Below, piece by piece: positions 1 through 64,000 of a stretch of DNA of 64,000 bases (positions are counted from its first letter, which is position 1; each line of letters opens with the position of its first letter). The notes below the pieces were generated by a model. It had not been told where the DNA came from and did no database searches. It worked only from the letters and a program-made list of their open reading frames with translations. The stretch lies in the NCBI GenBank assembly GCA_019234295.1, contig JAFALK010000017.1, forward strand, positions 124,001 to 188,000, in the 5' to 3' direction. The DNA comes from Roseateles sp. Its GTDB lineage: Bacteria; Pseudomonadota; Gammaproteobacteria; Burkholderiales; Burkholderiaceae_C. A program made the translations under genes and the position numbers.

Positions 1-307
1 TGGGCGTAATGCGCGGCGATGTCGATGCGCGCCTTCTTCGCTTCGTCCTCGACGATCTCGGCGCAGATCACCAGATCGGCCAGGATCACGGGCTCCTGCG
101 CGTAGTCGAAGGTCAGCACGTTGGTGGCGTAGTCCTTGCCGCGGAACTCGCTGTTGAGCTGCTGGCCTTCCTCGGCATCGACGATGCGCACGGTAATCTC
201 GCCCGGCGCCTGGAGCGCAGCGCGGATCCAGCGGGCGACCTTGTGGCGCGGCAGCAGCTCGCGATGGCGCGGGTCTGCAAACTGCAATGACAGCGTCAAT
301 TCGGGTT

Positions 308-311
<4 letters not shown>
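1..311 (-). CDS. ybeY: Endoribonuclease YbeY (3' part missing)
   Basis: The minus-strand frame begins with an ATG at 311 that overlaps the phoH stop as ATGA. The translation starts MKPELTLSLQFADPRHR and runs through GEITVRIVDAEEGQ, FRGKDYATNVLTFDY and VICAEIVEDEA, the conserved first two thirds of YbeY. This is a zinc-dependent single-strand endoribonuclease that matures the 3' end of 16S rRNA and acts in ribosome quality control. The window edge cuts the frame after about 103 codons, just before the expected HGxLHxxG(x)H zinc motif, so the catalytic histidines are not visible. The phoH-ybeY order is the classic arrangement and supports the call. Co-transcription with phoH is inferred from the overlap. 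Confidence 0.93.
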
Positions 312-1291
<980 letters not shown>

Positions 1292-1348
1292 GAAGCGGTG
1301 GAATTGTTGACAAGGCCCGCATTGTCGCCTCCTGCACAATCCCGGGCC

Positions 1349-2647
1349 ATGGACCTGTCGTCCCTTCCTCCCGGCAATTTGCTACACGCCGCCATCGGCG
1401 GCGCGGCCGCCATGCTGCTGCTCATGGCCGCGCTGATGGGCCTGCTCTCGCTCCAGCACCGGCGGGAGAAGCATGTGCGCCTGTTGGCCGCCATGATGCT
1501 GTGCTGGCTGCCGCTCGCCTTCCCTATGCCGGACTGGGGCGCCTTGCTCGCCCGCGCGCTCGTGACCTTCTTCGGCGTGCGCTACCTGCTGCGCGCCATG
1601 GACTACAACCGCGCCAGCCTGGACTTCGCACTGGCCGCCCAATGCCTGCTCGCGCCCTTGTCGGTCCTGCTGGCCCCGGCCGGCTGGGCGCCGACCCTGG
1701 CGATTCTCTGGGAACTGCTGATGATGGCCGCCTTGCTGGCTGTTCTGGGCCTGCAATGGCTGCGCGGACGCCACCGGGTCACGATCAGCACTGAATCCCC
1801 GGCCGAGGAGCCGAGTCGCCTGCTGCCTGCGTCCGCGGTGCTGCTGCTGCTGTCGCCGGTGCTGACCGGCCTGATCGGCGCCAACACGGCCACGGGCTGG
1901 GCGCACCTGGGCCTGCCCCTGCTTATGCTGGGCCTGGGCGTGCAGGTCTTGCTGGCGGTGACCCACCAGCGGCGCGTCGCCGAGGCCCGCAACGTCGAGG
2001 CCGAGCAGCAAATGCACGAACGCGTTGCCGAGGTCGAGCGCAGCTACGCGGCCATGGCCGAAGCCAAGGTCGAGCAGGTGACCGAGCGCGAGCGAAAACG
2101 CATTGCCGCCGACCTGCACGACGACCTCGGCGCCAAGCTGCTGACCATCGTCCACACCAGCGAATCGGATCGCATCTCCACGCTGGCCCGGGAGGCGCTT
2201 GAGGAAATGCGCCTCTCCGTTCGCGGCCTGACCGGCAAGCCCGTGCAGCTGCTGGATGCCCTGGGCGACTGGCGCGCCGAGGTCGTGGCGCGCCTGGGCC
2301 AGGCCAACATCATGGCCGAATGGAAAAGCCCGGCCGAGGACATCATCCACACCCTGCCCGCGCGGGCCTATGTGCAGACAACGCGCATCGTGCGCGAGGC
2401 TGTCTCCAACATCATCAAGCACAGCGGCGCCACTCACTGTACGGTGGCCTGCAATGTGCAGGGCAGCGACTTTCTGATCGTGATCCAGGACAACGGCCAA
2501 GGCATCTCAAGTGAGAGCGATGCGCGCCTGGACCGCGGCCACGGCATGTCCAGCATGAAGTCGCGCGCCAAGCAGATGCATGGCCAGTGCCTGGTGGAAT
2601 CCGGTCCGGGCTGGGGAACCGTGATCCGCCTCACGATTCCGCTCTGA
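1349..2647 (+). CDS. Membrane sensor histidine kinase, NarL/LuxR-partner type
   Basis: The predicted 432-residue protein has an N-terminal membrane half with about six hydrophobic segments between residues 15 and 205. No periplasmic sensor domain is recognisable. A short coiled coil follows, then a HisKA_3 phosphoacceptor box, ERKRIAADLHDDLGAK, with the likely phosphorylated histidine at 257. A HATPase_c domain has the N-box VSNIIKHS and a G-box with DNGQGI. The HisKA_3 type pairs with NarL/LuxR-type regulators, and such a regulator lies 78 bp downstream. I start at the ATG at 1349 because an upstream extension would overlap phoH. The signal is unknown; the membrane-embedded input domain suggests a membrane or redox cue, which is inference. 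Confidence 0.88.
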   Translation: MDLSSLPPGNLLHAAIGGAAAMLLLMAALMGLLSLQHRREKHVRLLAAMMLCWLPLAFPMPDWGALLARALVTFFGVRYLLRAMDYNRASLDFALAAQCLLAPLSVLLAPAGWAPTLAILWELLMMAALLAVLGLQWLRGRHRVTISTESPAEEPSRLLPASAVLLLLSPVLTGLIGANTATGWAHLGLPLLMLGLGVQVLLAVTHQRRVAEARNVEAEQQMHERVAEVERSYAAMAEAKVEQVTERERKRIAADLHDDLGAKLLTIVHTSESDRISTLAREALEEMRLSVRGLTGKPVQLLDALGDWRAEVVARLGQANIMAEWKSPAEDIIHTLPARAYVQTTRIVREAVSNIIKHSGATHCTVACNVQGSDFLIVIQDNGQGISSESDARLDRGHGMSSMKSRAKQMHGQCLVESGPGWGTVIRLTIPL

Positions 2648-2725
2648 GCGCATGCGCCAGGGACTTGTTGACTTGGCAAGCGCATCAATAAGCGCTAACT
2701 TGAACAGATTAATCGAGAGGGCCTC

Positions 2726-3379
2726 ATGAACCATATCCTTCTGCTCGAAGACATTCCCGAGATCCGCGCCTGGCTCAAGGTGCTGGTCAAGCAGGTGTTC
2801 GCCAATGCGCAAATCACCGAATGCTCGCGCGTGCAGGACGCGCTGCTCCAGGTGAACAGCCAGCGCTTCACCTTGGCTCTGCTGGACCTGGGTCTGCCCG
2901 ACGGCTCCGGCGTGGACGTGGTCACCGCCCTGCGCGAGAAGCAGCCGGAGGTGCAATCCGTCATCGTCACCATCCACGACGACGACGAGCACCTCTTCCC
3001 GGCCCTGCAGGCCGGCGCTTTCGGCTACCTGCTCAAGGAACAATCGCGCGAGTTGCTGATGGAGCAGCTGCAACGCATCAGCCAGGGCGAACCGCCGCTA
3101 TCACCCTCGATCGCACGCAAAGTCATCGCCTATTTCGCGGCCCAGCGACGCCCCAACACTGCGGCCCTGCTGCACGAGGTTTCGCTGACCGAACGCGAGA
3201 CCGAAGTGCTGCTGCGCGTGGCCAAGGGCTTCACGCTGCCAGAGATCGGCGTGCAGCTAGGGCTTTCGCGCCACACGATCGCAGACTACGTCAAGCAGAT
3301 CTATCGCAAGCTCAACGTCAGCTCCCGCGCCGAGGCGGCGCTGGAGGCCCAGCGACTCGGTCTCTTCGGAAGGAACTGA
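2726..3379 (+). CDS. Response regulator, NarL/FixJ (LuxR-HTH) family
   Basis: This 217-residue regulator has an N-terminal receiver domain with the acidic pair ED near residues 8-9 and the phosphoacceptor in LLDLGLPDG at Asp54. A linker leads to a C-terminal GerE/LuxR helix-turn-helix: [15 protein letters not shown] followed by [17 protein letters not shown]. It lies 78 bp after the HisKA_3 kinase, its likely partner. That gap may hold a separate promoter, but I see no convincing -35/-10 pair. Targets cannot be read from the sequence. It is followed 19 bp later by ruvA, so some read-through into ruvAB is possible. Confidence 0.9.
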
Positions 3380-3398
3380 GCCCGTCGATAATCCGCCG

Positions 3399-3968
3399 AT
3401 GATCGGACGACTGACCGGCATCCTCGCGGAAAAAACGCCACCGCAAATCCTCCTCGACGCACAGGGCGTCGGCTATGAAGTCGATGTGCCGATGAGCACC
3501 TTCTTCAATCTGCCGGGGCTGGGCGAGCGGGTGAGCCTGCTCACCCACCTGTCGATCCGGGAGGACGCGCATGTGCTCTTCGGCTTTCTCACTGCCGAGG
3601 AACGCAATACCTTCCGCCAGCTGATCAAGATCACCGGCGTGGGCCCGAAGATGGCGCTGGCGCTGCTCTCGGGTCTGTCCGTGAAGGAGCTGGCCCAGGC
3701 GGTGTCCCGCCAGGACGGGGCCCGCCTCGTCAAAGTGCCGGGCATCGGCAAGAAGACTGCTGAGCGCCTGCTGCTTGAGCTCAAAGGCAAGCTGGGCGCC
3801 GATCTCTCCACCCCCGTGGTCGTGGCCAACGACGCGCAGGCCGACATCCTCCAGGCCCTGGTCGCCCTTGGTTACAGCGAGAAGGAAGCCGGTGCCGCGC
3901 TCAAGAGCCTGCCGCAGGACGTCGGCGTTAGCGAAGGCATCAAGCTCGCGCTCAAGAAACTGTCATGA
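3399..3968 (+). CDS. ruvA: Holliday junction DNA-binding protein RuvA
   Basis: The 189-residue protein has the RuvA layout. The N-terminal OB fold begins [12 protein letters not shown]. Two helix-hairpin-helix motifs follow ([15 protein letters not shown], then [18 protein letters not shown]). The C-terminal domain [17 protein letters not shown] contacts RuvB. RuvA tetramers bind four-way junctions and load the RuvB motor during recombinational repair. The stop overlaps the ruvB start as ATGA, so the two are translationally coupled. ruvC is not adjacent in this window. The short gap after the response regulator shows no LexA-type box that I can recognise. Confidence 0.97.
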
Positions 3969-5017
3969 GCATCCAGACCGACGACTTCGCCCCGGCACCA
4001 CGCGTGGTCAGCGCCGCCCCTTCGTCGCCGAACGAAGAGGCGCTGGAGCGCGCGCTGCGTCCCAAGCTGCTCGACGAGTATGTGGGCCAGATGAAGGCGC
4101 GCGAGCAGCTGGAGATCTTCATCGGCGCGGCCAGGAAGCGCAGCGAGGCCCTGGACCACGTGCTGCTTTTCGGCCCGCCGGGCCTGGGCAAGACCACGCT
4201 CTCGCACATCATTGCCGCCGAACTCGGCGTGAACCTGCGCCAGACCTCCGGGCCCGTTCTTGAAAAGCCCAAAGACCTGGCGGCCATCCTTACGAATCTC
4301 GAGAAGAACGACGTGCTCTTCATCGACGAGATTCACCGCCTCTCGCCAGTGGTCGAAGAGATCCTCTACCCGGCGCTGGAGGACTACCAGATCGACATCA
4401 TGATCGGCGAGGGCCCGGCCGCGCGCTCGATCAAGCTGGACCTGCAGCCCTTCACGCTGGTGGGCGCCACCACCCGTGCGGGCATGCTGACCAACCCGCT
4501 GCGCGACCGATTCGGCATCGTGGCGCGGCTGGAGTTCTACACGGCCGAGGAGTTGTCGCGCATCGTCACCCGGTCGGCAGGCCTGATGAACGCGCCCATT
4601 GATGCGCAGGGAGCCCTGGAAATCGCCCGCCGTTCGCGCGGCACGCCTCGGATCGCCAACCGCCTGCTCCGGCGCGTGCGCGACTACGCCGACGTGAAAG
4701 GCGACGGCCGCATCACCCGCCCGATCGCCGAGGCGGCCCTGAAGATGCTCGACGTCGACCCGCAGGGCTTCGACGTGATGGACCGCAAGCTGCTGGAGGC
4801 CATCGTTCATCGCTTCGACGGCGGGCCGGTGGGCTTGGACAACGTGGCGGCGGCCATCGGCGAAGAGAGTGGCACGATCGAGGACGTGATCGAGCCCTAC
4901 CTGATCCAGCAAGGATTCCTGCAGCGCACGCCGCGCGGCCGCGTGGCCACTCTCGCGGCCTATCGCCACCTGGGTGTCGCCCCGTCAAAGACGGCCGCCG
5001 GGCTGTTCGACGCATAG
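3965..5017 (+). CDS. ruvB: Holliday junction helicase motor RuvB
   Basis: The 350-residue AAA+ ATPase matches RuvB throughout. [12 protein letters not shown] precedes the core, Walker A is [12 protein letters not shown], Walker B is FIDEIHRL, sensor 1 lies in [10 protein letters not shown], and the winged-helix C-terminus contains [18 protein letters not shown]. It forms the hexameric branch-migration motor with RuvA. The N-terminal extension of about 25 residues is usual in Burkholderiales. The helicase gene at 5025 starts 7 bp after the stop. Confidence 0.97.
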
Positions 5018-5024
5018 GGCCGCC

Positions 5025-6263
5025 ATGTCTTTCAACACCCTGGGCCTAGCGCCCGCCCTGGTCCGCGCGGTACGCGAGCAGGGCTATCACGCCCCCACGG
5101 CCATCCAGGCCGCGGCCATTCCCGCCATTCTGCGCGGCCGCGACGTGCTGGGCCTGGCGCAGACCGGCTCGGGCAAGACGGCAGCCTTTGCGCTACCGTT
5201 GATCCAACGGGTGACCGAGGCCGAAGGGCAGCGCCAATTGCGCGCCATCGTGCTGGCACCGACGCGCGAGCTGGCGGCCCAGACTGGCGAGGTGCTGCGC
5301 GATCTGGCACGGACCCTGCCGCAACGGCTCAAGATCGCCGTGGCCTTCGGCGGGGTATCGATCAACCCGCAGCTGATGGGCCTGCGCGGCGGCTGCGACC
5401 TGATCGTCGCCACGCCGGGGCGGCTGCTGGACCTGATCGAGCACAACGCACTGCGGCTGTCGGGCGTGCAATCGCTGGTGCTCGACGAGGCCGACCGGCT
5501 GCTGGACCTGGGCTTTGCGGACGAATTGAACCGCATCCTCGCCCTGCTGCCGAGTCAAAGACAGAATCTATTCTTCTCGGCCACCTTCCCCGCGCCGGTG
5601 AAGTCGCTGGCCGAAGGCCTGCTGCGCGAACCCGAACGCATCGAGATCGCCCCCGAGCCGGCGCGCAGCGATGCCATCCGGCAACGTGCCATCCACGTGG
5701 ATCAGGCCCAGCGCACGCCGCTGCTGCGCCACCTGCTCAAGACCGAAGGCTGGGCCCGCCTGCTGGTCTTCGTGGCGAGCCGGTATGCGGCCGAGCATGT
5801 GTCCGACAAACTCTGGGCCCAAGGCGTCCGGGCGGCCGCCCTGCACGGTGAGCTGAGCCAGGGGGCGCGCAGCAAAGTGCTGGCGGCGCTGCGCACGGGC
5901 GACGTACAGGTGCTGGTGGCCACCGACGTGGCGGCCCGCGGCCTGGACATTCCGGAGTTGCCGGCCGTCCTCAACTACGACCTGCCACGCGCGGCGGCCG
6001 ACTACACCCACCGCATCGGCCGCACCGGCCGCGCGGGGGAAAGCGGCGTGGCCGTGAGCTTCATCCCGGCCGATGCGGAAGCGCATTTCCGCCTGATCGA
6101 GAAGCGCCAAGGCCGGCGCGTGCCGCGCGAGCAGATCCCCGGCTTCGAAGCCAAAGTACTGGCCAGCCAGGCGCAGGCCGTGGGCGGCATCAAGGGCCGG
6201 CGCGTGAGCAAGAAGGACAAGCTGCGCGCCGAGGCCGCGCACAAGTCAGGCGCTGTCGCCTAG
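5025..6263 (+). CDS. DEAD-box RNA helicase, RhlE-like
   Basis: The 412-residue protein carries the full set of DEAD-box motifs in order: Q motif (APTAIQAAAIP), I (AQTGSGKT), Ia (PTRELAAQ), Ib (TPGRLLD), II (DEAD), III (SAT), IV (LLVFVASR), V (ARGLDIP) and VI (HRIGRTGRAG). The basic C-terminal tail is short, as in RhlE-type helicases that act in ribosome assembly and RNA decay. I chose the ATG at 5025, right after ruvB, because the open frame upstream lies inside ruvB. The last 18 bases overlap the convergent glutathione S-transferase gene. Confidence 0.93.
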   Translation: MSFNTLGLAPALVRAVREQGYHAPTAIQAAAIPAILRGRDVLGLAQTGSGKTAAFALPLIQRVTEAEGQRQLRAIVLAPTRELAAQTGEVLRDLARTLPQRLKIAVAFGGVSINPQLMGLRGGCDLIVATPGRLLDLIEHNALRLSGVQSLVLDEADRLLDLGFADELNRILALLPSQRQNLFFSATFPAPVKSLAEGLLREPERIEIAPEPARSDAIRQRAIHVDQAQRTPLLRHLLKTEGWARLLVFVASRYAAEHVSDKLWAQGVRAAALHGELSQGARSKVLAALRTGDVQVLVATDVAARGLDIPELPAVLNYDLPRAAADYTHRIGRTGRAGESGVAVSFIPADAEAHFRLIEKRQGRRVPREQIPGFEAKVLASQAQAVGGIKGRRVSKKDKLRAEAAHKSGAVA

Positions 6264-7028
6264 CACCTTCCGGCGTTCCTGCGAGAACAGGCGCAGCGCG
6301 AAGCGTCCGGCCTCGGTATCGCGCAATCGCAGCACCTCCTCGCGCATGCTCTGAGGGGCTTCATCGAGCGTGAAATAGGCGGCGCCACCGCCCTCCGGAA
6401 ACAGAACCGGCCCGGCAAGGGCGGCGAAGCTCAGATCTGCGGCGGTGAACCGCTCTCCGATCAGGAAGGCTCGCCCATCGCGCAGTCGTTCATCGACCTC
6501 CGCGAAGAGGCCGCGCACACGTTCGAGCGAACTCTGGGCACTCTGCGGCGTGATCCTGAGCGCCGAGCGTATCAGGCGCGCCACGCCGGGCAGGATCATG
6601 GGCATCAGAATCGCCTCCAGCCGCGGAACGCCGCGCGACATCACTCGGCGCAGCGGGCGACGCTGCGGCAGCAGCTGCGCATAGGCCCAGCGCCGTGCGT
6701 GGGGCCCGAGTTCCATGTCGAAGCGCTCCTCGAGCGCCTGAACCTCGCGTTTCAACTCAGCATTGCCCGGATACAGCTCGCCGCCTCCGTGGAGAAAGTC
6801 GGCATAGGCCAGGATGTCGCTCGAGTCCGTCAGGCGATGGGCCCCGTGCACCAGCACCGGTACGCTGCGGCCTCCTCGGCGAACCGTGGCAAATCGGTGC
6901 AGCAGGGGAACATGCGGCTCCTCGCGATACGGCAGCGCAAGCCGGTCCAGCGCCCAGCGCGCCTTCTCCGCGTAGTGGCTGTGCGGCATCGTGATCAGGA
7001 TGGCTTGCGCGGCAGGGTTTGGATGCAT
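6246..7028 (-). CDS. Glutathione S-transferase family protein
   Basis: The 260-residue protein has a thioredoxin-like N-terminal GST domain (ITMPHSHYAEKARWALDRL, then RSVPVLVHGAHRLTDSSDILAYAD, where VPVL and DSSDI mark the glutathione-binding site). An all-helical C-terminal domain contains IGERFTAADLSFAALAGPV. The open frame continues far upstream inside the next gene, so I start at the ATG at 7028, which gives MHPNPAAQAILIT. The substrate is unknown. It lies 50 bp downstream of the membrane hydroxylase gene and may be co-transcribed with it. Confidence 0.85.
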   Translation of the reverse strand: MHPNPAAQAILITMPHSHYAEKARWALDRLALPYREEPHVPLLHRFATVRRGGRSVPVLVHGAHRLTDSSDILAYADFLHGGGELYPGNAELKREVQALEERFDMELGPHARRWAYAQLLPQRRPLRRVMSRGVPRLEAILMPMILPGVARLIRSALRITPQSAQSSLERVRGLFAEVDERLRDGRAFLIGERFTAADLSFAALAGPVLFPEGGGAAYFTLDEAPQSMREEVLRLRDTEAGRFALRLFSQERRKVLGDSA

Positions 7029-7078
7029 GCCAAGGCCCTTGGGTTGTACCTCGGCCGGGTTCGAGCGAACCTCGAAGA

Positions 7079-8185
7079 CTACGCGCCGACCACGACCGGC
7101 GCCGTCGCCTCGCCCTTTTCGCTGCCGGCCTCGCACAGCCAGCCGACCAGCGACAGCCCCGCGGCCACCACGGCAAGGCCGGCGACCTGCTCCCACAAGC
7201 TCAGCACATTCGCGTTCCAGAGAAGCCAGGTGGTGGCGCCAAGCAGCAGCACAAAGAGCGCCACCGCCAGCTTGACACGCCCGGCGGGCACGGCAGGACG
7301 GTAGAGCTTCTTGGCAAAGGGATCGTAATGCGCTTGCGGCAGTGCCCCCCACGAGGCCGGCTGCCAATGCGCGGACTTGACCCACACGCGCAGGCGGTCG
7401 AGGCCGCGCGCGCGCCAGGTCTTTCGGAACAGCCGGCCGTAGACCTGCCAGTTCGCCACAATGGGATTGAAGCTCAGCAGCGCGTCGCGCGTGCCATAGA
7501 CGCAGGGCTCCTCGTCCAGCTCCTCCTGGAAGGTGCCGAAGATGCGGTCGAAGATGATCAGAATGCCGCCGTAGTTCTTGTCCAGGTAGACCTCGTTCAC
7601 CGCGTGGTGCACGCGGTGGTTGCTCGGCGAGCAGAACCAGTAGTCGAACCAGCCGAGCTTGCCAATCTGCTGGGTGTGGACCCAGTACTGGTAAAGCAGG
7701 TCGATCAGGCCGGCCACCACGAACACCAGCGGCGGCACACCGGCCAGGGCCATGGGCAGGTAGAAGGCCCAGCCGAGGAGAAAGCCGGAACTGGTCTGGC
7801 GCAATGCCGTGCTGAGGTTGTATTCCTCGCTCTGGTGGTGAATCACGTGTGCGGCCCAGAGGATGGCCACCTCGTGGCCCATGCGGTGCAGCCAGTAGTA
7901 GAAGAAGTCGTAGGCGATCAGCGCGCCGATCCACACCCAGGGCGACCGGGGGTTCAGATGCCAGGGCGCCAGATGGTCGTAGACGAGCATGTACAAGGTA
8001 ATGCCCAGCACGCCGGTCAGCAAGCCTGTCAGCTGGCTCAGCATGCCAAGGCCGATGCTGGCCATGGCGTCGGGCAGGCGGTAGGTGTTGCGGTTTCGGC
8101 GCCAGCCGACGTAGGCTTCCACGGCGATCATGGCAAAGAACACCGGGGTCACGAGGACGATCGTTTGGGCGGAACTTGTGCTCAT
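7079..8185 (-). CDS. Sterol desaturase / fatty acid hydroxylase family membrane protein
   Basis: The 368-residue integral membrane protein carries the three histidine clusters of the di-iron fatty acid hydroxylase superfamily: HRMGH (about residues 100-104), HVIHH (113-117) and NHRVHH near residue 178. Hydrophobic helices flank them, and two more follow at the C-terminus. These enzymes hydroxylate or desaturate lipid chains at the membrane using oxygen; the substrate here is unknown. Its start overlaps the upstream phosphatase stop by 4 bp (ATGA), so the two are coupled. A decayed relative lies at 30039-30845. Confidence 0.9.
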   Translation of the reverse strand: MSTSSAQTIVLVTPVFFAMIAVEAYVGWRRNRNTYRLPDAMASIGLGMLSQLTGLLTGVLGITLYMLVYDHLAPWHLNPRSPWVWIGALIAYDFFYYWLHRMGHEVAILWAAHVIHHQSEEYNLSTALRQTSSGFLLGWAFYLPMALAGVPPLVFVVAGLIDLLYQYWVHTQQIGKLGWFDYWFCSPSNHRVHHAVNEVYLDKNYGGILIIFDRIFGTFQEELDEEPCVYGTRDALLSFNPIVANWQVYGRLFRKTWRARGLDRLRVWVKSAHWQPASWGALPQAHYDPFAKKLYRPAVPAGRVKLAVALFVLLLGATTWLLWNANVLSLWEQVAGLAVVAAGLSLVGWLCEAGSEKGEATAPVVVGA

Positions 8186-8820
8186 GTGCTGGCTTCGTCA
8201 AGCGTCAGGTGGGAGAGGTGCGTGTCGTCGTTCCAGCCCGTGACCGACAGGCCTTCACCCGTGTAAAGCAGGCGGTTGATCGTGGCGTTGCCGAGCTGCC
8301 AGCCTCGCGCAGCCTGCAGCGACTGGCGCGTGCCGGCACGGTACAGGCAGTCCATCACGCCGCCATGCGCCACGATGGCGATGGCCTGGCCTGGATGAGC
8401 GGCGGCAAGGCGCAGCGCGGCGCCGACGCAGCGCTCGTAGAACACGGGCAGCGACTCGCCGCCATCGGGCGTGAAGTCCAGGTCGCGCTTGCGCCAGCGC
8501 CGGCTGTCCTCGGGCCAGTTGGCTTCGATCTCGGCCCAGGTGTGGCCCTCGAAATGGCCGAAGGAGCGCTCGCGCAGCGCCCTGTCCAGGATCAACGGGG
8601 CGCCAACGGCCGCTGCCAGCGCATGCGCCGTGCTGCGCGCCCGCGCCAGGTCGCTGCTGTAGACGGCGGCCAGGGTTTCGTCCTTGAGCGCCTGCGCCGT
8701 GGCCTGCGCCTGCGCCAGGCCGCGTTCGTTCAGGCCGATATCGAGCTGGCCCTGGATACGGGTATCGCGGTTCCAGGCCGTTTCACCATGGCGAATGGCA
8801 AAAATGCGCGTGCTGTCCAT
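8182..8820 (-). CDS. Histidine phosphatase family protein (phosphoglycerate mutase-like)
   Basis: The 212-residue protein has the branch-1 histidine phosphatase signature FAIRHGETAWN, with the catalytic His in RHG. Supporting residues lie in YSSDLARARSTA, in the acid site LRERSFGHFEG, and in the second catalytic His segment IVAHGGVMDCLY. I use the ATG at 8820, whose A is the last base of the upstream TGA stop (TGATG); a TTG one codon earlier is less likely. The length fits small-molecule phosphatases such as GpmB- or CobC-like proteins; the substrate is not evident. Confidence 0.88.
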   Translation of the reverse strand: MDSTRIFAIRHGETAWNRDTRIQGQLDIGLNERGLAQAQATAQALKDETLAAVYSSDLARARSTAHALAAAVGAPLILDRALRERSFGHFEGHTWAEIEANWPEDSRRWRKRDLDFTPDGGESLPVFYERCVGAALRLAAAHPGQAIAIVAHGGVMDCLYRAGTRQSLQAARGWQLGNATINRLLYTGEGLSVTGWNDDTHLSHLTLDEAST

Positions 8821-9143
8821 CAAACTCCCCAGATCACGTCCTCGTCTTCGCGCAAGGCGTGGCGCATCAGTTCCACCAAGGGCCAGGCGCGTTGACGCAA
8901 CTGGATGCCGCTGCGCCGCGGCGCAGGCTCGCCGGTCTTTGCAGCCTCGGCCACCGCTGCGGCGAAGGCGGCCTCGTCGTCGCTCACGGCCTTTTCAAGC
9001 GCAGCCACGGCCGCAGCCATGTCAAGCTTGGTGATGATGCCCTGCGGCGTCGGATCCCGGCCCAGCAGGCGCAGCATCTGGTCGCCATTGGGCCCCATCA
9101 TGATGACGTCGCCACCGGCCTTGGAGCGGAACTTGTAGAGCAT
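8820..9143 (-). CDS. DUF1840 domain protein
   Basis: The 107-residue soluble protein begins MLYKFRSKAGGDVIMMGPNG and ends with WPLVELMRHALREDEDVIWGV, the layout of the betaproteobacterial DUF1840 family. It has no known function. The middle is an Ala/Glu/Asp-rich helical stretch. It is the first gene of a minus-strand run (DUF1840, phosphatase, hydroxylase, GST) held together by stop/start overlaps. It starts 63 bp after the end of the PAS-GGDEF-EAL gene, beyond a small hairpin. Confidence 0.85.
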   Translation of the reverse strand: MLYKFRSKAGGDVIMMGPNGDQMLRLLGRDPTPQGIITKLDMAAAVAALEKAVSDDEAAFAAAVAEAAKTGEPAPRRSGIQLRQRAWPLVELMRHALREDEDVIWGV

Positions 9144-9183
9144 GGCGAATTGTGAGGCCGTGCCCCCGACTCGCTTCTACGGG

Positions 9184-9202
9184 AAAGCTAGCGGTCGCTA
9201 GC
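9184..9202 (-). terminator. Weak hairpin after the PAS-GGDEF-EAL gene
   Basis: GCTAGC-GGTC-GCTAGC (9187-9202) can form a 6-bp stem with a 4-base loop just past the stop at 9207. On the minus strand it is followed by only three T residues (9186-9184), so it is a weak intrinsic terminator at best. Confidence 0.35.
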
Positions 9203-9206
9203 AGAT

Positions 9207-11300
9207 CTAGCGGCGGCGCCAAACTCGCTCTTCGAACGCCCGGGGCTCCAGCGCCGGCGCGTACAGCCAGCCCTGGTATTCGTTGCAGCCCAGGCGGGCC
9301 AAGCATTCACGCTGGGCCTCGGTTTCCACGCCCTCGGCGATGACCTGCAGGCGCAGGGCGCGGCCCATCTGGATGATGGCGTTGACGATGCCGGCATCGC
9401 TCGCGTCGCCGGGCAGACCCTTGATGAAGCTGCGGTCGATCTTGAGGCGCTGGATGGGGAAGCGCTTGAGGTAGCCCAGGCTCGAATAGCCGGTGCCGAA
9501 GTCATCGATCGACATGCACACGCCCAGGGCCGCGAGCGCCTCCATGCGGTTCAGGGCTTCATCGGCGTCGCGCAGCAGCACGGACTCGGTGAGTTCGAGC
9601 TCCAGCATCGAAGGCGGCAGGCCGCTGGCGCGCAGCGCCTCGGCCACGGTCTCGACGAACTGGGCCTGCTGGAACTGTAGGGCAGAGACGTTGACAGCCA
9701 CCTGCATGGGGCGGCCCTGGCGCATCCATTCGGCCGCCTGCTCGACGGCCTCGCGCAGCACCCATTCGCCGATGGCGACGACGAAGCCGCTCTCCTCGGC
9801 CACAGGGATGAATTCGACCGGCGAGATCTCGCCGCGCAGTGGGTCGCGCCAACGGATCAGGGCCTCAGCGCCGATCACGCGGCCGGTGTTGACGTCCACT
9901 TGCGGCTGGTAGTGCAGGCGGAAGCGGTTCTCGGTCAGGGCCGCGCGCATGGCGTGGTCCAGGCGCATCCGCGAGAGCAGGTCCACGTCCTTGCGCGGCG
10001 CATGGAAGCGGAAGGCGCCCCGGCCGCTCTCCTTGACCCAGTGCATGGCGCGCTCCGCGCTGGCCATGAGTTCGTCGGCACCGGCGCCGTCGCTGGGGAA
10101 CAGGGCAATGCCAGTCGAGCACGTGACGGTGAAGCTCAGCGTGTCAAAGCCGTAGGGCTGGTTCATCGCCTCCTGCACGCGCTGTGCCGCCTGCTCGGCC
10201 ATGCGCGCATCGGCCTGATGGATCAGGAGACCAAAGCTGTCGCCCGAGAGGCGGGCCACAGTGTCGACCTCGCGCAAAGCGCCGCGCAGGCGCTCAGCAG
10301 CTTCGCGCAGAACGCGGTCGCCATAGTTCTGGCCCAGGGTATCGTTGATCTGCTTGAAACGGTCCAGGTCGACGTTGAGCAGTGCGAACGCGCTGCCATC
10401 GCGGCGCGCCATGGCCTGCGCATAGTCGATGCGCTCGGCCAGCGCGCGGCGGTTGGGCAGGCCGGTGAGCATGTCGGAGTGCGAAAGCTCCTCGATGCGC
10501 TGGGTGGCAGCGACCTTCTCAGAGAGATCGCGGAAGGAGTACACGCGGCCCACCGGACGGCCGCGGCTGAACTGAGGAAGGGAGACGCGCTCGATCACGC
10601 GACCGTTGAGCAGGTGCAGTTGGTCGCTGCTCTGGAGTAGCGGCGCCTCCTGGATAGCCGCAAGGCGGGCCGCGTAGGCTGCGCCATCGGCCACGGAGCG
10701 GCGCATCCAGACCTGGACGGCCTCGTCGTTCTTGTCGGCCAGCAGGTCTTCGGGCAGGTCCCAGAGCGCGGCGAAGCGCTTGTTGAAGCTGCGCATGCGG
10801 CCGGCCAGATCGGTCACGAGGATCGCGTCGGCCGTGGATTCGAGCGTGGCGCGCAGCTCGGAGACCAGGGCCTCGCGCTCCTCCTCCTGGCGGCGCTGCT
10901 GGGTCTGGTCGCGAAAGCTCAGCGCCCAAAATCCCTCGGAGCCCTCGAGCGGAACGAAGGAGACACGCCGTGTGACCCAGAGCATGTGGCCCTCGGCATG
11001 TCGGATCATCGTGTCGGATTCGAGCATGGCGCCGACCTTGTCGGCGAGCGTGCCGGCCTCCATCCAGAACAGCGCGTCCTCGGGCGTGCTGACCAGGGAA
11101 TCCACCGTGCGACCGAGCAGTTGGGCCGGGCCCATGCCCAGCAACTGCTCCGACGCCGGGTTCACGGCCAGCAGTTCGTGGGTGGCAGCATCAACCAGCC
11201 AGCAGGCGTACGGCAAGGCCGCGATCAGCGCAGCCTGGGCGTCGATTTCCGGGCGCCTGATCCCCGGCGGCTTGAATGCGACGAGCCGCACCTTGCTCAC
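9207..11300 (-). CDS. PAS-PAS-GGDEF(degenerate)-EAL protein, probable c-di-GMP phosphodiesterase
   Basis: The 697-residue cytoplasmic protein has two PAS-like segments (about residues 25-130 and 150-270), a GGDEF domain (about 275-435) and an EAL domain (about 440-690). The GGDEF active-site loop reads SGDSF, so cyclase activity is probably lost, though an RxxD I-site (REVD) five residues before it is kept. The EAL site looks intact: EALIRW, the Glu in ELTES, DDFGTGYSS, LKIDRSF and IAEGVETEAQ. I therefore predict c-di-GMP hydrolysis, perhaps tuned by GTP or c-di-GMP binding at the GGDEF domain. The start is a GTG that overlaps the upstream HD-GYP stop (GTGA). Confidence 0.88.
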   Translation of the reverse strand: MSKVRLVAFKPPGIRRPEIDAQAALIAALPYACWLVDAATHELLAVNPASEQLLGMGPAQLLGRTVDSLVSTPEDALFWMEAGTLADKVGAMLESDTMIRHAEGHMLWVTRRVSFVPLEGSEGFWALSFRDQTQQRRQEEEREALVSELRATLESTADAILVTDLAGRMRSFNKRFAALWDLPEDLLADKNDEAVQVWMRRSVADGAAYAARLAAIQEAPLLQSSDQLHLLNGRVIERVSLPQFSRGRPVGRVYSFRDLSEKVAATQRIEELSHSDMLTGLPNRRALAERIDYAQAMARRDGSAFALLNVDLDRFKQINDTLGQNYGDRVLREAAERLRGALREVDTVARLSGDSFGLLIHQADARMAEQAAQRVQEAMNQPYGFDTLSFTVTCSTGIALFPSDGAGADELMASAERAMHWVKESGRGAFRFHAPRKDVDLLSRMRLDHAMRAALTENRFRLHYQPQVDVNTGRVIGAEALIRWRDPLRGEISPVEFIPVAEESGFVVAIGEWVLREAVEQAAEWMRQGRPMQVAVNVSALQFQQAQFVETVAEALRASGLPPSMLELELTESVLLRDADEALNRMEALAALGVCMSIDDFGTGYSSLGYLKRFPIQRLKIDRSFIKGLPGDASDAGIVNAIIQMGRALRLQVIAEGVETEAQRECLARLGCNEYQGWLYAPALEPRAFEERVWRRR

Positions 11301-12580
11301 GCGGCGAGCTCCCCGCTAACCGTGATCGGGCCGGCCGATTCGAAGAAGTAAGCCACACGGGCGCGCGGGCTCAGGTAGTCCAGCGCGGCACGCGGCAGCT
11401 GTTGGGCCTTGAGGCTGCGACGGATGCCAAGGTCGGGCTGCTCCTCCAGATTGAGGATCAAGGCCTCTTCACGCGGCACCTTGGCGTCGTGCACCAGCAC
11501 CTTGGGCTTGAGCGGGCGGCTGGAATTGACGGCGTCGACGATGGCGTAGCGGTCGTCGGTGAGCTGCACGATCGAGCCCGGCGGATACACGCCCATCATG
11601 CGGATGAAGGCGTTGAGCATGGTCGAATCGAAGCGATTGCGGCCCTGCGCGAACATCAGCGAGAGCGCCTCGTGCGGTGTCAGCGAACGAGAGATCTGGA
11701 CCGGATTGCACAGGCCATCGAAGCGATTGACCAAGGCCACAATGCGCGCCGCTGCACTCATGCGGTCCATATTGAGCTTCTGCGGGAAGCCCGAGCCGTC
11801 GGCGTTCTCGTGATGTTGGGCGATCACCAGCAGGGGGCCCGGCGACATGGCCATGCTCTGAGCGATGGCCACACCCTTGGCGACGTGGCTCTGGTAGGTC
11901 TGGGTTTCGACGGCGGTGAAGCTGTCGTCGCGATGACGCAGCCGGGCCGGCAGCTCGCTCTTGCCCACATCGTGCATCAAGGCCCCTACGCCGAGGTCCA
12001 TCATCTCGTCGCGCGACATGCCGAAGGCGCGGCCCAGCAGCAGCGAGATGATCGAGACGTTGAGCGCATGCGCGGTGACGCGGTCGCCCGCCCCCTCGCT
12101 GAGCAGCCGGATGTTGAGATCGCCCTCGATCAACATCTTGTCCAGCAGGGCGGCCGTGAGTGCCTCGCTCTGCTCGCGGGCCATCACCGGCTGCTTGGGT
12201 ACCAGCTCCATCACCATGTTGAAGGCCTTACCGGCCTCGCCATACTGCTTCTCGCACAGGGCGAGCGCATCGCGCTGCGCCTGCAAGGCCAGGCGACGGG
12301 CTTCGCGGGCCAAGTCCTCGGGACTCATCTCGGCGGTCTGAGCCTCCCTCGGAGCCGCGGGAGCCAGAGCCTCCCCTTCCAGCTTGAGGTCGCTCTTGCC
12401 AGGGCTCCAGCGCACCTGGGTCAGGCCCAGGCGTCGCAGCACCACGAGCTGGTCTTCGGAACTCAGCTTGAAACTGGACAAGGGGAACGGATGCGACATC
12501 CACCCCAGATCAAGGTGGATGAACATCCCCACCTTCAACTGGTTCACATCGATCAGCGGATCGCTGTTTTTTTCCTTCAT
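11297..12580 (-). CDS. HD-GYP domain protein with N-terminal DUF3391
   Basis: The protein starts at the ATG at 12580 (MKEKNSDPLIDVNQLKVGM), with an alternative GTG at 12589. The first 90 residues match the DUF3391 module found ahead of HD-GYP domains. The C-terminal half is HD-GYP: LMHDVGKSELP for the HD pair, YQSHVAKG, and HHENADGSGFP, where GFP replaces the usual GYP. HD-GYP proteins hydrolyse cyclic di-GMP to pGpG or GMP. It is coupled by GTGA to the PAS-GGDEF-EAL gene. Two likely phosphodiesterases in one operon suggest a module for lowering c-di-GMP. Confidence 0.88.
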   Translation of the reverse strand: MKEKNSDPLIDVNQLKVGMFIHLDLGWMSHPFPLSSFKLSSEDQLVVLRRLGLTQVRWSPGKSDLKLEGEALAPAAPREAQTAEMSPEDLAREARRLALQAQRDALALCEKQYGEAGKAFNMVMELVPKQPVMAREQSEALTAALLDKMLIEGDLNIRLLSEGAGDRVTAHALNVSIISLLLGRAFGMSRDEMMDLGVGALMHDVGKSELPARLRHRDDSFTAVETQTYQSHVAKGVAIAQSMAMSPGPLLVIAQHHENADGSGFPQKLNMDRMSAAARIVALVNRFDGLCNPVQISRSLTPHEALSLMFAQGRNRFDSTMLNAFIRMMGVYPPGSIVQLTDDRYAIVDAVNSSRPLKPKVLVHDAKVPREEALILNLEEQPDLGIRRSLKAQQLPRAALDYLSPRARVAYFFESAGPITVSGELAA

Positions 12581-12831
12581 GGACGCCACTCGCTCCGCAT
12601 TCGGGAGCCCTCCTCCGTCATCGCCATATTTCTCGGCACTCTCAAAGTCGAGACTCTGAGGCCTCCCGGAAGCAAGCTACCGGGATCGGAAGGGATTCGA
12701 GTGCAAATTCTCACATCTTTGTTCGCGTGCGCATCGGTTTAGCAACACTCCGCAGCAAAGAAAGCTCGCCTGCCGCGCTCCGCCCGGTTTGCGATGATCC
12801 GGGACAGCCATAGATTCACGGAGACAAAGAC

Positions 12832-14049
12832 ATGAGCCCCGAGCGCCCCACCGAGGTTTTCATCTGCGACGCGGTGCGCACCCCCTTCGGCCGCTACGGC
12901 GGCGCGCTTTCTGGTGTGCGCGCCGACGACCTCGCCGCGCTCCCCCTGCGCGCGCTGATGGCCCGCCACCCGCAACTCGACGCAGCCGCCGTGGACGAGG
13001 TCTATCTCGGGTGCGCTAACCAGGCCGGCGAAGACAACCGCAACGTAGCCCGCATGGCCGCCTTGCTGGCCGGCCTGCCAGAGAGCGTGCCCGGGGTCAC
13101 GCTGAACCGCCTCTGCGGCTCGGGCCTCGACGCCGTGGGAACGGCCGCGCGAGCAATCCGGTCCGGCGAACAGCAACTCGTGCTGGCCGGCGGCGTGGAA
13201 AGCATGAGTCGCGCACCCTTCGTCATGCCCAAGGCGGAGTCCGCCTTCGCCCGCAGCCCGGCCCTCTACGACACCACGATCGGCTGGCGCTTCGTCAACG
13301 AGCTGATGAAGAAGCAGCACGGCATCGACTCCATGCCGGAGACCGCCGAGCGCGTGGCCGCCGACTACGGCATCGAACGCGAGGCCCAGGACCGCATGGC
13401 ACTGGCCAGCCAGGTCAAGGCCTTGGCGGCACAGGCCGCCGGGCATCTGGCGCGCGAGATCGTGCCAGTCACGATCCCCCAGAAGAAGGGCGAGCCCTTC
13501 ATCGTCTCGCAAGACGAACACCCTCGCGCCACCAGCCTGGAGGCGCTGGCCAGGCTCAAGGGCGTGGTGCGCCCCGAAGGCAGCGTCACAGCGGGCAATG
13601 CGTCGGGCGTGAACGACGGCGCCTGCGCGCTGCTGGTGGCCGGCGAGCGGGCCACGGCCCGGCACGGCCTTGTGCCGCGCGCCCGCGTGCTCGGCATGGC
13701 CACGGCCGGCGTGGCGCCGCGCGTCATGGGCATCGGCCCGGCGCCGGCGACGCTAAAGCTGCTTGCGCAGACCGGGATCGCGCTGGACCAGCTCGACGTC
13801 ATCGAGCTCAACGAAGCCTTCGCCGCTCAGGGCCTGGCCGTGCTGCGCATGCTCGGCCTGCCCGACGATGATCCGCGCGTGAACCGCTGGGGCGGCGCCA
13901 TCGCCCTGGGCCACCCCCTGGGCGCCAGCGGAGCCCGGCTCGTCACAACTGCAATCAACCAGTTACACACGCTGGGCGGGCGCTACGCGCTTTGCACGAT
14001 GTGCGTCGGCGTCGGACAGGGAATTGCGCTGTTGCTCGAGCGGGTCTGA
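12832..14049 (+). CDS. Thiolase, probable 3-oxoadipyl-CoA thiolase (PcaF/PaaJ type)
   Basis: The 405-residue thiolase has the acyl-enzyme Cys95 in [12 protein letters not shown], the His site in [16 protein letters not shown], and the second Cys in [29 protein letters not shown] near the start is typical of beta-ketoadipyl-CoA thiolases rather than short acetoacetyl-CoA thiolases. The role would be cleavage of 3-oxoadipyl-CoA to succinyl-CoA and acetyl-CoA, the last step of the beta-ketoadipate and phenylacetate routes. The IclR regulator downstream and the PaaH-like dehydrogenase nearby support this. A GGAG precedes the start. Confidence 0.85.
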
Positions 14050-14076
14050 TGCGAAAGTCAAACGGAATGTGACGTT

Positions 14077-14107
14077 ATGCGCACGACGGCACCAAGCTTG
14101 TGCGAAT
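14077..14107. promoter_or_regulatory. Imperfect inverted repeat upstream of the IclR gene
   Basis: ATGCGCAC (14077-14084) and GTGCGAAT (14100-14107) form an 8-bp inverted repeat with one mismatch and a 15-base spacer, in the 166-bp gap before the regulator. A further TGCGAA lies just upstream (about 14050-14055). Known PcaR/PcaU operators contain TCGCAC-like half sites, so an IclR operator is possible. This is a weak match. Confidence 0.35.
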
Positions 14108-14215
14108 AGCAGTCCCGCGGTTTTTGGTAGCGCCCTCACCGGTCCGAATGGCTCCTATAGTCAACTCGTAACAAGGGAGGCCCGGATCTGCCGGGCGGAA
14201 GTTGACCAGAGTTCG

Positions 14216-15043
14216 ATGCCGTTCGCCACAGACCCAGACGAATCAGACCACGCCTTCGATCCGCAGGACATCGATGCTTCGGGTGCAGGACCGCTCAAGC
14301 GCGATCTGGTGGCCGGGCTCGAAAAAGGTCTTTCCGTCATCACCGCCTTTGATCAGGAGCGTCCACGTCTGACGATCTCCGAAGTCGCCACGCATACGGG
14401 GCTGACTCGGGCGGCCGCTCGTCGCTACCTCCTGACGCTCTCGCACCTGGGCTTCGTGACCCAGGACCGCAAGATGTTCTCGCTCACACCCAAGGTGCTT
14501 CGCCTGGGGCAGAGCTACATGAACTCGGCCCGCCTGCCCCGGATCATCGAGCCGGAGCTCTTCAAGCTCGCTCAGTCGGTCAAAGAGGCCAGCGCGGCAG
14601 GCGTGCTCGACGGCGAGCATGCGATCTGCATCGCCGCCTCCAATGCCGGGCGCACGCTGTCCTCTGCGCTGCAGCCGGGCATCCGTGTTCCGGCTCACTG
14701 CACAGGCATCGGCCGGGTGCTGCTGGCCGCCCTTCATCCGGGCGACCTTGACGACTGGCTGGCCGCACGCGTGTTCAAGGCCGAGACCATGCACACTATC
14801 GTCGACCCTGCGCGCCTGCGCCGTGAGATCGAGCTCGTGCGTGAGCGTGGCTACGCCCTGATCGACCAGGAACTCGAGAACGGCCTTCGCTCCATTGCGG
14901 TACCGCTGAAGAACTACCGCGGCGAGACCGTGGCCGCCATCAATCTCGTCGTGCAGAACGCCCGACTGAGCCTTGAACAGCTGATCGAGCTGGGACTCGG
15001 CCCGCTGCTAAACGTGCAGGCCCATCTGCGAATGCTTCTCTAA
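14216..15043 (+). CDS. IclR-family transcriptional regulator (PcaR/PcaU/PobR-like)
   Basis: The 275-residue protein has the IclR plan. The winged helix-turn-helix near residues 40-110 includes VAGLEKGLSVITAFD, LTISEVATHTGLTRAAARRYL and LTPKVLRLG. A C-terminal effector domain follows with YALIDQELENGLRSIAVPL. The VAGLEKGLSVI..FD opening is characteristic of the subfamily controlling protocatechuate and beta-ketoadipate genes. I start at the ATG at 14216; the frame is open further upstream but overlaps the thiolase. It lies 166 bp after the thiolase, its likely target. Its last four bases overlap the convergent paaH-like gene. Confidence 0.87.
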   Translation: MPFATDPDESDHAFDPQDIDASGAGPLKRDLVAGLEKGLSVITAFDQERPRLTISEVATHTGLTRAAARRYLLTLSHLGFVTQDRKMFSLTPKVLRLGQSYMNSARLPRIIEPELFKLAQSVKEASAAGVLDGEHAICIAASNAGRTLSSALQPGIRVPAHCTGIGRVLLAALHPGDLDDWLAARVFKAETMHTIVDPARLRREIELVRERGYALIDQELENGLRSIAVPLKNYRGETVAAINLVVQNARLSLEQLIELGLGPLLNVQAHLRMLL

Positions 15044-16536
15044 CCCCAGACGCGGTGGCGCAATAGCGGGCTGACGCGATACCTCTCGTTGCGCGTGGCA
15101 TCGAAGAGCGCGTCCAGCATCTCGACCACGGCCGGCGCGCCGATGGCCGCGAGCCACTCGAAGGGTCCGGCCGGGTAGTTGACGCCGAGCTTCATGGCCG
15201 TGTCCGCAGCCGCCTCGTCGCACACGCCTTGCCAAACCGCATCGGCGCCCTCGTTGACGAGCATGGCGAGCGTGCGCGCCACAACCAGGCCCGGCGCGTC
15301 GCGCAGGCACAGCGGTTCCCATCCGAGCGTGCGCCACAGCGCCTCGACCTGCATCTTGTGCTCCACCGTCACCCGCGGCGCGTAGGCCAGCGCCAGGCCG
15401 TCAGCGCGATCGGGTGCGATGGGCCAGTCCATCACGGCAAGCTCCGCATGGCTGCGCTCGTGTGCGAGTCGGGCCGCCGGCCGACCGGTGCTCAGGTGTA
15501 CCTCAAGGCCGCCCACGCGCAGGCCCGACCAGTCGGCCGACTCGCCATGCACATGCGCGACGCCGCGATGCGCGAGCCATTCGCTGAGCCGCTCGACCAG
15601 CGGTCCGCGGCCCATCAGCACGACCTCGGGCAGGGCAAGCTCCGGCTTCACCACTCTTGCGGCCGCGGGCGGCGCGCTCTCGTAGAAACCGCGGCCCACC
15701 TTGCGCCCCAGTCGCCCGCCGTCCACCAGCGCGCGCTGCACCATCGAGGGCATGTAGCGCTTGTCGCCGAAGTTGGCCTCGAAGACCGATTGCGTGACCA
15801 AGAAGTTGGTGTCGTGGCCGATCAGGTCCATCAGCTCGCAAGGCCCCATGCGGAAACCCGCACCGCGCAGCGCCCGGTCGGCCTGGTCCGGCGTGCAGGC
15901 CTGCTCGAGCAGGAGTGCCAGCGTCTCCGCGTAGTAGGGCCGCGCGATGCGGTTGACGATGAAGCCCGGCGTTGAGCGCGCATGCACGGGCGTCTTGCCC
16001 CAGCGCCGCGCCAGCGCCTCGATGGCGGCTGCGGCGTCGGGATCGGTTTCCGCACCCGAGACCACCTCCACAAGCTTCATCATCGGGACCGGGTTGAAGA
16101 AATGCATGCCGGCCAGGCGTTGCGGGTTCTTCATGCCATTGGCCAGGGCCGTGACGCTGATGCTCGAGGTGTTGGAGGCAATGAGCGCGCCTTCGGCCAG
16201 CAGATCGTCGAGCTCGCGCAGCAGGACTTGCTTGGGTTCGAGCTTCTCGACGATGACTTCGATGACCAGGGCACAGCCGGCCAGGGTCGCGAGCGAGTCC
16301 ACCGCGCTGATGCGCTGAACCACGGTCTGAGCCTGCGAGGCTTGCATGCGGCCCTTGGCCACAAGACCACCAAGGGCCTTGGCGATGCCCTGCACGGCCG
16401 CCGCTGCGGCGCCTTCCCGAGCATCGAGCAGCAGCACCTCATGTCCGGCCTGCGCGGCCACCTGGGCGATGCCGGCGCCCATGATGCCGGCACCCACCAC
16501 GCCGATGCGTGCATCGGCGTCGATTCTGTACTTCAT
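15040..16536 (-). CDS. paaH: 3-hydroxyacyl-CoA dehydrogenase, PaaH type
   Basis: The 498-residue cytoplasmic enzyme starts with an NAD-binding Rossmann motif, IGVVGAGIMGAGIAQVAA. It continues with SNTSSISVTALA, the His-Glu site region AGMHFFNPVPMMKLVEVV, and GFIVNRIARPYY. Two 3HCDH C-terminal domains follow, the second ending near GVNYPAGPFEWL. The double C-terminal domain and length of about 500 match the phenylacetate-pathway 3-hydroxyadipyl-CoA dehydrogenase rather than short beta-oxidation enzymes. It overlaps the upstream enoyl-CoA hydratase as ATGA. Together with the thiolase at 12832 it would convert 3-hydroxyadipyl-CoA to succinyl-CoA and acetyl-CoA. Confidence 0.87.
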   Translation of the reverse strand: MKYRIDADARIGVVGAGIMGAGIAQVAAQAGHEVLLLDAREGAAAAAVQGIAKALGGLVAKGRMQASQAQTVVQRISAVDSLATLAGCALVIEVIVEKLEPKQVLLRELDDLLAEGALIASNTSSISVTALANGMKNPQRLAGMHFFNPVPMMKLVEVVSGAETDPDAAAAIEALARRWGKTPVHARSTPGFIVNRIARPYYAETLALLLEQACTPDQADRALRGAGFRMGPCELMDLIGHDTNFLVTQSVFEANFGDKRYMPSMVQRALVDGGRLGRKVGRGFYESAPPAAARVVKPELALPEVVLMGRGPLVERLSEWLAHRGVAHVHGESADWSGLRVGGLEVHLSTGRPAARLAHERSHAELAVMDWPIAPDRADGLALAYAPRVTVEHKMQVEALWRTLGWEPLCLRDAPGLVVARTLAMLVNEGADAVWQGVCDEAAADTAMKLGVNYPAGPFEWLAAIGAPAVVEMLDALFDATRNERYRVSPLLRHRVWG

Positions 16537-17312
16537 GTCGGATTTTTCCAGTTCGGGGCGCGCTTGCCGAGAAAGGCGGCAAATCCCTCGCGAGCCTCGT
16601 CGCCGAGGCGCATGCGCGCAATGGTCTGCGCTGTCAGCGTGCGCATCTCTGGTGTGACGGGCCCGACCGCCAGCTGAGCGAACAGCCGCTTCAGTTCAGC
16701 CTGGGCAACGGGGCCGCAGGCGAGCAGTTCGTCGAGCCAGCGTGAGAGCGCCGCCTCGCTGTCTTCGGCCACTTCGTGAACAAGGCCGATACGCAATGCC
16801 TGGTCCGCATCGATCCGCGCGCCGGTGAGACCCAGGCGGCGCGCCTGTCGCAGGCCCACGGCGTTGACAAGATAGGGCGCAATCACGGCCGGGATCAGGC
16901 CCAGCCGCGCCTCGCTGACCGCGAACTGCGCCTCGGGCGTGGCGATGGCGAAATCGCAGGCCGCGATAAGTCCCACGCCTCCCCCAAGCGCGAGGCCGTG
17001 CACGAGCGCCACCGTGGGCTTGGGGCAGCCGGAAATTGCGGCCATCATCGCGGCGAAGCGACCCGCGTCCTCTTCATTCCATTCAAGCGGACTCTGGGCC
17101 GCGCGACGCATCCATTGCACGTCGGCCCCCGCGCAGAAATGCTTGCCCGCACCGTCGAGCACGACAACGCGCACAGCGGGCTCGGTGCCCAGGCGGGTGA
17201 ATGCCTCGGTCAGCTCGGCGATCAGAGCTTCGTCGAAGGCGTTGAAGACCTCAGGGCGGTCGAGTGTCAAGCGGGCGACACCGCGCGCGGCCAGATACTG
17301 CGCAAGAGCCAT
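16533..17312 (-). CDS. Enoyl-CoA hydratase/isomerase family protein
   Basis: The 259-residue crotonase-fold protein has the oxyanion-hole segments GKHFCAGADVQWM and LALGGGVGLIAACD. From memory of family alignments, the first catalytic Glu of classical hydratases (in GGGxEL) is Gly here, while the second (SEARLGLIPAVI) is kept. That pattern fits isomerases or the LiuC/methylglutaconyl-CoA-type branch better than textbook crotonase. I start at the ATG at 17312. Coupling to paaH by ATGA suggests a CoA-thioester catabolic role. The exact substrate is uncertain. Confidence 0.82.
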   Translation of the reverse strand: MALAQYLAARGVARLTLDRPEVFNAFDEALIAELTEAFTRLGTEPAVRVVVLDGAGKHFCAGADVQWMRRAAQSPLEWNEEDAGRFAAMMAAISGCPKPTVALVHGLALGGGVGLIAACDFAIATPEAQFAVSEARLGLIPAVIAPYLVNAVGLRQARRLGLTGARIDADQALRIGLVHEVAEDSEAALSRWLDELLACGPVAQAELKRLFAQLAVGPVTPEMRTLTAQTIARMRLGDEAREGFAAFLGKRAPNWKNPT

Positions 17313-17314
17313 GG

Positions 17315-17914
17315 CTAGTCCAGAAGCTTGATGAGCCAATCCGGGTGCACGGCCGTCGACCCGACGAGTCCAGCCACACCCATGATGACGCCGAACACCG
17401 ACGGCAGCATCGAGGCCCAGAACATCCACCACAGCTCGGTGAGCGCCGTCACCGCCAACATGGCGATGGCCAGGACGAGCAGGGCATCACACAGGTCAAA
17501 CTGGTCGTCGCGGTAGTTGAGCGAGTTGTAACGCTGGTCGGCCGCCTCTGCCCGCTTCTTGAGCTCGGCCTTCTTGCGGCCTTGCTCGGCGGCCGCGGCC
17601 TTCTCTTGCGCGATCCGATCGTCGAGCTTGGCCACCTGGGCAGGCGACGCGCCGATGCGTTGCGCCTCGAGCTGCAGCACCGTGGCCTCCATGATCTCCA
17701 GGCGTGCGTCGCGCGCCTGGTAGTTGCCCCAGGCGTCGCTTCTGTCGGCCTGCGCAGCCTGCATCGCCTGGACGATGTTGTCGTCCTTGACCTTGCAGAT
17801 GGCCATGAAGCTGGCCAGCAGCAGCACACTGACGGCCACGGCGCCATTCAGACGCCGCAAACGCCCGGCAGACTGCCAAGCCTGCTCGACGGTTTCGGGT
17901 GCATCAAGGTCCAT
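17315..17914 (-). CDS. DUF4337 domain membrane protein
   Basis: The 199-residue protein has one hydrophobic segment near the N-terminus (AVAVSVLLLASFMAI), a charged, probably coiled-coil middle of about 85 residues (QLEAQRIG, RKKAELKKRAEAADQRY), and two hydrophobic segments near the C-terminus. This layout is that of DUF4337 proteins, which have no assigned function. The start ATG at 17914 gives MDLDAPETVEQAW. The stop lies 2 bp before the enoyl-CoA hydratase start, so co-transcription with ech-paaH is likely although a functional link is not evident. Confidence 0.75.
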   Translation of the reverse strand: MDLDAPETVEQAWQSAGRLRRLNGAVAVSVLLLASFMAICKVKDDNIVQAMQAAQADRSDAWGNYQARDARLEIMEATVLQLEAQRIGASPAQVAKLDDRIAQEKAAAAEQGRKKAELKKRAEAADQRYNSLNYRDDQFDLCDALLVLAIAMLAVTALTELWWMFWASMLPSVFGVIMGVAGLVGSTAVHPDWLIKLLD

Positions 17915-17981
17915 GGGCGCGCATGGTAGATCAGTACAGCTGGAAACCGAACAGAAAAGGCTCGCCTCCACAATCGCGCGC

Positions 17982-19151
17982 ATGAACCGCCACATCGCCT
18001 TGCCGCTCCTGCCAGCACTCCTTGTCGCACTGCTCACCGGCTGCGCCCACGACGACCCTCACCATGCCGCGCGTCAGCAGGCGCAGGAACGTGCGGACCA
18101 GCTGGCCTTGAGCGGCTACCGCGCCGAGCAGGACCAGAGCCTCACCGTCGCCCTCCAGCAATGGGTGGTGGCCGGCCAGGTGCAGCCGCTCGCGCTCGCC
18201 TTCCCGGGATCGGGAACGAGGCTACCCCTGGTCGTCTACCTGCCGGGGCTTGGCGAGAGCGCACAGGCCGGTTCTCGCTGGCGCGAGGCCTGGGCCCGCG
18301 CTGGCTACGCCGTGCTCTCGGTGCAGCCCCTGGCCTTCGACGCTGAAGCCTGGCAGTCTGAGCTGGCCCGCAATGCCGACTTCAAGGCCCTGGCCCGCAA
18401 CCACCGAGCGCCGGAGCTGCAGCCCCGGCGCAACGAGCGCGTGGCCCTCGTGCTGGCAGAAGCGCGACGGCGCGGTGCCTCGGGCGACTCGCTGTGGTCG
18501 CGCGTGGACTTCGACACCGTCGTGATGGCCGGTTATGACATAGGCAGCCTGAGCGCCGCCGAGGCCTCGAATTCCGCGCGCGCCTTGCTGCTGCTGAGCC
18601 CGATGCCACTGGGCGCGGAGCTCAGCGGCCACCTCCAGCAGCCGATGCTCATGATCGGCTCGCGCCGCGATGACGATCTCATCGGCCTCGTCGCCTCGCC
18701 GGCCGAACGCCTCCAGGGCTTTGCGACCTTGCCGCCGGGCCACAAGCAGATGCTCGTGCTGGACGACGCCAACCATGCCCTGCTCTCGGGCGCGGCCGGC
18801 CAGCTCGATGGCGACGATGGGGCGAGTGCGGTCGCCACGCCTCAGGAAGCGCGCAGCTCGCACAGTGCCCATGGCAATGGCAGTCGCGATGGTGGAGGTG
18901 GAGGCGCCAGGCAACGCCGCGGCGGGGGCGGCAGCGGCGGCGATGCCCCCGGGTACGGCGGCGCCGGCCGTGGCGCCGACAGAAGTCGCGGAGACTTCAA
19001 CGGCGCCGCACGCGCGCAAGTTCAAGCCATCGTCACGCTGAGCACAGCCTTTCTCGATGCCGAAGTGCGCGGCAGCCGTAGCGCCCGAGAATGGCTGGAT
19101 CACGAGGCCGCCGGCTGGGTGCACGGCCTGGGCCAATGGCAGCAACGATAG
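17982..19151 (+). CDS. Secreted lipoprotein with alpha/beta-hydrolase-like domain and Gly-rich linker
   Basis: The 389-residue protein starts with a lipoprotein signal, LLPALLVALLTGC, whose lipobox LTGC puts the lipidated Cys near residue 20. The middle resembles an alpha/beta hydrolase: LPLVVYLPGLGESAQ, YAVLSVQPLAF, VMAGYDIGSLSA in the nucleophile-elbow region, and DDANHALL near the end. The usual GxSxG serine is not clear, so activity is uncertain. A Gly/Arg/Ser-rich stretch follows at about residues 295-345, before the conserved tail VSTAFLDA-like TLSTAFLDAEV and SAREWLDHEAAGW. The same reading frame recovers after the low-complexity part, so I treat the gene as intact. Confidence 0.7.
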   Translation: MNRHIALPLLPALLVALLTGCAHDDPHHAARQQAQERADQLALSGYRAEQDQSLTVALQQWVVAGQVQPLALAFPGSGTRLPLVVYLPGLGESAQAGSRWREAWARAGYAVLSVQPLAFDAEAWQSELARNADFKALARNHRAPELQPRRNERVALVLAEARRRGASGDSLWSRVDFDTVVMAGYDIGSLSAAEASNSARALLLLSPMPLGAELSGHLQQPMLMIGSRRDDDLIGLVASPAERLQGFATLPPGHKQMLVLDDANHALLSGAAGQLDGDDGASAVATPQEARSSHSAHGNGSRDGGGGGARQRRGGGGSGGDAPGYGGAGRGADRSRGDFNGAARAQVQAIVTLSTAFLDAEVRGSRSAREWLDHEAAGWVHGLGQWQQR

Positions 19152-19161
19152 GAACAGGATC

Positions 19162-19452
19162 ATGATTCTCGAGATCGCCGACATTCGCATCCAGGCGGGC
19201 CGCCAGGCCGAGTTCGAGGACGCCATCCGCCACGGCATCGCCACCGTGCTGTCCACCTCCAAGGGTTTCATCGGCGCGCGCGTCCAGCACGGCATCGAAT
19301 CGCCCGAGCGCTACGTGCTGATGATCGAGTGGGCCACGCTCGAAGATCACACCGAGGGCTTCCGCGGCAGCCCCCTGTTCACGGCCTGGCGTGCCATCGT
19401 CGGGCCTTTCTTCGACGGCCCGCCCAACGTGGAACACTTCGTCGCGGTCTAA
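19162..19452 (+). CDS. Antibiotic biosynthesis monooxygenase (ABM) domain protein
   Basis: The 96-residue protein is a single dimeric alpha/beta-barrel domain: MILEIADIRIQAGRQAEFE, the STSKGFIGARVQHG strand, and RYVLMIEWATLEDHTEGFRGS. Proteins of this fold include small cofactor-free oxygenases and heme-degrading enzymes. No distinctive catalytic residue can be picked out. It starts 10 bp after the lipoprotein gene and converges with the LacI-type gene, overlapping it by 4 bp. Confidence 0.8.
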   Translation: MILEIADIRIQAGRQAEFEDAIRHGIATVLSTSKGFIGARVQHGIESPERYVLMIEWATLEDHTEGFRGSPLFTAWRAIVGPFFDGPPNVEHFVAV

Positions 19453-20510
19453 GCCGGCGGCGCTGTCGTGGAGTGCCGCACGATCAACTCGTGCGGCAGG
19501 ATGCGGTGCGGCGCCGGTCCGCCGGTCGGCGAGATCAGCATCTCCACGGCGGCGCGTGCCATCCCGGCCATGGGCTGGCGCACCGTGGTCAGCGGCGGCC
19601 ACACGAGACCCGCGGCCTGCGAGTCGTCAAAGCCGACGATGGACAGGTCCCGCGGCACGCTCAGGCCCAGGCGCTGCGCCACCGCCAGCACGCCCAGCGC
19701 CATGTCGTCGTTGGCCGCGAACACGGCGGTGGGCCGCACCGAGCATGTCAGCAGCTGCTCCGCGCCGGCCACGCCGCTGGCGTAGGTGAACGCACCCTGG
19801 TAGACCAGCTCTGCATCGACGGACAGATGGTGCTGGGCCATTGCATTGAGGAAACCTTGGTAGCGCTGCCCTGCAGCGGACTGGTCGGCCGCGCCTTTGA
19901 TGTGCGCGATGCGCCGGTGGCCCAGCCCGATCAGCAACTGCGTCACTTCTTCGGCGGCCCTCAGGTCATCCATGCCCACCGTCGGCAGGTCGGCCTGCAC
20001 CAGGTCGAGCGCCCCGCCCTGGCCGGGGTGGAAGCCCGGCGCGATCAGCACGCAGGGCGTGGACGTTGCGCGCAGCGCCGCGAGCACCTTGGGGTTGTCG
20101 CAAAGCGGCGGCGTGAGCACCATGCCGTCGGGCCGCAGAGCAAGCACCATGCGCTCGATCTGCTGCTCCAGGTCCGGCGCGTCGTTGTGAAGGGACTCGA
20201 CCACGAGGTGATAGCCCGCCTCGCGGCAGCGCAGCGTGGCCCCCTGCTGCACGCCACCGACGAAGACGGCCGAAGGGTCGTAGTACAGCAAGCCGATCAG
20301 GAAGCTGCGCGCGCCGGCGAGGCTGCGAGCAGAAAGCTTGGGTCTGTACTTGAGCTCGGCCACCACCTGCAGCACCGTTTCACGGGTCTTTTCGTGGACG
20401 CCGGGTTCCTGGTTGAGCACCCGCGAGACGGTCTTGATCGAGACACCGGCCTTCTCAGCCACCTCGACGATGGTGGGCGCGGCTCCGGGGGCTCTTGGGG
20501 TTCTTGCCAT
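19449..20510 (-). CDS. LacI-family transcriptional regulator
   Basis: The 353-residue regulator has the N-terminal LacI helix-turn-helix and hinge (TIVEVAEKAGVSIKTVSRVLN, then KLSARSLAGARS) and a periplasmic-binding-protein-like effector domain with GLLYYDP, LIAPGFHPGQ, HIKGAADQSAAGQRYQGF, VFAANDDMALGV and IVGFDDSQAAGLVWPPLTTV. The effector is probably a sugar or related small molecule, but no transporter or sugar operon is adjacent. The first codons are Pro/Ala-rich. It lies 94 bp downstream of the HU gene and may receive some read-through. Confidence 0.9.
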   Translation of the reverse strand: MARTPRAPGAAPTIVEVAEKAGVSIKTVSRVLNQEPGVHEKTRETVLQVVAELKYRPKLSARSLAGARSFLIGLLYYDPSAVFVGGVQQGATLRCREAGYHLVVESLHNDAPDLEQQIERMVLALRPDGMVLTPPLCDNPKVLAALRATSTPCVLIAPGFHPGQGGALDLVQADLPTVGMDDLRAAEEVTQLLIGLGHRRIAHIKGAADQSAAGQRYQGFLNAMAQHHLSVDAELVYQGAFTYASGVAGAEQLLTCSVRPTAVFAANDDMALGVLAVAQRLGLSVPRDLSIVGFDDSQAAGLVWPPLTTVRQPMAGMARAAVEMLISPTGGPAPHRILPHELIVRHSTTAPPA

Positions 20511-20540
20511 GGCGTCGGCCTACTGTGCCACAAGGAACAA

Positions 20541-20568
20541 CGGCCGGAACCCGCGAGGGCCCCGGCCG
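20541..20568 (-). terminator. Candidate terminator for the HU gene
   Basis: CGGCCGG (20541-20547) and CCGGCCG (20562-20568) form a 7-bp stem downstream of the HU stop. On the minus strand it is followed by TTGTTCCTTG, which is T-rich but not a clean U-tract. Confidence 0.45.
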
Positions 20569-20604
20569 CTTCTTCTGCATCGCACGGTCAGTGCGAACGC
20601 GGAA

Positions 20605-20958
20605 TTACTTCTTCTTGGCCTTGGCCGCGGGCTTGGCAGCCTTGGTGGGCTTGGCAGCCTTCTCGGCCTTGCGGGCAGCAGCCTTGGGATCCACGGCAGC
20701 CTTGAAGCCGGCGCCGGCAGTGAACTTCGGCAGCTTGGCAGCGGCGATCTTGATCTTCTCGCCGGTGCTGGGGTTCACGCCGGTGCGTGCGGCACGAGCG
20801 TGTTGCTTGAAGGAGCCGAAGCCGGGGATGGACACCACGCCGCCCTTCTTGACGGTCGTGACCACGGCATCCAGCAGGGTCTCGACGATGCGGCCAGCTT
20901 CGGCCTTGGTCAGTTCATGCTTGCCGGCCAGGTGCTCGATCAGTTCAGTCTTGTTCAT
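20605..20958 (-). CDS. HU-family nucleoid protein with Lys/Ala-rich tail
   Basis: Residues 1-90 are a complete HU/IHF fold: MNKTELIEHLAGKHELTKAE, GGVVSIPGFGSFKQHARAARTG, and NPSTGEKIKIAAAKLPKF, the DNA-embracing arm. A 27-residue tail rich in Lys, Ala and Pro follows (AARKAEKAAKPTKAAKPAAKAKKK), resembling histone H1-like tails found in several Burkholderiales HU proteins. HU bends and compacts DNA. The total of 117 residues exceeds the usual 90 because of the tail. It is transcribed divergently from the lipase gene. Confidence 0.93.
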   Translation of the reverse strand: MNKTELIEHLAGKHELTKAEAGRIVETLLDAVVTTVKKGGVVSIPGFGSFKQHARAARTGVNPSTGEKIKIAAAKLPKFTAGAGFKAAVDPKAAARKAEKAAKPTKAAKPAAKAKKK

Positions 20959-21049
20959 TCAGAGGTCTCATCTCATTGAAATGCCCGACGATCTCGGGCG
21001 GAGCGCATTCTGACCCAAAAAATCGCCGGAGTGCCGATGAACAAAGGGA

Positions 21050-21066
21050 AAACTCTGAAAGAGTTT
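21050..21066. promoter_or_regulatory. Perfect 7-bp inverted repeat upstream of HU
   Basis: AAACTCT-GAA-AGAGTTT lies 92 bp upstream of the HU start codon and a similar distance before the lipase start, in the divergent intergenic region. It could be an operator, or a hairpin in the HU leader. I cannot tell which from sequence alone. Confidence 0.4.
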
Positions 21067-21157
21067 CATTAAAGCGTTGACGCGTTTCGCAAAACCTTGA
21101 GATTGACGACGCGACCATCGATGCAAGAATGATCCGCCCCCTGTCAGCAGGAACCAC

Positions 21158-21940
21158 ATGCCCCTCAACATCGTCCTCACCCACGGCTACCTCGGATATG
21201 GCAGCGAGGACGTTCGCTATGTGCTAACACCCTATTTCAAGGGCGTGGCTCGGCGACTGCGCGAGTTGGGTCACGACGTGTTCGAACCCGGCGTGACGGG
21301 CAACGGCTCGGTGGAGGCACGCAGCCGCGAGCTCGCGGACCAGCTGCGCGTGCGCTTTCCAGGCAACACCACGATGCACGTCATCGGCCACAGCATGGGC
21401 GGCCTCGACGCGCGGCGCGTGCTAGTGCGCGACGCCGACCTGCGCCGGCGCATCAGTTCGCTCGTGTGCATCGGCACGCCGCATCTGGGTTCCCCTGTGG
21501 CGAGTGAACTCTTGCATCCCTCGGCGCTGTTCGGCACCGGCATTCCCGGTGCGCTGATCGCGGCCGCGCGCGTGGACCGCGGCGCATTGCCCGACCTAGC
21601 CCTGCGCGAGACGCCGCTCGATGACGATGTGGACGGCGTGCGCTACGTGGACATCGCCTGCGACGGCCGCTCCGACAAGGCCGGCTCGCCGCTGTTCTGG
21701 CTGACACGCAAGCTCGGAGGCATTGACAAGAGCGTGATCAACGACGGCGTGGTGCTGCGCGACTCGGCCTGCATTCATCCCAGTCGCCATGAGCATTGGC
21801 CAATGTGGCCCGTGGACCATGGCGGCGCCATCGGCTGGGCGAGCGACTGGCCGACCATCAGCGTCTTCATTGGCCGCCTGCCGCCCGGGCATCTCGAGCG
21901 CTACGAGAACATCGTGGCGCGCCTGGCTTCAGGAAGCTAG
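21158..21940 (+). CDS. Alpha/beta hydrolase, triacylglycerol lipase-like
   Basis: The 260-residue protein has the LipA/PGAP1-like lipase pattern: NIVLTHGYLG with the oxyanion HG, the nucleophile elbow MHVIGHSMGGLDARR, VCIGTPHLGSPVA downstream, and late acid and histidine candidates in NDGVV and HEHWPMWPVDHGG. It has no signal peptide, so it appears cytoplasmic. Possible substrates are short-chain glycerides or other esters. It overlaps the convergent YCII gene by 4 bp. An ATTGACGAC segment near 21101 could be a -35 element, but the -10 is poor. Confidence 0.82.
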   Translation: MPLNIVLTHGYLGYGSEDVRYVLTPYFKGVARRLRELGHDVFEPGVTGNGSVEARSRELADQLRVRFPGNTTMHVIGHSMGGLDARRVLVRDADLRRRISSLVCIGTPHLGSPVASELLHPSALFGTGIPGALIAAARVDRGALPDLALRETPLDDDVDGVRYVDIACDGRSDKAGSPLFWLTRKLGGIDKSVINDGVVLRDSACIHPSRHEHWPMWPVDHGGAIGWASDWPTISVFIGRLPPGHLERYENIVARLASGS

Positions 21941-22416
21941 AACGAATCCTTGGCTACCTTACCGTGGCCCTCTTTCACCAACATCAGCGCGGCGGACGAA
22001 TAGAGCGGGTGGTACTCAGCCACCATCTCGCCCTTCTGGATCACCGGGTCGGTGGCGACGAGCTGCTGCGCTTCTTCCACGGTCGACACCGCAAAGATGA
22101 AGAGGCCGCGCCAGCCATCCGAAGGCACGCCCTTCTGCGCCACGAAGGGCCCGGCCACGGCGAGCTTGCCGGCATCGACGAGGCGGCCGATATTGGCCAT
22201 GTGACCTTTGAACATCTCGTCGCGCTCGGGGCCTGCGGGAATCTTGTTGGGTCCGGTCTTGAGGATCACAAGCACATAGGCGCGCATGCCATGCGCATCG
22301 GCACCGGTCGCCGCGGCAAGGGCGGGATCGTAGACCGGCTTGTCGGCCGGAGTCGCGCCGGCCTGAAGCGCCGTAAAGGCAATGACCAGCGCGAAAGCAA
22401 GTCGAGGCAGGTTCAT
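21937..22416 (-). CDS. Exported YCII-related domain protein
   Basis: The 159-residue protein starts at the ATG at 22416 with a signal peptide, MNLPRLAFALVIAFTALQAGA, cleaved before TPADK. The mature part has the YCII fold features YVLVILKTGPNK, HMANIGRLVDAGKLAVAGPF, LFIFAVSTVEEAQQLVATDP and EYHPLYSS. YCII domains are ferredoxin-like folds with a conserved His/Asp pair, often of unknown function. Export to the periplasm is unusual for the family but seen in some proteobacteria. tRNA-Leu lies 85 bp upstream. Confidence 0.78.
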   Translation of the reverse strand: MNLPRLAFALVIAFTALQAGATPADKPVYDPALAAATGADAHGMRAYVLVILKTGPNKIPAGPERDEMFKGHMANIGRLVDAGKLAVAGPFVAQKGVPSDGWRGLFIFAVSTVEEAQQLVATDPVIQKGEMVAEYHPLYSSAALMLVKEGHGKVAKDSF

Positions 22417-22501
22417 GGCGGCTCCTTCAAATGTGCAGACCATGCTAGCCGAGTCGGCGCAAAAGCAAAGGGCCAGCACTTGCGCGCTGGCCCTTCTCAT
22501 T

Positions 22502-22586
<85 letters not shown>

Positions 22587-22632
22587 AGGTGCTTCGGTCA
22601 ATTCCGAAGAGGCGCGACTATAGCATGACATT

Positions 22633-25242
22633 TCACGAGCCCGTGGCTTCGCTCGTCGCTCCCGCGTGCGCCGGTGCGCCGCGCTTGCTCAAAGCCACGG
22701 GAAGACGCTCCACGAAGGTATTGGCCACGCGCCGGGACCGAATCAGATAGGCCGTCCAGAGCACCACGCCGATCAGCGAGCCGACGCTGCCGGGATCTAC
22801 GCCCGAATGCGCGGATTGCAAAGGCAAAAGCTTCAGGAGCAAAGCATCGGCGAACAGCAAGGCGGTGGAAATCCAAAGATAGCCCATCGTCAGGCGGGGA
22901 AAACTGCTGCGTCGGCGAAAGAACAAGGTGAGCAGCAAAAGGCCGCCCGCGACGATGAAGCACGTGGCCATCAACTCGAGCAGCAGCGCGGGTGCCCACC
23001 ACGCGTCATAGCGGTCACCACCTGGAGTGGTCAGCGCACTCCAGTTATCCAATGAGTAGGCGGATATGTTCATGACACCCGCCCGAGCCTGCGTTAGCGT
23101 GCGCAGGATCAGACCCAGACCCAGCAGCACCAGCCAGCCGCCGAGTCCACGCAGACCATTGGGATCGGCAAGCTGCGACGGCACCGGGTCCCAGCGATAC
23201 AGCCGCCAGGCGGTACGCGTCAACACGGCGACCAAGCCCAGCGCGACCAACAGCACGGGCCAGTTGACGCCGCCCGTGCGAGCTGACGCGGCTACACCAG
23301 GGCCAAGGTCGTAAAGCGTGTAGCCCAATGAATCGCGGGCGCGGTTGATCTTGTCGTTGTATTCGGGCGTCTCCCGTGCGGACACCTCGTCGTCGAGCGT
23401 CTTGTAGGCCTCGGTGACGACAACTCGGTCCGCTTCTGGCCAGCGCACCGTGCCCTTGTATTCGAAGCCGGGACCGGCAATGCGCGCATCAACGTCCCTG
23501 GCGCCCCACTTTCGCGGCAGGCGCATCTCGCTCGTCACTTCCACGTCCACGGGAAAGGCAAGTTGGTAGGGAGATTGCCGGCGCGGTGAACCAGAGGCCT
23601 TGAGAAATTCGCGCAACTCTCCGGAGAAGATGGAAGCCTGCAGTCGCCTGTCGTCCTTGGGTCGATGCCATAGGCCCGGAATGCTGTAGTGCTCGATCAG
23701 AGAAATCTCGTTGCCTGACCGATCGTCCGTCACCTCGAAGGGCTGGGCCACCGTCACCCCGGGGTAGTAGCCGGCGTAGAAGTTCAGATAGAGCTTCTGC
23801 AGTTCCTCGTGGCCCTGCCGGGCGATGTCTGCGCGGAAGCCGTCAGCCACGCGGCCGGTAAAGATCGAATGCACCGTCATGGCGGCCGGCTGATCGCGGG
23901 CGCCGGAGGCATCGATGGTGACGGCCATGCGCCGCTTGCTGAGTTCGGCGGCCGGGCGCGGCATGGCCTCAAGACCCCGGGACTGCGCGTCCACGACGAG
24001 CGCCTGACGGAAGTCGGGCTGACTGATCAGGTCAAGGCGACCGTATTGCGTGGCTCGAGTCGGATCCAGCCAGTAACTGCGCTCACCGAGGCGAACCTTG
24101 ACGATGACGTGGTCGAACTGAACCGCTGAAGGAAGCACCTCGGCCAACACCTGCTGGGAGCGCGTGTTAACGAGTGCTGGCGCCGCCTCGATGTCCATGC
24201 TGCGCAGCAGCGCACTCAGCAGCAGCGCCTTGTCCTTGCAGTCGCCGAACCGGCGGCGGAACACTTGTTCGGGGTCGCGCGGCGCATAGGAGCCGGCACC
24301 GATCTCGATGCCGAGGTAGCGCACCTGCCCCTGGACCACGCGCAGCGCAGCGGCGACGCGCTCTTCGGGACTGGCCGCCATCTTGAGGATGGCGTCGCGT
24401 TCGCGCGCAAGTTCGGGCCCAAGCTGGGCCGGCAGCTTGTACAGCGACCGCGCCCAGGCTGCCACGTCCTGCCATTGCTGGGCATCTCCCCATTCGACGT
24501 AGGGATAGGGGTCGAACCACGCGGGAGCGTCGCCCTCGATCTTGAGCGCGGGCTGATGACGCCGCTCCCAGACGAACTCACGGCCACTGGACCTGTGCGT
24601 CTCCTGGCCTACGGCGGCGCCGTTGGCTTGGCGCGTCTGCAAATCGCGACCATCGGGCCAAAGCAGCCGGCACCGCACATGTTCGACCGGCACCGAGTAC
24701 TGAAGATCGCAGCGGCCGTAGCGCATCCTGGCAAGGGCAGGATTGCCGCCATCGATGGTGTACTCGTAGTCGATGACGTCGCCCACGCGAACATCGTCCA
24801 GGATCAGGTGAGCCGTCCGACGACCGTCGAGGACTCGCGCCTCGAGCTCGCGCTCACGCTGCAGCAGCTGGATCGAAGAAGGCTTGAGCTTGTCAAGCTC
24901 CTGCGCGCCCCGCCTGACGCGCACACGATGGAGCGTCAGGCGCTGGTAGCTTGGGTCGAAATCAATGCTGATCTCGGAGGACTCGGCCAGTTGACTCTCG
25001 TTCTGCACCCGCTGCACATAGTGCCGATAGGTGGTCACGCCGGCGGCGACGACCCGCGTCTGGCGATCCACCAGCAGAAACTGCGCGCCCTCCGCATCCG
25101 GAGTAAGGGGCAAAGGCGTAACACTTGGGAGAGCTTGCACCCAATCGGGCGGGGGCCCGGTCAACGAGCCGGCATGTGCGGGGCCCAGGACAGTACCGCA
25201 AAGAATCAGCAACAGGGCTCGCAGGCCCTCTGGAAAATGCAT
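22633..25242 (-). CDS. DUF3857 / transglutaminase-like / DUF2569 membrane protein
   Basis: The 869-residue protein begins with a signal peptide (LRALLLILCGTVLGPAHA). A DUF3857 module spans about residues 60-240. A transglutaminase-like domain follows near 290-400 with an apparent triad: Cys in FGDCKDKALLLSALLR, His in VQFDHVIV and Asp in YWLDPTRATQYG. After a beta-rich region there are about five membrane helices from residue 690, where GLRGLGGWLVLLGLGLILRT resembles DUF2569. Such proteins are predicted periplasmic proteases, peptide cross-linkers or acyltransferases; none of these is proven for this architecture. It is a single-gene unit, with tRNA-Leu downstream. Confidence 0.82.
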   Translation of the reverse strand: MHFPEGLRALLLILCGTVLGPAHAGSLTGPPPDWVQALPSVTPLPLTPDAEGAQFLLVDRQTRVVAAGVTTYRHYVQRVQNESQLAESSEISIDFDPSYQRLTLHRVRVRRGAQELDKLKPSSIQLLQRERELEARVLDGRRTAHLILDDVRVGDVIDYEYTIDGGNPALARMRYGRCDLQYSVPVEHVRCRLLWPDGRDLQTRQANGAAVGQETHRSSGREFVWERRHQPALKIEGDAPAWFDPYPYVEWGDAQQWQDVAAWARSLYKLPAQLGPELARERDAILKMAASPEERVAAALRVVQGQVRYLGIEIGAGSYAPRDPEQVFRRRFGDCKDKALLLSALLRSMDIEAAPALVNTRSQQVLAEVLPSAVQFDHVIVKVRLGERSYWLDPTRATQYGRLDLISQPDFRQALVVDAQSRGLEAMPRPAAELSKRRMAVTIDASGARDQPAAMTVHSIFTGRVADGFRADIARQGHEELQKLYLNFYAGYYPGVTVAQPFEVTDDRSGNEISLIEHYSIPGLWHRPKDDRRLQASIFSGELREFLKASGSPRRQSPYQLAFPVDVEVTSEMRLPRKWGARDVDARIAGPGFEYKGTVRWPEADRVVVTEAYKTLDDEVSARETPEYNDKINRARDSLGYTLYDLGPGVAASARTGGVNWPVLLVALGLVAVLTRTAWRLYRWDPVPSQLADPNGLRGLGGWLVLLGLGLILRTLTQARAGVMNISAYSLDNWSALTTPGGDRYDAWWAPALLLELMATCFIVAGGLLLLTLFFRRRSSFPRLTMGYLWISTALLFADALLLKLLPLQSAHSGVDPGSVGSLIGVVLWTAYLIRSRRVANTFVERLPVALSKRGAPAHAGATSEATGS

Positions 25243-25336
25243 CGATGCTCCCTGATCCAGCCTGTCTAAAGCAGACTCGGACAGGATTTTGCGGGAGCAT
25301 CAATGCATCGGCGATAGGTGAGCCTACCTAGCCGGT

Positions 25337-26836
25337 TTACACGTCGAACTTCACGCCCTGCGCCAAAGGCAACTCACGCGAGTAGTTCACCGTGTTGGTC
25401 GTGCGGCGCATATAGGCCTTCCACGCATCCGAGCCCGACTCGCGTCCGCCGCCGGTCTCCTTCTCCCCTCCGAAGGCCCCGCCGATCTCGGCGCCGCTGG
25501 TGCCGATGTTGACATTGGCGATGCCGCAGTCGGAGCCGCTGGCACTCACGAAGGCCTCGGCCTCACGAATGTCGTTGGTGAAGATGGCCGAGGACAGCCC
25601 CTGGGGCACGTCGTTCTGCAAGGCGATCGCTTCGTCCAGGGTCTCGTACTTCAGGGTGTAGAGGATCGGCGCGAAGGTCTCGTGGCGGACGATGTCCGTC
25701 TGCTTGGGCATGCGGGCCAGGGCCGGCACGGCGTACCAGGCTTCCGGGTAGCGATCGGCCAGCGCGCGCTCGCCGCCGCTGACCTGGCCGCCCTGGGCCT
25801 TCGCGGCCGTGAGCGCGGCCTGCATGGCGTCGAACGCGCCCTTGTCGATCAGCGGGCCGATCAGGTTGCCGGGCTCGGTCGGATCACCGATCGTGAGCTG
25901 GGCGCGGGCGCGGTCGAGGCGCGAAACGAGTTCGTCGTGGATGCTGGCGTGCGCGATCACGCGGCGTGTGGTCGTGCAGCGCTGGCCGGCCGTGCCGTAA
26001 GCGCCGAAGAGAATGCCGCGCACGGCCAGGTCCAGGTCTGCGCTGGGCGTGACGATGATGGCGTTGTTGCCGCCGAGTTCGAGCAGGCAGCGACCGAAGC
26101 GCGCCGCCACGCGCGGGCCCACGGCGCGGCCCATGCGCGTGGAGCCGGTGGCGGAGACCAGCGCCACACGCGGATCGTCGACCAGGGCTTCACCCACGTC
26201 TGCGCGCCCGATCAGCAGCTGCGACAGGTGCGCGGGCGCACCGGCATAGCGAGCGACGGCACGCTCGAAGAGCGCCTGCGTGGCGAGCGCGGTCAGCGGC
26301 GTCTTCTCGCTGGGCTTCCACACGCAGGTGTCGCCGCAGACCAGGGCCAGGGCGCTGTTCCAGGCCCACACGGCCACGGGGAAGTTGAAAGCGCTGATGA
26401 TGCCCACCACCCCCAGGGGCAGGTATTGCTCCATCATGCGGTGGCCGGGGCGCTCGCTGGCGATTGTCAGTCCGTGGAGCTGGCGCGAGAGGCCGACGGC
26501 GAAGTCGCAGATGTCGATCATCTCCTGCACCTCGCCCTCCCCTTCGCTGCTGACCTTGCCGGCCTCGAGCGCGACGAGACGGGCCAGCGCGGCCTTATGG
26601 CCGCGCAGCTCTTCGCCGAACAAGCGCACGAGTTCGCCGCGCTTGGGCGCAGGCACGTTGCGCCACTGCAGGAAGGCAGCGTGGGCGCGACCAACAGCGG
26701 CGCGCATCTCTTCGCCTGTGTTCTCAGGCACGGCGCCGATCTGCGCGCCGTCGATGGGTGAGCGGACCAGCAGGGAGCCGCCCGTGAAGGCCGCGACGGG
26801 GACGCCGAGTGAGGAGAGGAGTTCGTTCGTGTTCAT
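25337..26836 (-). CDS. amaB: Alpha-aminoadipate semialdehyde dehydrogenase (ALDH7, AmaB)
   Basis: The 499-residue aldehyde dehydrogenase has the catalytic Cys287 in GTAGQRCTTTRR, Glu253 in LLELGGNNAI, and the NAD site VSATGSTRMG. The segments MMEQYLPLGVVGIISAFNFP and NVNIGTSGAEIGGAFGGEKE are hallmarks of the ALDH7/antiquitin branch, which oxidises 2-aminoadipate 6-semialdehyde to 2-aminoadipate in lysine degradation. The upstream gene, of the lysine 6-dehydrogenase/saccharopine dehydrogenase family, would supply that aldehyde. The two are separated by a 96-bp spacer packed with palindromes. The divergent Lrp regulator is a likely lysine sensor. Confidence 0.88.
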   Translation of the reverse strand: MNTNELLSSLGVPVAAFTGGSLLVRSPIDGAQIGAVPENTGEEMRAAVGRAHAAFLQWRNVPAPKRGELVRLFGEELRGHKAALARLVALEAGKVSSEGEGEVQEMIDICDFAVGLSRQLHGLTIASERPGHRMMEQYLPLGVVGIISAFNFPVAVWAWNSALALVCGDTCVWKPSEKTPLTALATQALFERAVARYAGAPAHLSQLLIGRADVGEALVDDPRVALVSATGSTRMGRAVGPRVAARFGRCLLELGGNNAIIVTPSADLDLAVRGILFGAYGTAGQRCTTTRRVIAHASIHDELVSRLDRARAQLTIGDPTEPGNLIGPLIDKGAFDAMQAALTAAKAQGGQVSGGERALADRYPEAWYAVPALARMPKQTDIVRHETFAPILYTLKYETLDEAIALQNDVPQGLSSAIFTNDIREAEAFVSASGSDCGIANVNIGTSGAEIGGAFGGEKETGGGRESGSDAWKAYMRRTTNTVNYSRELPLAQGVKFDV

Positions 26837-26850
26837 GCGCGGATTGTCCT

Positions 26851-26918
26851 AAGGAAACGCCGGGGCGCCCCAAGTTTCCTTGCGCCCCCTCGGGGGGCAG
26901 GCCGGGCAAAGCCCGGGC
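26851..26918. repeat. Clustered palindromes (REP-like element) inside the lysine operon
   Basis: Three nested or adjacent hairpins lie between the two lysine genes. AAGGAAAC pairs with GTTTCCTT (26851-26858/26874-26881) around the palindrome GGGGCGCCCC. CCCCCTCGGGGGG lies at 26885-26897. CCGGGC-AAA-GCCCGG lies at 26902-26916. The string resembles the G/C-rich intergenic repeats scattered in Comamonadaceae genomes. Whether it terminates, stabilises or merely separates the mRNA is unknown. Confidence 0.6.
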
Positions 26919-26932
26919 GTGGGGGCCTCATG

Positions 26933-28027
26933 TCAGCCGATGCTCTCGACCTGGCGCGACTGCTGATAGGCCTTGCCAAAACGGTTGTTCAAGAAGTCGG
27001 GCAGAGCCACTTCTTCCTGGCGCAGGAAGCCCTTCTGCGGCAGCTTGCCCTCGCGGAACAGGTCGACAGCGGCACAGATGCCGGCGGCGGTGGTGATCTG
27101 GATGGCAGAGATCGGGGCGGCGCCATCACGCTCGGCGAAGATCTTGCGGGCGAACACTTCCTGCAGCAGGGTGCCGTTCTTGTAGCCCGAGACCGTGACG
27201 AACACGAGCACCACGTCCTGCATGGTGGCCGGCATGCTCTTCTTCATCACGCCCTTCAGCAGGGCCTGGTCGCTCTTGAGCTGCAAGTCCTCGAGCAGGA
27301 ACTGCATCAGGTCGCGGTGGCCGGGGTACCGAACGGTCTTGTAGTCCAGGTTGCGCACCTTGCCGGCCCAGGTCTCGCAGAGGGTGCCGAGACCACCCGA
27401 GGTGTTGAAGGCCTCGTACTCGACGCCGTCAAGCGAGAAGTGCTCGAGGCCCTCGAGCGGCAGCGCGGCGATCTGGGCGCCGTCGTGGATGGCCTCACAG
27501 GGGTGGCAATACTCGTTGATCAGCCCGTCAACGCTCCAGGTCAGGTTGTACTTGAGCGCGTTGGTGGGGAAGGCCGGCAGCGCGCCGACGCGCATCTTCA
27601 CGTCCACAACCTGCTCGAAGCCCTTGGCCAGGTGATGCGCCACGATACCGATGAAGCCCGGGGCGAGGCCGCACTGCGGCATGAAGGCAGTCTTGGCACC
27701 TTCGGACATTTCCTTGATGGCCTGGGTGGCGGCCACGTCTTCGGTCAGGTCGAAGTAGTGGCACCCGGCTTCCAGGGCCAGCCTGGCCGAGGAGATGGCC
27801 AAGTGGTAGGGCAGCGCGTTGACGACAGTCTGCTGGCCGCGCAGCGCGGCGGCCAGGGCGACGCTGTTCTCGGTGTCCACCTGCTGGGTGCCGATGCCCT
27901 CCTTGGCGAGCACGGCCAGCGCTTGCGGATTCTTGTCGAGCACGGTGACGGTGTAGTCGCCGCAGCCGTGGAGCAAACGGGCGATGGTTTGGCCGATGTG
28001 TCCGGCGCCGAGCAGTGCAACTTTCAT
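26933..28027 (-). CDS. Saccharopine dehydrogenase-family protein, probable lysine 6-dehydrogenase
   Basis: The 364-residue protein starts at the ATG at 28027 with a Rossmann motif, VALLGAGHIGQTIARLL. It continues with VVNALPYHLAIS, CGLAPGFIGIVAHHL, FNTSGGLGTLCETW and DYKTVRYPGHRDLM, as in the Sacchrp_dh family. Its length and the NTSGG..LDYKTVRYPGH stretch recall lysine 6-dehydrogenase (lysine to aminoadipate semialdehyde) more than full-length saccharopine dehydrogenase. Either activity would make the substrate of the downstream amaB product. The frame is open further upstream but crosses the regulatory region. Divergence from an Lrp regulator supports amino-acid control. Confidence 0.8.
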   Translation of the reverse strand: MKVALLGAGHIGQTIARLLHGCGDYTVTVLDKNPQALAVLAKEGIGTQQVDTENSVALAAALRGQQTVVNALPYHLAISSARLALEAGCHYFDLTEDVAATQAIKEMSEGAKTAFMPQCGLAPGFIGIVAHHLAKGFEQVVDVKMRVGALPAFPTNALKYNLTWSVDGLINEYCHPCEAIHDGAQIAALPLEGLEHFSLDGVEYEAFNTSGGLGTLCETWAGKVRNLDYKTVRYPGHRDLMQFLLEDLQLKSDQALLKGVMKKSMPATMQDVVLVFVTVSGYKNGTLLQEVFARKIFAERDGAAPISAIQITTAAGICAAVDLFREGKLPQKGFLRQEEVALPDFLNNRFGKAYQQSRQVESIG

Positions 28028-28125
28028 GGGGACGAGCTCCAACAGAGGTGAATGGCTGAAGTCTAAAAAGGAGGTCGGACGAAAAAAAGCACACTTTCGT
28101 CGAACAATCGCATTAAATTGACGAA

Positions 28126-28141
28126 CCGTCATCAATGACGG
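28126..28141. promoter_or_regulatory. Palindromic operator candidate between lysine operon and Lrp gene
   Basis: CCGTCAT-CA-ATGACGG is a perfect 7-bp inverted repeat with a 2-base centre, flanked on both sides by ATTAA-rich DNA. It ends 27 bp before the Lrp start and lies about 100 bp upstream of the dehydrogenase start. A second, weaker pair, TTCGTCGA/TTGACGAA, lies just to its left (about 28096-28124). The size and setting suit an Lrp/AsnC binding site. Confidence 0.55.
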
Positions 28142-28168
28142 ACGAATTGAATTAATCAAGGGATAACG

Positions 28169-28606
28169 ATGAATCTCGACGCAAGCGACCGCAAACTCAT
28201 CACCCTGCTCCAGGCCAACGCACGCGCCAGCACGGCCGAGTTGGCGCGCAAGCTCGGCGTGGCTCGCACGACGGTGGTGGCGCGGCTCGCCAGGCTTGAG
28301 GCCAGCGGCGCCATCGTCGGCTACACCGTGCGCCTGGGCTTGCAACAGGCCGAGCGCGCCGTCCAGGCCTTCGTGGGTATCAGCGTGGAGCCCAAAGCCG
28401 GCCGCGAGGTGGTCAAGCGGCTGACCCGGCTGCCAGAGCTGCGCCAGCTCGCTTCGGTCAGCGGCGCCTTCGACTACATGGCCGTGCTGCAGGCCGAGTC
28501 CACCGTGCGCCTGGACGACCTGCTCGACGAGATTGGCGAGATCGAGGGCGTTCTGCGTACGAACAGCTCGGTCGTGCTGGCCATGCGCGTGGACCGCGTG
28601 GCTTGA
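28169..28606 (+). CDS. Lrp/AsnC-family transcriptional regulator
   Basis: The 145-residue protein has the Lrp helix-turn-helix (LDASDRKLITLLQANARAS, then ELARKLGVARTTVVARLARLEASGAI) and a C-terminal RAM ligand domain (VQAFVGISVEP, LRQLASVSGAFDYMAVL, NSSVVLAMRVDRVA). It is divergent from the lysine-degradation pair, which suggests it senses lysine or a product and controls both promoters through the palindrome between them. A structured terminator candidate follows immediately. Confidence 0.9.
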   Translation: MNLDASDRKLITLLQANARASTAELARKLGVARTTVVARLARLEASGAIVGYTVRLGLQQAERAVQAFVGISVEPKAGREVVKRLTRLPELRQLASVSGAFDYMAVLQAESTVRLDDLLDEIGEIEGVLRTNSSVVLAMRVDRVA

Positions 28607-28668
28607 AGCCGTTCAGGCGCGCCTGATGGAGTCCTGATGGAATCAGGACAACGGCTTTGTTGCCTTTC
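28607..28668 (+). terminator. Three-stem terminator candidate after the Lrp gene
   Basis: An outer stem AGCCGTT/AACGGCT (28607-28613/28650-28656) encloses two inner hairpins: the palindrome CAGGCGCGCCTG (28614-28625) and GTCCTGAT-GGA-ATCAGGAC (28631-28649). TTTGTTGCCTTT follows. It starts directly at the Lrp stop codon. Confidence 0.5.
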
Positions 28669-28720
28669 GTGAAATATGCGATTAAAGTGATATCATATTT
28701 TCGCAATGCGTGGAGACGAC

Positions 28721-29605
28721 ATGAACGCGAGTCATCGTGAAACAGCCGCGGCCAGTGCCAATGGCTATCTGATGTTCCTGATCGGCCTGGCCCTGCTGCT
28801 GGTGGGCGGGGCCTCGATCTTGGAATCGGCCGGACTTGCCCTCGGGCTCCTTGCGGCCGGCGTGCTGGCCCTGGTTTGCGCAGTGCTGGTCTTTGTAGGC
28901 CTGTACATGCTGCAGCCCAACGAGGCGGCCATCCTCATGCTCTTCGGCTCCTACACGGGCACGGATCGCCGACCCGGCCTTCGCTGGGCCAACCCGCTCA
29001 AGGTCAAGCGCAAGATCTCGCTGCGCGCACGCAACCTCAACGTGACCACGCTCAAGGTCAACGACAAGCGCGGCAACCCGGTGGAGATCGGCGCCGTCGT
29101 GGTCTGGCGCGTACGCGACAGTGCGCAGGCGGTGTTCGACGTGGACAACTACGAGCTCTTCGTCAGCCTGCAGGCCGAGGCCGCCGTGCGTCATCTGGCC
29201 TCGCTCTACGCCTATGACGACGGCGACGACCTGCAACACGGCGAGACCACGCTGCGGGCCGGCCAGGACGAAGTGGCTGCCGCGATGCGCCGCGAACTCG
29301 GCGAGCGCTTCAGCCCAGCCGGTGTGGAAGTGATGGATGCCAAGCTGACCCACCTCGCCTATGCGCCCGAGATCGCCCAGGTGATGCTGCGCCGACAGCA
29401 GGCTGAGGCCGTGATCAGCGCGCGCCAGAAGATCGTGCAGGGTGCGGTGACCATGGTGGAGGCTGCGCTCATCGGCCTGTCGGAACGCCAGATCGTCAAT
29501 CTGGACGACGAGCGCAAGGCGGCCATGGTCTCCAACCTCCTTGTGGTGCTGTGCTCAGACCGCGAGACCCAGCCCATCGTCAACGCCGGCACGCTCTACA
29601 ACTGA
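28721..29605 (+). CDS. SPFH/Band 7 domain membrane protein
   Basis: The 294-residue protein has two N-terminal hydrophobic segments (about residues 15-65), then an SPFH/Band 7 domain: GLYMLQPNEAAILMLFGSYTGTD, RNLNVTTLKVNDKRGNPVEIGAVVVWRV, AVFDVDNYELFV. A C-terminal alanine-rich helix follows (MLRRQQAEAVISARQKIVQGAV). I prefer the ATG at 28721 because TGGAG (28711-28715) is well placed ahead of it; an ATG at 28706 is an alternative. The upstream DNA is unusually AT-rich (GTGATATCATATTTTCGC), fitting a promoter. It is followed by a ribbon-helix-helix gene, a pairing recurrent in bacteria. Confidence 0.87.
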   Translation: MNASHRETAAASANGYLMFLIGLALLLVGGASILESAGLALGLLAAGVLALVCAVLVFVGLYMLQPNEAAILMLFGSYTGTDRRPGLRWANPLKVKRKISLRARNLNVTTLKVNDKRGNPVEIGAVVVWRVRDSAQAVFDVDNYELFVSLQAEAAVRHLASLYAYDDGDDLQHGETTLRAGQDEVAAAMRRELGERFSPAGVEVMDAKLTHLAYAPEIAQVMLRRQQAEAVISARQKIVQGAVTMVEAALIGLSERQIVNLDDERKAAMVSNLLVVLCSDRETQPIVNAGTLYN

Positions 29606-29628
29606 GGCCGGCTCAGGCCCCGACACCG

Positions 29629-29826
29629 ATGGCCAGTCCCGAGAAGAAAGCCTTCGCCCTGCGCCTGGATCCGGCGCTGTGGGAGGCCATCGAGCGTCTG
29701 GCGGCCCAGGAGCTCCGGTCCAGTAACGCGCAGATCGAATACCTGCTGCGCGAGGCCTTGGCCAAACGCGGCATCAAGCCCGAGGCCAGCGAGCCGGCGC
29801 GGCGCGGCAGGCCCCCGATCAAGTGA
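29629..29826 (+). CDS. Small ribbon-helix-helix (Arc-like) protein
   Basis: The 65-residue protein has an Arc/MetJ-type ribbon-helix-helix pattern: KKAFALRLDPALWEAIERLAAQELRS and SSNAQIEYLLREALAKRG, ending in a basic tail (RRGRPPIK). The first strand FALRLD would insert in the DNA major groove as a dimer. It lies 23 bp after the SPFH gene in the same orientation. No toxin gene is adjacent, so a classic toxin-antitoxin role is not supported. It could autoregulate the SPFH operon. Confidence 0.8.
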   Translation: MASPEKKAFALRLDPALWEAIERLAAQELRSSNAQIEYLLREALAKRGIKPEASEPARRGRPPIK

Positions 29827-29897
29827 GCCGCCGCCCGTCTCTTGGGCGTGGACGCACCATGCTGGATGAAAAATTGGCACTTGCAAGGCCGTCAACG

Positions 29898-29913
29898 TGG
29901 CACGGCAATTGCA
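29898..29913 (+). promoter_or_regulatory. Sigma-54 (-24/-12) promoter
   Basis: TGGCACGGCAATTGCA matches the sigma-54 consensus TGGCACG-N4-TTGCA at every conserved position, with GG (29899-29900) and GC (29911-29912) separated by exactly 10 bases. The predicted start is near 29924. A ribosome site, TTGGAGGA, lies at 29929-29936 and an ATG at 29943. It is the only sigma-54 site I noticed in the window. Confidence 0.8.
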
Positions 29914-29942
29914 CGTTGTCTTCCATATTGGAGGATCGTGCT

Positions 29943-30059
29943 ATGAAGCACTCGAGCGATTTCTACCTGACCGGAACCAAGGCCGTCGCCCTCGTCGTCG
30001 TCATCTGGGCGGTGGGCTTCCCTTCACTGCTGTGGGCCCTAAGACACGTCCTGCAGTAG
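29943..30059 (+). CDS. 38-residue single-pass membrane peptide
   Basis: An ATG preceded by TTGGAGGA at good spacing opens a 38-codon frame: a polar N-terminus (MKHSSDFYLTGTK), one hydrophobic helix (AVALVVVIWAVGFPSLLWAL) and a short basic end. It is too short for homology-based naming and I do not recognise it. Support for it being real: a textbook sigma-54 promoter placed to give a leader of about 19 nt, a strong ribosome site and a clear transmembrane helix. The last 21 bases overlap the end of the convergent pseudogene. The function is unknown; a regulatory or stress-linked membrane peptide under nitrogen or an enhancer-binding protein is plausible. Confidence 0.6.
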   Translation: MKHSSDFYLTGTKAVALVVVIWAVGFPSLLWALRHVLQ

Positions 30060-30845
30060 GGCTCGGGCCCGCAGTTCCTCGACCGTGTCTCCGGCGCCGT
30101 CGGGCTTCCAACCTGGTGGCATGACGAGGGTGCCCAGTACGGCCCGCCAGCCGCGAGCCCTGTGCAGATCGCGCCACAGCCTGAGCCAAGGGCCGAGTTC
30201 CAGTCGCAGTGGGTTGTAGCTTGTCACCGGCTCGATCAAGCCAGAACGGCATGGCACCTCAGCACGTTCGGCACGGTAGGCACCGAGGGGGTGTTGAGGA
30301 TCCACTCCAGCGGCCCGAGTCGCGGAATCCAGCTCGTGTGCAGCCAGAGCTGGTACAGCAGATTGATCTGCAGCACCTCGAACACGATGCCCGGCGGGAA
30401 GCCAAGCCAGGCCAGCGGCACGAAGAACAACTGCGTGCCCGTGAGCTTGCCGAAGATTCCGATACGCTACGCCGCGCCGAGGTTCAGCTCGTTGGGCGCG
30501 TGATGCACCTGATGGTTGCACCAGAACCAGCGCACGCGATGCGCCGCCCGGTGATACCAGTAGTAGCAGAACTCTTGGCCAACAAAGAGCAGGCCCAGCG
30601 CCGCCCATGGGTTCAGCTCGATCCTGAGCCAGCGGATTCTCGACAGCCCATTGAAGCAGCGGCACCGCGATCGACGGGGGCACGAAGGTCTGGATGAAGA
30701 GCCGCAGCAGCACATCCGTGATCGACACCGCCAGCGCGCGCCAGTCGTCGCGCGAACGCTGTGCCAGCACCACGGCTTCGACCCATGAAAGACCCACCAT
30801 GATGGGAGCGGCGATCCGCACATAGCGCAGCTGCGGCCAGTACAT
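30039..30845 (-). pseudogene. Decayed fatty acid hydroxylase / sterol desaturase gene
   Basis: Family sequence is spread over two frames. The first part (MYWPQLRYVRIAAPIMVG to VPLLQWA) is in one frame. Near 30640 it shifts to another, which reads LNPWAALGLLFVGQEFCYYWYHRAAHR and FWCNHQVHHAPNELNLGAA, meets an in-frame TAG at 30467-30469, and continues as FFVPLAWLGFPPGIVFEVLQ to EWILNTPS. Around 30275-30290 it jumps back to the first frame (ERAEVPCR, GLIEPVTSYNPLRLELG). The segment that should hold the third histidine cluster (HRVHH to the LFG motif) is missing, apparently by an out-of-frame deletion. With a frameshift, a stop and a deleted metal site, it cannot encode an active enzyme. Confidence 0.85.
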
Positions 30846-30909
30846 CCCTGTGATCGTAGTGCCCGGGAAGGGACTATGCTCGCGCCACCTTCACGGCGAG
30901 GAAACTCCC

Positions 30910-31485
30910 ATGGCGATACTGGTCACCGGCCTCCTCCTGTTCCTGGGCATCCACTCGGTGCGCATCCTCGCCGACGATTGGCGCACCGCGCGCCTAGCGG
31001 CCTGGGGCGAGGCGAAATGGAAGCTGGGCTACACGGCCGTCTCACTCATCGGCTTTGCCCTGATCTGCTGGGGCTTCGGCCAGGCACGTCAGACACCCGT
31101 CGCTCTGTGGCCGGCCTTGCCCGGCATGCGTCACCTCACGGCGGCGCTGATGCTGCCGGCCCTACTGCTCGTGGTTGGGGGCCAATTCCCGCGCAGCTGG
31201 CTGCGCGTGAAGCTGCGCCACCCCATGCTGCTGGGCACCAAGACCTGGGCCTTCGCCCATCTGCTATCCAACAATACCGCTGCCGACTTGCTGCTCTTCG
31301 GCGGCTTCCTGCTCTGGTCCGTGCTGTGCTTCCGGGCTGCGCGCCGGCGTGACCGCGCCGCGCCACCCGCCGCTGCCGAGGTCAGCGTTGCGCAGACGGT
31401 GGCAAGCCTGGTCGTTGGTCTGCTCGTCTACGGCGCCTTCGCCGGCGGCCTGCATCTCTTGCTGATCGGAGTCTCGCCGGTTTGA
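30910..31485 (+). CDS. NnrU family membrane protein
   Basis: The 191-residue integral membrane protein starts at the ATG at 30910 (MAILVTGLLLFLGIHSVRI). It has five or six hydrophobic segments with family residues in LGIHSVRI, EAKWKLGYTAVSLIGFALI, RHPMLLGTKTWAFAHLLSN and LLLFGGFLLWSVLCF. NnrU proteins are tied to nitric-oxide or nitrite metabolism in denitrifiers, and similar proteins (for example isoprenoid isomerase-like ones) occur widely, so the name does not prove that role. The stop overlaps the ABC transporter start as TTGA. Confidence 0.83.
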   Translation: MAILVTGLLLFLGIHSVRILADDWRTARLAAWGEAKWKLGYTAVSLIGFALICWGFGQARQTPVALWPALPGMRHLTAALMLPALLLVVGGQFPRSWLRVKLRHPMLLGTKTWAFAHLLSNNTAADLLLFGGFLLWSVLCFRAARRRDRAAPPAAAEVSVAQTVASLVVGLLVYGAFAGGLHLLLIGVSPV

Positions 31486-33266
31486 AATCCGCACACCCCT
31501 TGCGCGCGCTGCTGGCGTACGCGCGCGCCTACCGAGGCGACATCCGACTCGCCACGCTCTACTCCGTCCTCAACAAGCTCTTCGACGTGCTGCCCGAGGT
31601 GCTCATCGGTGCCGCCGTGGACGTCGTCGTGCGCGGCGACCAAAGCTTTATCGCCACGCGCATGCTCGGCCGCTTCGGCATCACCGGCGTGTGGCCGCAG
31701 TTGCTGGCACTGGGTGCCCTGAACGTCGCCGTCTGGGGCCTGGAGTCGCTGTTCGAGTACCTGCTCGAAGTGAAGTGGCGTGGCCTCGCGCAGAACATCC
31801 AGCACGACTTGCGCCAAGATTGCTACGCCCATGTGCAAAAGCTCGAGCTTCGCTTCTTTGAGGACCAGCGCACGGGCGCGCTGATGTCGGTGCTGAACGA
31901 CGACATCAATCAGATGGAGCGCTTCATCAACTTCGGCGCCACCCAGATCATCCAGGTCTTCTTCGGTTCCCTGCTCGTCTCGGCCGTGTTCTTCGCGCTG
32001 CAGCCAGGAATCGCGGTGATCTCGCTTGTGCCGATCCCCGTGATCCTGCTCGGCGCCTTCTGGTTCCAGAAAAAGCTCGCGCCGCGCTACAGCGCCGTGC
32101 GTGAGGCAGCCGGCGACGTGAGTGCGCGCCTCAACAACAACCTGCTGGGCCTGGCCACCATCAAAGCCTATGCGGCCGAGGACTTCGAGGCCCGCCACAT
32201 CGAGCAGGCCAGTGACGTCTACCGCCGGGCCAATACCGAAGCCATCGCCGTCAGTTCGGCCATCACGCCCGTGATCCGCATGGCCATCCTCGCAGGCTTC
32301 ACAGCCACCTTGGTCTACGGCGGCTGGCTGACGATCCACGGCCGGCTCGAGGTGGGCGCGTATTCGGTTCTTGTCTTCCTCACGCAGCGCCTGCTGTGGC
32401 CGATGACGCGGCTGGCAGAGGTGGCCGACATGTACCAGCGCTCCATGGCCGCCACCGAGCGCGCCCTAGGCCTCTTGAGCACGCCGATCCGGATCGCTTA
32501 CGAGGGCCGGCATCTCGCCGCCGGCGCCACACGCGGCTCCCTACGCTTCGATCGCGTGAGCTTCTCGTACGGCGAGACGCCGACGCTCAGCGACATCACG
32601 CTGGAAGTGCAGGCGGGCCAGACCGTGGCCTTCGTCGGCAGCACAGGCTCGGGCAAGTCCACGTTGATCAAGCTGCTGCTGCGCTTTTATGAACCTCAGC
32701 AAGGCCACGTGCTGCTCGACGGCGCCCCCATCGACGAACTCAATTTGCAGGACCTGCGCCGCACCATCGGCTATGTGGCGCAGGACGCCTTCCTGACCGA
32801 CGGCACGATTGCCGAGAACATTGCCTACGGCAGCCAGAGCGCGAGCGACGTGCAGATCCGCGAGGCGGCGCGCCTGTCCGAGAGCCTCGAATTCATCGAA
32901 CGGCTGCCGTTGGCATTCGCCACCCGCGTGGGCGAGCGCGGCCAGAAGCTTTCAGGCGGGCAGCGCCAGCGCCTGGCCCTGGCCCGCGCCATCCTCAAGA
33001 ACCCGCCCATCCTCATCCTCGACGAGGCCACCAGCGCGGTGGACAACGAGACCGAAGCCGCGATCCAGCGCTCGCTGGCCGTGGTGAGCCGCAACCGCAC
33101 CACGCTCGTCATCGCACACCGCCTCTCGACCGTGCGGCAAGCCGATTGCATTCACCTGATGGAGCGCGGCCGCATCGTGGAGAGCGGCACGCATGAGGAG
33201 TTGCTGGCTGCGGGCGATGCCTATGCGGCGCTGTGGAAGCTGCAGACCGGCGAGCGCGTGGCTTGA
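31482..33266 (+). CDS. ABC exporter, fused permease-ATPase (MsbA/ABCB-like)
   Basis: The 594-residue half-transporter has an N-terminal membrane domain with six helices (about residues 20-320). The ATPase domain has Walker A VGSTGSGKSTLIKL, the Q-loop YVAQDAFL, signature LSGGQRQRLALARAI, Walker B ILILDEATSAVD and the H-loop VIAHRLSTV. It would homodimerise to export a lipid, peptide or drug-like substrate. The start is a TTG overlapping the nnrU stop (TTGA), and its own stop overlaps the next gene the same way. The three genes therefore form a tightly coupled operon. Confidence 0.9.
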   Translation: MKSAHPLRALLAYARAYRGDIRLATLYSVLNKLFDVLPEVLIGAAVDVVVRGDQSFIATRMLGRFGITGVWPQLLALGALNVAVWGLESLFEYLLEVKWRGLAQNIQHDLRQDCYAHVQKLELRFFEDQRTGALMSVLNDDINQMERFINFGATQIIQVFFGSLLVSAVFFALQPGIAVISLVPIPVILLGAFWFQKKLAPRYSAVREAAGDVSARLNNNLLGLATIKAYAAEDFEARHIEQASDVYRRANTEAIAVSSAITPVIRMAILAGFTATLVYGGWLTIHGRLEVGAYSVLVFLTQRLLWPMTRLAEVADMYQRSMAATERALGLLSTPIRIAYEGRHLAAGATRGSLRFDRVSFSYGETPTLSDITLEVQAGQTVAFVGSTGSGKSTLIKLLLRFYEPQQGHVLLDGAPIDELNLQDLRRTIGYVAQDAFLTDGTIAENIAYGSQSASDVQIREAARLSESLEFIERLPLAFATRVGERGQKLSGGQRQRLALARAILKNPPILILDEATSAVDNETEAAIQRSLAVVSRNRTTLVIAHRLSTVRQADCIHLMERGRIVESGTHEELLAAGDAYAALWKLQTGERVA

Positions 33267-34666
33267 GCGAGTCCGGCCGGCGCAAGCTCGTCGCCCTGCT
33301 TGGCCTGGGCGGGAGCCTTGCCCCGCTCGCCGTTTGTTTCGCGCAGGTGCCACACCGACCTGCCCACATCTACAGCCGCGACGACGCCCTCTACGTGGCC
33401 TTCCGGCAGGGATACAACAAGCGCTTGAATCCAGCCCCGAAGTACATCGCGGTCTGCCGCAGCGAAGACCATATCCGCCAGGCACTGCAGCTGGCCCGCG
33501 AAGAGGGCCTGAAGGTCGCCGTGCGCAGTGGCGGCCATTGCTTCGAAGGGTTTTCGAACAACGACGGCGGACTGGTGGTCAATGTCTCCCAGATGAAGAG
33601 GATCCAATGGCTCGATGCCGAGACGGTGCGCATCGAGGTGGGATGTACTTTGCGGGAGATCCAGGCCGCGCTGTTCCCCCGGCGTCGCCTGCTGCCCTCA
33701 GGATCCTGCGGCAGCGTGGGCATTGCCGGCCTCACCCTCGGCGGCGGCTACGGTTTCTTCAGCCGCAAGCATGGACTGACCTGCGACAGCCTCTTGAGCC
33801 TGCGCATGGTGGCGCCCAATGGAAGCGTCGTCGATGGCCTGGAGGATCCAGAGTTGCTCTGGGCCTGCAAGGGCGGTGGCAACGGCAACTTTGGCGTGGT
33901 CAGCTCGCTGTGCTTCAAGACGCAGGCCCTGCCGCCGCACTTTGACAGCCATGTGCTCAAGTTTCGCAAGCTCGATGTCGGGCGTTTCGAGCAGATCTTG
34001 CGCACCTGGTTCTCGCTGAGCGGCAGGCTGCCGCCGCATGGCTTTGGCGCCTTCGTGCTCAATGGGCGTACGCTGACCGTCCTCGTCACGGGCTATGAGG
34101 CCGGCCCCGAACTGTCCCAGCTCGTCGCGCCGCTGCGCGCCATGGCCGACAGCGCCGAGTCGACGCTGCAGGCAGACCTGCCCACGGCCATGCGCCGCTA
34201 CCACGGGCGCCCAGGGCCGATCAATTTCAAGAACGCCTCGGCCGGCATGTTCAGCGGGCTGGAAGAGGTGCTGCGCGTTCTTCAGCCGCTGTTCGACCAG
34301 CTCGTGAGCCACCCGGGCATCGTCTTCCAGATCAACACCCTGGGCGGCCGGATTGCCGATCCCGGTTTTGAGCAGGCCTCGTGCTTCCCGCACCGTCACC
34401 TGCCCTACCTTGGAGAACTGCAGGCCTATTGGGAACACGACGCCGCGGCCCCGGGCCTGATGCGCGCTTTCGACGCCATCCAAGCCTTGTTCCGCGATAG
34501 CGGCGTATCGGCCCACTACGCCAACTACCCCGACATCGGTTTTGCGCATTGGGAGCAGAGCTACTACGGCGTCAACTACGTGCGGCTGCAGCAAGTAAAG
34601 CGCCGCTACGACCCGGATGATCTGCTGCACCATCCTCAGAGCATTCGCCTGCCCGCCAGCCCGTGA
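33263..34666 (+). CDS. Tat-exported FAD-linked oxidoreductase with predicted bicovalent flavin (BBE-like)
   Basis: The 467-residue protein begins at a TTG inside the ABC stop (TTGA). A short twin-arginine signal, SGRRKLVALLGLGGSLAPLA, predicts folded export. A PCMH-type FAD domain carries His92 in VRSGGHCFEGFS and Cys149 in GSCGSVGIAGLTLGGGYG, the pair that attaches FAD covalently in berberine-bridge-enzyme-like oxidases. The C-terminal BBE region ends with YGVNYVRLQQVKRRYDPDDLLHHPQSI. The family oxidises sugars, alkaloids or polyketide alcohols using oxygen. Coupling to an exporter suggests both act on one compound. The substrate is unknown. Confidence 0.83.
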   Translation: MSESGRRKLVALLGLGGSLAPLAVCFAQVPHRPAHIYSRDDALYVAFRQGYNKRLNPAPKYIAVCRSEDHIRQALQLAREEGLKVAVRSGGHCFEGFSNNDGGLVVNVSQMKRIQWLDAETVRIEVGCTLREIQAALFPRRRLLPSGSCGSVGIAGLTLGGGYGFFSRKHGLTCDSLLSLRMVAPNGSVVDGLEDPELLWACKGGGNGNFGVVSSLCFKTQALPPHFDSHVLKFRKLDVGRFEQILRTWFSLSGRLPPHGFGAFVLNGRTLTVLVTGYEAGPELSQLVAPLRAMADSAESTLQADLPTAMRRYHGRPGPINFKNASAGMFSGLEEVLRVLQPLFDQLVSHPGIVFQINTLGGRIADPGFEQASCFPHRHLPYLGELQAYWEHDAAAPGLMRAFDAIQALFRDSGVSAHYANYPDIGFAHWEQSYYGVNYVRLQQVKRRYDPDDLLHHPQSIRLPASP

Positions 34667-34675
34667 GGCTGGCGG
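34653..34675. terminator. Hairpin at the end of the oxidase gene
   Basis: CCGCCAGCC-CGTGA-GGCTGGCGG is a perfect 9-bp stem with a 5-base loop spanning the stop codon (34664-34666), between two converging genes. It lacks a T-run, so its role as a terminator is tentative. Confidence 0.45.
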
Positions 34676-34687
34676 ACGCGCCTCGGT

Positions 34688-36634
34688 TCAACGCTGTGCT
34701 GCGTCCAGTTCCCGCGCCTTGAGCGCCGTCATCAGCCCCAGCAGCGTGGCGATGGCGTTACCGCCCTCGCCGCCGCCCTGGCCGAGCTGGATCTGCGGCA
34801 CCAGCGGCACCTTGGCGGTCTCGAAGGCTTCGGCCAGGCGCAGCATCACGGTCTGCGTCAGCTGCTTGTCAGCGCCCTCGCCTTCCAACGCCTCGGACTT
34901 GGCGCGGATGGCAGCGCCCTCGGCCTCGCCGATCGATCGGATCGCGGATGCACGGCCCTGGCCCTCGCGCTCCTGGCGGAAAGCCTCGGCCAGGGCCAGG
35001 GCCTCGATTTCCTGGCGGCGCTTCTCGGCGGCCTTCACCGCGGCCGCGCCGTGGTTCTCCTTGATGGAGATGTCCACCAGCGAAGCGGTCAGTTCGCTCT
35101 GCTTCTCGGCGCGCTTCTCAGCCTCGTTGAGCTCGCGCTGCTTGTTGGCGGCGATTTCCTTTTGCGCAAAGGTCTCCACCTGCTCGCGCGCGATCTGCCG
35201 GTCGCGCAGCTGGGCCATGATGGTCTCGATGCGTGAGTCGCCTTGCTGCGGGCGCGGCGTGCCGATCAGCACTTCCTGGAACTCCAGCGAATAGGCGAGG
35301 AAGCGCTCGCGCATATCGTGCGAGGCATTGGCCTGAAGTTCGCTGCGTGACTGGATCAGCTCGATGAAAGTGCGCGTCTGCGACACGTTCTTGAAGTAGC
35401 TCGACACCATCGGGTCCAGCGTCTGCTCGACGAGCTGCTTGACATTGCCGAAGCGCTGCACGACCAGCGGCGCCTTGCGGTAGTCGATATGCACGACAAC
35501 CGAGAGCGGCAGCAGCGGCTCGAAGGCATCCTTGGTGATCAATGTGATCTCGCGCAGATTGCTGTCGAAACTGGAGCCGCTCTCGCCGCTCTTCCACATC
35601 AGCACGAAGTTGGTCGTGGGCACGAGTTCGATCTTGCCGGCATAGGTGTTGAAGGCGTACTTGCCCGGCATCAGCGGGTCGCGCCAGACACCACGGCAGC
35701 CGGCCCGCACAAGCTCACCGTGGCTGTACTCACTGCCCGACACATCCTCGCCACGCGCGCCGGTATAGGACACCACCACGCCAACGAAGCCGACCGGGAT
35801 CACGGTCTTGGCGATCAGCTCGACCGTGGCGAACAGGCGGTTGATGTAGTAAGTGCCCTCCACAAGCACGCGCTCCTGGCGGCCGCGGCGGCCGCCGGCG
35901 GCGAGGAAGGCCTCCGGCTCCTGGAAGCTCATGTGGGCATCGCCGACATCAGGGGCCAGCAGCTCGTCGCGCGCCAGCGCCGGCCCGTCTTGCACGGTGA
36001 CGACCGCCAGCATGTCCATCTGCTCGGCGCCGGCGCGGCTGCTGATCACCACGGGCCGGAACGCGCCGCGCTCCTCGAGCAGGGCGCGCATGTTCTCGTA
36101 ATAGGTCTTCTCGTGGCGGTCCAGCGCCATCGCATAGGTGCCTTCCTCGGTCATGGTGACGAAGAGCGCCGGATTGACCACGTGCGTGCCCTCGCGCAGC
36201 ACCTTGCGCTGCGGGCCCTTCTGGCCGCCGCCGGTAAGGAAGCCGCGGACGTCGCAGAAGTCGTTGGCCGCGGCATTGCTGGCCAGGGTCTGGCCGGCGG
36301 CGAGGTCCAGTCCGTCGCGGGCAAAGACGTAGCCGATCTTGCCCTGCGTTACCGCCACCATGGGCAGGATGTGGACGCGGTACTGGAAGGGCGTGAAGAA
36401 GTGGAAGCCGCCGCGCAGCAGCTCGGGCTGGAAGCCAGCTTCGCCATGCAATGCCAGCAGGCCCGAACGCAAGGAGCCCGACAGGCTCCAGAGCTTTTCG
36501 ACCACGCCGACGCGGTCATTGGGGATGTAGCGCAACACGCCGGACACGCGCACGAGGATGGCCAACGCCAGCAGCGTCATGACCGTGAAGACGAGCGGAA
36601 GCAGCCAACTTCCGCCAATGGCATCGAAGGACAT
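34688..36634 (-). CDS. Large SPFH/flotillin-like membrane protein
   Basis: The 648-residue protein has one N-terminal membrane helix (WLLPLVFTVMTLLALAILVRV). Long beta-rich SPFH-type stretches follow (RYIPNDRVGVVEKLW, IPVGFVGVVVSYTG, LREITLITKDAFEPLLPLSVVVHIDYRKAP). A C-terminal coiled-coil/alanine-glutamate region follows (EKRAEKQSELTASLV, AEKRRQEIEALALAEAFRQERE). The tail is Gly-rich. The size and order match flotillin-like scaffold proteins of membrane microdomains. The leader contains a strong hairpin just upstream of the ribosome site ACGGAG. It shares the window with a second, shorter SPFH protein at 28721. Confidence 0.83.
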   Translation of the reverse strand: MSFDAIGGSWLLPLVFTVMTLLALAILVRVSGVLRYIPNDRVGVVEKLWSLSGSLRSGLLALHGEAGFQPELLRGGFHFFTPFQYRVHILPMVAVTQGKIGYVFARDGLDLAAGQTLASNAAANDFCDVRGFLTGGGQKGPQRKVLREGTHVVNPALFVTMTEEGTYAMALDRHEKTYYENMRALLEERGAFRPVVISSRAGAEQMDMLAVVTVQDGPALARDELLAPDVGDAHMSFQEPEAFLAAGGRRGRQERVLVEGTYYINRLFATVELIAKTVIPVGFVGVVVSYTGARGEDVSGSEYSHGELVRAGCRGVWRDPLMPGKYAFNTYAGKIELVPTTNFVLMWKSGESGSSFDSNLREITLITKDAFEPLLPLSVVVHIDYRKAPLVVQRFGNVKQLVEQTLDPMVSSYFKNVSQTRTFIELIQSRSELQANASHDMRERFLAYSLEFQEVLIGTPRPQQGDSRIETIMAQLRDRQIAREQVETFAQKEIAANKQRELNEAEKRAEKQSELTASLVDISIKENHGAAAVKAAEKRRQEIEALALAEAFRQEREGQGRASAIRSIGEAEGAAIRAKSEALEGEGADKQLTQTVMLRLAEAFETAKVPLVPQIQLGQGGGEGGNAIATLLGLMTALKARELDAAQR

Positions 36635-36649
36635 TTTTTAATCTCCGTT

Positions 36650-36681
36650 GAATCGCGCGGCACTCGGTGGTGCCGCGATTC
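36650..36681. promoter_or_regulatory. Strong hairpin in the flotillin leader
   Basis: GAATCGCGCGGCAC (36650-36663) pairs with GTGCCGCGATTC (36670-36681), a 12-bp stem with a 2-base bulge and a 6-base loop. On the minus strand it ends 15 bases before the flotillin start codon and next to the ribosome site. It could act as a translational or attenuation element, or belong to an upstream terminator. Confidence 0.5.
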
Positions 36682-36755
36682 ATTTGTCCCACCGAAGCCA
36701 TAAGGAAGGCATATGGGAGCGCACACGGAGATGCTTGTGGGAGACTGACGCCGAG

Positions 36756-37013
36756 ATGAAGCACGCCGGCCCCGCCGCCCTCCACGCCCTCGAAGACCTA
36801 CTCGCCGAGATACGCCGTTTGCCCGGACTCCAGGAGCGCAAGCCGGGCATCTTCTACCACCGCGCGCAAGCCTAGCTGCACTTCCATGAGGATACGGCCG
36901 GCCTGTTCGCCGACGCGAAGCTGGGTCAGCACAAGTTCGAGCGACTGGCTGTGCAGACGGTCGAGCAGCGCCGCGAACTGCTGCGCCGGCTGCGTGAGTC
37001 GCTCAGTACTTAG
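36756..37013 (+). pseudogene. Small conserved protein interrupted by an in-frame stop
   Basis: From the ATG at 36756 the frame reads [19 protein letters not shown] and RLPGLQERKPGIFYHRAQA, meets TAG at 36873-36875, and continues in the same frame as LHFHEDTAGLFADAKLGQ and FERLAVQTVEQRRELLRRLRESLST to a stop at 37013. The two halves look like one protein of about 85 residues; relatives I recall read FYRR..AFLHFHED across the junction. I infer a nonsense mutation. A sequencing error or stop-codon read-through is possible. The function of the family is unknown to me. Confidence 0.65.
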
Positions 37014-37036
37014 CGCGCAGAAAAGCCCTGGCCGCC

Positions 37037-37264
37037 TCAGCGGCGCTCGAGATGTCGGAACGTGATCCGGCCCTTGCTCAGATCATAGGGCGAAAGTTCC
37101 AGCGAGACCTTGTCGCCGGCCAGAATGCGGATGTGATGCTTGCGCATCTTGCCGCCCGTGTAGGCGACCAATTGGTGGCCGTTGTCCAACGTCACGCGGA
37201 AACGCGAATCCGGGAGGATTTCGTTCACGACGCCGTGCATTTCGATCAATTCTTCTTTGGCCAT
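37037..37264 (-). CDS. infA: Translation initiation factor IF-1
   Basis: The 75-residue protein is an S1-like OB fold: [41 protein letters not shown] and [18 protein letters not shown]-1 binds the ribosomal A site during initiation. Burkholderiales usually have one infA in the ribosomal-protein operon and a second near cold-shock genes; the setting beside cspA suggests this is the second copy. I start at the ATG at 37264 rather than 16 codons upstream because IF-1 begins MAKEE. Confidence 0.95.
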
Positions 37265-37318
37265 GTCAGGCACTCCTGTGGATTGCTCAAATGCAGGGCC
37301 CTGAAGGGGCACAAGCGT

Positions 37319-37534
37319 TCAATGCTGGCGCGCCCAGGCCATGCCTTCATGGGCGGCGTAACGCAGTGCGGCCCGGCGGTTGGAGAAGCTCGGCACAAAT
37401 CGCATCACGCGATCGATGCTGGCCATGCCTTGGCCGGAACGGATGGACACCAAGGCGGCGAAGCCACCATCGGTGTGGGTTTGGGTCATCGGTGAGACAA
37501 GGAAACGCCCCACCTCAATGCTCTTCTTTTGCAT
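37319..37534 (-). CDS. Small conserved protein between cspA and infA
   Basis: This 71-residue protein (VGRFLVSPMTQ, THTDGGFAALVSIRSGQGMASIDRVMRFVP, AALRYAAHEGMAWA) has no domain I can name. A protein of this style commonly sits between cspA and infA in Burkholderiales, which suggests a cold-shock or translation link. It has an alpha/beta composition without signal peptide or membrane helix. The gap to infA is 54 bp, so the two may be co-transcribed. Confidence 0.7.
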   Translation of the reverse strand: MQKKSIEVGRFLVSPMTQTHTDGGFAALVSIRSGQGMASIDRVMRFVPSFSNRRAALRYAAHEGMAWARQH

Positions 37535-37585
37535 GTTTTCTTGAGGTGTGCGCCTTGATCGGCGGGAACCGTCTTGGCGCGGTTT

Positions 37586-37617
37586 GAAAAACCAGGCCGT
37601 GCCAGAGCGGCACGGCC
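37586..37617 (-). terminator. Rho-independent terminator of cspA
   Basis: On the minus strand GGCCGTGCC-GCTCT-GGCACGGCC (37617-37595) is a perfect 9-bp stem with a 5-base loop. TGGTTTTTC follows, a short U-tract, right after the cspA stop at 37630. Confidence 0.85.
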
Positions 37618-37629
37618 GGTGCGCGGGCC

Positions 37630-37845
37630 TTAGAGCGCGCGGATGTTCGAAGCCTGCAGGCCCTTGGGACCTTGCTTGACTTCGAATTCAACGTTGGCGC
37701 CTTCGGCCAGGGTGCGGAAGCCGCCGTTGTTGCGGATTTCGCTGTGGTGGGCGAACAGGTCCTTACTGCCGTCGGCGGGCGTGATGAAGCCGAAGCCCTT
37801 GCCGTCGTCGAACCACTTCACGGTGCCGGTTTGCATGGTAGTCAT
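37630..37845 (-). CDS. cspA: Cold shock protein CspA family
   Basis: The 71-residue protein has RNP1 KGFGFITP and RNP2 DLFAHHSEI (HH replaces the usual VH), with [12 protein letters not shown] at the start. Csp proteins are single-strand nucleic-acid chaperones that melt mRNA structure after cold shock. AGGAAACACC precedes the ATG. A leader of about 183 nt, typical for cold-induced csp mRNAs, runs back to a TACAAT -10 box, and an intrinsic terminator follows. Confidence 0.95.
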
Positions 37846-38040
37846 GGTGTTTCCTTTGAAACGTAGATGATGAAGAACACTCCGCGGGCGCACTTCGCCA
37901 GCGAAGACAGAAACACTCAAGAACACTTGCCGGGAGTTGTGTGATGCAGGGCCCGCGAGAAAGGACCTTGGGGAGGTCGGCGAGGCTGCAGACGAAGACC
38001 TTGAGAAAACGGTCCTGCGCGTATCTATGTCGTTATTGTA
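37846..38040 (-). promoter_or_regulatory. cspA promoter and long 5' leader
   Basis: On the minus strand TACAAT (38040-38035) is a good -10 box, giving a start near 38028 and a leader of about 183 nt. Long structured leaders act as RNA thermosensors in csp genes. GAGTGTT occurs twice within it. I saw no clear -35 hexamer. Confidence 0.55.
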
Positions 38041-38072
38041 CCTGAGAGAACGATGACCCCATCCCAACGGTG

Positions 38073-38855
38073 CTAATTGCCAGCTGGTGACTCCTGGGTG
38101 TACTTGCGCACAATGGCGCGGTAGCGGCCTTCACGGTCCATGGCCTCTGTCACCGCGTTGAAGCGCTCGACGAAGTCGGCCTTGACCGAGGCCTTGGAGA
38201 AGGCGATAGCTGCCGCCTCGACAGACAGCACGATGCCGGTGGCGCGCACCTCGTCCTGCATGCCTAGCCGCGCGAGTTCGTAGCGCGCCGTCCATTCGTC
38301 GGCGATCAGCCCGTCGATGCGGTGCTTCTGGAGCATCTGCCACAGGCGCATGCGCGAGGAGCCGAGTTCGAGTAGACGGTGAAAGCCCGGATCGCTGTCC
38401 AGCGCTGCAAAGTCAGGGCCGTATTTCACGCCGATCTGGGCACCGAGCTTGAAGCCGCTGTGGCGGATCTCGTCGAGCTTCTCGCGAGGCCAGCGGTCCT
38501 TGGCGTCCACGTGCGCGAAAAGCAGGTTGCGCGAGTGCCAGCGCTCGGGGGCGAAGCGCGCGAAGCTCTCGCGCTCGGCATTGCGCAGCATGCCGGGCAG
38601 GACGTCCAGCCTCCCGGCCTGCAATTCGGCCACGGCACGTGCCCAGGGCATCTCGACGAGAACGGTGCTGCAGCCCATGCGTCCCAGCGCCTCCCTCAGC
38701 AGGTCCACGTAGATGCCGACGACACGGCCATCGGCCAGCTTCATGCTGTAGGGCGGGTCATCGCTCCAACGCTGCTTCATGGCGCAGGGCTGCTGCGCCC
38801 CCGCGGCTCCGGTGAAGAAGATCGTCAGGACAAGGGCGAGGATGCGGCATCGCAT
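38073..38855 (-). CDS. Periplasmic solute-binding protein (bacterial SBP family 3)
   Basis: The 260-residue protein starts at the ATG at 38855 with a signal peptide, [20 protein letters not shown]. The mature part has the family 3 pattern: [55 protein letters not shown], and [13 protein letters not shown], the second lobe. No transporter is adjacent, so it may be a stand-alone sensor-like binding protein for an amino acid. A similar orphan lies at 41561. Confidence 0.82.
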
Positions 38856-38946
38856 GCCGGGCCGATTGCGAAGGCGAGACAAGGTTGCGGTGCGACGCTG
38901 TGTTGCGCGCGCGACGTGCGCGCCGGCAGTCCTCATGCGAAGCGCC

Positions 38947-39321
38947 CTACTTCGCCCAAAACTGCCACCAGCGGCGCAGTTTTGCAGGGGCGGGGGTCGG
39001 CGAGGGCCGGGCGGCGCCATAAGCCGGCGGGGGCGCAAACAGAAGGCCGAAGGATTCGCGGTCCATGAAGTCGGGGGCTGGCTCATCGAAGGACTTGACG
39101 ATCCGCCCGTCCAACATCAGGCGCAAGGTGCTGCCACCCCAGCCATAGACGACCGTGCGCCCCTCCTGCTCCTCGAACATCAGCTGGCCGGCCACTCGCG
39201 AGTTCGCATGCAGTTCCACCAATGCGCCTGCGGGCACGGTGAAGTCCTCGGCCCAGGGCTCGAACCAGAGCTGCAGGGCGCGGTCGGCCGGAGCGGTCAG
39301 GGCAAGAGACTGCTTGGGCAT
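38947..39321 (-). CDS. Hypothetical protein, 124 residues
   Basis: I do not recognise this protein. It begins MPKQSLALTAPADRALQLWFEPWAEDF and is beta-rich in its first 75 residues (PAGALVELHANSRVAGQLMFEEQEGRTVVYGWGG is typical). A Pro/Ala-rich stretch follows, then an aromatic end, RRWWQFWAK. It has no signal peptide. It is probably real because codon bias and length fit the neighbours. It is separate from the binding protein downstream by 91 bp. Confidence 0.6.
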   Translation of the reverse strand: MPKQSLALTAPADRALQLWFEPWAEDFTVPAGALVELHANSRVAGQLMFEEQEGRTVVYGWGGSTLRLMLDGRIVKSFDEPAPDFMDRESFGLLFAPPPAYGAARPSPTPAPAKLRRWWQFWAK

Positions 39322-39451
39322 AAATGGATTTCGTCGGTCGCGGAGATGAAGAACCGGATTCCACCAGAAATCGGCCCGTATGGCACCGGGCAGCCTTGTG
39401 AATAATCATTCGCCGGGGCGAGGATGCTCGCTTCAACAGAAGGCCCCGCCC

Positions 39452-39895
39452 ATGAAAGTTTCTGCCATCACTCCCATCCTCAACGTCTCAAGCGTTGCGG
39501 CGAGCATCCAGTGGTTTGAGTCCCTGGGCTGGTCGCATGGATTCACCTGGAACGCCGGCGGCATGATGAAGCCGGGCGAGATGCTGAACGAACGGGGCGA
39601 GCCCACCTTCGGCAGTGTCTGCTCGGGCGAGATGCAGCTCTTTCTGTGCAAGGACGGCCAGGGGCTGCGCGGCGGCAAGCCGGCCCGCTTCGATGGCGAT
39701 GACGACACTGGCGCGATGTGGCTGAGCCTGTGGCTGGGGAGCCCGGCCGACGTCGACGAGGCCCATGCGCGCGCGGTGGCCCAGGGTGTGACCGTGCTGT
39801 GGCCGCCCACCGACGAACCCTGGGGCGTGCGCGAGTGCCGCATCATGCATCCGGACGGCCATGTGTTCCGCCTGTCATCGGGCCTGGGGGAATAG
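39452..39895 (+). CDS. VOC (glyoxalase/bleomycin-resistance) family protein
   Basis: The 147-residue protein has two beta-alpha-beta modules: ITPILNVSSVAASIQWFESLGW and LSLWLGSPADVDEAHARAVAQG, ending VRECRIMHPDGHVFRLSSG. The metal-binding residues of active VOC enzymes are only partly present (Glu/His near the end), so it may be a metal-free member. The role is unknown. The start ATG at 39452 gives the usual length. Confidence 0.82.
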   Translation: MKVSAITPILNVSSVAASIQWFESLGWSHGFTWNAGGMMKPGEMLNERGEPTFGSVCSGEMQLFLCKDGQGLRGGKPARFDGDDDTGAMWLSLWLGSPADVDEAHARAVAQGVTVLWPPTDEPWGVRECRIMHPDGHVFRLSSGLGE

Positions 39896-39915
39896 GCCGG
39901 CGCGGCGCGGCTACC

Positions 39916-40485
39916 ATGCCACGCATGCCCGAACACCTCAGAATCGAACTGGCGGCCATCGAGCCGCTCGACGAGATCGAACAGGCCCATCTCGCTGACG
40001 CGCTGGCCTGGATCGCGTCCGGCGCCCCGCTCTACCGCACCGCCAAGCCGGCCACGCCGCCCAAGCATCTGGTGGCCTATTTCGCCGTCGTGCATGAGGA
40101 CCACATCCTGCTGGTCAATCACCGCAATGCGCTGAAATGGCTGCCCACCGGCGGGCATGTGGAGCCGCACGAGGATCCGCGCTCCACGGTGGTGCGGGAG
40201 TTGCAGGAGGAACTGGGGCTCGAGATCGACCAGGAACAGCTGGCGCCACCACACATGGTCACGGTGAGCGAGACCGTGGGGCTCACCGTCGGTCATGTGG
40301 ATGTCTCGCTTTGGTACTCGGTGAAGGCCAGCCGCTCTACCGCCTTTCGCTTCGATTGCGAGGAGTTCGGCGAAGCGCGCTGGTTCTCGTTTGAGGAAGC
40401 CTCGCAGCTGCGCAGCGACCCGCATCTAGCGCGCTTCCTGTCCAAGCTGCGGGCGGACACGGCCTGCCAGGCGCCCACGCCCTAA
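39916..40485 (+). CDS. NUDIX hydrolase
   Basis: The 189-residue protein carries a complete Nudix box, GGHVEPHED-PRSTVVRELQEELGL, matching GX5EX7REUXEEXGU, preceded by LLVNHRNALKWLPTGG. The first ATG at 39916 is followed by another at 39925. Such enzymes hydrolyse nucleoside diphosphates linked to another moiety; the substrate cannot be read here. It lies 20 bp after the VOC gene and 134 bp before the RbgA-type GTPase. Confidence 0.88.
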   Translation: MPRMPEHLRIELAAIEPLDEIEQAHLADALAWIASGAPLYRTAKPATPPKHLVAYFAVVHEDHILLVNHRNALKWLPTGGHVEPHEDPRSTVVRELQEELGLEIDQEQLAPPHMVTVSETVGLTVGHVDVSLWYSVKASRSTAFRFDCEEFGEARWFSFEEASQLRSDPHLARFLSKLRADTACQAPTP

Positions 40486-40619
40486 GAGCCCCGCGGCGTG
40501 GCCGGCCTTTGCGTGACCTCCCGCACGCAAGACCGACCTGCAAACGCCTCCATGCTGACGCCCCGCCGCCCTGCTGTGACAATGGCGCAAAAGTCTGCAT
40601 TTCGAAATTTCAGCCTGAC

Positions 40620-41564
40620 ATGGCCATCCACTGGTTCCCCGGCCACATGAACTCAACCCGCAGTGCGATCCACGATCGCATGAAGGCGGGACTCGACGTG
40701 GTCATTGAAATGCTCGACGCCCGCGTGCCCGGCTCCAGCAGCAACCCGCTGCTGGCCAGCCTCACAGAGGGCAAGCCGCGCCTGAAACTGCTGAACAAGC
40801 AAGATCTGGCGGACCCCGCGCGGACCGCGCTTTGGCTGGATCACTTCAACAGCCTGCCTCAGACCCGCGCCATCGGGCTGGATGCGAGCGTGCGCGCCCC
40901 GGCCAAGGCGCTGATGGACGAATGCCGCCAGCTGGCGCCTTTGCGCGGCGGCATGGACAAGCCGCTGCGCGTGCTGATCTGTGGGATTCCCAATGTGGGC
41001 AAGTCCACGCTGATCAACACCCTCATGGGCAAGCGCGCCGCCAAGACCGGCGACGAGCCCGGCATCACCAAGATCGAGCAGAAACTCGTGCTCGAGAACG
41101 ACTTCTACCTCTTCGATACGCCCGGCATGCTCTGGCCCCGCATCAGCGTCGAGCAAAGCGGCTACAACCTTGCCGCCAGCGGCGCCATCGGCCGCAATGC
41201 TTTCGACGAGGAGGAAGTGGCCGTCGAGCTGATCCGTTACCTGCGCGGCAACTACGCCGAGCTGCTCGAAGCCCGCTACAAGCTCGGCGAGCTCGGCGGC
41301 CTCAGCGATGCCGAGGCCCTTGAGCTGCTGGGCCGCAGGCGCGGCGCCGTGCAGAGTGGCGGGCGCGTGAATATGCAAAAGGCCGCCGAAGTCCTGGTCT
41401 ACGAATTCCGCCAAGCCGTGCTCGGCCGCATCACGCTGGAGACGCCGGCCGAGTTCTTGCGCTGGGAGCAGGAGGCCGTGACCAAGGAGGCCGAGCGAGA
41501 AGCCGCCAAGAAGGAGCGCAAGCTGCGCCGCGCCGGCAAATGGAAGCCTGAAAGCCTGGCGTGA
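40620..41564 (+). CDS. ylqF: Ribosome biogenesis GTPase RbgA/YlqF
   Basis: The 314-residue protein has circularly permuted G motifs: G4 LNKQDLAD first, then G1 GIPNVGKST, G2 in DEPGITK and G3 FDTPG. MAIHWFPGHM opens it and a basic tail (KKERKLRRAGKWK) closes it. This family matures the large ribosomal subunit in Bacillus. I start at the ATG at 40620; an upstream extension is not conserved in the family. The stop overlaps the next gene as GTGA. Confidence 0.9.
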   Translation: MAIHWFPGHMNSTRSAIHDRMKAGLDVVIEMLDARVPGSSSNPLLASLTEGKPRLKLLNKQDLADPARTALWLDHFNSLPQTRAIGLDASVRAPAKALMDECRQLAPLRGGMDKPLRVLICGIPNVGKSTLINTLMGKRAAKTGDEPGITKIEQKLVLENDFYLFDTPGMLWPRISVEQSGYNLAASGAIGRNAFDEEEVAVELIRYLRGNYAELLEARYKLGELGGLSDAEALELLGRRRGAVQSGGRVNMQKAAEVLVYEFRQAVLGRITLETPAEFLRWEQEAVTKEAEREAAKKERKLRRAGKWKPESLA

Positions 41565-42295
41565 AGTTGCTGTTCGCCCTGCCCCTGGCGCTGGTCGCTT
41601 GCACCACCCTTGCGGCCGAGCCACTACTCATCGCCTATCGGGACAAGCCGCCCTATTCCACCGAGGACAACGGCCAGGCCATAGGCATCCTGATCGACAA
41701 AAGCCGCGCCATCTTCCGCGAGGCCGGGCTGGAGGTGCGCTATCTGGTCATGCCGCAGAAGCGCGTCGTCGCCGAACTCGAGGCCAACAAGCGGCCGCTG
41801 TGCTCGCCGGGCTGGTATCACCTGCCAGCGCGCGAGGCGATCGGCTCGTTCAGCCTGGCCATTCACCAGGACAAGCCGCAGATCGTGCTCGCCTCAGCGA
41901 AGGCCGCTCCGGCCGCGCGCGCCCACGCGAGCGTAAAGGCCCTGCTGCAGGACCGGCAGCTCCGGCTCGCTGTGGTGGATGGCGTGTCCTACGGGGCCGA
42001 GCTCGACGCGATGATCAAGGCCATGCCCGAGCCGCCCATGCATGTGCCCGTGTCGCCGCTCCAACTTGGCCGCATGATCGCTGCCCACCGTGCCGACTAC
42101 ATGCTGATGGACCAGGACGACTTCGAGTACCTAGATCGCAGCCAGGAGCTCAGCGGCAGCGGCATCCAAACCTTGCACTTTGCCGACATGCCCCCGGGGT
42201 TGGCCCGTCACTTCTGGTGCAGCAAGGCGGTGATGCCCGCCGTCCTGCGACGCATCAACGACGCGATCCACAAGCTCGGCTACGACGCTCCCTGA
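41561..42295 (+). CDS. Periplasmic solute-binding protein-like, GTGA-coupled to ylqF
   Basis: The 244-residue protein starts at a GTG within the ylqF stop. A signal peptide, LLFALPLALVACTTLAA, is followed by YRDKPPYSTEDNGQAIGILIDKSRAIFREAGLEVRYLVMPQKRV, the family 3 N-lobe. The C-lobe has GVSYGAELDAMIKAMPE. It may bind a small polar molecule in the periplasm. No transporter is adjacent. A cytoplasmic ribosome GTPase coupled to a periplasmic protein is an unlikely functional pair, so the link is probably positional. Confidence 0.78.
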   Translation: MKLLFALPLALVACTTLAAEPLLIAYRDKPPYSTEDNGQAIGILIDKSRAIFREAGLEVRYLVMPQKRVVAELEANKRPLCSPGWYHLPAREAIGSFSLAIHQDKPQIVLASAKAAPAARAHASVKALLQDRQLRLAVVDGVSYGAELDAMIKAMPEPPMHVPVSPLQLGRMIAAHRADYMLMDQDDFEYLDRSQELSGSGIQTLHFADMPPGLARHFWCSKAVMPAVLRRINDAIHKLGYDAP

Positions 42296-42344
42296 GGAGC
42301 CAGGTGGGATTGCAAACGCCGGCGGCGCACCCATCTGCGCGGGC

Positions 42345-43175
42345 ATGGTCCTTCTTCTCTGCTTCGCTGTCAGCCTGGCCCTCGTGGCCTGGCTGCTTGG
42401 ACGCCCCGCCTGGCAGCGCCGCCGGCGCGCGCGCATTGCCGCCCTCGCCTTTCCGCAGGCCTGGCGGCGCATCCTGCGTCGCCGAGTTCCCCTGGTCGCC
42501 CGCATGCCGGCCGATCAGCAGCTCAGGCTCAAGAAGCTGATGCAGGTCTTCCTCGCCGAGAAGCCCGTCATCGGCTGCGGCGGCCTCGCCGTGACCGACG
42601 AGATGCGGGTAACCATCGCCGCCATGGCCTGCCTGCCCTTATTGGGACGCAGCCGCGGCTTCTACCCCGAGCTGCGCCAGATCCTGCTGTACCCGGGCGC
42701 CTTCGTCGTCGAGCGGCCCGTCAACGTCGGCGGCGTACAGATGGAGCAGCGCCGCGCCCTGGCCGGCGAGAGCTGGACGCAGGGCCAGGTGCTGCTGGCC
42801 TGGGACCATGTCCAGCGTGACGCTGCGCATCCGGGTGACGGGCGCAATGTGGTGGTCCATGAGTTCGCTCACCAGCTTGACCAGGTCAAAGGCTTTGCCA
42901 ACGGCGCGCCGCCGATGGCCCACGCCGCAGACTATGCGTCCTGGTCCCGGGTGATGCAGAACGAGTACGACGCCCTGCGCGGGCGCCTGGCCTGCGGAGA
43001 AACCGGAGAATCGGGCGGCCTGCTGGACGCCTATGGCGCCACCGACCCTGCGGAGTTCTTCGCAGTGTCCAGCGAGGTGTTCTTCGAGCGCGGCGCTGAG
43101 CTGGCGTACTGGCATCCGGCACTGTATGCCGAACTGCGGCGTTACTACGCGGTGGAAACGGCGGCCTGGCAGTAA
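42345..43175 (+). CDS. mtfA: MtfA-type zinc peptidase
   Basis: The 276-residue protein has the MtfA signature VVVHEFAHQLDQVKG with His172, Glu173 and His176. The third ligand region is DPAEFFAVSSEVFFERG. One hydrophobic N-terminal segment (LLLCFAVSLALVAWLLG) is present. MtfA (YeeI) in enteric bacteria binds the sugar regulator Mlc and is a zinc aminopeptidase; whether that regulation exists here is unknown. It follows the binding protein by 49 bp. Confidence 0.88.
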   Translation: MVLLLCFAVSLALVAWLLGRPAWQRRRRARIAALAFPQAWRRILRRRVPLVARMPADQQLRLKKLMQVFLAEKPVIGCGGLAVTDEMRVTIAAMACLPLLGRSRGFYPELRQILLYPGAFVVERPVNVGGVQMEQRRALAGESWTQGQVLLAWDHVQRDAAHPGDGRNVVVHEFAHQLDQVKGFANGAPPMAHAADYASWSRVMQNEYDALRGRLACGETGESGGLLDAYGATDPAEFFAVSSEVFFERGAELAYWHPALYAELRRYYAVETAAWQ

Positions 43176-43184
43176 GGCGGTGGC

Positions 43185-43730
43185 TTAGAAGCCCAGCGAC
43201 GCCATCAGGTCGTCCACGTCGTCTTGCTGCAGCGCCTTGTCGGGCGTCTGCACACCTGCCAGGGCCTCAGCTTCGGTCGCCTTGTCTGGCGCGGGCAGCT
43301 GCGCCAGCAGCTCGTTCAGAGGGCCCTCGGCCTGGTTCAGCATGCGAACGACCTTGTTGATCACCTGACCCGAGAGGTCCTGGAAATCCTGGGCCTGCAT
43401 GATCTCGGCGTGGATGTGCTTCTCGCGCTCGGCAAAGGCGGCAGCCGTGGCTGCATAGGCTGCACAGAGCTTGAGCATGGAGCGTGCGCGCTCCAGCGTC
43501 AGCTCGGGCGCAGTCGCATGGCGGCTCAGCATCTCGGAAAGATCGGCACCCTGGCGGCGCACCTGCTCGGCGGCGTCGCGCCCGGTGTCGACGAGGTCGA
43601 GCACCTTATTGGCGGCTTGCTCCGTCATCTTGCGCACATAGCCCAGGCGTTCGCAGGTATCGGGCAGCTCGGCGCTGAGCTGGCGAAGGGCCTCGGACGG
43701 AACGGCAGCGGAAGACTCGACTGTGGTCAT
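43185..43730 (-). CDS. cheZ: CheY-P phosphatase CheZ
   Basis: The 181-residue protein is long-helical and carries the catalytic segment AQDFQDLSGQVINKVVRML, in which the Gln in DLSGQ is the phosphatase residue. It ends with DDVDDLMASLGF, the CheY-binding peptide. CheZ dephosphorylates CheY-P to reset the flagellar motor. No other chemotaxis gene is in the window, so this is an orphan copy. I start at the ATG at 43730. Confidence 0.9.
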   Translation of the reverse strand: MTTVESSAAVPSEALRQLSAELPDTCERLGYVRKMTEQAANKVLDLVDTGRDAAEQVRRQGADLSEMLSRHATAPELTLERARSMLKLCAAYAATAAAFAEREKHIHAEIMQAQDFQDLSGQVINKVVRMLNQAEGPLNELLAQLPAPDKATEAEALAGVQTPDKALQQDDVDDLMASLGF

Positions 43731-43929
43731 GGAGGCCTCAGTGGGGCGGCAAGCAAGGATGTACTGGAGCGGTCCCGCACGATCGCGAAACCGGGTTGGA
43801 TTGTCTTCGACGCACCGCAGACCGAGCTCGTCCGCACGCACGGCCGACGTGATGAATGTCGCGTCAGCCGTCATTAATATGTCATTCGAAATAATTACTT
43901 GCCCTGGGCAAATTTATCAGTCGATTCAA

Positions 43930-45108
43930 TCAGTTAGTCTTCACTCCGTCGCCTGCCGCGCAGACACGATTGCGGCCGCTTTGCTTAGCCTGGTACATGG
44001 CCGCGTCGGCGCTGCCGACCAGCGTATCGGCGGTCTCGGCCGCCGTGACGATGCCGCCGCGAACGCCGACGCTCACGGTGACTGCAATGCTTTGCGCCCC
44101 CCAGCGCACGGGCGAGCTCTCCACGGTCTGGCGCAGCGATTCAGCCGCGGCCAGCGCGCCGTTCAGGTCCGCACCCGGTAACACGACCAAGAACTCCTCG
44201 CCGCCGAAACGGCCGACCTGGTCGTGCCCGCGCAGGCGCGAGCGCACGGCCTGGGCCACGCTCCTGAGCACCACGTCCCCGGCCTGGTGACCGAAGCTGT
44301 CGTTGACGCGTTTGAAGTGGTCGATGTCCAGCAGCACTACGCCCACCAACTCGCCGTCGCGGCGCGCGCGAGAGACGCAGCGCTCGAGCTCCTCGGTGAT
44401 GGCGCGCCGGTTGGGTAGGCCGGTGAGCACGTCACTCATCGCCATCTCCCGGTAGCGCTGCTCGGCACGTTCCATGCTCAAGTACACGAAGCCCAGTGAT
44501 AGGGACAGCACAGCACAGCTCAGCACGGTGAAGATGATGGCCTGGATGGGCGAATTGCGGATCAGGTTCGCGGGCTCGATCCAGCCCCCTGCTACCAGAC
44601 CGGTGCGGCCGACAAGGATCAGCAGCAGGACGGCATAGGCCACCTGTAGCAGGAAGCGGCCACGGCCTGCGATGGGATGGGCCCGATCGCGCAGGGTCCA
44701 CAGCAGCAACAGGATCTGGCCGCCGTAGACCAGCAGCGTCGCGTACACGCGCGCCGCGGCCGAAATCGCCAGCGCGCCGCCCAGCACCAAGGGCGCCGCC
44801 AGCACGGGCAGCAGCACATGCCAGCGATTCAGTGGCGCGTCCTGGAAGCGACGCAAGGCCACCAGCATCAGGGCCAGGGCCAGCGCATAGGTCGAGTTGG
44901 CGACGACGATGATGGCCAGCGGCGGCGGCGTGCTGGCGTCGCGCAGGGCCACCAACATATTCCCGGCGCAGTAGCAGGCCAGGGCCGCGAACCAGGACCA
45001 GAGCGAATCGTTGCGCGGCTTGCCCAGCGCCATCAGGCCTACCCACACGGCCATCAGCAGGCTGATCAGGGTGGAGACGAAGAACAGCGTCGGGACATCG
45101 AGCGTCAT
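43930..45108 (-). CDS. Membrane-anchored diguanylate cyclase
   Basis: The 392-residue protein has six or seven N-terminal membrane helices (residues 5-210) and a GGDEF domain with GRFGGEEFLVVLP. The I-site RGHD lies five residues upstream, so product inhibition is likely. SDVLTGLPNRRAI opens the domain. It would make c-di-GMP from two GTP in response to a membrane signal. Its ATG overlaps the stop of the DUF2520 gene (ATGA). Confidence 0.9.
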   Translation of the reverse strand: MTLDVPTLFFVSTLISLLMAVWVGLMALGKPRNDSLWSWFAALACYCAGNMLVALRDASTPPPLAIIVVANSTYALALALMLVALRRFQDAPLNRWHVLLPVLAAPLVLGGALAISAAARVYATLLVYGGQILLLLWTLRDRAHPIAGRGRFLLQVAYAVLLLILVGRTGLVAGGWIEPANLIRNSPIQAIIFTVLSCAVLSLSLGFVYLSMERAEQRYREMAMSDVLTGLPNRRAITEELERCVSRARRDGELVGVVLLDIDHFKRVNDSFGHQAGDVVLRSVAQAVRSRLRGHDQVGRFGGEEFLVVLPGADLNGALAAAESLRQTVESSPVRWGAQSIAVTVSVGVRGGIVTAAETADTLVGSADAAMYQAKQSGRNRVCAAGDGVKTN

Positions 45109-45959
45109 GTGAGCAGGGCGCGAAGACGCTCCAGCGCCTCATCGTCGAGGCGGCCAGCCGCGCGTGCTAGCTCGAGCTGGCGGCGCGAGAGCTCGCGGTA
45201 GAAGGAGCCATGTTCGCCGCCGAGCGCATCAAGCGCCTGTAGGTGGCGGCGCACCACGCCAGCATCGCCACGCGAGACCGCGCCACTCAGCGCTCCGGCA
45301 AGACCCTTGGTCTGCGCTGCGGACAAGGTTCCACGCGCCAGCGGCAGCAAGGCCTGCAGGGCCTCTTCGCGCGGCAGGCCCACGGCCTCCCAGACCTGGA
45401 TCGCCTCGTCGAGCATGGAAAGCAGGAAGCTGGCCGCGTAGTTGGCCGCGCCGTGATAGGCGGCGCGCGCGCCCATCGGCAGGTGCAGGGGCCGCAGGCC
45501 CAAGACCCGCGCCAGGCCCACGAGCTGACCCAGCAGGGGCTCATCGGCCTCGATGGTGACGCTGGAGCCCTCCATCATCACCGCGCCGCGCTCGGGGTCG
45601 GAGAAGATCTGCAGCGGATGGAACGCTCCCACCAGGGCACCCTTGTCGGCCGCTGCCGCGAGCGCGTCGACCTCGGTGGCGCCGCTGCAATGCACGACGG
45701 CCTGGCCGGGCCTCCAGGGCAGCTCGGCGGCCACGCACTCGATAGCATCGTCAGGCACGGTCAGCAGCACGAGATCGGCCGCGGCCACCGCCTGTTCCAG
45801 CGTGCAGGCCGCCGCGTTGATGCGCTGGGCCAGCACATTGGCACTGCGCGTGCTGCGGCTGGCGACGACACGGGGCGGCTGGCCCTTGGCATGCAGGGCT
45901 AGACCGATGCTGGTGGCCAAGCGGCCGGCGCCCACGAGAGCAAGAGACAAAGGCTTCAT
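45105..45959 (-). CDS. DUF2520 / Rossmann-fold NAD(P)-binding protein
   Basis: The 284-residue protein has an N-terminal Rossmann motif, LALVGAGRLATSIGLAL, a VPDDAIECVAAEL segment, and a C-terminal helical domain with GAFHPLQIFSD and RAAYHGAANYAASFLLSMLDEA. This is the DUF2520 plan, related to pyrroline-5-carboxylate reductases and possibly to beta-hydroxyacid dehydrogenases. The substrate is unknown. Coupling to a diguanylate cyclase by ATGA has no obvious meaning. Confidence 0.82.
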   Translation of the reverse strand: MKPLSLALVGAGRLATSIGLALHAKGQPPRVVASRSTRSANVLAQRINAAACTLEQAVAAADLVLLTVPDDAIECVAAELPWRPGQAVVHCSGATEVDALAAAADKGALVGAFHPLQIFSDPERGAVMMEGSSVTIEADEPLLGQLVGLARVLGLRPLHLPMGARAAYHGAANYAASFLLSMLDEAIQVWEAVGLPREEALQALLPLARGTLSAAQTKGLAGALSGAVSRGDAGVVRRHLQALDALGGEHGSFYRELSRRQLELARAAGRLDDEALERLRALLT

Positions 45960-45963
45960 CGCG

Positions 45964-46431
45964 TCACGGATTCACGGGCAGGGCGGTTTCGTACTTCACC
46001 TCGCGCAGCACGACATTGCTGCGCACGCTGGCCACGCCGGGCAGCTTGAAGATGCTGGCCTGCAGGAACTGGTCGTAGGCTTTCATGTCCGCCACGACGA
46101 CCTTGATCACATAGTCGGCCTCCCCAGTGATGGCATGGCACTCGATGATCTCTCGACTCGAGCGCACCAGGCGCTCGAAATCGTCGACCGCCCCCTCGGT
46201 GTGTCGCACCAGACTCACATGGGCCAGCACGCACAGCGAGAGACCGAGCCTCTCGCGATCCATCAGCGCCACATGGCGCCGGATCACGCCGCTCTCCTCG
46301 AGCTCTTTCACGCGCCGCCACACCGGCGTGGCGGAGAGGCCCACCTTTTCGGCCAGCAGCTGATTGCTCTGCCGGTTGTCTTCCTGCAAGGCCTCGATGA
46401 TCAGCCGCGTGGCGCGATCGAAATATTGCAT
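45964..46431 (-). CDS. Lrp/AsnC-family regulator of the indolepyruvate oxidoreductase
   Basis: The 155-residue protein has the Lrp helix-turn-helix (LIIEALQEDNRQSNQLLAEKVG, LSATPVWRRVKELEESGVI) and a RAM domain (CHAITGEADYVIKVVVADM, LPGVASVRSNVVLREVK). It is divergent from the indolepyruvate oxidoreductase gene, its likely target. A perfect palindrome lies 9 bases before its start codon, suited to autoregulation. A likely effector is an aromatic amino acid or its keto acid, which is inference. Confidence 0.9.
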   Translation of the reverse strand: MQYFDRATRLIIEALQEDNRQSNQLLAEKVGLSATPVWRRVKELEESGVIRRHVALMDRERLGLSLCVLAHVSLVRHTEGAVDDFERLVRSSREIIECHAITGEADYVIKVVVADMKAYDQFLQASIFKLPGVASVRSNVVLREVKYETALPVNP

Positions 46432-46439
46432 CCCAAAAC

Positions 46440-46456
46440 AATCTCAATTTGAGATT
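46440..46456. promoter_or_regulatory. Perfect palindrome, operator candidate for the Lrp/IOR pair
   Basis: AATCTCAA-T-TTGAGATT is a perfect 8-bp inverted repeat with a single central base, 9 bp upstream of the Lrp start codon and about 75 bp before the oxidoreductase start. Dyads of about 15-17 bp are usual for Lrp/AsnC proteins. Confidence 0.65.
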
Positions 46457-46531
46457 AATTCTCTCACCATTCCAGCTTGGCGAGGTAAAAACGAAAACAT
46501 TCTTCGCGCTTGCAGCGCAAAAATCTTGCCC

Positions 46532-49500
46532 ATGCTGCGCGACTACAAGCTCTCCGACAACCTCGGCGCCACATCGGGCGCTGTGTTTCTGACCGGCACC
46601 CAGGCCCTGGTGCGATTGCTGCTCGCGCAAAAGCGGCTGGACGAGCAAGCCGGACTCAACACCGCTGGCTTCGTGAGCGGCTATCGCGGCTCGCCGCTGG
46701 GCATGGTCGACCAGCAGATGTGGAAGGCCAAGAAGTTCCTCGACGCCGCTCGCGTGGACTTCTTGCCGGCCATCAACGAAGACCTGGCCGCCACCGCCTG
46801 CCTCGGCGTGCAGCGCGTGGCCCTGGACCCCAAGCGCACGGCCGACGGCGTCTTCGCCATGTGGTACGGCAAGGGCCCGGGCGTGGACCGCTCGGGCGAT
46901 GCGCTCAAGCACGGCAATGTCTACGGCAGCTCCAAGCAGGGCGGCGTGCTCGTGGTCTGTGGGGACGACCATGGCTGCGTGTCCTCCTCCACGCCACACC
47001 AGAGCGACCAGGCCCTGCAGGCCTGGTCCATGCCAATCGTGCATCCGGGCAACGTGGCCGAGTACCTGGAGTTCGGCCTCTACGGCTGGGCGCTCTCACG
47101 CTTCTCGGGCGCCTGGGTGGGCTTCAAGGCCATCTCGGAGGTCGTCGAGTCGGGCATGACGGTCGATCTCGATGCCACGCCGATCAGCTTCGACCAGCCG
47201 GTGGACTTCACGGCCCCGAGCGATCTGCACATCCGCCTCGTGGACCTGCCCTCGCTTGCACTCGAGGAACGCCTCGCGCACAAGCTCGATGCCGTGCGCG
47301 CCTTCGCCAAGCTCAACTCCATCGACAAGCACATCGTGGTGAGCCCGCGTGCCACGCTGGGCATCGTGACGGTGGGCAAGGCGCACTACGACTTCATGGA
47401 AGTGCTGCGCCGCCTCGACCTCGATCCCAATGCGCTCGCCGCCGCCGGCGTGCGCCTGTACAAGGTCGGCCTCGTGTTCCCGATCGAGCCGACCCGCATG
47501 GCCGAGTTCGCCCAGGGTCTGACCGACATGCTCGTGATCGAGGAGAAGGGCCCCGTCGTCGAGCGCCAGATCAAGGAGCTGCTCTACCATCTGCCCGACG
47601 CGCAGCGCCCGCGCGTGGTCGGCAAGACTGACGAGCACAACCGGCCGGTGCTCTCGGCCCTGGGCGAGCTGCGGCCTTCGCGCATCATGGGCACGGTGGC
47701 CGACTGGCTGGCGCGACTGAACCCGGCGCTGGACCGGCGTCATCTCGTCGTCGACTTCCAGGCGCCTGCCCTGCTCGCCAATGCCGCCGACGCCGTGCGC
47801 CGCCAGCCCTATTTCTGCTCGGGCTGCCCGCACAACACCTCGACCAAGCTGCCCGAGGGCTCGCGCGCCCAGGCCGGCATCGGCTGCCACTTCATGGCCA
47901 GCTGGATGGAGCGCAGCACCTCCGGCCTGATCCAGATGGGTGCCGAGGGCGTGGACTGGGCCGCGCAGTCGCGCTTCAGTGCCGAGAAGCATGTGTTCCA
48001 GAACCTCGGCGACGGCACTTACTATCACTCGGGCTACTTGGCCATCCGCCAGGCCATCGCCGCCAAGGCGACGATCACCTACAAGATCCTCTACAACGAC
48101 GCAGTCGCCATGACGGGCGGCCAGCCCGTGGACGGCTCGACCAGCGTGCCGCAGATCGCGCGCCAGGTCGAGGCTGAGGGCGTGAAGCGGCTCGCGGTGG
48201 TGTCCGACGAGCCGTTGAAGTACGAAGGCCACAAGCAGCAGTTCCCGGCCGGCACCACTTTTCACGACCGCAGCGAGCTCGATGCCGTGCAGCGCGAGCT
48301 TCGTGAGATCGAAGGAGTAACGGTCCTGATCTACGACCAGACCTGCGCCGCCGAGAAGCGCCGCCGCCGCAAGAAGAAGGAATTCCCCGATCCGCCGCGC
48401 CGCATCTTCATCAACGAAGCAGTGTGCGAGGGCTGCGGCGACTGCGGGCAGGCCAGCAACTGCCTCTCGGTCGTGCCGGTCGAAACGGACTTCGGCCGCA
48501 AACGCCACATCGATCAGAGCAGTTGCAACAAGGACTTCAGCTGCTTGAACGGCTTTTGCCCGAGCTTCGTCTCCGTGCATGGTGCCGAGCTGAAGAAGCG
48601 CCAGGGCGCGAACTACACGCCCGAGGACTTGACGCGCGAGCTGGGCCGCATCGCCGCGCCTGAAGCGTGGAACTGGACCGGTCCCTTCGACCTGCTCGTC
48701 ACCGGCGTGGGCGGCACGGGCGTCGTCACGGTCGGCGCCCTGGTCAGCATGGCCGCGCACCTGGAAGGCAAGCAGAGCTCGGTGTTGGACTTCATGGGCT
48801 TTGCGCAGAAGGGCGGTGCGGTCCTGAGCTTCGTGCGCCTGGCCGAGACGCCGGACCAGCTGAATCAGGTCCGCATCGACACCCAGCAGGCCGACGTGCT
48901 TCTGGCCTGCGACATGGTCGTGGGCGCCAGTGCCGATGCGCTGGTCACCGTGAAGCCGGGCCGCACGGCCATCATCGCCAACACGCACGAGCTGCCCACC
49001 GCTGCCTTCGTGCGCCAGCCTGATGCGAGCCTGCATGCCGACTCGCTGCTGGCCAAGATGCGCCACGCCGTGGGCACGGACTCCCTGCTTGCCACACTCG
49101 ACGCGCAGGACATCGCGCTCAAGCTCATGGGCGACACCATGCCCGCCAACATCGTCATGCTCGGCGCCTGCTGGCAGCGCGGCCTGGTGCCACTCTCCGA
49201 AGCGGCGCTGATGCGCGCCATGGAACTCAATGGCGTGGGCGTGGCCGCCAACAAGACCGCTTTTGCGCTCGGCCGCCTGGCCATGGCCGCGCCCGAGGCG
49301 CTCGATCGTCTGGGGGGTGCAGCGGCCGAAGCGCCCCTGGCGCAGGACCTCGACAGCCTCGTCAAACGCCGTGTCGAGCATCTGACCGCCTACCAAGATG
49401 CCGCTTACGCACAGCGTTACGTGGCGCTCGTGAACCGCGTGCGCGAGGCCGAGGCTCAGCTGGGCTCCACGCGCCTCAGCGAGGCCGTGGCCCGCTACTA

Positions 49501-50017
49501 CGCCAAGCTGCTCGCCATCAAGGACGAATGGGAGGTGGCGCGGCTTTACACCGATGGCCGCTTCCTGGATGCAATGAAGCACCAGTTCCAGAGTTGGGAG
49601 CACATCAGCTTTCACATGGCCCCGCCTCTGCTGGCCAAGCCCGGCAAGGACGGGCGAGTGGCCAAGATGGAGATGGGGCCCTGGATGATGACGGTGCTGC
49701 GTGTAATGGCCCGTCTGCGCCCGCTGCGCGGCACCTGGCTCGATCCCTTCGCACGCACGCAGGAGCGCCGCATGGAGCGTACGCTGATCACGGAGTACGA
49801 GGCCTTGATCGACTCCCTGCTCGCAAGCCTGAGCGCGGACAAGCTCGAACTGGCCGTGCGCCTGGCGTCGCTGCCCGAGAAGATCCGGGGCTACGGCCAC
49901 GTGAAGCTGGCCAATGTGGCCAGTGCACGCGCTCAAGCGACCGAACTTCTCGACCGCTTCCACGGCAGGACTGCAGCGCCCGCAGAGGCCGTGGTGAAGT
50001 TCGTCAAGACCAGCTAG
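46532..50017 (+). CDS. Indolepyruvate ferredoxin oxidoreductase, fused alpha-gamma subunits
   Basis: The 1161-residue fusion begins with pyrimidine and TPP-binding 2-oxoacid oxidoreductase domains (SGYRGSPLGMVDQQMW near the start; CSGCPHNTSTKLPEGSRA and GGQPVDGSTSVPQIARQ around residues 430-550). A cysteine-rich iron-sulfur segment follows (CEGCGDCGQASNC, then CNKDFSCLNGFCPS). The gamma domain starts at VTGVGGTGVVTVGALVS. It converts arylpyruvates from Phe, Tyr or Trp to aryl-acetyl-CoA with reduction of ferredoxin. The start at 46532 gives MLRDYKLSDN. Divergent Lrp control and the paaH/thiolase genes nearby fit aromatic amino acid degradation. Confidence 0.9.
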   Translation: MLRDYKLSDNLGATSGAVFLTGTQALVRLLLAQKRLDEQAGLNTAGFVSGYRGSPLGMVDQQMWKAKKFLDAARVDFLPAINEDLAATACLGVQRVALDPKRTADGVFAMWYGKGPGVDRSGDALKHGNVYGSSKQGGVLVVCGDDHGCVSSSTPHQSDQALQAWSMPIVHPGNVAEYLEFGLYGWALSRFSGAWVGFKAISEVVESGMTVDLDATPISFDQPVDFTAPSDLHIRLVDLPSLALEERLAHKLDAVRAFAKLNSIDKHIVVSPRATLGIVTVGKAHYDFMEVLRRLDLDPNALAAAGVRLYKVGLVFPIEPTRMAEFAQGLTDMLVIEEKGPVVERQIKELLYHLPDAQRPRVVGKTDEHNRPVLSALGELRPSRIMGTVADWLARLNPALDRRHLVVDFQAPALLANAADAVRRQPYFCSGCPHNTSTKLPEGSRAQAGIGCHFMASWMERSTSGLIQMGAEGVDWAAQSRFSAEKHVFQNLGDGTYYHSGYLAIRQAIAAKATITYKILYNDAVAMTGGQPVDGSTSVPQIARQVEAEGVKRLAVVSDEPLKYEGHKQQFPAGTTFHDRSELDAVQRELREIEGVTVLIYDQTCAAEKRRRRKKKEFPDPPRRIFINEAVCEGCGDCGQASNCLSVVPVETDFGRKRHIDQSSCNKDFSCLNGFCPSFVSVHGAELKKRQGANYTPEDLTRELGRIAAPEAWNWTGPFDLLVTGVGGTGVVTVGALVSMAAHLEGKQSSVLDFMGFAQKGGAVLSFVRLAETPDQLNQVRIDTQQADVLLACDMVVGASADALVTVKPGRTAIIANTHELPTAAFVRQPDASLHADSLLAKMRHAVGTDSLLATLDAQDIALKLMGDTMPANIVMLGACWQRGLVPLSEAALMRAMELNGVGVAANKTAFALGRLAMAAPEALDRLGGAAAEAPLAQDLDSLVKRRVEHLTAYQDAAYAQRYVALVNRVREAEAQLGSTRLSEAVARYYAKLLAIKDEWEVARLYTDGRFLDAMKHQFQSWEHISFHMAPPLLAKPGKDGRVAKMEMGPWMMTVLRVMARLRPLRGTWLDPFARTQERRMERTLITEYEALIDSLLASLSADKLELAVRLASLPEKIRGYGHVKLANVASARAQATELLDRFHGRTAAPAEAVVKFVKTS

Positions 50018-51387
50018 GTCTGACGTGCCAGCGGCAGCGTGAGCAGCACCCGCAGGCCCTGGCCATGCGCGCCGTCGGACAGTGTCAGCGTGCCACCATG
50101 GCTGAGCGCGATGTCGCGGGCAATCGCCAGGCCCAGGCCGGAGCCGCTGCCCTTGGCGTCGCTGCCGCGCTGGAAGCGCTGCATGGTGCGCTCGCGGTCG
50201 GCCTCGGGAATGCCGGGGCCGGTGTCTTCCACTTCTAGCACGGCGCGGCCGTCCCGCACGCCGGTGCGCACTGTCACGCGCGCGCCCTCGCCTGCATAGT
50301 TGACGCTGTTGTGGATGAGGTTCTCCAGCAGCTCGCGCAGCAAGAAGCTGCGCGCCATGACCGGCGCGCTTTCGAGCTCAAAGCCGAGGTCGATGCCGGC
50401 GGCCAGGGCCCGTGGCACCCAGTCTTCAGCGGCCAGGGACGCGAGCTCGCGAAGATCCAGCGGACGCAGCCCTTCCCGCGGCGCGCCGGCATCGCTGCGG
50501 GCCATGGAGAGCATCTGCTGGGCCAGGCGGGCGCTGCGGTCCACGCCGATCTTGAGCCGTTGCAGCAGCGGCTCCTGCGTGTCCTCGTGCGGCTCCAGCA
50601 TCGCCAGCTCGATCTCGGTCAGCAGCGAGGTCAGCGGCGTGCGCAGCTGGTGCGCGGCGTTGGCCAAGAAGTCCTGCTGCGCGTTCGAGGCCAGGCGCAG
50701 ACGCTCGAACAGGCTGTTGAGCGCGTTGATGAGCGGCCGCACCTCGCTGGGCACGGGGTGCTCCAGCGGGTCGAGGCGGTCGAGGTCGCGGCGGGCGACC
50801 TCCTGCGAAAGCTCCCCGAGCGGCCGCAAGCCCTGCTGGATGGCGAGCCACCCCGCCGCGACCAAGCCCGTGGCCAGCACGATCATCGTCAGGCCCAGGG
50901 CCACCAGCAGATCGCGCCGCAAGGCCCTGCGCTTGGCAGTGGTTTCGGCCACGCGCACCTGGCAGACGTTGCCGACCACGCCACAGGCCACGCCCAGGCT
51001 GGCCAGGCGTAGGGTCTGGCCGTCGAGCTCGACGTCTTGGAAATCCCATTCGCCCGGACCGAGCTTGACGCTGGGTGCTGCCAGCATGGCATCACCGGAA
51101 AGCAGCTGACCCTCGGGCGCGAGCACCGCGTAGTAAATGCGGTCCAGGCGGTCGAAGCGAAGCGCGCCATCGGTCTGGCCGGAGATCTCGACGACCAGCT
51201 CGCCGTCATGCGTACGGATGAAGTTGGACAGGGCCAGGGCCGTATCGCCCAGGCCCTGGTCGAGCCAGGCGATCGTGGTGTCGCGGATCAGGGTGTACAG
51301 GGCCAGACTGCCGGCCGGCACGGTCAGCATCAGCGGCAGCACCAGCCACCAGATCAGCCTTTGCTTGAGGGAGAGTGGCTGTCTCAA
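50014..51387 (-). CDS. Sensor histidine kinase, QseC/TctE-like
   Basis: The 457-residue kinase has two membrane helices (about residues 12-32 and 160-182) bounding a periplasmic 2CSK_N-type domain (AWLDQGLGDTALALSNF). A HAMP-like stretch precedes HisKA with the phosphoacceptor His246 in FLANAAHQLRTPLTSL, then HATPase_c (ENLIHNSVNYAG, EDTGPGIP, GSGLGLAIARDI). I start at the TTG at 51387, one base after the regulator stop, because no ATG precedes the first membrane helix. It is a clear partner of the regulator just upstream. The signal is unknown; 2CSK_N kinases often sense carboxylates. Confidence 0.88.
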   Translation of the reverse strand: MRQPLSLKQRLIWWLVLPLMLTVPAGSLALYTLIRDTTIAWLDQGLGDTALALSNFIRTHDGELVVEISGQTDGALRFDRLDRIYYAVLAPEGQLLSGDAMLAAPSVKLGPGEWDFQDVELDGQTLRLASLGVACGVVGNVCQVRVAETTAKRRALRRDLLVALGLTMIVLATGLVAAGWLAIQQGLRPLGELSQEVARRDLDRLDPLEHPVPSEVRPLINALNSLFERLRLASNAQQDFLANAAHQLRTPLTSLLTEIELAMLEPHEDTQEPLLQRLKIGVDRSARLAQQMLSMARSDAGAPREGLRPLDLRELASLAAEDWVPRALAAGIDLGFELESAPVMARSFLLRELLENLIHNSVNYAGEGARVTVRTGVRDGRAVLEVEDTGPGIPEADRERTMQRFQRGSDAKGSGSGLGLAIARDIALSHGGTLTLSDGAHGQGLRVLLTLPLARQT

Positions 51388-51388
51388 A

Positions 51389-52072
51389 TCAAGTCTTGGC
51401 AACCGGTGCCTGCTCTTCCAGCAGGTAGCCGAAGCCGCGCACGGTGCGCACCTGGATGCCCGCAGGCTCGAGCTTGGCACGCAGGCGCGAGATGCAGACT
51501 TCGACGGCGTTGTCCGTCGTACTCTGGTCCCAGCCGTTGCTGGCCGAGACGATCTGCTCCTTGGCGATGACCTTGCCGATGCGGGCCATCATGAAGGACA
51601 GCACCTCCCACTCGCGGGCCGAGAGCGCCAGCGGCTCCTCGTGCAGCCATGCGCGGCGGGCATCGAGGTCCATGCGCAGGCCGGCCATCTTGAGCTCGTT
51701 GGAAAAGCGGGCCTGGCTGCGGCGCACGAGGGCGCGGGCGCGGGCGATCAGCTCGGAGAGGGCAAAGGGCTTGACGAGATAGTCATCGGCACCGCTTTCT
51801 AGGCCGCGCACGCGGTCTTCCACGCCATCGCGGGCGGTCAGTACCAGCACGGGAATAGGGCTGCCCTGGTTGCGCACGCGGCGCAGGGTCTCGAAACCGT
51901 CGATGCCGGCCAGGCCGATGTCCAGGATCAGCAGGTCATATCGGTCTTCCCGCAGTGACAGAGGGACGGGCTCGCCGCGGGCCGTGCAATCGACGACCCA
52001 GCCCTGCGAGCGCAGGGCACGGGAGGTGGATTCGGCAAGGGCGGCGTCGTCTTCGACCAGCAGGATGCGCAC
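51389..52072 (-). CDS. Response regulator, OmpR/QseB-like
   Basis: The 227-residue regulator starts at a GTG (52072) with MRILLVEDDAALAE, a receiver domain with Asp51 in LLILDIGLAGIDG and the Lys in ADDYLVKPF. The winged-helix C-terminus has LSAREWEVLSFMM, STTDNAVEVCISRLRAKL and VRTVRGFGYLL. The kinase gene follows after one base, so the two are one operon. AAGGGAG precedes the start. Targets are not visible. Confidence 0.92.
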   Translation of the reverse strand: MRILLVEDDAALAESTSRALRSQGWVVDCTARGEPVPLSLREDRYDLLILDIGLAGIDGFETLRRVRNQGSPIPVLVLTARDGVEDRVRGLESGADDYLVKPFALSELIARARALVRRSQARFSNELKMAGLRMDLDARRAWLHEEPLALSAREWEVLSFMMARIGKVIAKEQIVSASNGWDQSTTDNAVEVCISRLRAKLEPAGIQVRTVRGFGYLLEEQAPVAKT

Positions 52073-52156
52073 AGGAAACTCCCTTCAGTTTTCGTTGAAC
52101 GCAAGATTAACGCCCGATTGTGAAGTGAGGCCGCCCTTGGCTTGCGGGGACCCTTC

Positions 52157-52792
52157 TCAGCTCAGGCCCTTGGGCGGGCCGGACTGCAGCCAGGCCTCCA
52201 TCTGCTGCTGACGATCATTGCCCCAGAAGGGCTCTCCATCGACGATGAAATACGGGGCACCGAAAACACCGGCGGCCTGGGCGGCGTCATTGGCAGCCTT
52301 GAGCTTGGCCTTCCACTGCTGATCGCCCCAGGCCGCCTCGGCCGCCTCGGCGTCCAGGCCGGTGTCGGCGCACAGGCGCTTGAGCTGGTTCGGATCGCTG
52401 AGATTGACGTTGCGGGTGAAGTAGCCGCGCAATGCGGCGCGCGCAAAGGCTGCGGCGCGCAAGGGGTCTGTGCCCTCCAGCCACCAGAACACGCGCGCGG
52501 CATTGACCGTGCCGATCGGGAAGGGATCGGGCAGGCTGAACGGCACGCCGGCAAAAGCGGCTGAGCGAAACATGTCGCGTGTCGCATAGTCGCGCTTGAT
52601 CGGGTACTCCACCAGCGGCTTGAGGCCTGTGCTCTGAAAAAGAAAGCCCAGTAGCACCGCATGCCATTGCACGCGCCGACCGTGGCGAGCGGCGACAGCC
52701 TCGATCCACTCGGAGGCGATGTACGAGTAGGGCGAGGAGAAATCGAAATAGAACTGGATGGGCGCCTTGCCCGGGAGCTTGATGTCTTCCAT
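52157..52792 (-). CDS. 2-hydroxychromene-2-carboxylate isomerase / DsbA-family protein
   Basis: The 211-residue protein starts at the ATG at 52792 and has the DsbA-like kappa-GST fold: IQFYFDFSSPYSYIASEWI with the Ser that replaces the redox Cys, VLLGFLFQSTGLKP, and FGAPYFIVDGEPFWGNDRQQQME. Members isomerise 2-hydroxychromene-2-carboxylate in naphthalene degradation using glutathione. The actual substrate here is uncertain, since no naphthalene genes are nearby. It is divergent from fumC by 78 bp. Confidence 0.85.
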   Translation of the reverse strand: MEDIKLPGKAPIQFYFDFSSPYSYIASEWIEAVAARHGRRVQWHAVLLGFLFQSTGLKPLVEYPIKRDYATRDMFRSAAFAGVPFSLPDPFPIGTVNAARVFWWLEGTDPLRAAAFARAALRGYFTRNVNLSDPNQLKRLCADTGLDAEAAEAAWGDQQWKAKLKAANDAAQAAGVFGAPYFIVDGEPFWGNDRQQQMEAWLQSGPPKGLS

Positions 52793-52870
52793 GAACCGCA
52801 CAGTAACGCATGCCGAGGCCGCCGTGCAAAGGTGTTTGTGCGAGGATCGAACTCGACGCAAGGAGTGGCC

Positions 52871-54250
52871 ATGAGCGAGACCCGGATCGAGCGCGACAGC
52901 ATGGGCGAGGTGCAGCTGCCTCGTGAGGCGCTGTATGGGCCGCAGACACAGCGCGCGGTACAGAACTTCGCCGGCCTTGGTGGTCCCATGCCCGAGCGCT
53001 TCATCCGCGCCCTGCTGCTACAGAAGTGTGCGGCAGCGCAGGCCAATGTAGAGCTGAAGCTGCTCGACGCTGAGATCGGCACGGCCATCGTGGGCTCGAC
53101 GACACAGCTGCTGACAGATCCTGGCCTGATGGCGCACTTCCCCGTAGACGTCTACCAGACCGGATCGGGCACCAGCTCCAACATGAACGCCAACGAGGTG
53201 CTGGCCACTCTGGCCTCGCGGGCGCTGGGCAGGCCCGTCAGCGCCAACGACCACGTGAACGCCGGCCAGAGCAGCAACGACTCGATTCCTGCGGCCTTGC
53301 ACATCGCTGCCTCGCTGTCGGTGGCCCGCGAGCTTCTACCGGCGCTCGACGGCCTGGCGGGAGCGATCCGCGCCAAGTCTGCCGAAGTGGGACATCACGT
53401 GAAGACCGGCCGCACGCACCTGATGGACGCCATGCCGGTCACGCTGGCCCAGGTGCTCGGCGGCTGGGCCGCGCAAGTCGAGGCGCAGCGGGATCAACTG
53501 CGGAGCCTGCAGCCGCGCATCCAGGGCCTGGCCCAGGGCGGTACGGCCGTGGGAACGGGCATCAACGCGCATCCGCAGTTCGCACAAGCCTTCTGCCGGC
53601 AGCTCTCCGGTCTGACGGGCCTGACCTTCACGCCGGCGCCCGATTTCTTTGCCGCCATGAGCTCACAGGACGCTGCCGTGGCCCTGAGCGGAGCGCTGCG
53701 CGGCCTGGCCGTGAGCCTCATGAAGATTGCCAACGACCTGCGCTGGATGAACTCGGGCCCGCTGGCCGGCTTGGCCGAGATAGAGTTGCAGGCCTTGCAG
53801 CCCGGCTCGAGCATCATGCCGGGCAAGGTCAACCCCGTGATTCCCGAGGCCGTGGCCATGGCGGCAGCGCAGGTTATGGGCCACGACGCGGCGATCGCCA
53901 TCGCCGGGCAGAGCGGCAATTTCGAGCTCAACGTGATGCTGCCGCTGGTGGCCCATGACGTGCTCGACAGCCTGCAGTTGATGGCCGGCGCCAGCCGCGA
54001 ACTCGGCGAGCGCGCCATTGCGAGCTTCAGAGTCAACGAGTCCGGCCTGAAGCAGGCGCTCGCGCGCAACCCCATCCTCGTTACGGCGCTGAATCCGCGC
54101 GTGGGCTACCTCAAGGCCGCGGAGATCGCCAAGCGGGCCTACCGCGAAGGCCGGCCCATCATCGACGTGGCCGAGGAAGACAGCGGCATTCCGCGCGCCG
54201 AGCTCGAGCAGTTGCTCGACCCGGCACGGCTCACCGAAGGCGGCTTGTGA
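52871..54250 (+). CDS. fumC: Class II fumarate hydratase
   Basis: The 459-residue enzyme has the family marks: EVQLPREALYGPQTQRAVQNF at the start, YQTGSGTSSNMNANEV, GRTHLMDAMPVTL, and the signature PGSSIMPGKVNPVIPEA. It interconverts fumarate and malate in the TCA cycle without an iron-sulfur cluster. The ATG at 52871 follows AAGGAGTGGCC. The stop overlaps the DUF3565 gene as GTGA. Confidence 0.95.
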   Translation: MSETRIERDSMGEVQLPREALYGPQTQRAVQNFAGLGGPMPERFIRALLLQKCAAAQANVELKLLDAEIGTAIVGSTTQLLTDPGLMAHFPVDVYQTGSGTSSNMNANEVLATLASRALGRPVSANDHVNAGQSSNDSIPAALHIAASLSVARELLPALDGLAGAIRAKSAEVGHHVKTGRTHLMDAMPVTLAQVLGGWAAQVEAQRDQLRSLQPRIQGLAQGGTAVGTGINAHPQFAQAFCRQLSGLTGLTFTPAPDFFAAMSSQDAAVALSGALRGLAVSLMKIANDLRWMNSGPLAGLAEIELQALQPGSSIMPGKVNPVIPEAVAMAAAQVMGHDAAIAIAGQSGNFELNVMLPLVAHDVLDSLQLMAGASRELGERAIASFRVNESGLKQALARNPILVTALNPRVGYLKAAEIAKRAYREGRPIIDVAEEDSGIPRAELEQLLDPARLTEGGL

Positions 54251-54462
54251 AGCAGGCCATCGTCGGCTTCCATCAAGACGAGGAGCAGCACTGGGTGGCG
54301 CGCCTGGCCTGCGGCCACCAGCAACATGTGCGACACGATCCGCCCTGGCAGAACCGGCCATGGACGCAGACTGCACCGGGCCGCGCGGCTGCGATCGGCG
54401 AGACGCTCGACTGCCGCAAGTGCGAGCAGGGCGCCCAGCGCGACTGGGTCAAAGAATCGTAG
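54247..54462 (+). CDS. DUF3565 domain protein
   Basis: The 71-residue protein reads IVGFHQDEEQHWVARLACGHQQHVRH and PPWQNRPW, then IGETLDCRKCEQ, the DUF3565 pattern. Conserved Cys and His (CGHQQHVRH, CRKC) suggest a small metal-binding site. The function is unknown. It starts at a GTG within the fumC stop and converges with lepB, overlapping it by 14 bp. Confidence 0.85.
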   Translation: MKQAIVGFHQDEEQHWVARLACGHQQHVRHDPPWQNRPWTQTAPGRAAAIGETLDCRKCEQGAQRDWVKES

Positions 54463-55117
54463 AGACGAAGCGGCCGAAGCGCGGCTGCCAGCTGTCCAGG
54501 ATGTCGGCCGAGACGAGCACGCGGTGGGCGCGGCCGATCAGCTTCTCGCGCGGCACGAAGCCGATGTAACGCGAGTCCGCGCTGTTGTCGCGGTTGTCAC
54601 CGAGCATGAAGTACTGGCCGGCCGGCACGGTGACGGGGCCGAAGTCACGCCTGGCAGCGACGGTCGGCATGACCTGCACCTGGTGATCGTGCCCCTGCAG
54701 ATGCTCGGTGGCGCGCACGGCCGGAATGGAGGCACCGGAGACCAGTTGCTCGCGGATGTCCTGCGCTTCGCTGTAGGACACGGCCGCACCGTTGATCAGC
54801 AGCTTCTCGTCGCGCATCTCGACCACGTCGCCAGGCAGGCCAACGACGCGTTTGATCAGGCGGTCGCCGTTGCGTGGCGAGCTGAAGGTGACGACATCGC
54901 CGCGCCGCGGGTCGCCCAGATGCGCCAGCACCACCTCGGTCAGCGGCAGCTTGAGGTCGTAGGCCACGCGGTTGACGAGCACCACATCGCCTTCGAGCAA
55001 GGTGGGGCGCATCGAGCCGGAGGGGATCGGGTTCCAGTCGGCCAAGGCCGTGCGCATGAGGCCGAAGCAGACGAGGAAGGCGATAAAGCCGCGGTTGTCC
55101 CGAAAAAATCGCTTCAT
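54449..55117 (-). CDS. lepB: Signal peptidase I, short form
   Basis: The 222-residue protein has one N-terminal membrane helix (FIAFLVCFGLMRTALA), the nucleophile Ser35 in NPIPSGSMRPTL and the general-base Lys89 in GDRLIKRVVGLPGD. The GDNRDNSADSRYIGFVP box follows. It cleaves signal peptides at the inner membrane. Typical proteobacterial LepB has two membrane helices and is nearer 300 residues, so this looks like a shorter paralog. It overlaps the DUF2277 gene stop as ATGA. Confidence 0.88.
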   Translation of the reverse strand: MKRFFRDNRGFIAFLVCFGLMRTALADWNPIPSGSMRPTLLEGDVVLVNRVAYDLKLPLTEVVLAHLGDPRRGDVVTFSSPRNGDRLIKRVVGLPGDVVEMRDEKLLINGAAVSYSEAQDIREQLVSGASIPAVRATEHLQGHDHQVQVMPTVAARRDFGPVTVPAGQYFMLGDNRDNSADSRYIGFVPREKLIGRAHRVLVSADILDSWQPRFGRFVSTIL

Positions 55118-55383
55118 GGTCCAAAACGCCGGGCCGAACGTTCGCGCGCTTTCTGGGCCTGCACCTCGCGGTCGCGCGGCTCTGCGCTGGTGGTCATGGA
55201 CCGGATCAGCACGCGGGCCGCGGTGGCCACATCCTCGACCGCCTGGTTGAACGCGGCTTCATTGGCCTTGGAGGGCACGGCGAAGCCGCTCAGCTTGCGG
55301 ACGAATTGCAGGGAGGCGTCGCGGATCTCGAGTTCGGTGGCCGGCGGCTCGAAGTTGAACAGGGTCTTGATATTTCGGCACAT
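55114..55383 (-). CDS. DUF2277 domain protein
   Basis: The 89-residue protein begins MCRNIKTLFNFEPPATELEIRDA and has LQFVRKLSGF and FNQAVEDVATAARVLI, the DUF2277 pattern. It is helical and soluble with a basic C-terminus. The function is unknown. It is translationally coupled to lepB and lies 20 bp downstream of the diguanylate cyclase gene. Confidence 0.82.
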   Translation of the reverse strand: MCRNIKTLFNFEPPATELEIRDASLQFVRKLSGFAVPSKANEAAFNQAVEDVATAARVLIRSMTTSAEPRDREVQAQKARERSARRFGP

Positions 55384-55403
55384 CGCTTAGTTCCCGCTGA
55401 AGC

Positions 55404-56498
55404 TCAGGCACAGACGACCTGGTTACGGCCTTGTCGCTTGGCTTGATAAAGCGCATGGTCAGCCTGCGTGATCAGCTCGGTCGCCAGCTCGGCCACGCCC
55501 CGCTGGTCGGCATCGCCGGGCAGCATGGCCAGGCCGATGGAGATGGTGGCGGAAACACCGGCGGCCAGCGGCCTGGCGGCCACGGCCTCGCGGATGCGCT
55601 CTGCGATCTCGCGCACATGGCTGCGACTGGTCTGCGGCAGCAGGGCGATGAACTCCTCGCCGCCGAAGCGCGCGATGGTGTCGCCGGTGCGCAGGCAATG
55701 CTGGATGGTGCTGCCCACTGCGCGCAGCACCTCGTCGCCGAGCTGGTGACCGTAGGTGTCGTTGATGCGCTTGAAGCCATCGAGATCCAGGAACATGCAG
55801 GCCAGCGTGTGCTTGTGGCGGCGTGCATGGGCCACCTCGATTTGGCAGCGATGGTCGAAGTAACGCCGGTTGTGCACGCCGGTCAGCGCATCGGTCAGGC
55901 CGGCCATCTTGAGCCGCTCCTGGTTGAGTGCGTTATCCAGGCACACACCGACGATGCCGGCCAGGCGCTCAAGCAAGTCCGTGGCCGTGCCACTCTCGTA
56001 GCGTTTGGAGTCGGAGCTGCCAAAATTCAGGCTGCCGATCAGTTGCTCCTGGCGACGCAGCGGCAGCAGGGCCACCGTGGCGATGAAGCCGGCCCGCGGG
56101 CCGAACAGATGACCGTGCGCCTGCAGGTCGAAGCTACCCAACCAGGGCCGGCGCGACTCGCCGTGCAGGACTTCGAGCTCGGTGGCCTCGGGCGCGAGCG
56201 AGAGCGATTGCAGCAGACCGTCCTCGCGCATGACCTCGGCCAGCACGGTGGCGGCCTCGCCGTCGCGGTCCACCAGGGTGAGGCCCAGCGCCTCGAGCCC
56301 GAACTCCTGCTTGTAATCGCCCAGCAGCAGCTCGAGCAGCTCGATGAAGGAGCGCGCGCCGATGAGCCGATGCTCGAGCCGCTCGAAGCGGCGCATCTTC
56401 TCCTCGTTGGCACGCGCCTCGCGCAGCAACTGCTCGAGCTGCCGGCGCAAGGCGGTGTTCTCCTCGCGGAGCGCGTCGTTGTCGGCGTCGGAATCCAT
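55404..56498 (-). CDS. Soluble diguanylate cyclase with N-terminal coiled coil and GAF-like domain
   Basis: The 364-residue protein has an N-terminal coiled coil (ALREENTALRRQLEQLLREA), a DUF484/GAF-like domain (about residues 40-200; LIGSLNFGSSDSKRYE), and a GGDEF domain with ARFGGEEFIALLP and the RTGD I-site. LTDALTGVHNRRYFD opens the domain. There is no membrane helix, so it is cytoplasmic. It would make c-di-GMP in response to a small ligand or a bound protein. Confidence 0.88.
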   Translation of the reverse strand: MDSDADNDALREENTALRRQLEQLLREARANEEKMRRFERLEHRLIGARSFIELLELLLGDYKQEFGLEALGLTLVDRDGEAATVLAEVMREDGLLQSLSLAPEATELEVLHGESRRPWLGSFDLQAHGHLFGPRAGFIATVALLPLRRQEQLIGSLNFGSSDSKRYESGTATDLLERLAGIVGVCLDNALNQERLKMAGLTDALTGVHNRRYFDHRCQIEVAHARRHKHTLACMFLDLDGFKRINDTYGHQLGDEVLRAVGSTIQHCLRTGDTIARFGGEEFIALLPQTSRSHVREIAERIREAVAARPLAAGVSATISIGLAMLPGDADQRGVAELATELITQADHALYQAKRQGRNQVVCA

Positions 56499-56513
56499 GG
56501 GGTTCGGACGATA

Positions 56514-58298
56514 TCAGGCAAAGTTGGGCGGCCGCTCAGCCACCACACCAGCGGCGCGCTCCAGTGCCGCGCCCACCTGCGCCAGCCGGGCCTCGTCGAA
56601 GAGGCGGCCGATCAGGGTCACGCCATGCGGCACACGGCGCGGCGGATTGAACTTGGGCAGCGGGTTGGCGGGATCAGGCGCCCAGTCGCTGCGCGCTTCG
56701 CCCACCTCGACGAAGCCGGTGCGCAACGTCAGCGAGGGGTGGCCGGTGTGGTTGCTGATGGTCAGCATCTCGCCGCGCAGCGAGGGTACGAGCAGCACGT
56801 CGACCTCGTTCATGATCCGCGCCATCTCGCCGGCCACGCGGCGGCGCAGGCGGTCGGCCTGCACGAAGTCCACGGCCGAGAGAAAGCGCGATTGGCGGAA
56901 GATGTTGGGCCAGGCGTCGATGACCTGCATCTTCAGCTGGTCTACACCGCCCGAGAGCGTGAGTTCCTCGAAGGAGGCCCCGGCCTCGGCGAAGATCACT
57001 GTGTCCAGGGTACCGTAGGGCCAGTCGGGCAGGCTGACCGGCGTGGGTTGCAGGCCCAGGGCACGCAAGTGCTCGAGCGCGGTACGGTCCACCGGCGTGG
57101 CCGGATCCTCGTTCATCCATGCCGGGAAGTAGCCGAGCTTGAGTCCGCGCACCGAGGCGCCCGCATCGAAACTGACCGTGCTGGGCACGCTATAGGGATC
57201 GCCCGCATCTGGGCCGCTGATGGCCTGCAGCACGAGCATCGCGTCCTCGACGCTGCGCGTCATCGGGCCCAGCTTGTCTAGAGTCCAGGCGAGCGTCATC
57301 GCACCCGTGCGCGCCACGCGGCCGAAGGTCGGGCGCAATCCCGTCACGCCGCAGCGCATGCTAGGGCTGACGATGCTGCCGCCCGTCTCGCTGCCGATGG
57401 AAAAGCCCACCAATGCCGCGGCCGTGGCGGCGCCTGGCCCCGCGCTGGAGCCCGAAGCGCCTTCGTCGAGGCACCAGGGGTTCATGGTCTGACCGCCGAA
57501 CCACACGTCGTTCAGGGCCAGCGCGCCCAGACTGAGCTTGGCCAGCAGCACGGCACCCGCGGCCTTGAGCCGGGCAACGACGACGGCGTCGTGTTCGGGC
57601 ACGCGGTGGCGATAGGGCTCGGCACCCCAGGTCGTGGCGAGGCCGGCGGTGTCGAGCAGGTCTTTCACGCCGAAGGGAATGCCGTGCAGCGGCCCGCGGT
57701 AGTGGCCGCGCCGGATCTCCGCGTCGGCCGCGAGCGCCGCGGCCAGCGCGGCATCGGCATTCAGCGTGATGATGCTGCGCAGGCGGCCGTCCAGGCGTCC
57801 GATGCGATCTAGGTAGATCTTCGTCAGGCGCTCGCTCGTGAGCTGGCGGGCAGCGATCCAGCGCGAGAGCTGCGTGACCGGCGCGTGGGCGATGTCCGCA
57901 TCGCTCGCGGGCAGCGGGCGGTGGGCATCGGGCGAGCGCTTGAAGCGCTCCACACCCACGTTGGCGCGCGGTGCGAACTGCAGCGGCTGCCATAGCGTGG
58001 CCGGCGCCACCGAGTCCGGCAGGGCCACATGCTTGGGGCCGCTGCGGCGCTCCATCAGCGGCGCCATGGTGTTGCGCCAGGCGCTGGCGGCTTGGGCCAG
58101 TTCGGCCGGCTTCATGCTCACCTGCATGAGCTTGCCGGCCTCGGCGAAGGTTTGCGGCGTGACGTCGGGCCCGACGCCGGGGGCGGTGGCCCAGGTGGGC
58201 GGCGCACCGGCAGTGCCGGGCGGCGTGTCGGCGGCCCGGGCGCTGGCGGCGGCAGCCAGCAGCGGGGCCTGGACCAGGAAACGGCGGCGTGTGTTCAT
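56514..58298 (-). CDS. Exported amidase-signature family enzyme
   Basis: The 594-residue protein starts at the ATG at 58298 with a Tat-like signal, MNTRRRFLVQAPLLAAAASARA. The amidase signature has the Lys in GIPFGVKDLLDTAGLATTWG and the Ser pair in GASGSSAGPGAATAAAL and GSETGGSIVSPS. It hydrolyses a C-N amide bond, probably in the periplasm; the substrate is unknown. The N-terminal 150 residues before the signature are longer than in many amidases. It lies 26 bp from the acyl-CoA dehydrogenase. Confidence 0.85.
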   Translation of the reverse strand: MNTRRRFLVQAPLLAAAASARAADTPPGTAGAPPTWATAPGVGPDVTPQTFAEAGKLMQVSMKPAELAQAASAWRNTMAPLMERRSGPKHVALPDSVAPATLWQPLQFAPRANVGVERFKRSPDAHRPLPASDADIAHAPVTQLSRWIAARQLTSERLTKIYLDRIGRLDGRLRSIITLNADAALAAALAADAEIRRGHYRGPLHGIPFGVKDLLDTAGLATTWGAEPYRHRVPEHDAVVVARLKAAGAVLLAKLSLGALALNDVWFGGQTMNPWCLDEGASGSSAGPGAATAAALVGFSIGSETGGSIVSPSMRCGVTGLRPTFGRVARTGAMTLAWTLDKLGPMTRSVEDAMLVLQAISGPDAGDPYSVPSTVSFDAGASVRGLKLGYFPAWMNEDPATPVDRTALEHLRALGLQPTPVSLPDWPYGTLDTVIFAEAGASFEELTLSGGVDQLKMQVIDAWPNIFRQSRFLSAVDFVQADRLRRRVAGEMARIMNEVDVLLVPSLRGEMLTISNHTGHPSLTLRTGFVEVGEARSDWAPDPANPLPKFNPPRRVPHGVTLIGRLFDEARLAQVGAALERAAGVVAERPPNFA

Positions 58299-58324
58299 CG
58301 ATGCTCTCCCTGAGTGAGCAGCCC

Positions 58325-59455
58325 TCAGCCGAGAGCTCGCTGGATCAGGATTTTCTGGACCTCGGAGGTGCCTTCGTAGATCTGGCAAACCCGCGCATCG
58401 CGGTAGATGCGCTCGACCGGGAAGTCGCTCACATAGCCGTAGCCGCCATGGATCTGGATGGCGGCCGAGCAGACGGCCTCGGCCATCTCGCTGGCGAAGA
58501 GCTTGGCCATGGCCGCTTCCTTGAGGCAGGGCTGACCCGCGTCCTTCAAGCTGGCGGCGTGGTGGATCAGCTGGCGTGCGGCCTCGATCCGGGTGGCCAT
58601 CTCGGCCAGCTTGTGGCCGATGACCTGGTGCTCGAAGATGGCCTGGCCGAAAGCGACGCGCTCCTTGCTGTACTTCAGCGCCGCCTCGAAGGCCGCGCGT
58701 GCCATGCCTACCGACTGCGAAGCAATGCCGATACGGCCGCCCTCCAGGCCCGAGAGCGCGATCTTCAGACCCTGGCCCTCGTCGCCGATGCGGTAGCGGA
58801 CAGGGATGCGGCAGTTTTCGAACAGGATCTGCGCCGTGTCCGAGCTGTGCTGGCCCATCTTGTCCTCGATGCGCGCCACGACGTAGCCCGGTGTATTGGT
58901 CGGCACGATGAAGGCGCTGATGCCCTTCTTGCCCGCTGACTTGTCGGTCACTGCCATCACGATGGCCACGTCGCCATGCTTACCGCTGGTGATGAACTGT
59001 TTGACGCCGTTGAGCACGTAGTGGTCGCCATCGCGCACGGCGGTCGTCTTCAAGCCACCGGCTTCCGAGCCCACGTGCGGCTCGGTCAGGCAGAAGGCGC
59101 CAAGCATGTCTCCGCGCGCCAGCGGTTTGAGGAACTCCTGCTTCTGCGCCTCATTGGCGAAGGCCATCAGGATGGAGCAGACCGGGCAGTTGTTGACGCT
59201 GACCACGGTGGAGGTGCCGCCGTCACCGGCGGCAATCTCCTCGAGGATCAGCGAGAGCGACAGATAGTCCAGGCCCGCGCCGTCATACTCGGTCGGCACG
59301 GCCACGCCGTAGCAGCCCAGGGCCGCGAGACCCTTCAGCTGTTCGGCTGGGAAATGGTGGGACTTGTCCCACTCGGCCGCGTAAGGGGCGATCTCGCCCT
59401 GGACGAAGTCGCGGATGGCGTCCTGGATGGCGCGATGGTCTTCACTGAGGATCAT
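58325..59455 (-). CDS. Acyl-CoA dehydrogenase (short-chain type)
   Basis: The 376-residue flavoenzyme has the family motifs [20 protein letters not shown] and [22 protein letters not shown]. The catalytic base is probably the Glu in YEGTSEVQ, as in short-chain acyl-CoA dehydrogenases. It oxidises acyl-CoA to enoyl-CoA and passes electrons to ETF. It opens a minus-strand run followed by the amidase. Confidence 0.92.
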
Positions 59456-59536
59456 GGTGGGAAATCAAATGGGAGTTCAGGCGGGCCGCCATGAAGCAAG
59501 GTGGTCCGCGCGTTCAGGCGCGGATGACGATGGGCC

Positions 59537-60202
<666 letters not shown>

Positions 60203-60236
60203 GGGGACAACCTTTCTAGCCGGCGAGTTTAAGTGC

Positions 60237-60285
60237 TTGCCAAGCTGAAGCTTCTTCAACTACATTTGTAGTACTACATTTGTAG
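60237..60285 (+). promoter_or_regulatory. BlaI-type promoter with two perfect operator copies
   Basis: CTACATTTGTAG occurs twice (60260-60271 and 60274-60285), 14 bp apart start to start. Each has arms CTACA/TGTAG, matching the TACA-N2-TGTA core of BlaI/MecI operators. A -35-like TTGCCA (60237-60242) and a -10-like TACATT (60261-60266) are spaced by 18 bp, so operator 1 covers the -10 box and operator 2 the start region. The second copy ends 12 bp before the blaI ATG. Confidence 0.85.
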
Positions 60286-60297
60286 AAGAAAATTCTC

Positions 60298-60696
60298 ATG
60301 GACGACGACAGCCCCGACATCGCCCTCAGCGACCTGCAGCTGGCCTTGATGCGCACGCTCTGGGAACGCGGCGAAGCGAGCACGGCCGAGGTGGTAGATG
60401 TGTTGCGCGAAGCCGGCCGTCCGCTGGCTCACACGACCGTGGCGACCCTGCTCACGCGGCTGGAGAAGCGCGGCTTGCTCAGCAGCACCCGCGAGGGCCG
60501 GCAGATTCGCTACCAGGCCACGGTGCAGGAGCACCAGGTGCAGCGAGCCATGGTCACGGGGCTGCTCGCCAATCTCTTCGCCGGACAGCCGAGCAAGCTG
60601 CTTTCGCACCTGGTCAGCGAAGGCAGCATCGACGACGACGAGCTGGCGCAGATGCGCAAGCTTTTGAACGCACGCAAGGGAGGCAGGCATGCTTGA
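60298..60696 (+). CDS. BlaI/MecI-family transcriptional repressor
   Basis: The 132-residue protein has the BlaI winged helix: LSDLQLALMRTLWERGEAS, TTVATLLTRLEKRGLLSSTREGRQIRY. A C-terminal dimerisation helix follows (LLSHLVSEGSIDDDELAQMRKLL). BlaI represses its own operon through TACA/TGTA dyads until the M56 partner signals its removal. Its ATG lies 12 bp after the double operator, a direct autoregulatory layout. It overlaps the M56 gene by 8 bp. Confidence 0.9.
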   Translation: MDDDSPDIALSDLQLALMRTLWERGEASTAEVVDVLREAGRPLAHTTVATLLTRLEKRGLLSSTREGRQIRYQATVQEHQVQRAMVTGLLANLFAGQPSKLLSHLVSEGSIDDDELAQMRKLLNARKGGRHA

Positions 60697-62902
60697 GTCC
60701 TTGGCCAGCTGGCACGTGAACTATCTGCTTCACAGCACCGTGCTGCTGATCGCCGCCTGGATGCTGGAGCGCACGCGCTTGGTCCGCCGTCACACGGCCT
60801 GGCGCGAGGCGCTGTGGCGTACTGCCCTGCTGGGCGGCCTGTGCACGGCGAGCTGGCAGCTGGCTTGGCCACATCTGCATGCACGGCCCGAACCGACGCC
60901 CATGGTCATTTCGGCCGCCGTGCTGCCCGGGCCTGCGGTAATCGCCGAACCGGCTACAAAAGCTGCGCCACGGCTTCAAGTCGTGACTGCTCCGGCGCAG
61001 CCTCTGGAATCATCAGCCGATTGGCGAAGCGTCGCGAGCGTTCTCACCGTGCTGTGGCTGCCGCTGGCCGTCGTCGGCCTCGTGCTGCTTGGACTTCGCT
61101 GGCTGCTGCTGCGCGTCCAGGTGGCAAGGCTGCCTGCTCACACCGACACCCGCCTGCAGTCCCTCGCACAGCAGCTGGCCCGCCGCGCCGAGGTCCGGGC
61201 TCCGCAACTGCTGCTGTCGCGCCGCTGGCAAAGCCCCCTGGTCGCGCCGGGCGGCTCGATCTGCCTGCCCGAATGGGTGACGAGCCGGCTCGACGAAGCC
61301 CAGCGCGAGGCCGTCCTGGCGCATGAAGTCGCGCATCTGCGCCGCCGCGATCCGGCCTGGCGCTTGCTGACGCAGGCCATCGTCGCCCTGGCCTGGATGC
61401 AGCCGCTCAACCGCCTCGCCGCCCGCCGCCTGGACACGCTCGCCGAGCTGGCCTGCGATGCCTGGGCTGCCCGCTCCGAAGAACTAGGTCGTGCCCTGGC
61501 CGAAAGTCTCTACGTCTGTGCCAGCCAGCTCACGCGCAAGCGTGCGCCCCGTCTGGCTGCCGCCATGGGTCAGCCGCGCTCCGCCCTGGTGGCCCGCATT
61601 CAAACCCTTCTGGAGAGCAAGCCGATGAGTGATGAACAAGCCGTCAATTCGCGCCGCCTGCCGTGGCGCCGGATGCTGTTGGCAGCGCTCCTGATCGGCG
61701 GCGTCGCCGCGGCCCTGGCACCGGCCTTCGTGCTGGACGAGATGGACCTGGGCTGGCACTGGAGCGGCGACACCCATGTGGTGGCCTCGCGCAGCCCCTC
61801 GGGCGATTGGCGCATCCAGTCGCGCGGCGGTCGGCCGGAATTCAACGAGGACGAGGACGAGATCGTCAAGGTCTCGGGCGTGGTGACGCTCACCGAAGAC
61901 GCCAAGGGCGTCAAGCGCGCCGCTGAATACACGCCGGCACCCGACGGCAACATCACCTTCATGTACAGCGTGAACGGCAAGGAGCAGGCGCTGGACGAGG
62001 CGGGACGCGCCTGGCTCAAGATCATGGTGCAGCGCGCCGCCGACGCGATGGTGCCGCCCGAGCAGCGTGCCTCGAGGCTCTACGCCAAGGGCGGCGTGCC
62101 GAACGTGATCGCTTGGCTGGCGAAGTCCAGCTCGGACTATCAGCGCCGCGCCGTCATCCAGGCCCTGCTCCAGCTCCCCGAGGTGGGCCCGCTGAACACT
62201 GAGCAGTTGCGCGCCTTGCTCGGCAGCGTGGAGAAGATGGGCGGCGACTTTGACCGGCGCGAATCCTATGTGGCGCTGATCGAGCACCAGTTGCTCGGGG
62301 CAGAACAACAGCAAAACCTGCTGGCCGGCGTGGCCTCGATGGGCAGCGACTTCGATCGCCGCACCGTGCTCGAGCACCTGAGCAGCACCCTGGTCTCAAC
62401 GCCCGAGGTGCTCAAGGCCTGGGAGTCCGTCGTCGCGCGCATCGGCTCCGACTTCGACCGCCGCACCTCCATCGAGAGCCTCATGAAGCTGGACAACCCA
62501 ACGCCCGCGCAGGTCGACGCCGCCATCGCCGCGAGCGTGCATATCGGCAGCGACTTCGATCACCGCAGCGCCCTGATCGCCAGCGTGCCGCACTTGGTCA
62601 GCGACGCGCAGATCAACGCCTACGCGCAATCGGCTGGCCGCATCTCAGGCGACTTCGATCGGCGCGAGTCTCTGGTGGCCGTGATCGAACGCCAATCTCA
62701 GATCAGCAAGGCCGGCGCGATGGCCGTGATCGCCGCGCTGAGCAATATGGGATCGAGCTTCGACACCACGCAAGTGCTCGTCTCCCTGGCTGGCCACATG
62801 CCCAACGACGCCGAGCTGCTCAACGCCTACCGCGCCCGAGCGCGCGGGCTCCCGGACCATGAGCGGGGGCAGGTGGAGAAGGCGCTCGACAGGCTGAGCT
62901 GA
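60689..62902 (+). CDS. BlaR1-like M56 metallopeptidase with C-terminal FDRR-repeat domain
   Basis: The 737-residue protein has N-terminal membrane helices (about 11-26, 42-60 and 117-141), then an M56 zinc-peptidase site, LAHEVAHLRRRDP (residues 211-223), with the Glu in ELACDAWA as third ligand. A further membrane helix lies at 327-347. Unlike BlaR1, the outer domain is not penicillin-binding. It has a beta-like segment (350-450) and then seven units of about 34 residues headed by G-S-D-F-D-R-R (481-721). It should sense an outside signal and relieve repression by BlaI. No beta-lactamase gene is linked. Confidence 0.85.
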   Translation: MLESLASWHVNYLLHSTVLLIAAWMLERTRLVRRHTAWREALWRTALLGGLCTASWQLAWPHLHARPEPTPMVISAAVLPGPAVIAEPATKAAPRLQVVTAPAQPLESSADWRSVASVLTVLWLPLAVVGLVLLGLRWLLLRVQVARLPAHTDTRLQSLAQQLARRAEVRAPQLLLSRRWQSPLVAPGGSICLPEWVTSRLDEAQREAVLAHEVAHLRRRDPAWRLLTQAIVALAWMQPLNRLAARRLDTLAELACDAWAARSEELGRALAESLYVCASQLTRKRAPRLAAAMGQPRSALVARIQTLLESKPMSDEQAVNSRRLPWRRMLLAALLIGGVAAALAPAFVLDEMDLGWHWSGDTHVVASRSPSGDWRIQSRGGRPEFNEDEDEIVKVSGVVTLTEDAKGVKRAAEYTPAPDGNITFMYSVNGKEQALDEAGRAWLKIMVQRAADAMVPPEQRASRLYAKGGVPNVIAWLAKSSSDYQRRAVIQALLQLPEVGPLNTEQLRALLGSVEKMGGDFDRRESYVALIEHQLLGAEQQQNLLAGVASMGSDFDRRTVLEHLSSTLVSTPEVLKAWESVVARIGSDFDRRTSIESLMKLDNPTPAQVDAAIAASVHIGSDFDHRSALIASVPHLVSDAQINAYAQSAGRISGDFDRRESLVAVIERQSQISKAGAMAVIAALSNMGSSFDTTQVLVSLAGHMPNDAELLNAYRARARGLPDHERGQVEKALDRLS
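62129..62851 (+). repeat. Seven tandem protein repeats (about 34 residues each)
   Basis: Unit heads are SSDYQRR, GGDFDRR, GSDFDRR, GSDFDRR, GSDFDHR, SGDFDRR and GSSFDTT, at residues 481, 518, 552, 586, 620, 653 and 688, with lengths 37, 34, 34, 34, 33, 35 and 34. Each head is followed by an amphipathic pair of helices, resembling HEAT/ARM-type solenoids. DNA identity between units is modest, so the array is old. Confidence 0.75.
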
Positions 62903-62905
62903 GGC

Positions 62906-62933
62906 AACAACGCCCGCTGAAGCGGGCGTTGTT
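62906..62933. terminator. Bidirectional terminator between the M56 and thiolase genes
   Basis: AACAACGCCCGCT-GA-AGCGGGCGTTGTT is a perfect 13-bp inverted repeat between two converging genes, 3 bp after the M56 stop and 19 bp from the thiolase stop. Terminal T/A bases give a weak U-tract in both directions. Confidence 0.8.
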
Positions 62934-62952
62934 CATTGGCGCAGAACCAGAA

Positions 62953-64000
62953 TCAGATCAGCTCGACGCCCAGGGCCGTAGCCTCGCCGCCACCGATGCA
63001 CAGCGCCGCGACGCCGCGCTTCTTGCCCTGGCGCTTGAGCGCGCCCAGCAGCGTGACGATGATGCGCGCGCCGGAAGCGCCGATGGGGTGGCCCAGGGCC
63101 ACGGCGCCACCGTTGACGTTGACGATCTCGTGCGGCAGCTTGAACTCGGCCATGGCGGCCATGGTCACAGCGGCGAAGGCTTCGTTCACCTCCCACAGGT
63201 CGACGCTCTTGGCATCCCAGCCGTTCCGGGTCAGCAGCTTCTGGATCGCGCCGACCGGGGCGGTGGTGAACCACTCGGGCGCATTGGCATGCACGGCCGT
63301 GCCGACGATACGGGCAATAGGCGTCACGCCCATCTTGGCAGCGGTGCTTTCGCGCATCAACACCAGGGCCGCGGCGCCGTCGCTGATGCTCGAGGAGGTG
63401 GCGGCGGTGATGGTGCCGTCCTTCTTGAAGGCGGGCTTCAGGCCGGGGATCTTGTCGAGCTTGGCCTTGAAGGGCTGCTCGTCGCGACTGATCACCACGT
63501 CGCCGCCCTTGCCGGCCAGGGTGACGGGCGCCATTTCCCACTCGAAGCTGCCGTCCTCGTTGGCGCGCTTGGCGCGCTCGGTGGACGAGATGGCGAACGC
63601 ATCCTGTGCCTCGCGCGTGAAGGCGTACTTGCCCACGCATTGCTCGGCGAACACGCCCATGGCCTTGCCGCGCTCGTAGGCGTCCTCCAGGCCGTCCAGG
63701 GCCATGTGGTCATAGATCTGCGAGGCGCCGTACTTGATGCCCTTGCGAGCGAACATCAGGTGCGGGGCGTTGGTCATGCTCTCCATGCCACCGGCGATCA
63801 TGATGTCGGCGCTGCCGGCCTTCAGGGTGTCGTGGGCAAACATGGTGGCACGCATGCCGGCGCCGCACATCTTGGAGAGCGTGACCGCACCGACCGATTG
63901 CGGAAGGCCGGCCTTGAGCACGGCCTGTCGGGCCGGGGCCTGGCCCTGGCCTGCCATCAGGCAGTTGCCGATCAAGGCTTCGTCGATGGCATCGCCCGGC
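62953..64000 (-). CDS. Acetyl-CoA C-acetyltransferase (5' end missing)
   Basis: The frame is open to the window end, so the N-terminus is cut. The visible 349 residues have the acyl-enzyme Cys in LSKMCGAGMRA, GGMESMTNAPH, NEAFAAVTMAAM, the His in GGAVALGHPIGASGAR, and CIGGGEATA with the second Cys. This is a short-chain thiolase that condenses or cleaves acetoacetyl-CoA (AtoB/PhbA style). The TTG at 63975 is not a plausible start, because conserved residues (DAIDEALIGN) continue upstream to the edge. Confidence 0.92.
   Translation of the reverse strand, partial: PGDAIDEALIGNCLMAGQGQAPARQAVLKAGLPQSVGAVTLSKMCGAGMRATMFAHDTLKAGSADIMIAGGMESMTNAPHLMFARKGIKYGASQIYDHMALDGLEDAYERGKAMGVFAEQCVGKYAFTREAQDAFAISSTERAKRANEDGSFEWEMAPVTLAGKGGDVVISRDEQPFKAKLDKIPGLKPAFKKDGTITAATSSSISDGAAALVLMRESTAAKMGVTPIARIVGTAVHANAPEWFTTAPVGAIQKLLTRNGWDAKSVDLWEVNEAFAAVTMAAMAEFKLPHEIVNVNGGAVALGHPIGASGARIIVTLLGALKRQGKKRGVAALCIGGGEATALGVELI

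Follow-up and report, generated by a model that had tools for sequence, protein, structure and literature searches.

A BlaI/M56 operon of Roseateles and its relatives with a conserved tandem operator and a predicted beta module and alpha-solenoid in place of a penicillin-binding sensor

Background

BlaI/M56 switches are known experimentally mainly through beta-lactam resistance, and other M56 proteins carry various outer domains. What might such a switch sense, and what might it control, when the outer part of its membrane protease does not resemble a penicillin-binding protein? The question is raised by an operon in a 64 kb stretch of Roseateles DNA (the whole stretch that was analyzed, called "the window" here). 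Among the matches listed, open-access titles and abstract openings mention neither such a repeat domain nor a BlaI-M56 sensor for anything other than beta-lactams. Our analysis indicates that the locus is probably an autoregulated BlaR1-type proteolytic switch whose input domain is a periplasmic beta module joined to an alpha-solenoid. The case is compact and conserved: the domain boundary is clear, the structural model is confident, the operator geometry is strict, and the domain also exists as a free-standing copy. It makes the input and output of a non-beta-lactam BlaR1 relative open to tests in bacteria of soil and water, Roseateles among them.

The operon and its tandem operator

The first gene of the operon (60298..60696, + strand) encodes a BlaI/MecI-type repressor of 132 amino acids (AAs) (Pfam PF03965, Penicillinase_R, E 4.7e-29, 101.5 bits against a cut-off of 22.6) that matches MecI (1okr, 8.8e-09) and BlaI (1sd4, 6.5e-07) in the PDB by sequence. 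The second (60689..62902, +) encodes a 737 AA M56 membrane metallopeptidase with a C-terminal repeat domain, assigned by Pfam (PF05569) and by superposition on BlaR1 (below). The two ORFs have 8 bp in common, the same overlap that the earlier note on this DNA had given, and a short-chain dehydrogenase gene, with its start at 60202, is read in the opposite direction. A BlaI-family repressor and an M56 membrane zinc protease likewise make up BlaI/BlaR1 and MecI/MecR1 of Staphylococcus and Bacillus, and M56 proteins with other C-termini have the same BlaI-M56 operon layout; a second BlaI/M56 pair in the window's genome has an M56 protein with an STN/N0 domain, and its CTACANNTGTAG dyads are 27 bp apart.

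Operators of BlaI are known to have the form of TACA..TGTA dyads, and two identical ones were said in the earlier note to lie over the promoter of the repressor gene. This is exactly so: CTACATTTGTAG is found at 60260..60271 and, 14 bp on and separated by the linker TA, at 60274..60285 (both +). Both are just upstream of the start codon at 60298, and nothing else in the 64 kb window matches CTACATTTGTAG within two mismatches (4 matches with both strands counted, against 0.59 expected, a number reached in 0 of 100 shuffles). The likely promoter, as judged from its sequence (60237..60266, +), has its -35 hexamer TTGCCA at 60237-60242 and, after 18 bp, its -10 hexamer TACATT at 60261-60266, and since this -10 would be inside dyad 1, dyad 2 should be near the start of transcription. 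We infer that BlaI dimers on the two dyads would cover the -10 and start region and so close off the promoter of the operon that encodes them. Across the family, 16 of 37 operons have a TTGC that precedes dyad 1 by 22 or 23 bp, and 18 have none in the 60 bp examined.

A search of genomes for BlaI-M56 pairs with this domain, which had been proposed in advance, gave 37 distinct operons with upstream DNA from two orders, and a tandem operator of TACA..TGTA dyads is present in every one. (The count leaves out L030 and L039, whose genomes are those of L086 and L087; L014, apparently from the same genome as L028; L037, which has another C-terminus; L033, L093, L098 and L105, which are at contig ends; and L114 and L115, which have no M56 gene.) The best dyad pair in each operon scores 17–20 of 20, and in the same loci none of 76 control stretches scores above 14. 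The dyads are 14 bp apart in 33 operons, 32 of which have TA as the 2 bp linker, and 24 bp apart in the other four; the two spacings differ by ten base pairs, about one helical turn. Dyad 1 is perfect in 27 operons and has one mismatch in ten, and dyad 2 is perfect in 11, with one mismatch in 22 and two in four. Both are perfect in seven operons, including that of the window, so the "double perfect operator" of the earlier note describes the window correctly but is not a rule of the family, whose other operons have one or two changes in one or both dyads and keep the spacing. Dyads that were missing from related operons would have looked like chance; dyads and repeats are instead kept in all 37 operons of two orders, and the idea that they are accidents or relics is refuted and has almost no probability left. 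All 37 operons have the operator, and of 43 loci 37 have BlaI upstream (of the remaining six, four run into a contig end and two lack M56), so BlaI, M56, the C-terminal domain and the double operator go together.

A BlaR1-like protease

The Pfam Peptidase_M56 model (PF05569) matches residues 14-306 (8.1e-22, 78.2 bits against a cut-off of 31), and the predicted model of residues 5-297 superposes on S. aureus BlaR1 as solved by cryo-EM (8exs_A) with a Z of 18.4 and an rmsd of 4.0 over 249 residues at 14% identity. A HEVAH zinc motif at residues 212-216 (61322..61336, +) is completed by E253 and D257 (61445-61459) and R303 (61595-61597). All 17 aligned rows, of which two are apparently one protein, have the same residue at each of H212, E213, H216, E253, D257 and R303. 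(L014 and L037 were excluded from the alignments used for structure models.) By motif and by eye these active-site residues correspond to BlaR1 His201, Glu202, Asp246 and Arg294, for which an excerpt of one paper describes active-site roles in the S. aureus enzyme (PMC9834060). The predicted fold and the motif thus support a protease half that is BlaR1-like in both fold and catalytic residues. NCBIfam blaR1_generic gives 33.8 bits, far below its cut-off of 400, the whole protein has no PDB match by sequence at E up to 1, and the family profile has none at 0.01.

The cleavage points are different. S. aureus BlaI is cut at Asn101-Phe102, whereas the repressor residues that we aligned by eye to the Asn-Phe cleavage point of MecI are His-Leu, and the region of the M56 protein aligned by eye to the S. 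aureus self-cleavage point has small residues or Met. That the S. aureus cleavage residues are not kept, and that dyad 2 is imperfect in 26 of the 37 operons, are points against the reading we favor.

The C-terminal domain

The last 387 residues (351-737) have no Pfam or NCBIfam match over cut-off. The earlier note had described this part as a mixed domain followed by seven units of about 34 residues with FDRR-type heads, and had suggested that its structure be predicted. AlphaFold2, run on the domain alone with 15 aligned sequences, gives a model of high confidence (mean pLDDT 93.6, pTM 0.86), and the same elements are present in the full-length model (mean pLDDT 82.9, pTM 0.54). A predicted beta module of eight strands (residues 357-430; 61757..61978, +; block means 74-95 from residue 361), whose first strand (357-359) is in a low-confidence stretch, is followed by a longer helix and then by helices to the end of the protein. 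The prediction for this helical part is an alpha-solenoid of two-helix repeats of about 34 residues (residues 437-734; 61997..62890, +; block means mostly 93-99). The seven heads recur along this helical part at residues 481, 518, 552, 586, 620, 653 and 688 (in order SSDYQRR, GGDFDRR, GSDFDRR, GSDFDRR, GSDFDHR, SGDFDRR and GSSFDTT), in steps of 33-37 with a degenerate head at 721.

Sensors of the BlaR1/MecR1 type are class-D-like penicillin-binding domains, while a repeat solenoid is predicted here. We rejected a penicillin-binding sensor for this protein, which has no Pfam match to one at E up to 1, and whose predicted make-up, eight strands and after them nothing but helices, differs from that of a penicillin-binding domain; the earlier note had reached the same view from the sequence. 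Two SxxK strings are present within the solenoid, at 513 and 597. There are no penicillin-binding chains among the structural matches listed, which in itself is no proof. On these sequences the system is a member of the BlaI and M56 families, and it is without the feature by which beta-lactam receptors are defined. A sensor of beta-lactams or of cell-wall damage could still be built on the solenoid through a bound partner or a peptidoglycan fragment, and kinship with the staphylococcal pairs BlaI/MecI and BlaR1/MecR1, which excerpts of two papers describe as beta-lactam signalling systems (PMC9834060, PMC7593790), speaks for it; with no penicillin-binding domain by Pfam or predicted make-up, and no beta-lactamase in a Pfam scan of ten neighbouring proteins, we think it improbable.

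As predicted, the solenoid would resemble the HEAT/ARM-type alpha-solenoids (alpha-Rep, Kap121, the PP2A scaffold) in its two-helix repeats that form a superhelix, but not significantly in sequence: the domain profile matches only three designed armadillo sequences in the PDB, at E 0.013 or worse, and no HEAT or ARM family model matches at E up to 0.1 in 15 family members. The 50 structural matches listed are HEAT/ARM-type solenoids with Z of 11.3-14.7, in or near the chance range for helical repeats (the best among them is 8rc4_d, Z 14.7, rmsd 10.1 over 283 residues), and because such Z values are common for helical repeats they give neither kinship nor function. Foldseek with the domain alone found nothing at E 0.001 or below, its best match having 0.0023. 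Three Pfam matches were taken as chance, namely CSN1_C and VMAP-M2, which are below cut-off, and the commonest, MFD_D3, in 3 of 15 members with a best E of 0.00018. The beta module and FDRR solenoid, without a Pfam or NCBIfam match over cut-off, set the window's protein apart from M56 proteins of the STN/N0 or Sel1 type.

The "BlaR1-like switch with a different input" of the earlier note stands in so far as it concerns the protease fold, the catalytic residues, a C-terminus that is not penicillin-binding and conserved operators; the sensing itself is the conditional part. According to the models the M56 protein would span the membrane with its zinc protease in the cytoplasm and its beta module and solenoid in the periplasm, and the signal-peptide-like start of a free homologue (below) also argues for a periplasmic place. 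By analogy with BlaR1, the solenoid would bind a ligand (more probably an envelope polymer, a peptide or a protein than a beta-lactam), and binding might free the protease to cut BlaI and so derepress the operon.

Targets of the repressor

In ordinary BlaI regulons distant target genes are reached through weaker, degenerate sites. The window's genome, which is 86.7% complete, has CTACANNTGTAG as an exact 12-mer at this operon and before the second BlaI/M56 operon only, the latter being the one further place found in the scan that the earlier note had proposed. Thirteen related genomes have it at this operon in 11 cases and nowhere else in ten of these; the eleventh has a second CTACANNTGTAG site between PadR- and VOC-like ORFs, and the dyads of the two genomes without the exact 12-mer carry changes. 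(Sites were assigned to the operon by arithmetic comparison of positions.) A letter-reversed control 12-mer occurs 1-12 times per genome, so one occurrence in a genome is not rare and it is the position at the operon that constitutes the evidence. With the exact site there in 11 of 13 genomes and nowhere else in ten, the repressor has one evident strong target, the operon itself, unlike in BlaI/BlaR1 and MecI/MecR1, and weaker targets may exist besides. The output of the switch is therefore the more interesting question, the receptor being encoded in the very operon that is this strong target.

Could distant genes also be driven through weaker, degenerate BlaI sites, with the operon's own sites only setting its own level? 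There are 8-15 sites per genome with at most one mismatch (seven genomes, own dyads included), compared with 142-231 for the reversed control. Among the matches listed we inspected 28 sites (27 with one mismatch and one perfect), 19 of them inside and nine between genes as called by a rough codon-composition rule, and an intergenic one-mismatch site, CTGCAAATGTAG, precedes similar ORFs in genomes G617 and G621. No convincing common target was found in these 28 stretches, however, and in the window's genome two of nine one-mismatch sites are between called genes. The family as a whole showed no third gene either, and in one set of 30 loci no gene beyond BlaI and M56 is common to more than four. 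Such a wider regulon is quite possible, though we would not put it at even chances.

The neighbours of the operon raise a further alternative, that it regulates leucine or acyl-CoA catabolism. Thiolase and acyl-CoA dehydrogenase genes are downstream in the window's genome, and genes of the HMG-CoA lyase and methylcrotonyl-CoA carboxylase alpha clusters are downstream in 8 of 15 loci (assigned by clustering, with one representative of each confirmed by Pfam); we take these to be liu-type genes. All are on the opposite strand, however, which also counts against their being part of a wider regulon, there is no exact dyad near them in the flanks examined, the window's genome has no exact dyad outside its two BlaI/M56 operons, and such genes are not in the flanks of Mitsuaria-type and Rudaea loci. 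We regard a role in this catabolism as very improbable. Of other neighbours, a LysE-type gene is 25-71 bp downstream on the same strand in three loci, and another small gene is common to four gamma loci. The earlier note had called the operon unlinked to a beta-lactamase, and a Pfam scan of ten neighbours showed none (most others were only clustered); nor is a mecA-like target evident, so that in this respect too the operon differs from BlaI/BlaR1 and MecI/MecR1.

Distribution and a free-standing copy of the domain

A search of genome contigs gave 15 loci, 12 from Burkholderiales with the domain, two from Rudaea and one Oxalobacteraceae M56 protein that has another C-terminus, with a Sel1 repeat. 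Whole genomes near the window rarely have the domain. Among 59 other relatives there is one full-length match, apparently in the genome of L028, and among 299 other genomes of the window's order there are two, one to the beta module only and one a free domain, so that order sample has no other full fusion. A phylum sample of 298 other genomes has one match. In the order to which Rudaea belongs the domain is commoner, with matches in 29 of 299 genomes (one of them a fragment). A sampling bias remains on the Burkholderiales side and another on the Rudaea side, the gamma loci having been drawn from a single order sample.

The free domain just mentioned is a whole one of 441 AAs, without M56, in a genome that is 99% complete, and its signal-peptide-like start (read by eye) indicates that it is apparently exported. 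This genome has no match to BlaI and none over cut-off to M56 (two weak matches have 25 and 21.6 bits against 31), which suggests from sequence that the domain can have a use of its own. It could then be that the induced product is itself the effector, more periplasmic solenoid binding or blocking the stimulus, with protease and repressor serving as a feedback loop. The free full-length copy in a genome without a BlaI match agrees with this, as do the exact site at this operon only in 10 of 13 related genomes and the want of a third gene across the family; there is just one intact free copy, however, the second free piece (L114) being short and relic-like, and weaker BlaI targets are possible. 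We hold this reading to be possible but somewhat unlikely. A bolder version is a closed loop that guards the envelope, in which the operon's own promoter would be the one strong target, the amplified solenoid would be both receptor and effector, and one lineage would have kept the exported effector half after loss of the switch. It is speculative and we would rather bet against it; if true, sensing would make the cell amplify its own periplasmic receptor and effector.

The tree of the family is broadly by group, the exceptions being a scattered family (f116) and one f66 row among the f57 rows, with long branches for L104 and L113 and with 7 of 39 inner branches open. It fits mostly vertical descent, short of proof, and it places the free domain among the Burkholderiales M56 fusions (support 95/84).

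Sequences surrounding the operators

Upstream of the operator, 17 of the 37 distinct BlaI/M56 operons that share the outer domain of the window's M56 protein carry the element TGACTTYCGG at a nearly constant distance, which is 34–37 bp before dyad 1 in loci L086–L106 (for example L089 and L099), and six Roseateles/Pelomonas operons among the 37 have an element that resembles it in the opposite orientation. In the nine genomes counted, ATGACTTYCGGCC is present 0–6 times per genome, versus 0 for its reversed control. The TGACTTYCGG-type element is possibly the binding site of a second regulator. The four gamma operons with the 24-bp operator spacing (L107–L110) have TTGACA directly upstream of dyad 1; if this putative promoter, recognized by eye, is correct, the dyads would occupy its spacer and the region after the -10.

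Related BlaI/M56 pairs and neighboring genes

The window's genome contains a second BlaI/M56 operon (locus L005, 6420–8170), whose operator (G000:C22:10448–10486) consists of two CTACANNTGTAG dyads 27 bp apart and whose M56 protein has an STN/N0-type domain at its C-terminal end. A third pair (L010, 1396–3107, on contig C46 of G000) follows a gene that, by eye, resembles one for a TonB receptor, and the CTACANNTGTAG operator is absent there.

A related M56 protein in an Oxalobacteraceae assembly (L037, 6001–8085) has a Sel1 repeat at the position of the FDRR solenoid in the window's protein. The M56 protein of another BlaI/M56 pair (L042, 50–2013) is similar to the window's outer domain in only part of the β module, beyond which there is a weak, below cut-off, Coa1-like stretch.

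Downstream of the window's operon, on the opposite strand, are thiolase, AceK-like, carbonic-anhydrase-like and acyl-CoA dehydrogenase genes (window 62953–64000 and L044 2954–7878; the AceK and carbonic anhydrase labels were assigned by eye). HMG-CoA lyase and carboxylase genes are downstream, also on the opposite strand, in eight of the 15 related loci from the contig scan.
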